Under the pieces are notes generated by a model. The model was not told where the DNA came from, searched no databases, and was given only the letters and a program-made list of their open reading frames with translations. 29,815 nt of DNA from Sutterella parvirubra YIT 11816 (GTDB lineage: Bacteria; Pseudomonadota; Gammaproteobacteria; Burkholderiales; Burkholderiaceae_F): contig NZ_JH604873.1 of NCBI RefSeq assembly GCF_000250875.1, forward strand, positions 1 to 29,815, in the 5' to 3' direction. Both the position numbers and the translations under genes were made by a program. Below are positions 1 to 29,815 of the stretch, piece by piece. Position 1 is the first letter of the stretch. The number at the start of each line of letters is the position of its first letter.

Positions 1-168
1 CGCCGGGTCGTCCGCCGCTCGTGCGGCGTGCGCGCCCGGGAGGGCGAGCGCCAGGGCGGCGAGAAGAGCACCGAAGAGAGCGCCGAAGCGCGCCGACGCC
101 GACGGGCGTCGGCGGGCGGGAGTCGGGAAAACCGGCTTTCCGTCGGCAGGAAGACGGGGTGCGCGCAT
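1..168 (-). CDS. Exported protein, N-terminal fragment (runs off left edge)
   Basis: Only the first 56 codons are in the window, reading leftward from an ATG at 168. Residues 1-26 are basic and proline-rich. A hydrophobic alanine/leucine stretch follows at about 28-44 (core FGALFGALLAALALALPG), then a likely signal peptidase I site at AHA just before residue 49. That pattern is a Sec signal peptide, so the product is probably periplasmic, outer-membrane or secreted. The charged stretch before the hydrophobic core is long, so the true start may be internal. A TATACT hexamer lies about 30 bases upstream on the same strand. The mature protein is outside the window and its function cannot be called. 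Confidence 0.55.
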   Translation of the reverse strand, partial: MRAPRLPADGKPVFPTPARRRPSASARFGALFGALLAALALALPGAHAARAADDPA

Positions 169-234
169 GGTTGAGAACGAAAGACGAGGAACAGAGAAGT
201 ATACTTTGGAGAGGATTCCGGAGACTCGCCCGCC

Positions 235-1431
235 ATGGATTTGAACCCGACGACGCCGCTCTTTGACGACCTTCCGGTCGAGGACGCACCGGTTGCGCCG
301 ATGCACGCCGATGCGGCGTTGGTGCGCTTGGGCGAGAAGCTCCCGAAGGGCGTGCGGCTGGGAACCTCGAGTTGGAACTTCCCCGGCTGGCGCGGCATCG
401 TCTATTCGCCTTCGAGCGGCTCGCGCCGGATGGCGGCGGAAGGCCTCGCAGCCTACGCCGCGCATCCGATCTTCCGCACGGTCGGGATCGACCGCAACTT
501 CTACCGGCCGCTCTCCGCGACGGAGTTCGCACGCTTCGGCGCGCAGGTCCCCGACGACTTCAGCTTTCTCGTCAAGGCGCCGAGGCTCGTCACGGACCCG
601 TTCCTGCGGCACGAAGGCGGCCGCGTGGCGGGCGTCAACGCCGACTTTCTGAATCCGAAGCTCGCCTTCGAGCGGTTCCTGAAGCCCGTCGAACAGGGGC
701 TCGGGGACAAGACGGGGGCGCTCGTCTTCGAAATCTCGCCCTGGCCCCGGGGCGCGCTCCGGAAGGCCGGACTCGTTCCCGAGGTGGTGGAGAGAATCGG
801 GGCGTTCTTCGAGGCGCTCGCCGAAAAAGCGGTGGTCGCGCGGGTTCTCGCTGCGGAATTCCGCAATCCCGAGCTCCTGACGCCCCGCATGATGCGCACC
901 TTGAAGCGCGTCGGCGTGCGGCCCGTTCTGGGCGTGCACCCGTCGATGCCGGACGTGCGTCGGCAGATTTCGGCGCTCCGCTGGTACGAAACCGAGACGC
1001 CTGAGGATGCGGCGGCCGCCGCGGTCGACGACTGGCGCTTCTCGGGACCCTTGGTGATCCGGTGGTCCTTGGCGCAGAACCAATTCTTCGAGCGCGCCCG
1101 GCGCGAGTGGACGCCCTTCAACCGCATCGTTTCCGCCGACCCCGCGACGAGGACGCTCCTTGCCTCTTTGATCGTGCGCGCCGCGCGAAGCGGTCAGCCC
1201 GTCTGGGCCGTCGCGAACAACAAGGCGGAGGGCTGCGCGCCCTTGACGATGCGCGCCATGGCGGAGAGCGTCGTCAACCTGTGGGCGGCGGCCGAAGAGC
1301 GTGAGGCGCGCGCGGCGTTGGAAGCCGAGGCGCGCGCCCGGCGCGAGGGCCGTCAGTTGGAGAAGGAGAAGGCGGAAGGACCGCTGGCGTCGGACAAGTC
1401 CGAAAAGCCCGAAGCCGACGATCCCTCCTGA
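235..1431 (+). CDS. DUF72 (YecE-like) family protein
   Basis: A 398-residue member of the DUF72 family, a TIM-barrel-like fold of unknown enzymatic role. Family signatures seen are GTSSWNFPGWRG at about 44-55, the TVGIDRNFYRPLSATEF segment at about 82-98, and FSFLVKAPR at about 109-117. The family is usually 240-300 residues. This one has extra sequence: a 40-residue acidic leader and a charged Ala/Glu/Lys-rich tail from about residue 350 to the end that looks like a disordered or coiled extension. GGAG lies 11 bases before the ATG at 235. The gene converges on the neighbouring minus-strand gene with 5 bases between stops. Family membership is confident; function is unknown. Confidence 0.85.
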   Translation: MDLNPTTPLFDDLPVEDAPVAPMHADAALVRLGEKLPKGVRLGTSSWNFPGWRGIVYSPSSGSRRMAAEGLAAYAAHPIFRTVGIDRNFYRPLSATEFARFGAQVPDDFSFLVKAPRLVTDPFLRHEGGRVAGVNADFLNPKLAFERFLKPVEQGLGDKTGALVFEISPWPRGALRKAGLVPEVVERIGAFFEALAEKAVVARVLAAEFRNPELLTPRMMRTLKRVGVRPVLGVHPSMPDVRRQISALRWYETETPEDAAAAAVDDWRFSGPLVIRWSLAQNQFFERARREWTPFNRIVSADPATRTLLASLIVRAARSGQPVWAVANNKAEGCAPLTMRAMAESVVNLWAAAEEREARAALEAEARARREGRQLEKEKAEGPLASDKSEKPEADDPS

Positions 1432-1436
1432 TTCGC

Positions 1437-2309
1437 TCACCAAAGGGTGAGGACGCCCCGCTTCGCCTTCCCCTTGAAGAGGTCCGGATCGGGCGACTTC
1501 GCGAGCGCCTTCTTCGGCGTCCCGCAGAGGATGAAGCAGACGATCGTTTCGGCCTCGGGGTCGTAGAGCCCGTCGGGCTCTGCAAAGTCGCATGCGGACA
1601 CCGTCTTCGCCGCGAAGCCTCGGGCCTGAAGGACGGTGAGCACGCTCTGGAGCGCGGCGCCCGCGGTGACCGCCTGCTCCAACGCCTCGCGGGGGTCGGC
1701 GTCCGCCGCGGGCTTCTTCATGATGAGGGCGAGAAGCCCCGCACCCTTCTTCGCCTTGTCTGCGGCCTTCGCTTTGGATTCGTCGTCGGCGTCTTCAGGA
1801 AGCCTGGCGACGTAGAGCGCGGCCAAGCGGTCCCGCGACTTGATCGAGACCAACCGCACGGGGAAGTCCTTCGCGTGGGAGGGCGCGCGCATGGCGGCGC
1901 GGCCGCAGAGCGTGAGCGTCTCCTCGTCGGGGCCGGGTGCTTCCTGGTGTTTGGGGCCGAGCGACTCGCGGGCAAGAAGTGCGGAGAGCACCGCCGCCTC
2001 GCGGCGCTTCGAGGCCTTTTCTTCCGCCTTCTCCGCCTTCTCGGCCTTTTCGGTCTTGGCGCTCTTCACGGGCGAATAGCGCTTGTCGGTCGGGACCATG
2101 CCGTTCAAATCGTCGACGCCCGGCGGGAGCTTCCCCAAAAGCTTCGACGCGAGCACGCGGGTGTTCTTCGTCGCGGGGTCGTAGACGCTGCGCACTTCGT
2201 AGACGTGGCGCCAGCCGTTTTTCTGCAGGCGCCGCACGACGGCCGTGCGCACCTTGTCGGGGCCCCAGGTGGGCGTTGCGGGAGCCTTCTTCTCGGTCTT
2301 CTCGCTCAT
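1437..2309 (-). CDS. Chimeric protein: transposase-type N-terminal region joined to a YdjA-like nitroreductase domain
   Basis: 290 residues from ATG 2309; an in-frame ATG at 2324 would add five. Residues about 10-65 (RRLQKNGWRHVYEVRSVYDP, then LGKLPPG and MVPTDKRYSP) resemble the N-terminal region of IS4/IS1634-type transposases, where a YVYE-YWD-K-R hairpin is followed by an IG-K-DP-TG turn. A lysine/glutamate repeat (KAEKAEKAEEKASK) follows as a linker. The rest matches a YdjA-type flavin nitroreductase: AAMRAPSHAKDFPVRLVSI, an AGAALQSVLTVLQARGFAAK helix and the C-terminal IVCFILCGTPKK with a terminal Trp. The PWRF of typical members is FPVR here, so FMN binding is not certain. No transposase catalytic domain or IS ends are present. 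The two-domain reading comes from motif recall only. Confidence 0.6.
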   Translation of the reverse strand: MSEKTEKKAPATPTWGPDKVRTAVVRRLQKNGWRHVYEVRSVYDPATKNTRVLASKLLGKLPPGVDDLNGMVPTDKRYSPVKSAKTEKAEKAEKAEEKASKRREAAVLSALLARESLGPKHQEAPGPDEETLTLCGRAAMRAPSHAKDFPVRLVSIKSRDRLAALYVARLPEDADDESKAKAADKAKKGAGLLALIMKKPAADADPREALEQAVTAGAALQSVLTVLQARGFAAKTVSACDFAEPDGLYDPEAETIVCFILCGTPKKALAKSPDPDLFKGKAKRGVLTLW

Positions 2310-2339
2310 GATTGAGTGTTCCATAAGGTGAGTACTCAT

Positions 2340-2369
2340 ATTGTGCGCTCGGGGAGCGCCCGCCGACAA
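2340..2369 (-). promoter_or_regulatory. Possible promoter of the chimeric nitroreductase-like gene
   Basis: Read on the minus strand, TTGTCG (2364-2369) and CACAAT (2340-2345) are 18 bases apart, giving 4/6 and 4/6 consensus matches. The expected start lies about 20-25 bases before the ATG at 2309. A perfect 10-base palindrome, TGAGTACTCA (2329-2338), sits at or just downstream of the expected start point and could be an operator. The hexamer matches are modest. Confidence 0.35.
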
Positions 2370-2490
2370 GGTTGCTTCGGGACGAATCGAATCCGACATA
2401 TCACCCAAAACGCGGCGGATGGCGGGTGAGGAAAATCGGCGACAATGGTGCATCCGAACTCGATTTCCGCCACCCCTGAAGGAAGCCCTC

Positions 2491-3123
2491 ATGCGCACGA
2501 TTTGGGACATCTCGCCGCGACTTCATCCCGCGACGCCGGTCTTCCCCGGCGACACGCCCTTCCAGGTCCTCTGGAACGAACGCATCAACGACGGCGGCTG
2601 CGCCAACGTCTCCACCATCCACATGAGCCCGCACGCGGGCGCCCATGTGGACGCACCGATGCACCTGGACAGCAAGGCCTGCGACATCGCGAGCCTGCGC
2701 TTGGAAACGTTCATCGGGCGCGCACGCGTGGTGGACTTGTCCGAGAGGGAAGGCGACGCGTCGCCCATCACGATCGACGAGATGCCGGACGGGCCGCTCC
2801 CCGCACGGCTTCTTCTGAAGACCCGCAAGTCGCTCCCGGAAGGCTGGTGCACGGACTACCGCCCCTTGGCGCCCGCGATGATCCGCGAGCTTCATGAGCG
2901 CGGGGTCGTCCTGATCGGGATCGACGCACCGAGCGTCGACCCGGCCGAGAGCCGGGACCTCCCCGCCCACCGCACGGCGCTCGTGCACGACATGCTGATT
3001 TTGGAAAACCTCGACTTCCGGGATGTGGAAGGCGGCGACTATGAGCTGATCGCGCTGCCGCTCCGGTTGGAGGGCGTCGAAGCGAGTCCGGTGCGCGCCG
3101 TGCTACGCTCGTGGATCCGTTGA
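2491..3123 (+). CDS. kynB: Cyclase-family metal hydrolase, probable kynurenine formamidase (arylformamidase)
   Basis: 210 residues, the usual KynB length. KynB hydrolyses N-formylkynurenine to kynurenine and formate in tryptophan breakdown. Features seen are the opening WDISPRLHPATPVFPGDTPF (residues 4-23), the metal-binding HAGAHVDAPMH (about 49-59), and the C-terminal half IGIDAPSVDPAESRDLPAH plus DYELIALPLRLEGVEASPVR, all typical of KynB. The ATG at 2491 has GAAGGAAG 6-13 bases upstream; longer in-frame extensions lack family similarity. A 4HBT thioesterase starts 26 bases downstream. Tryptophan dioxygenase (kynA) and kynureninase (kynU), the usual partners, are absent here, so a different amide or lactone substrate cannot be excluded. 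Confidence 0.8.
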   Translation: MRTIWDISPRLHPATPVFPGDTPFQVLWNERINDGGCANVSTIHMSPHAGAHVDAPMHLDSKACDIASLRLETFIGRARVVDLSEREGDASPITIDEMPDGPLPARLLLKTRKSLPEGWCTDYRPLAPAMIRELHERGVVLIGIDAPSVDPAESRDLPAHRTALVHDMLILENLDFRDVEGGDYELIALPLRLEGVEASPVRAVLRSWIR

Positions 3124-3149
3124 TTCACACCAGAGGAAAGGCTTCGCCC

Positions 3150-3614
3150 ATGTCCACGCAGATTTTCGAGCGTCCGGTCCACATCCGCTTCAGCCACTGC
3201 GACCCTGCGGGGATCGTCTTTCACCCGCAGTACTACTACATCCTCAACGCGCTCATGGAGGACTTCTACCTCGAGGTCCTCGGCACGGGCTTCATCGAGA
3301 CGTGGAAGACCTACGGCGTGGGCTTCCCGATCGCGGGGATCCGAAGCGACTTCGCGGCGCCGTCGCGCGCGGGTGATAAGTGCGTGGGGCGCCTCTGGAT
3401 CGAGCGCCTGGGGGAGAGCTCGGTGCGCTTCGCGATGACGGTGCACATGGGTGAGGAACTGCGCCTTCAGTGCGTCGAGACGGCCGTCTGCGTGCGTCCG
3501 TCGGAGTCCGCCAAGGGCGGGCTTGAGAAGGCTACGATTCCGGACGTGATCCGCGAGAAGTTCGCGCCCTACGTCCGCGACGAGGATCTCCCGGTGCTGG
3601 AGCTGCGCGCCTGA
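3150..3614 (+). CDS. Acyl-CoA thioesterase, 4-hydroxybenzoyl-CoA thioesterase family
   Basis: 154 residues with a single hotdog fold. Residues 9-22 (VHIRFSHCDPAGIV) carry the catalytic-loop signature of Pseudomonas-type 4HBT enzymes, with the nucleophilic Asp in CDPAGIVF, followed by HPQYYYILNALMEDFY. The family hydrolyses aromatic or short acyl-CoA thioesters in the cytoplasm. AGAGGA lies about 12 bases before the ATG at 3150. The gene starts 26 bases after the kynB-like gene and ends before a strong terminator, so the two form a short operon, perhaps for aromatic degradation. The substrate is not determined by sequence. Confidence 0.8.
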   Translation: MSTQIFERPVHIRFSHCDPAGIVFHPQYYYILNALMEDFYLEVLGTGFIETWKTYGVGFPIAGIRSDFAAPSRAGDKCVGRLWIERLGESSVRFAMTVHMGEELRLQCVETAVCVRPSESAKGGLEKATIPDVIREKFAPYVRDEDLPVLELRA

Positions 3615-3639
3615 GCGGCCTTCAACGCCGAACATGAAG

Positions 3640-3671
3640 AGGCCCCGGGGTTTCGACGCCGGGGCCTTTTT
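3640..3671 (+). terminator. Rho-independent terminator after the thioesterase gene
   Basis: AGGCCCCGG (3640-3648) pairs perfectly with CCGGGGCCT (3659-3667) across a 10-base loop and runs into TTTTT on the plus strand. It ends the kynB-thioesterase unit and lies just past the end of convergent murI (stop at 3683). Confidence 0.85.
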
Positions 3672-3682
3672 GTACCTTCCCG

Positions 3683-4504
3683 TCAGGGGAGCTCGTGAAG
3701 CGTCGGCTTCCCGGGCCAGAGCGCCTGCAGAACCGTTTCGCGGGCGGCGTCGGCGCCGGTCGCGAAGAATTCCGCGCTTCCGATGTGACCGTCCTCCGCG
3801 CGAAGAAGTCCCTCTTCCGTGAGGCGGCGCACGAGCTGCTGCGCGACCGCGGGCGCGGGGTCGAGGAGTTCCGCGTCGGGCACCGCACGGGCGATCGCGT
3901 CCGAGAGGAACGGATAGTGCGTGCAGCCGAGGACGATCCGGTCGGCATGCGCGGCGCGCATCTCCGCGACGTAGGCTTCGATGAGGCGCAGGGTCTCCTC
4001 ACCCTCGAAGTCGCCCCGCTCGACGCATTCCATCAGTCCGGGGCAGCCCTGCGAGAAGAGCTTCACGTCGAGCCCCCGGGCGTCCTTCGCCCAGGCGAGC
4101 GCTTCCGCCGCGAGTTTCCCGTACTTGGCGCTCGCCACGGTCTTCGCCGTGGCGATGACGCCGACGACGCCCGTTTCGGTTTCACGCACCGCGGGGAAGA
4201 CCGCGGGCTCGATCCCGACCACGGGAATCGAGAGCCTCGCGCGCAGGGGCGCCGCGCAGACGGCCGTCGCGGTGTTGCAGGCGAGAACGAGCGCCTTGAT
4301 GTTCTTCGCTTCCAGGAATTCGACCAGGCGGCCGCAACGCTCCAGGATGAAGTCGTCGGTGCGGTCGCCCCAAGGGGCGAAGCCGCAGTCCGCCGCGAAG
4401 ACGAGGTCTTCGTGGGGAAGGGCCGCACGGACGGCGCGGGTGACGGAGAGGCCGCCGAAGCCCGAATCCAGAAGTCCGACGGGGCGGTTCTGCGTGTCGG
4501 TCAC
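3683..4504 (-). CDS. murI: Glutamate racemase
   Basis: 273 residues, a normal MurI length. It interconverts L- and D-glutamate in the cytoplasm, supplying D-Glu for peptidoglycan. Motifs seen are GLLDSGFGGLSV at 10-21 with the catalytic Asp/Ser pair, ACNTATA with catalytic Cys at about 76, and LGCTHYPFL with the second catalytic Cys at about 194. The usual PYG of the substrate loop is PWG here. The start codon is GTG at 4504 and overlaps the TGA of the ArsC-like gene by four bases, so the two are translationally coupled. It is the last gene of the minus-strand tsaC-yffB-murI run. Confidence 0.95.
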   Translation of the reverse strand: MTDTQNRPVGLLDSGFGGLSVTRAVRAALPHEDLVFAADCGFAPWGDRTDDFILERCGRLVEFLEAKNIKALVLACNTATAVCAAPLRARLSIPVVGIEPAVFPAVRETETGVVGVIATAKTVASAKYGKLAAEALAWAKDARGLDVKLFSQGCPGLMECVERGDFEGEETLRLIEAYVAEMRAAHADRIVLGCTHYPFLSDAIARAVPDAELLDPAPAVAQQLVRRLTEEGLLRAEDGHIGSAEFFATGADAARETVLQALWPGKPTLHELP

Positions 4505-4863
4505 GGGTTGAGCTCCTCCTCAAGGCGCGCCTTGAAGTCGGCGAGGCCGCAGGTGAGCTTGCCGTCGGGCCAGGCGACCAACGGGCGGCGGATGACGTAG
4601 AGGTGCTCGGTGAGCACCGCGGCGGCCGCCTTGTCGTCGACCTTGGCGCGCTCCCGGGTCGCGAGGTCGAGCGCGCGCCACGGGCGCGAGCTCGGGTTGA
4701 TGATCTTTTTGCGCCCGAGTCCGTCGACCCAGAGGCGGACCTGCCAGTCGGAAGGGTGTTCCTGATCGAAGCTGTGGAAGGCGTACTCGATGCCGTGCGC
4801 TTCGAGCGCCTTGATCGCGTCGCGCACGGAAGAGCAGCGGGTGATGCCCCAAAGATGAATCAT
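4501..4863 (-). CDS. ArsC/Spx-family protein (YffB-like)
   Basis: 120 residues from ATG 4863, chosen because AAGGAG lies 8 bases upstream and the protein then opens MIHLWGITRCSSVRDAIKAL, the normal family start. The ArsC-type CXXXR-like motif is CSSVR, with Cys at residue 10. HGIEYAFHSFD and YVIRRPLVAWPDGK are further family landmarks. Members have a thioredoxin-like fold and include glutathione-dependent reductases such as YffB and the regulator Spx. Real arsenate reductase activity is doubtful, and no other arsenic gene is nearby. It starts 21 bases after tsaC ends and overlaps murI by four bases. Confidence 0.8.
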   Translation of the reverse strand: MIHLWGITRCSSVRDAIKALEAHGIEYAFHSFDQEHPSDWQVRLWVDGLGRKKIINPSSRPWRALDLATRERAKVDDKAAAAVLTEHLYVIRRPLVAWPDGKLTCGLADFKARLEEELNP

Positions 4864-4883
4864 GACGGACTCCTTGTCGGGCC

Positions 4884-5909
4884 TCAGGCGGCGGCGCGCC
4901 CGAGACGGTCGTTGACGGCGGCCCATTCAGGGGTCGCCGGGGGCGCCTCGACGAAGATGCGCGTGGCCCGGGCGTCGTCCAACGCGTGAAGATGATCGTA
5001 GAGCTCGGCGCCGTAGTGCAGGACGTCGGGCGAAGCTTCAATCGCGAGCGCGATGCGCTCGGGGGCGAGCGCCTCACGGATCCTCGCGAGCGTCGCGGCG
5101 GGCGCCATCAGGGCGACGGGACCGGCGTTTTCCGCCGTCCAGCGAAGCACCGTCTCGACGTACGCATCGGGCTGGGCGAGCTCCAGCTTCGTCTTCGGAG
5201 CGTAGTGGCTCTTCAAACGACCGGAGGCGCGGGGCGCGTCCTTCCCGGCGTCGGGAACGGGAACGCCCAGCGTTTCTTCGAGCATCGCGCGGGTGATGAC
5301 CCCGTGGCGGAGCACCTCGGGGCGGCCCGACGACAGGTTCACCATCGTCGACTCGATCCCGAATTCGCAGGGGCCGCCCTCCAGAATCATGTCGAGCTTC
5401 CCCTCGGGCTTCACGCCCAGATCCTGCGCGACGTGCCCGGCCGTCGACGGGCTGATGCGCCCGAACGTGTTGGCGGAGGGGGCGGTGAGGCCCTTCTTGG
5501 TCGGGCCCGAGAAGCGCTCCAAAAGCGCATGCGCGACGGGGTGCGAGGGGCAGCGGAGCGCCACCGTGTCCTGACCGCCCGTCACCCAGAGCCCGCAGCG
5601 GGGCTTCTTCTTCAGCACGATCGTGAGCGGCCCCGGCCAGTAGAGGCGCGCGAGCGTGCGGGCGGCTTCGGGCACGCCTTCCGCCCAGAAGTCGATCGCG
5701 TCGGCGTCGGCGACGTGCACGATGAGGGGATGGTCCGCGGGACGGCCCTTCGCCTTGTACGTGGCGAGCACGGCGTCGGCGTTGTCGGCGTCGGCGGCGA
5801 GCCCGTAGACCGTTTCGGTCGGGATGGCGACGAGACCGCCTTCTTCCAGAATGCGGGCGGCGCGTTCCACGGCGTCGAAGTCGATGTCGAAGTTGGGCGT
5901 TTCGGTCAT
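4884..5909 (-). CDS. tsaC: L-threonylcarbamoyladenylate synthase, long Sua5 type
   Basis: 341 residues. It makes threonylcarbamoyl-AMP from Thr, bicarbonate and ATP, the first step of t6A formation at position 37 of ANN-decoding tRNAs. The YrdC domain occupies about 12-205 and shows VAIPTETVYGLAADA, the KGRP loop, PSANTFGRISPS and FGIESTMVNLSSG. It is followed by SGRLKSHYAP (about 233-242), the linker that marks the Sua5 form, and a C-terminal Sua5 domain to about 335. This is longer than the roughly 190-residue YrdC form of E. coli. tsaE, whose product acts later in the same pathway, is at 11941-12432. No strong Shine-Dalgarno is seen before the ATG at 5909. Confidence 0.92.
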   Translation of the reverse strand: MTETPNFDIDFDAVERAARILEEGGLVAIPTETVYGLAADADNADAVLATYKAKGRPADHPLIVHVADADAIDFWAEGVPEAARTLARLYWPGPLTIVLKKKPRCGLWVTGGQDTVALRCPSHPVAHALLERFSGPTKKGLTAPSANTFGRISPSTAGHVAQDLGVKPEGKLDMILEGGPCEFGIESTMVNLSSGRPEVLRHGVITRAMLEETLGVPVPDAGKDAPRASGRLKSHYAPKTKLELAQPDAYVETVLRWTAENAGPVALMAPAATLARIREALAPERIALAIEASPDVLHYGAELYDHLHALDDARATRIFVEAPPATPEWAAVNDRLGRAAA

Positions 5910-5925
5910 GCTGTGAGGTATCCGG

Positions 5926-5970
5926 AAAAGACGCGGCCGACGTCACGGATCGGACGCCGGCCGTTCGCGT
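5926..5970 (-). terminator. Possible weak terminator between purK and tsaC
   Basis: Read on the minus strand, two CGGCCG blocks (5958-5963 and 5934-5939), flanked by ACGCG/CGCGT-like arms, form a hairpin followed by TTTT (5926-5929). The stem is interrupted and the T-run is short, so it may only reduce read-through from purEK into tsaC. Confidence 0.35.
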
Positions 5971-5985
5971 TGAGCCGAAAGAGTA

Positions 5986-7152
5986 TCAGATCGGCTCGGG
6001 AAGACCAAGCACGCGGGCCGCTTCGCGGGCGCGCGCCATCGCAAGTTCACCCGTGGGCGCGACGACGGTGACGTGCCCCATCTTGCGGGCGGGGCGAGCC
6101 TCTGCTTTGCCGTAGAGGTGAAGCTTCACGCCGGGAATGCTGAGAAGCTTTGCCCAGTCGGGCGTTGCGGCTTCGCCCTTCTCGTCGAACCAGAGGTCCC
6201 CCAGAAGGTTCAGCATCACGGAGGCGCTGTGCTGCTCGGTCGAGCCGAGCGGGAGCCCCGCCATCACGCGCACCTGCGCTTCGTACTGGCTCATCACGCA
6301 CGCGTCGATCGTCGCGTGGCCGGAGTTGTGCGGGCGCGGCGCCAATTCGTTCGCGAGAATCGAGCCGTCTTCGAGAATGAAGAGTTCCACGCAGAGAACG
6401 CCCCGGTAGTCGAGCGCTTCGGCGATGCGGCCCGCGTATTCGCGGGCGCGGTTCGCGGTGGCGTCATCGATGCGGGCGGGCATCACCGAGACGGCGAGGA
6501 TGCCGTTGCGGTGGACGTTCTCCGAGACTGGGAAGGTCTTCGTTGCGCCGTCCAGACCGCGGCAGACGATGACGGAGACTTCGAGCTTCAGGGCGAGGCG
6601 CTTCTCCAGCACGCATTCCACCCCGCCGAAAGCGCGGAAGGCTTCGAGCGTCTCCTCGACGTTCGCGACGCGGGCCTGGCCCTTGCCGTCGTAGCCGAGG
6701 CTCGCGGTCTTGAGGATGCCGGGGAAGAGTTCCGCCGGGAGCGCCGCGACGTCGGCTTCGGACGCGACGCGCGCGTGGGGCGCGACGGGCACGCCGGCGC
6801 GCTTGATGAAGGCCTTCTCGACGTTGCGGTTCTGCGTCGCGGCGACGGCGTCGGCGGAGGGCGTCGTGCGAAGGCCCGCGTCGGCGAGGGCACGCAGGCT
6901 CGCGGCCGGGACGTTTTCGAATTCGGTCGTGACGGCGCGCACGGTCTGCGCGAGGGTTCGGAGCCCCTCGGCGTCGTCGTAGCGGGCGGCAATCTGCCGG
7001 AGCGCCACCTCACCCGCGGGGGAGGTGGCGCCGGGTTCCAATACCGCCACGTGGTAGCCCATCGTCGCGGCGGCCTGCGCGAACATGCGGCCCAGCTGGC
7101 CGCCACCCATGAGGCCGAGCGTTTCGCCCGGGAGAAGGACGTCGTGATCCAT
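5986..7152 (-). CDS. purK: N5-carboxyaminoimidazole ribonucleotide synthase, ATPase subunit
   Basis: 388 residues. It uses ATP and bicarbonate to turn AIR into N5-CAIR in de novo purine synthesis. The N-terminal nucleotide-binding fold shows LGLMGGGQLGRMFAQAA (about 12-28), followed by an ATP-grasp domain with ILKTASLGYDGKGQARV and the C-terminal ATP-grasp signature NELAPRPHNSGHATIDACV. Length and order are normal. purE lies 12 bases upstream, giving a purEK pair transcribed leftward. GAGGAA precedes the ATG at 7152. Confidence 0.95.
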   Translation of the reverse strand: MDHDVLLPGETLGLMGGGQLGRMFAQAAATMGYHVAVLEPGATSPAGEVALRQIAARYDDAEGLRTLAQTVRAVTTEFENVPAASLRALADAGLRTTPSADAVAATQNRNVEKAFIKRAGVPVAPHARVASEADVAALPAELFPGILKTASLGYDGKGQARVANVEETLEAFRAFGGVECVLEKRLALKLEVSVIVCRGLDGATKTFPVSENVHRNGILAVSVMPARIDDATANRAREYAGRIAEALDYRGVLCVELFILEDGSILANELAPRPHNSGHATIDACVMSQYEAQVRVMAGLPLGSTEQHSASVMLNLLGDLWFDEKGEAATPDWAKLLSIPGVKLHLYGKAEARPARKMGHVTVVAPTGELAMARAREAARVLGLPEPI

Positions 7153-7164
7153 CGTCGTCGTTCC

Positions 7165-7683
7165 TCAGAGCGTTTCGAGGGGCAGCGTCATCGCGCGGGC
7201 CTTGGCGTTCTGCGCGATGCGGAAGTCGGCCAAGCGGCGCGCGAGCGTCTCATCCGTGACGGAGAGGATCTGCACGGCGTAGAGCGCGGCGTTGGCGGCG
7301 CCGGCTTCGCCGATCGCGAAGGTCGCGACCGGGACGCCCTTGGGCATCTGCACGATCGAGTGGAGGCTGTCGACGCCGCGGAGGTACTTGGACGGGACCG
7401 GCACGCCGCAGACGGGCAGCGTGCACTTCGCGGCGATCATGCCGGGGAGGTGCGCGGCGCCGCCCGCACCCGCGATGATCACGCGCAGACCGCGTGAGCG
7501 GGCGCCTTCGGCGTACTCGAACATTTCGTCGGGCATGCGGTGCGCGCTCACGACGCGGGCTTCGAAGGGAACGCCGAAGTCCTTCAACATGCGCGCGGCG
7601 TGCTGCATGACGTCCCAGTCGGAGTTGCTGCCCATGACGATGCCGACGACGGGCCGTTCGTTCGTTTCAAGCGTGTTCTGCAT
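7165..7683 (-). CDS. purE: N5-carboxyaminoimidazole ribonucleotide mutase
   Basis: 172 residues. It rearranges N5-CAIR to CAIR, directly after PurK. The class I PurE signatures [13 protein letters not shown] (about 14-26), [11 protein letters not shown] with the catalytic His, and [15 protein letters not shown] are present, as is the C-terminal YAVQIL helix. The ATG at 7683 has only a weak AGAGG about 12 bases upstream. It is separated from purC by two hairpins that look like a terminator, so purEK expression may depend on read-through or on a promoter I could not identify. Confidence 0.95.
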
Positions 7684-7710
7684 GGCGGGTGTGGCCTCTG
7701 AAAAGAAAGT

Positions 7711-7799
7711 TGGAAAGTTGAAAAACGCAGGGGAAAGCGGGGCGCGTGTGAGCGCGGCGCTTTCCCCTGCGGGCCCGCCCGTCGTGTGCTGGGCGGGCC
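7711..7799 (-). terminator. Tandem hairpins with T-tract between purC and purE
   Basis: CGCAGGGGAAAGCG (7726-7739) pairs perfectly over 14 bases with CGCTTTCCCCTGCG (7758-7771) across an 18-base loop. On the minus strand it runs into TTTTT (7721-7725). Immediately upstream in the same direction, GGCCCGCCC (7772-7780) pairs with GGGCGGGCC (7791-7799). Together they make a strong intrinsic terminator behind purC. A doubled GAAAGTTG lies just past the T-run. Confidence 0.8.
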
Positions 7800-7824
7800 G
7801 GAGGGTCGGAGTCGGAGACGGCGC

Positions 7825-8718
7825 TTACGGCTCGATGTCGGTGCCGGTCAGGCGGCGCAGCGCCTCACGGTACTTGTCCGCGGTCTTCTCGACGATGTCG
7901 TCGGGAACCTTCGGGGCGGGCGGGGTCTTGTCCCAGGGCTGCGTTTCGAGCCAGTCGCGGATGAACTGCTTGTCGAAGCTCTTCGTAGAGGTGCCGACTT
8001 CGTAGTCTTCGGCGGGCCAGAAGCGGGAGGAGTCGGGCGTGAGGACTTCGTCCATCAGGCGGACCTTCCCTTCGGCGTCGATGCCGAACTCGAACTTCGT
8101 GTCGGCGATGATGATGCCCTTCGTCGCGGCGTATTCGCTCGCGCGGCGGTAGAGTTCCAGCGTGGCGTTGCGGATGGTGTTCGCGACCTCTTCACCGTAG
8201 AGCTCGACCACGCGCTCGAACGTGATGTTCTCGTCGTGCGTGCCGACTTCGGCCTTCGCGGCCGGGGTGAAGATCGGTTCGGGGAGCTTTTCCGCCATGC
8301 GCAGACCCGCCGGGAGCTTGATCCCGCAGACGGCGCCCGTTTCGCAGTATTCCTTCCAACCGCCGCCGATGAGGTAGCCGCGGGCGACGCATTCGACGAG
8401 GATGGGCTTCAGCTTCATCGCAACCACGGCGCGGCCGCGGACCTGGTCGGCTTCTTCGGGACGAACGACCGATTCGGGATCAATCCCCGTGAGGTGGTTC
8501 GGGAGGACGCCGTCCAGCTGCTTGAACCAGAAATTCGTGATGGCGGTGAGGACCTTGCCCTTGCCCGGGATCGGGTCGCCCAGGATGACGTCGAAGGCGG
8601 AGATGCGGTCCGAAGCGACGATGAGGAGCTTGTCCTCGCCCACGGCGTAGCTGTCGCGGACCTTGCCGCTGTAGACCTTTTGAAGAGAAGGAATGCGCGT
8701 CTGAGAAAGACCCGACAT
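7825..8718 (-). CDS. purC: Phosphoribosylaminoimidazole-succinocarboxamide synthase (SAICAR synthase)
   Basis: 297 residues from ATG 8718, chosen because AAGGAG sits about 9 bases upstream and the protein then opens [20 protein letters not shown]. It condenses CAIR with aspartate using ATP, the step after PurE. Motifs seen are [12 protein letters not shown] (14-25), [24 protein letters not shown]-like GGGWKEY and the SAICAR signature [13 protein letters not shown]. It is the long form (about 290-300 residues) rather than the roughly 237-residue E. coli form. A TACAAT box on the minus strand at 8767-8772 may be its -10, with no convincing -35. Confidence 0.95.
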
Positions 8719-8864
8719 GATGGGTGTCTCCTTGGAGAATGGGGGTTGGGTGGAAGGTCCGCACCGATTGTATCGCCGGGCGGGCCTTCGGACGGCGCTG
8801 AGGGCGAGGCATCGCCTTTGTGTGAAAATGTTCAGGGCGAAGCGTCCGCAGGAGACGGGGCTCT

Positions 8865-9281
8865 TCAGACGATCCAGCTCCAGAGGACGGGCCCGGCAAC
8901 GGCGAGCCAGGTGAGCCCGCAGATCACGAGCGCGAAGAGCACCGCGGCGCTCCCCATGTCCTTGGCGCGGCCGGCGAGCGGGTGGATTTCCGGACCGAAG
9001 CGGTCGACGACGGCTTCGATCGCCGAATTCGTGATTTCGGCAAAGAGCACGAAGAGCACGCTGTTGACGAGGAGCATATTCTCCAGGATCGTCACCGGAA
9101 GAAAAAGCGCGATCGGAATCATCACGATCGCCAGCGCGCACTCCTCGCGGAAGGCGGCTTCGTTCACCCAGCCCGCGCGGATCCCCTGCCAGGAGTAGCG
9201 GGTGGCGTTGATGAGGCGCTTGAGGCCCTTCTTGCCTTTGAGGTCTTCGGCGTTGGCGGGCTTCTCGTTGGGTTTGGTCAT
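8865..9281 (-). CDS. dgkA: Diacylglycerol kinase, integral-membrane prokaryotic type
   Basis: 138 residues, slightly longer than E. coli DgkA (about 122) because of a lysine-rich N-terminus. It phosphorylates diacylglycerol to phosphatidic acid in the inner membrane, recycling lipid released during periplasmic glucan or lipid A modification. Three membrane segments are visible, at about 50-65, 67-88 and 112-135. The catalytic signature [20 protein letters not shown] (about 82-101) is intact, as is the upstream FREECALAI glutamate pair. It lies between fba, which ends in a terminator, and purC. The 146 bases between dgkA and purC hold no recognisable gene. Confidence 0.93.
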
Positions 9282-9380
9282 GGTGTGGAGTGGAGTGGTG
9301 GTCGCGGCAAGGGGTTGATCGGCGCACGGTCGTCCGTGCGGTACGCAGGTTTAACCGATCCGGGTGAAAGGGGCGTCAAA

Positions 9381-9432
9381 AGGAAAAACGCGCGTCCGCC
9401 CGCAGAAGGAATCTTCGGGCGAAACGCGCGTT
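9381..9432 (-). terminator. Rho-independent terminator of fba
   Basis: AACGCGCGT (9387-9395) pairs with ACGCGCGTT (9424-9432). An inner CGCCCG/CGGGCG pair (9397-9402 and 9416-9421) extends the stem. On the minus strand the hairpin is followed by a T-rich TTTTCC run. It lies 24 bases past the fba stop codon. Confidence 0.8.
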
Positions 9433-9455
9433 GACGTTCACGACGCCGGCGCCGG

Positions 9456-10520
9456 TCAGATCACGTTCTGGCGAAGCGTGCCGTCGGCGTAGAGCGCGGC
9501 CATGCGGTCGAGCGCGATCGGCTTGATCTTGGCGCCCTGGCCTTCGCAGCCGAATTCAAGGTAGCGCGCCTTGCAGAGCTCCGTCGCGGCCTTGCGGGCG
9601 ACCTTGAGGAAGTCGCGCGGGTCGAACTTCGACGGGTTCTGAGCGAGGAACTGGCGGACCGCGGCGGTCATCGCGAGACGGATGTCCGTGTCGATGTTGA
9701 CCTTGCGCACGCCGTGCTTGATCGCTTCCTGGATCTCTTCGACGGGAACGCCGTACGTTTCGCGCATGTCGCCGCCGAACTCGCGGATCGTCGCGAGGTA
9801 TTCCTGCGGCACGGACGAGGAGCCGTGCATGACGAGGTGGGTGTTCGGGAGGCGTTCGTGGATTTCCTTCACGCGCTGGATCGAGAGCGTTTCGCCGGTG
9901 GGCTTGCGCGTGAACTTGTAGGCGCCGTGCGAGGTGCCGATCGCGATGGCGAGGGCGTCCAACTGCGTCGCCTTCACGAAGTCGGCGGCCTGGTCCGGGT
10001 CCGTGAGGAGCTGTTCGCGCGTCATGACGGCGTCGGTGCCGTGGCCGTCTTCCTTGTCGCCGCGCATCGTTTCAAGGGACCCGAGGCAACCCAGTTCGCC
10101 TTCGACGGAAACGCCGATGCAGTGGGCCATCTCGACGACGCGGCGCGTCACGTCGACGTTGTACTCGTAGGAGGAGACGGTCTTGCCGTCGGCCATGAGC
10201 GAGCCGTCCATCATGACGGACGTGAAGCCCGAGCGGATCGAGGCCTGGCAGACGGCCGGGCTCTGACCATGGTCCTGGTGCATGCAGACGGGCACGTCGG
10301 GATAGGCCTCGACGGCGGCTTCGATCAGCTTGCGCAGGAAGGCTTCGCCGGCGTACTTGCGGGCGCCCGCAGAGGCCTGCATGATCACGGGGGCGCCGAC
10401 TTCGCTCGCCGCGGCCATGATGGCCTGAACCTGCTCGAGGTTGTTGACGTTGAAGGCGGGGACGCCGTAACCGTTTTCAGCCGCATGATCGAGCAGCTGG
10501 CGCATGGAAACAAGAGCCAT
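9456..10520 (-). CDS. fba: Fructose-1,6-bisphosphate aldolase, class II
   Basis: 354 residues. It is a zinc-dependent cytoplasmic aldolase that interconverts fructose-1,6-bisphosphate with DHAP and glyceraldehyde-3-phosphate. The opening [20 protein letters not shown] and AFNVNNLEQ, the zinc ligands in VCMHQDHGQ (about 78-86), the VEGELGCLG segment with DKEDGHG insert, TSHGAYKF and VMHGSSSVP are all typical of the Calvin-cycle-like class IIA enzymes of betaproteobacteria. GGAG lies about 9 bases before the ATG at 10520. The leader carries a perfect 9-base-stem hairpin (10547-10572), and a TACAAT box lies at 10593-10598 on the minus strand. It appears monocistronic because a terminator follows. 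Confidence 0.95.
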
Positions 10521-10546
10521 GACGAAACACTCCGTTGGGTGTGGAA

Positions 10547-10572
10547 GGGCCGGGCTTCACGACGCCCGGCCC
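10547..10572 (-). repeat. Perfect hairpin in the fba leader
   Basis: GGGCCGGGC (10547-10555) and GCCCGGCCC (10564-10572) form a 9-base perfect stem with an 8-base loop. It lies between the amiC stop and the fba start with no T-run on either side, so it is more likely an mRNA 5' stabiliser or the end of amiC mRNA than an intrinsic terminator. Confidence 0.5.
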
Positions 10573-10612
10573 GTGGTGAACCTAATCCCAATATTGTAGC
10601 GTTTCGCGCTCT

Positions 10613-11944
10613 TCAGCTGTTCAAAATGGTCGGGTCCGCGGCGAGCTGCTTCTTGATGCCGGTGAGGATCGCGCGGGCGAGTTTGTTCTGGTGCGCGGAG
10701 CTCTTCAGGAGCTTTTCTTCTTCGGGGTTCGAGATGAAGGCGGTCTCGACCAAAATCGACGGAATGCCCTGGCCTTTCAACACCGCGAAGCCCGCCTGCT
10801 CGACCTGCGCCTTGTGGAGGCGGTTGATGCGCTTCATCTCGCCCAGGACGGCGGAACCGAGCGACAGGCTGTAGCCGATCGTCCAACTTGAAGTCATGTC
10901 GACCAGAACGCTCGCCACGGCCTTGTCGACGTTGGCGATGTTGACGCCGCCGATGAGGTCGGACTCGTTCTGGCTCTTCGCGAGCCACCGGGCGGCGGCG
11001 GACGTCGCCCCCTTCTGCGAGAGCGCAAAGACCGAAGAGCCCCTCGCCGTGCTCTTCACCCAGGCGTCCGCGTGGATGGAGACGAGAAGGTGCGCCTTCG
11101 CGCGGCGCGCGATCTGCACGCGCCCGCCCAGGCTCACGAAGTGGTCCGACGAGCGCGTCATGATGGCGCGCATGTTGGGTTCGGCGTTGATGAGCTGCGC
11201 GAGGCGCTTCCCGATCGCGAGCACCACGGTCTTTTCCTTGGTGCCGCGCCGGCCGATCGCGCCCGGGTCTTCGCCCCCGTGACCGGGGTCGACGACGATG
11301 ATGAGCTTCGGGGACTTCTTGCTCGCGGGCTTCGAGGCGCCCGCGGTGCTCTTGGGCTTCTCGGCCGCCTTCGGGGGCGACGTGTCCTTGCCCAGCCCCG
11401 CGATGATGTCGCCCAGGGGGTCGCCGTCCGTCGACGAGGCTTCGCCCAGAAGGTCCCCCATCGGGTCGTCGTCCTCGGCCATCCCGGCGAGGATGCGGCC
11501 CACGGGGTCGCGGGGGTGTTCTGGGTAGATGTCGAAGACGAGGCGATACTGGTAGTCGCCGAAGGGCTTCAACAGGAAGACCTCGGGCTTCACCTCGGTT
11601 TTGAGGTCCATGACGAGGCGCACGACGCCCGGGCTGTGCTGTCCGACGCGGATCGCCGCGACGTAGGGGTCGTCCGCCTTCACGTCCGCGATCTGACGGC
11701 GCAGCCCCTCGGTGAGCGCGAGCCCCTCGATGTCGACGACGAGGCGCAGGGGCTTCGCCGATCGCACGAAGAAGTGCTTGTATTGAAGCGGCGCGTCCGA
11801 CTCGAGCGTCACGCGCGTGTACTCCTCCGCGGGCCACATGCGCACGGCGACCATGTTCGCGGTCTTGGCGGAAGCGGCGATCGGAACGAGCGTGAAGAGG
11901 AGCGTTCCGGCGGCGGCCTGAAGAAGAACGCGGCGCTGCGTCAT
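10613..11944 (-). CDS. amiC: N-acetylmuramoyl-L-alanine amidase with AMIN domain, Tat-exported
   Basis: 443 residues. It cleaves the amide between MurNAc and the stem peptide in the periplasm, splitting septal peptidoglycan during division. The N-terminus MTQRRVLLQAAAGTLLFTLV has a twin-arginine pair and hydrophobic core ending at AASA, as in E. coli AmiC. An AMIN domain spans about 30-140, then a linker at 141-212 with three DP-V/M/L-G repeats, then Amidase_3 at about 214-443. The amidase shows VVDPGHGGEDPGAIG, LLVSIHADA and the catalytic Glu in VETAFISNPEEE. Its ATG overlaps the tsaE stop by four bases; tsaE-amidase pairing is common in proteobacteria. Confidence 0.93.
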   Translation of the reverse strand: MTQRRVLLQAAAGTLLFTLVPIAASAKTANMVAVRMWPAEEYTRVTLESDAPLQYKHFFVRSAKPLRLVVDIEGLALTEGLRRQIADVKADDPYVAAIRVGQHSPGVVRLVMDLKTEVKPEVFLLKPFGDYQYRLVFDIYPEHPRDPVGRILAGMAEDDDPMGDLLGEASSTDGDPLGDIIAGLGKDTSPPKAAEKPKSTAGASKPASKKSPKLIIVVDPGHGGEDPGAIGRRGTKEKTVVLAIGKRLAQLINAEPNMRAIMTRSSDHFVSLGGRVQIARRAKAHLLVSIHADAWVKSTARGSSVFALSQKGATSAAARWLAKSQNESDLIGGVNIANVDKAVASVLVDMTSSWTIGYSLSLGSAVLGEMKRINRLHKAQVEQAGFAVLKGQGIPSILVETAFISNPEEEKLLKSSAHQNKLARAILTGIKKQLAADPTILNS

Positions 11945-12432
11945 TGCCCGTCCGCTCCTTCGAGGGCGGCCGCGACCGCACGGCCCGCGTCCGTCAGGGC
12001 CTCGACTTCGGCCCTGCGGCCCAAACCCTCGTGCGAGAGCCGCACGATGAGGTCCGCGGCGGGCAGGTACGGTTCGGCGCGCGCGCTCCATTCGGTCGCG
12101 CAGATGCGCCCCGGCCCGAACATCTCGCGAAAGCCCGCTTCGTCGAACTCTTCCGGATACTCGAACCGGTAGAAGTCGAAGTGATGGAAGTCGTACCCGT
12201 CGACGGGGTAGGACTCCAGGAGCGCGAACGTCGGGCTCTTCACCGGACCCGTCCACCCCCAGGTGCGCAGCATCGCGCGCACAAGCGACGTCTTCCCGGC
12301 GCCCAAATCCCCCTCAAGACGCAAAGCGAGCCCTTCCGGGCGCACGAGGCGCACGGCGGCGGCAAGATCGCTTCCCAAGCGGTCCGTGTCGTCGGGGTGA
12401 GGGAGCGCGCGGCGGAGGATGGCGTTCGGCAT
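11941..12432 (-). CDS. tsaE: tRNA threonylcarbamoyladenosine biosynthesis ATPase TsaE
   Basis: 163 residues. It is the ATPase that drives the TsaB-TsaD complex in t6A modification of tRNA. A Walker A motif is visible as LEGDLGAGKTSLVRAML (about 39-55), followed by KSPTFALLESYP and the HFDFYRFEYPEEFDEAGF segment typical of the family, and ICATEWSARAEPYLP. Length is normal. The stop overlaps the amiC start, so the two are coupled. The adjacent divergent tRNA-Thr(CGU) reads an ANN codon and is itself a t6A substrate class; that adjacency is suggestive only. Confidence 0.92.
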   Translation of the reverse strand: MPNAILRRALPHPDDTDRLGSDLAAAVRLVRPEGLALRLEGDLGAGKTSLVRAMLRTWGWTGPVKSPTFALLESYPVDGYDFHHFDFYRFEYPEEFDEAGFREMFGPGRICATEWSARAEPYLPAADLIVRLSHEGLGRRAEVEALTDAGRAVAAALEGADGQ

Positions 12433-12594
12433 GGGGCAGGGCGTTCGGTAGGTTTGGTGGGCGGGGAATCCGGACGGATTCGCAGATTCACGTTAAAAGA
12501 ACCATTTTAGGGCGCGGGTCAGCGAATCCTTGGCCGGTCCCAAGGACCACAAGACGAGAAAGCGCGACTAGATGAAACAAAATGTAAAACGCCC

Positions 12595-12623
12595 TTGTCA
12601 GCTCTTCCGCACCTCTGCATAAT
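12595..12623 (+). promoter_or_regulatory. Promoter of tRNA-Thr
   Basis: TTGTCA (12595-12600) and CATAAT (12618-12623) are spaced by exactly 17 bases, giving 5/6 and 5/6 consensus matches. Transcription would start near 12630, leaving a leader of about 50 bases before the mature tRNA for 5' processing. The rest of the 12433-12682 gap holds no gene I can support. Confidence 0.7.
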
Positions 12624-12682
12624 TCGAATCTCTGATCTGAACGGCCTCAAACGAAGCCGAACGGAACGGAAAAAATCAGGTT

Positions 12683-12758
12683 GCCGGTGTAGCTCAGCTG
12701 GTAGAGCAGCGCATTCGTAATGCGAAGGTCGGGAGTTCAAATCTCTTCTCCGGCACCA
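12683..12758 (+). tRNA. tRNA-Thr (anticodon CGU)
   Basis: A 76-base cloverleaf with encoded CCA end. The D arm GCTC-AGCTGGTA-GAGC is regular. The anticodon loop TTCGTAA sits in the stem GCGCA/TGCGA, as in E. coli thrW. The T arm reads GGGAG-TTCAAAT-CTCTT. The acceptor pairs GCCGGTG with CTCCGGC, leaving one U-U mismatch at 6-67, and two G-U pairs lie at the base of the T stem. It reads ACG codons. It has its own promoter and terminator and is a single-gene unit. Confidence 0.95.
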
Positions 12759-12762
12759 TGAC

Positions 12763-12797
12763 AAGCCCGTACGGTTGAAGGCCGTGCGGGCTTTCCC
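12763..12797 (+). terminator. Rho-independent terminator after tRNA-Thr
   Basis: AAGCCCGTACGG (12763-12774) pairs with CCGTGCGGGCTT (12782-12793) with one G-U pair and a 7-base loop, then runs into a T-rich stretch on the plus strand. Confidence 0.8.
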
Positions 12798-12853
12798 ATT
12801 TTCGGACTCCGGAAAAGCCGCTCCGCCCGACCCGCTCAGAACTCCTCGTTGGA

Positions 12854-12881
12854 AGGCGCACGCCCCGAAGGACGTGCGCTT
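12854..12881 (-). repeat. Inverted repeat beyond the AsmA-like gene
   Basis: GCGCACG (12856-12862) and CGTGCGC (12873-12879) form a hairpin 16 bases past the stop of the minus-strand AsmA-like gene. No proper T-run follows on the minus strand, so it is at best a weak terminator or mRNA 3' end. Confidence 0.35.
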
Positions 12882-12896
12882 TCGTCGTCTTGAAGG

Positions 12897-15410
12897 CTAC
12901 TTCTTCGCGTCGGTCGCGGCGCCTTGGCCCAACCACTTGCCGCCCACCGATTCGGAGAGCTTCTGCAGAAGAATCCCGCCGACGCTCGCCGCGGAGACGC
13001 CCTCTGCGGAGAAGGCGCCGTCGACGTAGCGGATGTTTTCGAGCACGATCGAGCCCGAGAGCTTGTCCTCGACCTTGGCGATCTTCTTCCCGACGCTTTC
13101 CTTGCCGGCAAGCTGCGCGACGATGCCCGCCAACCCCAGCGCGCCGCGGACCGTTTCGGTCTGCTTTTCGCCGAGCTGGTCGACTTCGGCGCGGGCGATG
13201 ATGATCCGGGGCGGTTCGCCCCCGGCCACGTCCATGCCGGTCAACGACGCGCTCTTCCAGCTCATGAGGCCGCTCCCCTTCGCGTTCACGAGGTCGAGCG
13301 ACGTGAGCGACGCATCACCCTTCCAGCTGGGGACGTCGTCCGCGAAGCCCAAACGCCCGCGAAGCTCCACCGTGCCCGCCTTGGCGCCCACGCCGGCGTA
13401 GCCGCGCATCAGGTTGCCGTACGGGGCGAGCCCCACCTTCTGCGCTTCGACGTCGAGCGAAGCGGCGACGGGCGAGATCCCGAAGTTCCCGGCGACGTTG
13501 AGCGTCCCTCCGCCCACGCCCGCCGAGAGGTCGAGCACCGACTGGGTGCCGGCTTTCGACGAGAGGTTCTTCACCGTGACGTTGACGTTTTCGAGCTGCG
13601 CGTCGCCCTTGGGCGAGATCGTTTCGTCGCGGAAGGAGAAGCGCGAATTCTTGAGTTCGGCCGTCCCGACGGACCACTGCCAGGCGGGAGCCGTCGAAGC
13701 GGACTTCTGCGCCAGGGCCTTTTCGTCGGTCTTCTCTTCCTCACCCGAGGCGAGCCCTTCGGTGAAGTTCAGCCCCGCCTTCGTCATCACGGCCCGGATG
13801 TCGGCGCTCGTGACGTTCACGCGGTCGATCTGCGCGGAGGAGGTCCCCGTGTCGATCGAGGCGATCTTGACGGAAGCGGACTTGACGGCCGCCATGCTCG
13901 CGCCCGCCTTCGTGAGCGCGAGGTTCGCAAGCGACGCGTCGCCCGAGAGCTTCACGCGCTCAGGCGTCCCCTCCGCCTTCATGTTCATCGTGAACTGACC
14001 GGCGAGGTCCGCCCCCATCACGCTCTTCACGTAGGGCGAAATCTGCGCGAGGGCCAGCTTCGAAGCGTTCAAGGTGAAGCTCCCGCCCACCGGGCTCACC
14101 GACACCGTGCCGGAGCCGTTCATCGAGCCGCCCAGAACGTTCATCGAGAAGCTCGCCTTGCCCGGGTCGCCCGAGGAGGCGAGGTTCTGAACCTCGGCCT
14201 TGAGGTTCGCGACCGAGAGCGACGCGGCGGGCGCCGTGGTGCGGTCCGTGAAGGTGACGCCGACGTCTTCGACCGCCACGCGGCCCAGGCGCCAGCTCCA
14301 GGCGGCGGACGAGCCCGCATCGGACGCGGAGGAGGACGCCTCCGCAGCCGGGGCCGCAGCTCCGGTTCCGGCCTTCGGCATCGCGCCCGAAAGGCCCACG
14401 CCGTCGGCGTTCCGCTCCGCCGCGACGCGCACGCCCCGGATCAGCACTTCGTCGACGTCGGCCGAAGCCTTCGTCGGGTCGACCGACTTGAGGGTCACGC
14501 GGGCGAGCTTGAGGGAGGCGGGGGTCTTCATCGTCTTCCCGGCGCCCGTCGTCAACGCCACGTCGGCGAGCGACGTCGTGCCGGAGACGTTGATCGCGGC
14601 GGGTTCGCCGCCGGTCGCGTTCCGGAAGAAGACCGAGGTGTCGGTCGAAAGCTTCGCCGAGGCGAGGGTCAGCCCTTCGGGAAGGGCGTCCGGGACGAGG
14701 CGCGCCAGGGGCGTGACGTCGAGCCCGTCGATCTTGAGCCGCATCTGGGCTTCCAGGGTCGAGCCGAAGGGCTTCGTGGAGCCTTCGGCGACCACCGGCG
14801 TGCCGTTCCAGTTGAGGGAGAGCTTCGGCGTGACGAGGCTCTCGCCCCCGGCTTCCATCGTGCTCACGAAGGGGAGCGCGAGTTCGACGTCGGTCAAGCG
14901 CTCTTCGATCCCGCGGGTGGTGTCGACGAGCGCAAAGGAGCTGTTTTTGACCGAGATGTTGTAGACGGCGAAGGCGGGAATGCCGCCCGGGTCGGAGGAC
15001 GCCTCCGCGGCGGGGGCGGCGTCGCCCGTGGAGCCCGTGAGCTTTTCCAGTTCCGCGATGTTCTCGTCGTTCACCGTCGCGGTGACCTTGAGGCCGTCGA
15101 TCGTGAGTTCCGAGAGGACCGGCGCCATCTTCGTGATCGTCTCGGCGCTCGCGTCGACGCGCAGGAGCCCCAATTCAAGAAGGGGCGCCTCCCCGCGGCG
15201 GCTCGCGATCGTGAGCCCGCGGATTTCATAGACCCAGGTCCAGGGATTGAAGTCGACGGCGTCGAGCGTCACCGTGCGGCCCAGCTTCTGGGCGACGGTT
15301 TCCTCAAGGATCTGCCGGGAGTAGTGCGGTACGGCCCAATAGCCGATTCCGGCGTAGAGCGCTGCGCCCACGGCGACCGTGACGGCGGAGAAGGCGAAGA
15401 GTTTGCGCAT
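12897..15410 (-). CDS. AsmA-like/DUF748 envelope protein
   Basis: 837 residues. One N-terminal membrane anchor (about 5-26) is followed by a long periplasmic body of repeating beta-rich segments. The start SRQILEETVAQKLGRTVTLDAVDFNP matches the DUF748 opening, and repeated blocks of the form ASLSVANLKAEVQNLAS / QLENVNVTVKNLSSK recur, typical of this AsmA/TamB-related group. Relatives form long grooves thought to bridge inner and outer membrane for lipid transfer. Ala/Ser-rich linkers interrupt the body at about 128-140 and 345-370. GAGGAT precedes the ATG at 15410. The family call is firm; the substrate and role are inferred from relatives. Confidence 0.8.
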   Translation of the reverse strand: MRKLFAFSAVTVAVGAALYAGIGYWAVPHYSRQILEETVAQKLGRTVTLDAVDFNPWTWVYEIRGLTIASRRGEAPLLELGLLRVDASAETITKMAPVLSELTIDGLKVTATVNDENIAELEKLTGSTGDAAPAAEASSDPGGIPAFAVYNISVKNSSFALVDTTRGIEERLTDVELALPFVSTMEAGGESLVTPKLSLNWNGTPVVAEGSTKPFGSTLEAQMRLKIDGLDVTPLARLVPDALPEGLTLASAKLSTDTSVFFRNATGGEPAAINVSGTTSLADVALTTGAGKTMKTPASLKLARVTLKSVDPTKASADVDEVLIRGVRVAAERNADGVGLSGAMPKAGTGAAAPAAEASSSASDAGSSAAWSWRLGRVAVEDVGVTFTDRTTAPAASLSVANLKAEVQNLASSGDPGKASFSMNVLGGSMNGSGTVSVSPVGGSFTLNASKLALAQISPYVKSVMGADLAGQFTMNMKAEGTPERVKLSGDASLANLALTKAGASMAAVKSASVKIASIDTGTSSAQIDRVNVTSADIRAVMTKAGLNFTEGLASGEEEKTDEKALAQKSASTAPAWQWSVGTAELKNSRFSFRDETISPKGDAQLENVNVTVKNLSSKAGTQSVLDLSAGVGGGTLNVAGNFGISPVAASLDVEAQKVGLAPYGNLMRGYAGVGAKAGTVELRGRLGFADDVPSWKGDASLTSLDLVNAKGSGLMSWKSASLTGMDVAGGEPPRIIIARAEVDQLGEKQTETVRGALGLAGIVAQLAGKESVGKKIAKVEDKLSGSIVLENIRYVDGAFSAEGVSAASVGGILLQKLSESVGGKWLGQGAATDAKK

Positions 15411-15439
15411 GTCGGATCCTCGTGCGGTTCGTTTCTTCC

Positions 15440-15468
15440 ATTATGGAGTGTTTCCGCACGGGATCCAA
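15440..15468 (-). promoter_or_regulatory. Possible promoter of the AsmA-like gene
   Basis: On the minus strand TTGGAT (15463-15468) and CATAAT (15440-15445) are 17 bases apart. The -10 matches 5/6 and the -35 matches 3/6. Transcription would start about 20 bases before the ATG at 15410. Confidence 0.45.
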
Positions 15469-15473
15469 CGGTA

Positions 15474-16136
15474 TTAAAGAAGCGTGACGATTTCTTCCAT
15501 CGGAAGTCGCGATTTGGGACGCACGGCGTTCGCATCCGCCGGATCACCCACCCCGACCGCGAGCCCGACGACCACGTGACGGCCCTCCCGGGCGATGCCG
15601 AAGATCTCGTCGACCTGCTCGAACCAGAGGCCGCCCAAAACCGTCGTCTGCACGCCGATCTGCGCGGCGGCCATCAGGACGAAGCCGAGCGCGATGTGGA
15701 CCTGCTCGGACGCCCACCGCTCCGCGGCCGCCTGATCGCGGCAGTAGGCCTTCGCGGCCGTGCGGCGGAGCTGATCGATTTCGTCCGCCTTGGCGCCGGA
15801 GGGAAGACGCCCGTCCGCCACTTCCTGGGCGAAGAGCTTGTCGAGCCAGGCGTCTTCGCCGACGTTCTTTTCGATGGCGAGGAGGATCACCGCGTCGGCG
15901 TGCCGCACGCGCTCGATGTTGAAGTCCTTGACGGCGGGCATGAGCTTCGCGCGCGCTTCGGGACTCGCCACGACGTAGTGGTGCCAGGGTTGGATGTTGA
16001 CGGAGGAAGGCGCCAGACGGAGCACTTCAAGGAGCGCCTCCATCTGTTCGCGGGAGATGTGCTTCGCCGGGTCGTAGTGCTTCGTCGTGAAGCGGCGGCG
16101 GGCGGTTTCGAGAACCTGTCGAACGGCTTCGGTCAT
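15474..16136 (-). CDS. NfsB-like oxygen-insensitive NAD(P)H nitroreductase
   Basis: 220 residues, the usual size. It is an FMN-dependent cytoplasmic flavoprotein that reduces nitro compounds or quinones. FTTKHYDPAKHIS (about 16-28) and LRLAPSSVNIQPWHHYVV (about 39-56) are the FMN-binding opening of NfsB/NfnB. QVHIALGFVLMAAAQIGVQT and VGVGDPADANAVRPKSRLP match the C-terminal half. In this protein the PW of QPWHHYVV is intact, unlike the nitroreductase-like domain at 1437-2309. It sits 70 bases after the potE-like gene on the same strand. The physiological substrate is unknown. Confidence 0.88.
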   Translation of the reverse strand: MTEAVRQVLETARRRFTTKHYDPAKHISREQMEALLEVLRLAPSSVNIQPWHHYVVASPEARAKLMPAVKDFNIERVRHADAVILLAIEKNVGEDAWLDKLFAQEVADGRLPSGAKADEIDQLRRTAAKAYCRDQAAAERWASEQVHIALGFVLMAAAQIGVQTTVLGGLWFEQVDEIFGIAREGRHVVVGLAVGVGDPADANAVRPKSRLPMEEIVTLL

Positions 16137-16206
16137 GGGGGTACCTCTGCAAAAGGGGTTTTGTGTCGGACCATTCTATGACGAAGCCGGGGCCGATGGT
16201 TTCCGT

Positions 16207-17538
16207 CTAAGGTGAGGGCGGCGTGGGCGCGGCGGGCGGCGCGTTCACGTTGTTGCGCGCAACGAGCGCCGCGTAGATCGTCCAGCCGGAGAAGACCGCA
16301 AGCGTCGCCAGCTTCATCGTGAAGGCGTCCATCGTGAGGAGCACGTAGAAGACGTAGAGAAGCGCGACGGTCGTGTTGAAGACGATGAGGCGGGGCTGCC
16401 GGAGCTTCGCGTGGTCGAGCCGCACGAGAAGGTAGAGGGGCGCGATGCAGCTCACGTACGGGATGATGTTCGTGACGACGGAGAGGTCGACGAGGACGGA
16501 GAACTGTCCGAAGAGCGAGGGCGTCGCCGAGATCGCCACGAGGACGGTCTGCACGAGCGTGATCACGACCATCCCGGCGATCGGGACGTCCTTGCGGGTC
16601 ACCTTCCTGAAGATGCGCGGGAAGTAGCCGATGTCGGCCGAGGATTTCAGCACCCGCGAGAGCGTGAACTGCCAGGCCATCATCGAACCCGTGCAGGAGA
16701 GGCCCATCAGGATCGTCAGAACCTTGGCGGTCGTCCCGCCGAAGAGCGACGCAAAAACGATCCCAAATGGAGCCGAGGAATCCGCCAGCTCTGCGTTGGG
16801 CACCATGCCGCCCACGAGCACCGACGTCGCCACGAAGAAAAACGCGACGCCCACCGTCGCCAGAAGAACAGCTTTCGGAACATTTTTGTCAGGATTGTCG
16901 ACGGACTCGGAGTTGGCGCAGGCGCTCTCCAACCCGAGGAAGGACCAAAGAAGCATCGGAAGCGCGGCGTGCACGGCGTCTGCGACCGGCATCCCCGAGG
17001 GGTTCCAGTTCGCGGCGAAGAGCGCCGCGCTGAAGTGAAAGGGCCCCACCGCGAGGAAGATGAGAAGCGGGATGAGCACGCCCCAGAAGACCGCGGCCGA
17101 GAGCCGCCCCGTCACCTTGGGGCCGCCGAAGTTGGCGAGGGTCGAGAGCCAGAGGAGCGCCACCGTGATGAGGCCCGACGTCCAGGGCGAGAGCGCGAAG
17201 CCGAGGAAGTCGGTGAGGTAGCTCACCGAGGTGATCCCGATCGCCACGTTCGCGATGACGAGCGAGAGCCCGTAGGTGTAGTTCGTCATGAAGGAGCCCG
17301 AGCGCCCGAACGCGTACTCGGCGATGCCGCCCAGGCCCCCGCGGTGGCGCGAGAGCATCCCGCACTTCGCAAAGCAGTGGGAGAGCGCGAGCACGCCCGC
17401 GATCGTCACGCCCCAGGCGAGAAGCGAGATCATGCCGATCTTCGCCGTCTTGGCGGGGAGCATGATGATCCCGGAGCCGATCATGTTGAGGCCGGTGAGG
17501 AAGGTGAGCTGCGTGACGCTCATCTTGTTGCGGGGCAT
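16207..17538 (-). CDS. potE: PotE-type basic amino acid/polyamine antiporter (APC superfamily)
   Basis: 443 residues, about 12 membrane segments, inner membrane. The opening KMSVTQLTFLTGLNMIGSGI and MLPAKTAKIG, GGLGGIAEYAFGRSGSFMTN with YTYG after it, WAFLGLESACAN-like WSFLGLESACANSESVDNP, and TNIIPYVSC correspond closely to E. coli PotE, the putrescine/ornithine exchanger. GGAG lies 6 bases before the ATG at 17538. PotE normally pairs with ornithine decarboxylase SpeF. No speF is here; instead the gene follows lysS and cadBA, so it may exchange cadaverine, putrescine or lysine. A near-perfect 15-base-stem hairpin lies in the lysS-potE gap. Confidence 0.85.
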   Translation of the reverse strand: MPRNKMSVTQLTFLTGLNMIGSGIIMLPAKTAKIGMISLLAWGVTIAGVLALSHCFAKCGMLSRHRGGLGGIAEYAFGRSGSFMTNYTYGLSLVIANVAIGITSVSYLTDFLGFALSPWTSGLITVALLWLSTLANFGGPKVTGRLSAAVFWGVLIPLLIFLAVGPFHFSAALFAANWNPSGMPVADAVHAALPMLLWSFLGLESACANSESVDNPDKNVPKAVLLATVGVAFFFVATSVLVGGMVPNAELADSSAPFGIVFASLFGGTTAKVLTILMGLSCTGSMMAWQFTLSRVLKSSADIGYFPRIFRKVTRKDVPIAGMVVITLVQTVLVAISATPSLFGQFSVLVDLSVVTNIIPYVSCIAPLYLLVRLDHAKLRQPRLIVFNTTVALLYVFYVLLTMDAFTMKLATLAVFSGWTIYAALVARNNVNAPPAAPTPPSP

Positions 17539-17585
17539 GGCGTTCTCCGATTCGGGTGTTGGGCGAAGAGTCTGCCCCGCGCCCG

Positions 17586-17619
17586 CGCTTTCGCGGCCGC
17601 CGGGGCGGCCGGGAAAGCG
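17586..17619 (-). repeat. Strong hairpin between lysS and potE
   Basis: The arms 17586-17600 and 17605-17619 form a 15-base stem with a single mismatch and a 4-base loop. No T-run follows on the minus strand. It could stabilise the upstream lysS mRNA 3' end or tune expression of potE relative to lysS. Confidence 0.5.
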
Positions 17620-17654
17620 TAAGCAGGGGCAAACGTCGCCCGAAAGTGTCCGGA

Positions 17655-19166
17655 CTACTTCCCTTCGGGGCGCATGTGCGGGAAGAGGAGCACGTCGCGG
17701 ATGGTCGGGGCGTCGGTGAGAAGCATCATGAAGCGGTCGATGCCCACGCCGCAGCCCGCGGTCGGCGCCAGCGCGTACTCAAGCGCCGCGATGTAGTCGG
17801 CGTCGTAGTACATCGCCTCGTCGTCGCCGTGGCTCTTCCTTTCAACCTGCGCGCGGAAGCGCTCGGCCTGATCGTCCGGGTCGTTCAGTTCCGAGAACCC
17901 GTTCGCCGTTTCGCGTCCCGCGATGAAGAGCTCGAACCGTTCGGTGACGTCGTGGTTTTCGTCCGAGGCGCGCGCCAGAGGCGAAATCTCCGTCGGGTAG
18001 TCGATGATGAAGGTGGGCTTGATGAGCTTCTTTTCCGTCGTTTCGTCAAAGAGCGTCATCTGGAGCGACCCCAACCCCGCGTCGATCGGGATATCGGCCT
18101 CAAGGCGTTCGAGCTCCGCGCGCAGGTACCCGACCGACGTGAGGTCCGCGTCGGCGTACTGCGGGTTGTACTTGCGGATGGCGTCGACGGGCGTCAACCG
18201 GTCGAAGGGCTCCGACAGGTCGATGGTCTCGCCCTGATAGTGGAGAACGGCCGAGCCCGTCGCCTCTTGGGCGACGTGACGAAGGAGCGCTTCGGTGAAG
18301 TCCATCTGGTCGCGGTACGTCCAGTAGGTCGCGTAGAACTCCATCATCGTGAATTCCGGGTTGTGACGCGCCGAGACGCCCTCGTTGCGGAAGTTGCGGT
18401 TGATTTCGAAGACGCGTTCGAACCCGCCCACCACGAGGCGCTTCAGGTAGAGCTCCGGCGCGATCCTCAGGTACATGTCCATGTCGAGCGCGTTGTGGTG
18501 CGTCACGAAGGGCTTTGCGTTGGCACCCCCGGGAATCGGGTGGAGCATCGGCGTTTCGACTTCGAGGAAGCGGTTCGCGATCATGAAGCCGCGGATCGCG
18601 GCGATCGCCTTCGAGCGGACGAGAAAGCGCGAGCGCGACTCCTCGTTCATGATGAGGTCGACGTAGCGCTGGCGGTAGCACATTTCGGTGTCGACCAACC
18701 CCTTGTGCTTGTCGGGGAGCGGCCGGATGCACTTCGCCATCAGGCGGATGTCGCGCACCGCGACCGCGAGGTCGCCCGCCTTCGTGCGAAAGAGCGTGCC
18801 GCGGGCGGCGACGACGTCGCCGAGGTCGAACTGCTTGAAGGCGGCGTAGGCCTCGGCCCCGACCGCGTCCTCCTGCACGAAGTACTGCATCGCGCCCGTG
18901 AAGTCGCGCACCGTCGCGAAGCTGGCGCGCCCCATGAGGCGCTTCAGCATCATGCGGCCGGCGACGGCCACTTCGGGGCGTTCGGCTTCGAGCTCTTCGG
19001 CGGTCTTGCCGCCGTACTGCGCCGTGAGGTCGCCGAAGAGGTCCTTGCGTTCGAAGTCGTTCGGGTAGGCGACGCCGGCCGCGCGGATTCTCTCCAGCTT
19101 CGCGCGTCTTTCCGCCACGATGGCGTTCTGGGCGGCGTCCTGAACTTGGGGTTCCATTTCCGTCAT
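17655..19166 (-). CDS. lysS: Lysyl-tRNA synthetase, class II
   Basis: 503 residues from ATG 19166, chosen for the AAGGAG 7 bases upstream; a longer in-frame extension to 19364 is proline/arginine-rich with no family similarity. It charges tRNA-Lys with lysine. The OB-fold anticodon-binding domain covers about 55-155 ([20 protein letters not shown]). Catalytic motif 1 surrounds [20 protein letters not shown], motif 2 is [20 protein letters not shown], and motif 3 is [14 protein letters not shown] near the C-terminus. It sits directly after the lysine decarboxylase gene cadA on the same strand and before potE, so lysine-charging and lysine-consuming genes are neighbours. Confidence 0.95.
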
Positions 19167-19281
19167 GTTCAACTCCTTCTGTTCGAGTGAGTGCGGGTCC
19201 CGGATGTGCGGAGAGCCCGGTCGGGAATCGGCCGAGCTGCGTGAGGGAGCCGTGAGGGGGAGCGAAGCGGAAGGGGCGCGA

Positions 19282-19306
19282 GCGCGCTCCGGCGGCGGGA
19301 GCGCGC
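19282..19306 (-). repeat. GC-rich hairpin in the cadA-lysS gap
   Basis: GCGCGCTCC (19282-19290) and GGAGCGCGC (19298-19306) form a perfect 9-base stem with a 7-base loop. The surrounding 260-base gap (19167-19426) holds no gene I can support and no clear promoter. With no T-run, the hairpin may separate cadA and lysS messages by processing rather than by termination. Confidence 0.45.
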
Positions 19307-19426
19307 GGGTGCGCGGCTCCTGGGCGGGAAGCGGGGTTCGAGTCCTTCCGCGTTCGTTCGGCATGGTCGGCTCCGGACGGGACGCGTCGCTCCGGGCCGG
19401 GAACCGGGGCGGCGCGCCCTTCAGGT

Positions 19427-21565
19427 TCAGCCCTGTCGGATCACCTTTACGGTGTAGCCGCCGTCGGGCTGACGGTAGGCGCCGTGGATGTCCGTTTCGA
19501 ACCCGGGGAAGTGCGCCCCGATTTCGCAGAGCATCAGGAGGAAGTCGAGCACCGGACGGCTTTCCTCCGTCAGCATCTCGCCGGGCATGACGAGCGGCAC
19601 GCCGGGCGGGTACGGGAGGATCATGTTGGCGTTGATCTTGCCGATCATCTCCTCGATGCGGACCTCTTCGACTTCGCCCACGAGCTCCTTCTGGAAGGCC
19701 GCATAGGGCGTCATCACCATGTCGGGGAGGACGTCGAAGGCCTTGAACATGAGCTCGGGCAGGTTGTGCTCGCGGATGAGCGCGTGAATGCCCTGGGCGA
19801 GTTCCTGAATGCGCATCCCTTCGTAGAAGGCGGGATTCGCGGCGTAGAGCGACGGGAGCGCGCGCTTCACTTCAAGGTTGCGGTCGTAGTCGCGGCGGAA
19901 GTCGCAGAGCGCACGCAGAAGCCCCATCGCCTTCGTGTTGTCGATCCCCATGCTGAAGAGGAAGAGCAGGTTGTAGGGACCGGTCTTCTCGACGATGATG
20001 CCGCGGTCGTCGAGGTACTTCGAGACGATCGAGGCGGGGATGCCGCGCTCGGAGAGCGTGCCGTCCTTGTTCATGCCCGGGGTGAGGAGCGTCACCTTGA
20101 TCGGGTCGAGGAACATGTGGTCGCCGTCGATGTTCTTGAAGCCGTGCCACGCGTCTTCGGGCTTCAACTCCCAGCAGGCCTTCTCGTCGATGTTTTCCGG
20201 CTGCCAGACGTCGAAGAACCAGGAGTCGGTTTCGGCGTGCAGGCGCTTCACTTCCTTGCGGAAGCGGATCGCGCGTTCGATCGACTCGTCGATGAGGCGT
20301 CGGCCCACGTTCCCGCGCATCATCGCGGCGGCGGTTTCCGTCGAGGCGACGATCGGGTACATCGGCGAGGTCGACGTGTGCATCATGAAGGCCTCGTTGA
20401 AGGTCGCTTCGTTGATCTCACCCTTGACGTGAATCATCGAGGCCTGCGAGAAGGCGGCGAGAAGCTTGTGCGTCGACTGCGTCTCGTAGATGACCTTGCC
20501 CGGGACGGCGTCGCCGGACATGCCGCACTTGCCCTTGTAGATCGGGCTGAAGTTCGTGTAGGGGACCCACGCGGAGTCGAAGTGGATCGACTTCACGTCG
20601 AGCGTGCGCTTGATGAAGTCCGTGTTGTAGAAGAGCCCGTCGTAGGTGGAGTTCGTGACGACGGCGTGCACCGGCCACGTGGCGTTGGGCGTCTTCTCGA
20701 CGCGGCCCGCGATCGTCTCCGGCATGAATTCCTTGCGGGGAATGCCGCCCAGGATCCCGTAGGCGTTGCGGGTCGGGCGCAGATAGATCGGCGTCACGTT
20801 GCTCATCATCATGAGGTGCGTGAGCGACTTGTGGCAGTTGCGGTCGATCATGATCGTGCTCCCGGACGGGGCCGAGTAGAGGCCGACGATCTTGTTCGCG
20901 GTCGAGGTGCCGTTCGTGACGATGTAGCTGCGTTCGGCGTTGAAGGTTTCCGCGATGAACTTTTCGGCTTCGGCGTGCGGACCCGAGTGGTCGAGAAGCG
21001 ACCCCAGCTCACCCACCGAGACCGAGATGTCCGACTTGAAGGTGTTCGCGCCGAAGAAGTCGTAGAAGATCGTGCCGATGGGGCTGCGCTGGAAGGCGGT
21101 GCCGCTCATGTGGCCCGGCGTGCAGAAGGTGTACTTCCCCTGGTCGACGAAGCGGAAGAGCGCGCGGGTCAAGGGCGGCGTGATCGCGTCGACGTACTCC
21201 TGGGTCTTCTGCGAGATCGTGAGCGCGATGTCCTCCGCGCAGGAGAGCCCGTACTCGAAGAATTCGACGTTGAACTTCAGGTCCTCCATCGAGGCGTCCG
21301 TCACGTCGTCGCTGTTCGAGAAGGCGTAGACGGGGAGGAAGTCGTTGAAGGCGTGGATGCGCTGGCAGAGGTCCTTCGGGCACGTGTCCCAGTCGATGAT
21401 CACGCCGCAGAGGCGGGCGTTGTTCTCGACGATGCGCATCAGGTCCTCGGCGTCGCTCGCGAAGACCACTTCGAAGCCGCGGCCTTTGAGCGCGTTGTTG
21501 AGGTCGTGGATCGGGGCGTCCTTGTAGTAGGCCCCGGCTTCAATCAGCTCGACGATGATGTTCAT
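19427..21565 (-). CDS. cadA: Inducible-type lysine decarboxylase
   Basis: 712 residues against 715 in E. coli CadA, with close similarity along the whole length as recalled. It is a PLP enzyme converting lysine to cadaverine and CO2, consuming a cytoplasmic proton in acid stress. An N-terminal wing domain (about 1-130, [14 protein letters not shown]) precedes the aminotransferase-fold core. Core motifs are [30 protein letters not shown] [32 protein letters not shown] and the PLP lysine in [16 protein letters not shown] (near residue 367). The C-terminal part includes [15 protein letters not shown]. Residue 97, an Arg contacting ppGpp in E. coli LdcI, is Lys here. GGAG lies 7 bases before the ATG. 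cadB ends 50 bases upstream. Confidence 0.96.
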
Positions 21566-21615
21566 TGTTGTTCTCCGGAAAGATCGTTCGTGTTTCGAAT
21601 GCGTGATGCCGGACA

Positions 21616-22992
21616 TCAGTCGTCGGCGGAGGCGAGGGTGGGCTGCTGGCCGACGAGGCTCGCCTGAGCGCGCTCGGCGGCGTCGACGATCGCCTGGTGC
21701 GTCCCCTTCTTCCAGGAGTAGAACATCAGGATCACGAGGCTCACGACGAGGGTGGCGACGAGTTCGGTGTTGCCCGCCCCGGTGAAGGCGATGAAGCAGA
21801 AGGCGCAGCCGAAGACGCAGGCGACGACGCTCACGAGGTTGCGGGTGCTCGCGCCCTCGATGCGCAGCAGGTTGATGCAGGAGTAGAAGTACGGGAGCAT
21901 CGTGAGGAGAACCGCGATGCCGGTGAGCATCCCGAAGAGGTCGGAGGCCTTCCCGTCCGAGGACATCGAGTTGATGGCCGTGAGGACGAGCATGAGGATG
22001 GTCATCTTGACGGAGGCGAGGATGAGGCCCTTGCGCGGGATCCCGTTCTTGTCGAGTTCGCCGTAGATCTTCGGGAAGTTGCCGTCCTTGGCGGCGCGGG
22101 CGCCGGCCTGCGAGACGAGCATCATCCAGGAGCCGAGCGAGGTGAGGCAGGCGAGCGCGGTGAAGGCGGAGACGACGGGCGCGGCCCAGTCGCCCACCAT
22201 CGTCGAGGCGCTCACCGCGAAGGGCGCGCCCGAGGCGGCCATCACGTCCGCCGGGAACATGCCGGCGATCACCTGCGAGGCGAGGATGTAGACCGTACCC
22301 GCGAGGCACGTGCCCAGCATGGTGGCGAGCGGAACGGTGCGCTTCGGGTTGTCGACGAGACCCGTCGAGACGGCGGCCGATTCGATGCCAACGAAGGCCC
22401 AGAGGCAGAAGAGCACGCTCTTGATGACGGCGCTCACGTCGGTCGTGCCGGACGTGTTCCAGTTCTGGAGGTAGAGCTGCGGGTCGAACCAGAACCAGCC
22501 CGCAAAGGCCGTGCCCACGACGGGAATCAGCACCGCGATGAGGCCGAGCGTCGAGAGCTTGGCGACCCAGCTGCCGCCCAGCATGTTGATCAGCGTGAAG
22601 ATCCAGACGATGGCGATGCAGGTCAAGCCCGCGGCCACCGGGCTGTTGAGGATCGGGAAGAAGACGTAGAGGTACGAGACGGCGGTGATGCCGATCGCGA
22701 GGTTGCCGATCCAGTTGGCGTGGTAGTAGAGCACGCCCGTCTGGAAGCCGAAGACCTGGCTCACTTCGCCCGCGTAGGCGATCGGGCCGCCCTGCTGCGG
22801 GTTGACGGTCGCGAGACGCGCATAGACGTAGGCGAGCGAAAGGGCGCCGATGAGCGCGATGATCCACCCGAAGATGGCGATGGAGCCGAGCCCGGCCAGG
22901 TTGGCGGGCAGGAGGGCGATGCCGGAACCCATCATGTTCCCGGCGACGATGCCGGTACATGCGACGAGACCGATTTTCTTAGCTGATGACAT
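21616..22992 (-). CDS. cadB: Lysine/cadaverine antiporter
   Basis: 458 residues from ATG 22992, chosen because AAGGAA lies 7 bases upstream and the protein then opens MSSAKKIGLVACTGIVAGNM, nearly identical to E. coli CadB. It is an APC-superfamily inner-membrane exchanger that imports lysine and exports cadaverine, coupling to CadA for acid resistance. About 12 membrane segments are visible, as are GSGIALLPANLAGLGS, NPQQGGPIAYAGEVSQVFG, FQTGVLYYHANWIGNLAIG and LCLWAFVGIESAAVSTGLV. The stop is 50 bases before the cadA ATG, making a cadBA operon in the usual order. The leader contains a GGCCCGT/ACGGGCC hairpin (23008-23027) close to the ribosome binding site. Confidence 0.95.
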   Translation of the reverse strand: MSSAKKIGLVACTGIVAGNMMGSGIALLPANLAGLGSIAIFGWIIALIGALSLAYVYARLATVNPQQGGPIAYAGEVSQVFGFQTGVLYYHANWIGNLAIGITAVSYLYVFFPILNSPVAAGLTCIAIVWIFTLINMLGGSWVAKLSTLGLIAVLIPVVGTAFAGWFWFDPQLYLQNWNTSGTTDVSAVIKSVLFCLWAFVGIESAAVSTGLVDNPKRTVPLATMLGTCLAGTVYILASQVIAGMFPADVMAASGAPFAVSASTMVGDWAAPVVSAFTALACLTSLGSWMMLVSQAGARAAKDGNFPKIYGELDKNGIPRKGLILASVKMTILMLVLTAINSMSSDGKASDLFGMLTGIAVLLTMLPYFYSCINLLRIEGASTRNLVSVVACVFGCAFCFIAFTGAGNTELVATLVVSLVILMFYSWKKGTHQAIVDAAERAQASLVGQQPTLASADD

Positions 22993-23115
22993 TTTGCGTT
23001 TCCTTGGGGCCCGTCCGCTGACGGGCCGGTTGAAGAAGTCGCTCTTCATGGAGGGCCCGTTGCCGGGGCCGCCGTGATTTCGTCGATCAGCATGAACGTG
23101 TTGATTTTTAAAGAA

Positions 23116-23142
23116 ATCAGGGGGTCATCAGTTCGTCATTCG
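23116..23142. promoter_or_regulatory. 11-base direct repeats, cadB-proximal cluster
   Basis: ATCAG occurs at 23116-23120 and 23127-23131, exactly 11 bases apart, with a degenerate third unit ATTCG at 23138. A further isolated ATCAG lies at 23086-23090. The cluster is about 125 bases upstream of the cadB start codon, a plausible activator distance. It overlaps the end of the AT-rich TGATTT/AAATCA dyad. Confidence 0.55.
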
Positions 23143-23344
23143 TGATGCCGAAATGAGAAAAAGGGGACGTGAAGAGGTCCCTCCGGAAGAAGGAACGGGC
23201 GGTACGCCGGTCGCTCCGAGCGCCCCGGAAACGCGGGGGCCGGGTTCGGATGGGAGCTTCGCCCTCGGCGTGAAAAGGGGTGGGAAAAGGGGGGCGCCCG
23301 AAGGACAAACTGGTCGGGGGCCTTTGGAAACACGAGGGGCCGAT

Positions 23345-23371
23345 CTGATGACGCGCTGATCGGGTCCTGAT
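23345..23371. promoter_or_regulatory. 11-base direct repeats, XRE-promoter cluster
   Basis: CTGAT (complement of ATCAG) occurs at 23345, 23356 and 23367, three copies at exactly 11-base spacing. The cluster coincides with the -35 to -10 region of the predicted XRE promoter, so a bound protein would directly affect that promoter. Confidence 0.6.
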
Positions 23372-23376
23372 AAAAT
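23348..23376 (+). promoter_or_regulatory. Predicted promoter of the XRE gene
   Basis: ATGACG (23348-23353) and TAAAAT (23371-23376) are spaced by 17 bases, with 4/6 and 5/6 matches. Transcription would start near 23383, giving a leader of about 90 bases that includes the downstream ATCAG cluster. Confidence 0.5.
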
Positions 23377-23415
23377 GATGACGAACGTGAGAAATCGCTT
23401 CTCGCGCAAAGGAAG

Positions 23416-23468
23416 ATCGGAAAACCGTCTTCAAAAGATCAGGAAAATATCAGGAAAACATCAGGAGG
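23416..23468. promoter_or_regulatory. 11-base direct repeats overlapping the XRE ribosome binding site
   Basis: ATCAGGAAAAT, ATCAGGAAAAC and ATCAGGAGGA begin at 23438, 23449 and 23460, exact 11-base steps. A variant ATCGGAAAAC begins at 23416, which is two further steps upstream. The last copy contains the AGGAGG ribosome binding site of the XRE gene. Occupancy would block expression of that gene. Confidence 0.65.
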
Positions 23469-23472
23469 ACTT

Positions 23473-23664
23473 ATGAACGGCTCTAGACTTCAGCAGATCC
23501 GCGAAGCGCTCGGCCTCTCGCAGGACGAACTCGCCGACATCGTGCGCGTCTCCGCGCGTCTCGTGAACGCTTGGGAACACGGCGAACGCCCGATCCCCGC
23601 GGTCGTCGAACGGATGGTGACCCGCTTCGTCGCGCACGGCCTCGCCAACTTCGCCCCGAACTGA
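23473..23664 (+). CDS. Small XRE-family DNA-binding protein
   Basis: 63 residues, essentially one Cro/C1-type helix-turn-helix. RLQQIREALGLSQDELADIV covers helices 1-2 and RVSARLVNAWEHGERPIPAV the recognition helix and following turn. An AGGAGG ribosome binding site lies 4 bases before the ATG. It is divergent from cadBA and convergent with the CadC-like gene, and it ends before a bidirectional terminator. It is not an antitoxin of an obvious pair, since no toxin gene adjoins it. It is probably a cytoplasmic repressor or co-regulator acting on its own leader and on the shared cadBA control region; that role is inferred from position and from the repeat array. Confidence 0.75.
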   Translation: MNGSRLQQIREALGLSQDELADIVRVSARLVNAWEHGERPIPAVVERMVTRFVAHGLANFAPN

Positions 23665-23740
23665 CGAAGGGGGTTCCGCATGGGTAAAGATCGAAAAGCC
23701 CGAAAAGCCCGAAAGCCTCAGGCCGAGGCGTCCCGAAAAC

Positions 23741-23778
23741 AAAGGGGACCGGTTTCGAATGCCGGTCCCCTTTCTTTT
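23741..23778. terminator. Bidirectional terminator between the XRE and CadC-like genes
   Basis: AAAGGGGACCGG (23741-23752) pairs perfectly over 12 bases with CCGGTCCCCTTT (23762-23773), loop 9. T-rich runs follow on both strands (CTTTT on plus, GTTTTC on minus), so it serves both convergent genes. It starts 38 bases past the CadC-like stop codon, leaving no room for a lost C-terminal sensor domain. Confidence 0.85.
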
Positions 23779-23810
23779 CGGAGCGCCTCCTTCGGGCTCT
23801 TCCGCAGGCG

Positions 23811-24440
23811 TCAGTAGAGCGTCTTCTTGAAGCCGAGCGCGGATTCGTTCAGCCAAAGCCCCCGGGCGAAGCTCGCGAGGCGCGAGCCCACGCTCTCGTG
23901 CGCGTCGTCGGCAGCGGATGCCGAAGAGGCTGAGGTGGCTGCGGACGCCGGTGCGCCGGAGGTGTTCCGGTGGTTGAGGTCGCCGGGGTGCATGTCGGTG
24001 TGGGCGGTGGGGAGGTCGGCGGCCGCGGGAGCGGTCCGGAGGCCTGCGGCGGGCGTGGCGACTGCGGAGGGTGCTGAGGCGGGATCGGGTGCGGGTGGCG
24101 ACGTCTCTTCCGAGAGGATTTCGACGTCGGCCACGAGCCGGTAGCCGCGTTTGGGGATGGTCTGGATGTAGTTCGGGCAGTCGTTCGCGGGTCGGCCGTC
24201 GCGAAGCGCCTTCCGGAGCTCAAAGACGCTTTGGTTGATGGCCTGGTCCGTCACGAAGGCGCGGTGCCAAACCGATTCGACGAGCATTTCGCGGCTCACG
24301 ACCGAGCCGCGGTGCTCCACGAAGCATTTCAAAAGATCCGTCAGGCGGGGCGGCAGAGGGCACTCGCGGCCTTCTCTGCTGATGGAGTTGGCGGAAGCGT
24401 TGACCAACCATTCGCCGACGAAGAAGCGCGTGTCACACAT
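23811..24440 (-). CDS. CadC-type winged-helix regulator lacking membrane and sensor domains
   Basis: 209 residues from ATG 24440, with AAGGAA 8 bases upstream. Residues about 5-107 are an OmpR/PhoB-type winged helix closest to the cytoplasmic domain of CadC: FFVGEWLVNASANSISREGR, LPPRLTDLLKCFVEHRGSVV, SREMLVESVWHRAFVTDQAI, FELRKALRDG and YIQTIPKRGYRLV. E. coli CadC is 512 residues, with one membrane helix after about residue 158 and a periplasmic pH/cadaverine sensor. Here the winged helix leads into an Ala/Pro/Ser/Thr-rich stretch (113-180) and a short tail ending LNESALGFKKTLY. No hydrophobic segment is present. It is probably a soluble regulator of cadBA, which lies just beyond the XRE gene. 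It is intact rather than frameshifted, because a terminator follows directly. Confidence 0.85.
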   Translation of the reverse strand: MCDTRFFVGEWLVNASANSISREGRECPLPPRLTDLLKCFVEHRGSVVSREMLVESVWHRAFVTDQAINQSVFELRKALRDGRPANDCPNYIQTIPKRGYRLVADVEILSEETSPPAPDPASAPSAVATPAAGLRTAPAAADLPTAHTDMHPGDLNHRNTSGAPASAATSASSASAADDAHESVGSRLASFARGLWLNESALGFKKTLY

Positions 24441-24540
24441 GGCATTCTTCCTTTGAGCAAAAGCCGTTTGACCGCGGCGCCGCAGGTGGGGGTCTGGTCG
24501 GCCGGGACGTCTCCTCGTCCCGGGGGCGGGCGCCGCGCGC

Positions 24541-24568
24541 AAAAAGACGGCCTCCCCGTGGGGCGGCC
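24541..24568 (-). terminator. Terminator-like hairpin in the leader of the CadC-like gene
   Basis: GGCCTCCCC (24549-24557) pairs with GGGGCGGCC (24560-24568) with one internal mismatch. Read on the minus strand it is followed by GTCTTTTT (T-run 24541-24545). It lies between the predicted promoter (start near 24607) and the ATG at 24440. A second hairpin, GGGACG/CGTCCC (24504-24520), lies between it and the start codon. This could be an attenuator controlling the regulator. Confidence 0.45.
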
Positions 24569-24613
24569 GGACCGCGCGGCCGCAAGATCGGCCAGCGCGA
24601 ATGTTCAATCTAG

Positions 24614-24642
24614 ATAGTAATACCTAGGGCTCCATCTGGCAA
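24614..24642 (-). promoter_or_regulatory. Predicted promoter of the CadC-like gene
   Basis: On the minus strand TTGCCA (24637-24642) and TACTAT (24614-24619) are 17 bases apart, with 5/6 and 4/6 matches. A structured GC-rich leader of about 165 bases would follow. The rest of the 24441-24764 gap holds only this promoter, the leader hairpins and the ssrA terminator. Confidence 0.5.
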
Positions 24643-24723
24643 CCATGATGCGGAAGAAAGGCGTGATTGTCCGGCTTTCGGCGGACAAAAAAGCGTTCGC
24701 GAATTTTACGCGGTGCGGATATG

Positions 24724-24757
24724 AAAAAGCCCCGGTACCGTTCGGCACCGGGGCTCA
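24724..24757 (-). terminator. Rho-independent terminator of ssrA
   Basis: AGCCCCGGT (24728-24736) pairs with ACCGGGGCT (24747-24755), with inner pairs extending the stem, and runs into TTTTT on the minus strand (24724-24728). It lies just beyond the CCA end of tmRNA. Confidence 0.85.
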
Positions 24758-24764
24758 TGGTGTT

Positions 24765-25125
24765 TGGTGGAGGCGGCGGGAGTTGAACCCGCGTCCGGAA
24801 ACCTTTTTCTGTTGGTTCTACATGCGTAGCCGAAAGATTTGGGTCTTACCGCGCACCCTGCCGATCGGCGGGCCGGTGCGCAGCCAGCTATCTAAGTTTC
24901 GGACGTCCGGCGACAGCCAACGGACGACCTAGATCCTGTCAAATGATGCTGCCGTCAGTTGCCTGACCCGGCCCAGGACCGAACCGGTGCAGCATCCCGC
25001 CATTAAGCGGCGAGAGCGAAACGCTTGTTGTTGGCGTTTATTGGTTTGCAGCGGATTTACGAGGTGACTGCACCTCGGCATGCCCCACACAGCGTCCGCG
25101 TCCCCGTCGAAGCCAAGGCGCCCCC
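24765..25125 (-). ncRNA. ssrA: Transfer-messenger RNA (tmRNA), one-piece form
   Basis: About 361 bases. It rescues stalled ribosomes by acting first as alanyl-tRNA and then as mRNA for a degradation tag. The 5' end GGGGGCG pairs with CGCCTCC before the encoded ACCA, forming the acceptor stem. The 3' part carries a T arm GCGGGTTCAACTCCCGC and the 5' part the conserved GGCTTCGACGGGG. The tag frame at 25003-25035 reads ANNKRFALAA followed by TAA. The resume alanine codon is GCC, preceded by an A-rich AATAAAC. Betaproteobacterial tags I recall, such as ANDERFALAA, have acidic residues where this has Asn-Lys. The gene lies 21 bases after the gph stop codon, on the same strand. Confidence 0.96.
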
Positions 25126-25146
25126 TTGTGTGGACTTGTCAGTCTA

Positions 25147-25782
25147 TCACAGGGCAAGAATTTCTGCGGCGAGTTCCGCCGGATCGCCCGCGAGGATGCG
25201 GGCCTGCGCCGCGTCCAAAGGCGTCTTCGCGTAGCCCCAGCGCACGAGCGCGGCCGGGATGCCCGCCGCGGCCGCGGCCTTCGCGTCCGTCGGTTCGTCG
25301 CCGACGTAGAGCGCGTCGTCCGTCCCGAGCGTCCTCATGGCGAGGCGGATCCCCGCCGGGTCGGGCTTCATGGCGGATCCGGGCGAGTCGCTCCCCCAGA
25401 AGCCCGAGAGAAGCGGCATGAGTTCCAACCCCTCCAGCACGCGCCCGGCGAGGGCGACCGGCTTGTTGGTGACGACGGCGAGCGTCAACCCTTCGGCGCG
25501 GAGTTTTTCGAGCATCGCCCGCACGCCCGGATAGGGGCGCGTGAGGTTCGCGCACCCGGCGGCGTAGTTCGCGAGGAACTCCTGCCGGAGGGCTTCGTCC
25601 GATATGCCCAAGACGGCGTCGACCAGTGCGGCGCTCCCGCGGCTCGCGACCGGGCGGAGCGCCTCCGGGTCGACCGGATCGAGACCGCGCGCGGTGCGGA
25701 GCGCGTTCGCCGCCGCGGCGAGGTCCGGGGCGGAGTCGACGAGCGTGCCGTCGAGGTCGAAGAGGATGAGCTCGGGGCGCAT
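25147..25782 (-). CDS. gph: Phosphoglycolate phosphatase (HAD family)
   Basis: 211 residues from ATG 25782. It dephosphorylates 2-phosphoglycolate in the cytoplasm. HAD motif I is LILFDLDGTLVDSAPDLAAA (residues 5-24) with the Asp nucleophile; motif II lies in LAVVTNKP; motif III/IV cover KPDPAGI and YVGDEPTDAKAAAAAGIP, where the usual GDS-D is GDEPTD. Sequence before the ATG lacks a Shine-Dalgarno. An in-frame GTG at 25830 has GAGGA close upstream and would add 16 residues (MRICGILHFLPNSIFL). I prefer the ATG because relatives begin just before FDLDGT, but the GTG start is a real alternative. Other HAD sugar phosphatases are possible. Confidence 0.85.
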   Translation of the reverse strand: MRPELILFDLDGTLVDSAPDLAAAANALRTARGLDPVDPEALRPVASRGSAALVDAVLGISDEALRQEFLANYAAGCANLTRPYPGVRAMLEKLRAEGLTLAVVTNKPVALAGRVLEGLELMPLLSGFWGSDSPGSAMKPDPAGIRLAMRTLGTDDALYVGDEPTDAKAAAAAGIPAALVRWGYAKTPLDAAQARILAGDPAELAAEILAL

Positions 25783-25900
25783 GAGGAATATGGAGTTCGG
25801 TAAAAAGTGCAAAATTCCGCAAATCCGCACAGGGTCCTCAAAGAAACGGGCGGAAGGCGAACAACGCCTGACGGCGGCGGACGATGACGGACAACGACGG

Positions 25901-25944
25901 ATAAAAGAAAGCCCCCGCGGGTCGGTGGGACGCGACGGGGGCTT
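25901..25944 (-). terminator. Rho-independent terminator of ompA
   Basis: AAGCCCCCG (25909-25917) pairs with CGGGGGCTT (25936-25944) and continues on the minus strand into TTTCTTTTAT. It lies about 53 bases past the ompA stop. A run of GACGG-type short repeats (25870-25902) abuts it. Confidence 0.8.
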
Positions 25945-25996
25945 CGTGGTTGCCGCGGGAGGCTTGACCGGCCTTCAGCGCGGCTCGCAGCCGAAA

Positions 25997-26665
25997 TTAT
26001 TCGGCAGGACGGGAACCGATCACTTCAACGACGGCGCGGCGGTTCGGCGCGAGGCACTGAACGAGCTGCTTGAAGTTCTTGATCTGACCGTTGCGCGAGG
26101 GATTCGGGCAGTTGACGACCGGATCCTGTTCGCCCTTGCCTTCCGTCTGGATGAGGGACGCGTCGACGCCCTTCGAGACGAGGTAGGCCTTCACGCTTTC
26201 AGCGCGCTGCGCGGAGAGCTTTTCGTTGAACTTGTCGGAACCGATGCGGTCCGCGTAGCCCGTCGAGAGCACGACTTCGAGGTCGACGCCGGCGATGCGG
26301 GAGACGAGGTCGTCAAGGACGGCCTGGCCTTCGGGCTTGAGCGTGGAACGGTTGTAGTCGAAGAGCATGTCGGCCGAGAAGGTCACCTTTTCGGCGGCCT
26401 TCGGAGCGGCGGGTTCTTCCGGAGCCTTGCAGGCGGCGGCGTCGAGGATGTCGGCGTCGCAGGCGCAGCCCGCGCCGTCACGGCCCATGGCTTCAGCGAG
26501 GGCGGGCGTCCAGAAGCCGGTGCGCCAGCAGAGGCCGTAGCCGCTCTTCAGCGTCGTGCCGTTCGCCTGAACGTAGGGATTGACCGCGTCGGCCGCAAAG
26601 GCGGCGCCGGAGACGGCGAGCATGACGGCGGCAACAACGCCACCAATTTTCGCGGAAGTCTTCAT
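25997..26665 (-). CDS. ompA: OmpA-family outer-membrane protein, peptidoglycan-binding
   Basis: 222 residues from ATG 26665, with AGAGGA 7 bases upstream. A Sec signal peptide MKTSAKIGGVVAAVMLAVSG ends near AAFA (about residue 24). The segment YVQANGTTLKSGYGLCWRTG with a CACD cysteine cluster at about 68-71 is the short N-terminal region of Burkholderiales OmpA, with no eight-strand barrel. The OmpA C-like domain (about 93-222) shows FSADMLFDYNRSTLKPEGQA, YADRIGSDKFNEKLSAQRAE and the peptidoglycan-binding Asp/Arg region ending PNRRAVVEV. Its role is to tether the outer membrane to the cell wall. It has its own promoter, a leader of about 148 bases and a terminator, so it is monocistronic and probably highly expressed. 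Confidence 0.92.
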   Translation of the reverse strand: MKTSAKIGGVVAAVMLAVSGAAFAADAVNPYVQANGTTLKSGYGLCWRTGFWTPALAEAMGRDGAGCACDADILDAAACKAPEEPAAPKAAEKVTFSADMLFDYNRSTLKPEGQAVLDDLVSRIAGVDLEVVLSTGYADRIGSDKFNEKLSAQRAESVKAYLVSKGVDASLIQTEGKGEQDPVVNCPNPSRNGQIKNFKQLVQCLAPNRRAVVEVIGSRPAE

Positions 26666-26819
26666 ATTGTTTTCCTCTTGAAAAAAGGGAATGGACGATT
26701 TTGTGTTGTGCGCCAATGGATCAAAGCCGAAAGGTCAACCAAAACCTTGTGGAACGCGCGGGAAATCAAAGGGGAACAGTCCCCCTTGCCCCTCAGGTGC
26801 GCTGTGTCCTCGCGGATTA

Positions 26820-26848
26820 ACTATAGAGTGAATCCTCGGTGGCGTAAA
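26820..26848 (-). promoter_or_regulatory. Promoter of ompA
   Basis: On the minus strand TTTACG (26843-26848) and TATAGT (26820-26825) are 17 bases apart, with 4/6 and 5/6 matches. The predicted start is near 26813, giving a leader of about 148 bases. The 26666-26819 stretch is this leader and holds no gene. Confidence 0.65.
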
Positions 26849-26907
26849 GGCGCGCTGCCTGAGCGGGACGGGGGCGCGCGGTCGACGCGCCTCTAATCTC
26901 GGTCCGT

Positions 26908-28224
26908 TCAAAGCATATTTTGCCACTTGCGAGCGACGGATTGTAGCGATTCTGCAGAAATGTTTCCTCGGAAACTCCGGGACTGCTTCTGCGTGGCGAT
27001 CAATTCTCCCGCCACCCAGGTGTGCGTGACGGCCTCGCGTCCGGCGGCGTAGAGAAGCTGTGCGGCCGGATCCTGAACGGGAAGTGCTTCGACGCCGGAG
27101 AGGTCGACCGCGATCACGTCGGCGGCCTTCCCGGGCTCGAGCGACCCGATCTCGGCATCCCAGTGAAGGGCCTTCGCGCCGCCCATCGTCGCGGCGTAGA
27201 GCATCTCGTGGACGGTCGCCGAGGTCGTGTCGCCCGCGACCGCCTTGGCGAGCATCGCGGCGAGGCGCGTTTCACCCAGCATGTCGAGCTTGTCGTTGCT
27301 CGCGGCGCCGTCGGTGCCGATCCCGACGTTGACGCCGGCCGCCAAAAGCTTCGCGATGGGCGAGAAGCCCGAGGCGAGCTTGAGGTTCGAGCACGGGCAG
27401 TGGCAGGTCGAGGCGCCCGCGGCGGCGAGCATCGCGATGTCGGCGTCGTTCAGGTGCACGCTGTGCACCGAGATGAGGCGGTCGTTCACGAGCCCGAGGC
27501 GCTGCAGGCGCTCCAACGGACGCACGCCGTGGTCGCGGATCGAGTCGGCGACTTCGCCCGCCGTCTCATGCACGTGCATGTGAATCGGGGCGTCGTACTT
27601 TTCGGAGAGCTCCGCGCAGCGCGCGAGCGTCGCGTCGGACACGGTGTAGGGCGCGTGGGGCGCCACGGTCGCGCGGACCATGCCTCCCGACTTGTACGTC
27701 TCCAGAATGTCCAGGGCGCGCTCGAGATACTCCTCGTCGGTCTTCGCCCAAGCCGAGGGGAAGCCGATCGTGAAGGCGGAGACGGCGCAGCGCAGACCCG
27801 CGCGGCGAAGGCCCTTCGCGGCGGAGTCCGGGAAGAAGTAGTGATCCGACGTCGTCGTGACGCCGCCCGAGGCCATTTCAAGCCCCGCGAGCCAGCTCCC
27901 TTCCTCGACGAATTCCGGGCTCATCAGCTTCCCTTCGGCGGGCCAGATCTTGGTCGTGAGCCAATCCATGAGCGGGAGGTCGGCGCCCAAGCCGCGCACG
28001 AGGTTCATCGCGGCGTGCGAATGCAGGTTGACGAGGCCGGGCATGACGAGCCCGTTCGGGAGCGAAACGACGTCGTCCGCGGTCCAGTCCGCGCGCACCT
28101 CGGCCGTCGGCGCCACGAGCGCGATGCGGCCTTCCCGAAGGACGAGCGCGTGATCTTCGAGGACGACCCCCTGGGGGACGATCGGCAGGACCCAACGGGC
28201 CTCAATGATGGTGTCGGCGTGCAT
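26908..28224 (-). CDS. TrzA/MtaD-type amidohydrolase, probable S-adenosylhomocysteine/5'-methylthioadenosine deaminase
   Basis: 438 residues from ATG 28224; a second ATG at 28233 is almost on top of the GGAGG and would add three residues. It is a metal-dependent cytoplasmic deaminase. PGLVNLHSHAAMNLVRGLGA (about 62-81) carries the HXH metal pair, and WLTTKIWPAEGKLMSPEFV is typical of the MtaD group. Further ligand regions are ATVAPHAPYTVS, IHMHVHETAGEV with His, VHSVHLNDADI, and GIGTDGAASNDKLDM with the catalytic Asp. A C-terminal TIM-barrel-plus-beta-sandwich layout fits (GSLEPGKAADVIAVD). The related chlorohydrolases and guanine deaminases are less likely because of the IWPAE motif. Substrate is inferred from family. 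Confidence 0.85.
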   Translation of the reverse strand: MHADTIIEARWVLPIVPQGVVLEDHALVLREGRIALVAPTAEVRADWTADDVVSLPNGLVMPGLVNLHSHAAMNLVRGLGADLPLMDWLTTKIWPAEGKLMSPEFVEEGSWLAGLEMASGGVTTTSDHYFFPDSAAKGLRRAGLRCAVSAFTIGFPSAWAKTDEEYLERALDILETYKSGGMVRATVAPHAPYTVSDATLARCAELSEKYDAPIHMHVHETAGEVADSIRDHGVRPLERLQRLGLVNDRLISVHSVHLNDADIAMLAAAGASTCHCPCSNLKLASGFSPIAKLLAAGVNVGIGTDGAASNDKLDMLGETRLAAMLAKAVAGDTTSATVHEMLYAATMGGAKALHWDAEIGSLEPGKAADVIAVDLSGVEALPVQDPAAQLLYAAGREAVTHTWVAGELIATQKQSRSFRGNISAESLQSVARKWQNML

Positions 28225-28271
28225 GGTGCGCATGGCCTCCGGATAGAGCGAAAGAAAAGTTGTCGGCGGCT

Positions 28272-28299
28272 ATTGTAGACGCCGGGATCAGGGTGTTCA
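28272..28299 (-). promoter_or_regulatory. Possible promoter of the amidohydrolase gene
   Basis: On the minus strand TGAACA (28294-28299) and TACAAT (28272-28277) are 16 bases apart, with 4/6 and 5/6 matches. The start would be about 40 bases before the ATG at 28224. It is back-to-back with the gyrA promoter. Confidence 0.4.
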
Positions 28300-28324
28300 G
28301 GCCTCGGGGCGGCGCCCGTCCCTT

Positions 28325-28345
28325 TGGTACAATGAAACGTTTCAT
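28325..28345 (+). promoter_or_regulatory. gyrA extended -10 promoter with overlapping palindromic operator
   Basis: TGGTACAAT (28325-28333) is an extended -10 box (TGn plus TACAAT, 5/6); no good -35 is seen, as usual for extended -10 promoters. It overlaps a perfect 14-base palindrome, ATGAAACGTTTCAT (28332-28345), which would cover the transcription start. The central AAACGTTT is the half-site pattern bound by LacI/GalR-family repressors. A GGGGC/GCCCC hairpin (28385-28399) lies just before the gyrA ribosome binding site. Confidence 0.55.
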
Positions 28346-28416
28346 GAGGGATGATCCGGGCAATGCGCCGGCAGCCCGTCATCTGGGGCTCCGCGCCCCC
28401 GAAAAAGGAATTTTCG

Positions 28417-29815
<1,399 letters not shown>

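Follow-up and report, generated by a model that had tools for sequence, protein, structure and literature searches.

Phased TGAT arrays between cadB and an XRE-type gene of Sutterella parvirubra are candidate binding sites of a soluble CadC-like protein

Genes around the cadB-XRE intergenic region

The window, by which we mean the whole stretch of 29,815 nucleotides from Sutterella parvirubra YIT 11816 analyzed here, contains on its minus strand a gene for a PotE-type putrescine-ornithine antiporter (16207..17538), recognized by NF007938 with 517.3 bits against a cut-off of 409. Next to it lie a lysyl-tRNA synthetase-like gene (17655..19364, minus strand), named by reading its translation and delimited as an open reading frame (ORF) whose true start is possibly internal, and the lysine decarboxylase-like gene cadA (19427..21565, minus strand), named from its position after cadB together with a reading of its translation, its start being placed by reading. 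The cadB gene itself (21616..22992, minus strand) encodes a cadaverine/lysine antiporter of 458 amino acids (NF007754, 785.9 bits against a cut-off of 585), with its nearest matches in Edwardsiella (78-79%) and matches at 73-76% in Sutterella. Divergent from cadB is the gene of an XRE-type HTH protein of 63 amino acids (23473..23664, plus strand), which scores above cut-off with both Pfam HTH_31 and HTH_3 and for which two protein clusters were found among 5.77 billion proteins. Beyond it, on the minus strand, is the gene of a soluble CadC-like regulator of 209 amino acids (23811..24440), consisting of a winged helix, a disordered linker and a conserved C-terminal tail, and this protein is the probable ligand of the repeat arrays described below. 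A tmRNA gene (tag ANNKRFALAA) at 24765-25125 adjoins the CadC-like gene.

Two small elements were noticed 3' of the XRE gene, namely a basic ORF with its start at 23680 (MGKDRKARKARK...) and a hairpin at 23741-23773. They resemble those of three similar cassettes spotted by eye in the related genome G001 (L098, ~1440-1800, 2000-2310 and 2520-2830), each of which comprises an element resembling GAGATCAGG-AGATCTCAAG, a small gene (that of XRE in the first cassette), a 14-codon basic ORF and a terminator-like hairpin.

Phased words between cadB and XRE

The region between cadB and XRE (22993-23472, 480 nt) contains nine copies of the word CTGAT or its complement ATCAG, which form five same-strand pairs at a lag of 11 bp. 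CTGAT reads on the plus strand at 23345, 23356 and 23367, and ATCAG, which is CTGAT on the minus strand, occurs at 23086, 23116, 23127, 23438, 23449 and 23460; all nine positions agree exactly with those listed in a preliminary description of this DNA. In 4000 dinucleotide shuffles of the region, the two words together were present on average about 0.56 times and at most 5 times, and a single CTGAT pair at lag 11 arose in one shuffle and more than one in none. When any 5-mer and any lag from 6 to 40 was admitted, five pairs were seen in 0 of the 4000 shuffles (the maximum of 4 was reached 7 times), which bears out the earlier contention that the clustering exceeds chance. Over the entire 29.8-kb window, all five CTGAT pairs at lag 11, and likewise all such TGAT pairs, are confined to 22993-23472.

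The words group into three candidate operator arrays. Array 1 (23438..23464, minus strand) comprises three ATCAG units phased at 11 bp at the XRE ribosome-binding site; its two 6-bp linkers differ in a single base, the 15-mer ATCAGGAAAATATCA occupies 23438-23452, and the array ends 8 bases 5' of the XRE ATG (23473), reaching into the Shine-Dalgarno sequence. Array 2 (23345..23379, plus strand) comprises three CTGAT units at 11 bp (23345-23371) and a fourth TGAT 8 bp further on. This additional TGAT (23376-23379), which is absent from the preliminary list, completes the pattern TGAT-N7-TGAT-N4-TGAT (23357-23379). The CTGAT triplet overlaps a predicted sigma-70-like promoter for XRE (23348..23376, plus strand; ATGACG-17-TAAAAT with TG before the -10), which is recognized by consensus match only and lies inside array 2, the -35 element beginning at 23348 and the -10 element ending at 23376; it is the one such promoter found within 22950-23820, as against a shuffle mean of 0.1. 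In array 3 (23116..23131, minus strand), a pair of ATCAG units spaced by 11 bp precedes the cadB ATG by 124-139 nt. The coordinates and the promoter scan thus place the three clusters where they had been described, over the predicted XRE promoter, at its ribosome-binding site and upstream of cadB. Arrays 2 and 3 have linkers that are in part GC-rich. The remaining ATCAG (23086..23090, minus strand), 94 nt upstream of cadB, is 30 bp from the unit at 23116 and off the 11-bp phase, and it may be a chance occurrence. A TGAT at 23102 stands head to head with the ATCA at 23116, and the region upstream of cadB may accordingly be a mixed site.

A soluble protein with a CadC-type DNA-binding domain

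The CadC-like protein matches the CadC profile NF007540 over positions 1-149 of 516 only, with 151.2 bits and therefore below the cut-off of 400. With 209 amino acids and a match that stops at position 149, it is devoid of a periplasmic sensor domain, and no transmembrane segment is apparent, the highest mean hydropathy over 19 residues being 0.65 as against 2.56 in a full-length relative from genome G031; the corresponding values for the soluble relatives of G059 and G002 are 0.57 and 0.69. A Pfam search found no receiver domain in the protein. Its best sequence match in the PDB is the DNA-binding domain of E. coli CadC (PDB identifier 5ju7) with 102.7 bits. The AlphaFold2 model is confident over approximately residues 1-110 (means of 81-96 for blocks of ten residues), the remainder being low-confidence coil, and the predicted winged helix spans about residues 5-109. 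Foldseek searches ranked 5ju7 first (50% identity) and ToxR second, and the PhoB-pho box complex (PDB identifier 1gxp) was also among the matches. The order of strands in the model, four N-terminal strands and a C-terminal one, agrees with the ToxR-like topology set out in PMC8517210. Profile, PDB, AlphaFold2 and Foldseek matches hence all support the earlier assignment of an OmpR/PhoB-type winged helix to this gene. The name CadC-like is apt for the DNA-binding domain, which is of the CadC type, but the protein is not CadC proper, as it has neither membrane segment nor sensor.

Across 13 aligned rows, including a 98% copy of the protein from the window, V-T-D-Q of the recognition helix and the Q that follows do not vary. 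Of the three residues that PMC5430869 describes as contacting bases in E. coli CadC, Gln70 and Lys95 are kept and His66 is replaced by Gln in 13 of 13 rows, a correspondence that takes the numbering of the 5ju7 chain to be shifted by 3 residues, upon which H, Q and K fall at positions 66, 70 and 95. In soluble CadC-like proteins a highly variable linker is followed by a conserved tail, WL[ND]xxxLGFKKxxY (codons 23811-23876 in the window); the G060 protein has no such tail and that of G059 has the variant WLDESTAGFKRTIY.

We searched 67 genomes of the family of S. wadsworthensis (the Sutterella family) for homologues of the three proteins. The CadC-like query gave 14 matches in 11 genomes at E <= 1e-10. 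Seven of these are short CadC-like genes, distributed over six of the 67 genomes (two in G001 and one each in G002, G054, G058, G059 and G060), with open frames of 173-261 amino acids and proteins of about 165-227 amino acids. The other seven include six in frames of 528-745 amino acids and one in a 156-amino-acid frame of G066; the last was considered as a soluble CadC-like protein and left out of the short group because it is a different winged helix, lacking both the VTDQ helix and the tail. In a sample of 399 genomes of the order, searched at E <= 1e-22, the sole matching genome besides G001 has a frame of 571 amino acids. XRE homologues were found at E <= 1e-8 in three of the 67 genomes (G001, G002 and G054) and, at the same threshold, not in G058 or G060. 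CadB homologues (E <= 1e-60) occur in five of the 67, at 63-77% identity in G001, G002 and G054 and at 34% in G008 and G065. None of the relatives examined has cadB and XRE in the divergent order of the window.

Recurrence of the phased word in related genomes

For the comparison with relatives, stretches L101-L107 were fetched and used together with L005, and regions beside CadC-like, cadB, speF or XRE genes, mostly non-coding by rough ORF calls, were chosen by hand. Fourteen such regions contain 10 TGAT pairs at lag 11 where 0.45 are expected, a number attained in 0 of 2000 shuffles; upon leaving out L107 (the XRE contig of G002) and L101 (G058), 5 pairs remain against 0.41 expected. A fifteenth region (L105 3069-3400, upstream of the second cadB of G001) was included after its pair had already been seen. 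In a scan of all 4-mers at lags of 5-40 over the 15 regions, with the window excluded, ATCA/TGAT at 11 ranks at the top with 11 pairs against 0.37 expected (z 13.0), followed by ATAT at 6 (z 7.1) and ATAT at 12 (z 6.1); the highest z of any word and lag over 150 shuffles was 6.7. The corresponding scan of 5-mers is led by TATCA at 11 (3 pairs, z 5.3), which is inside the shuffle range, and the constant part of the units is the four-base TGAT core only, with linkers that vary in most arrays. Throughout L101-L107, 11 of the 14 TGAT pairs at lag 11 fall inside 14 chosen regions, which amount to 6.5 of 121 kb, and the remaining three lie within ORFs. The pair is present in only 6 of the 15 relative regions.

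Two longer patterns were searched in whole genomes. The exact 15-mer ATCAGGAAAATATCA is present at three places in the 67 genomes, all of them at soluble-CadC loci: once between cadC and speF in G058, more than 300 nt upstream of speF, and twice in G002, at the XRE start and 135 bp upstream of it. The pattern TGAT-N7-TGAT-N4-TGAT is present at two places in 12 whole genomes (six with and six without a short CadC-like gene), both of which are CadC-like loci, viz., the G054 XRE leader and, in G060, the region between cadC and speF; a reversed control gave 0. Both patterns had been picked after being seen at these loci, and the test that they provide is thus one of absence elsewhere in the searched genomes and not one of discovery. 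Looser searches were discarded. The pattern TGATRTTTTYCTGATRTTTT with up to 3 mismatches gave 81 matches in 38 of the 67 genomes against 40 when read backwards and is mostly noise, its exact matches being only two, both in G002. When a 16-mer was allowed up to 2 mismatches, it matched 72 times, in 33 of the 67 genomes, against 18 times when read backwards, and most of the matches are weak; two matches have a single mismatch, and one of these (G026) is outside the known CadC-like loci.

The preliminary description had proposed a test of whether the spaced words are conserved in the cadB-XRE intergenic regions of relatives. With this gene order absent from the relatives examined, the comparison covered XRE leaders and other promoters, and conservation holds there in part. 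TGAT at 11 bp is found at promoters of relatives and in the XRE leaders of G002 and G054, where the arrays are near the start codon and point the same way as array 1. It does not extend to the XRE leader of G001, which has no TGAT pair at 11 bp and in which we discern by eye a degenerate ATCAGG/CTCAAG pair inside the palindrome GAGATC-N5-GATCTC, nor to the three closest cadB homologues (G001, G002 and G054), none of which has an upstream TGAT pair at lag 11. The second cadB gene of G001 has such a pair upstream and that of G054, on a stretch outside the 15 regions (L152), has none. G059 has a CadC-like gene and no array in its region. Eighty regions upstream of cadB (up to 450 nt, nearly all gammaproteobacterial, the Sutterella loci being L003 and L005) contain only four lag-11 pairs, at three loci. 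A repeat of ATCAG phased at 8 nt near the start of an ORF (L102 ~15841-16560; ISKSANQQ protein repeats) is unrelated to the 11-bp arrays.

Which protein binds the arrays

Based on these sequence comparisons and on the predicted structure, we hypothesize, with a probability of roughly 0.7, that the arrays are tandem head-to-tail PhoB-like binding sites of the adjacent soluble CadC-like winged-helix protein (23811-24440). The same word and spacing recurs at CadC-like loci in five related genomes; the CadC-like gene is adjacent to the arrays or one gene from them in the window, G002, G054, G058 and G060, and in G001 it belongs to the same gene cluster. At eight loci with other CadC-like or wHTH matches (2.1-3.4 kb each), a TGAT pair at lag 11 was found in 0 of 8.

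The arrays could instead serve the XRE protein as operators, for repression of its own gene and perhaps of cadB. Arrays 1 and 2 sit over the XRE promoter and start, and the XRE leaders of G002 and G054 likewise carry theirs by the start codon, oriented as array 1. Across relatives, however, the site does not follow the XRE gene. G058 and G060, in neither of which an XRE homologue was detected at E <= 1e-8, have arrays in the cadC-speF interval, and those of G001 are upstream of speF and of the second cadB, kilobases from its XRE gene, the leader of which has the palindrome noted above instead of a TGAT pair at 11 bp. Inverted repeats bound by dimers are the usual sites of XRE-type proteins. 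The arrays therefore appear to track the CadC-like gene rather than XRE, and because they occur in two genomes without a detected XRE homologue, we regard the CadC-like protein as the likelier ligand and XRE as an improbable one.

A slightly poorer prospect is that another response regulator of the OmpR/PhoB family binds the arrays and controls these acid and polyamine genes. Direct repeats of 11 bp are the site geometry of PhoB (PMC3978041), and further wHTH proteins are present in these genomes. Against such a regulator, the CadC-like gene is adjacent or one gene off in five of the six array-bearing genomes, the window counted, and shares a cluster with the arrays in the sixth, G001, and the exact 15-mer ATCAGGAAAATATCA is confined to soluble-CadC loci among the 67 genomes.

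Less probable again is an RNA element, in which the inverted, in-phase CTGAT and ATCAG clusters would fold the XRE leader into a hairpin of three steps and so conceal the ribosome-binding site. In the predicted fold the three CUGAU copies are all paired with the three AUCAG copies, at -44.0 kcal/mol (z -3.25; a stability reached by 0 of 200 shuffles). The XRE leader of G002 folds at -39.5 (z -2.29; reached by 2 of 200 shuffles), and in it an upstream UUGAU pairs with one unit of the array at the start codon. However, of 300 sequences in which the spacers were shuffled around unchanged words, 12 folded as well (mean -36.4), so the hairpin of the window largely results from having two arrays that are inverted and equally phased. 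Moreover, the two arrays of G002 run in the same direction and do not pair with each other, and the predicted promoter would start the RNA downstream of the CTGAT cluster.

We give still less credence to a neutral tandem duplication, a small minisatellite without function that would account at least for the near-perfect array 1. The units of that array are near-identical across the full 11 bp, but arrays 2 and 3 and most arrays of relatives repeat the TGAT core only, with differing linkers, which is the opposite of what a recent duplication would leave, and the word and lag recur at promoters that are not orthologous. Translation-level control by CsrA/RsmA through AUCAGGA repeats around the ribosome-binding site, suggested by three GGA motifs 5' of the XRE start codon, can be practically dismissed, given that CsrA (PF02599) was found in 0 of 6 related genomes by a search whose control was positive in E. 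coli, B. subtilis and T. maritima, and that the exact 15-mer in G058 is more than 300 nt upstream of speF.

If the CadC-like protein is the ligand, each TGAT unit would take one monomer, and the monomers would align along a single face of the helix, about one turn from each other. Occupancy of arrays 1 and 2, which cover the predicted promoter and the ribosome-binding site, would repress XRE, and occupancy of array 3, 124-139 nt before cadB, would activate cadBA. In relatives, binding about 155-350 nt upstream of speF would similarly activate that gene. Acid or lysine might be sensed in the absence of a periplasmic domain via a partner that acts on the conserved C-terminal tail, although this is a guess. 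A broader proposal, which we consider possible and on the whole rather doubtful, is that genomes of the Sutterella family harbor a small family of soluble CadC-like proteins that lost anchor and sensor and kept a conserved tail, bind co-operatively to 11-bp arrays that are head-to-tail and not head-to-head, run a polyamine/acid regulon of cadBA and speF-potE, repress a tiny XRE partner and delegate sensing to a protein that reads the tail.

Comparison with known regulators and their sites

The PhoB sites comprise two direct repeats of 11 bp according to PMC3978041, in agreement with the preliminary description, which had likened the tandem 11-base repeats to sites of this type. The arrays share with the pho box the direct repeats 11 bp apart and a winged-helix domain of the same superfamily on the side of the protein. 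They differ in that the core here is TGAT, with up to three units and a fourth at 8 bp, and in that no receiver domain was found in the CadC-like protein.

The model published for E. coli CadC places it on two TTAxxxxT sites that stand head to head in AT-rich DNA. Its contacts there are mostly non-specific, and its exact binding sites are stated to be unmapped (PMC5430869). The cadBA promoter is described as having two CadC-binding sites, each for one homodimer (PMC6320335). The units of the window run head-to-tail at 11 bp, unlike the head-to-head TTAxxxxT arrangement that PMC5430869 proposes for Cad1 and Cad2, and the 11-bp direct repeats do not conform to head-to-head AT-rich sites of the kind proposed for Cad1. 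The two systems have in common a CadC-type DNA-binding domain, the neighborhood of cadBA and a position upstream of it, and they differ in that the protein here is without membrane segment or periplasmic sensor. A direct-repeat element is reportedly recognized by ToxR at the toxT, ompU, ompT and ctxA promoters. ToxR, the second-best structural match to the CadC-like protein, offers a likeness in that a ToxR-like winged helix recognizes direct repeats, and a difference in that ToxR is anchored in the membrane.

Our searches of open-access papers on CadC brought up no report of this operator or of a soluble CadC-like family, although one may exist elsewhere. A crisp, repeated operator in one lineage provides a motif that can be tested with the DNA-binding domain of CadC, and tethered and untethered regulators with closely related domains form a natural contrast, in which one may ask whether loss of the anchor changes the site geometry that is required. 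The arrays also suggest how Sutterella-like gut bacteria may control the formation of cadaverine and putrescine. Lastly, the cadB promoters of Salmonella and Edwardsiella (L036 ~5807-5850, L001 ~5817-5852) have the words TGATATTT/TGATGTTTTTT head to head with AAAATATCA/AAACATCA, and these facing words are possibly the anchored-CadC counterpart of the same half-site.
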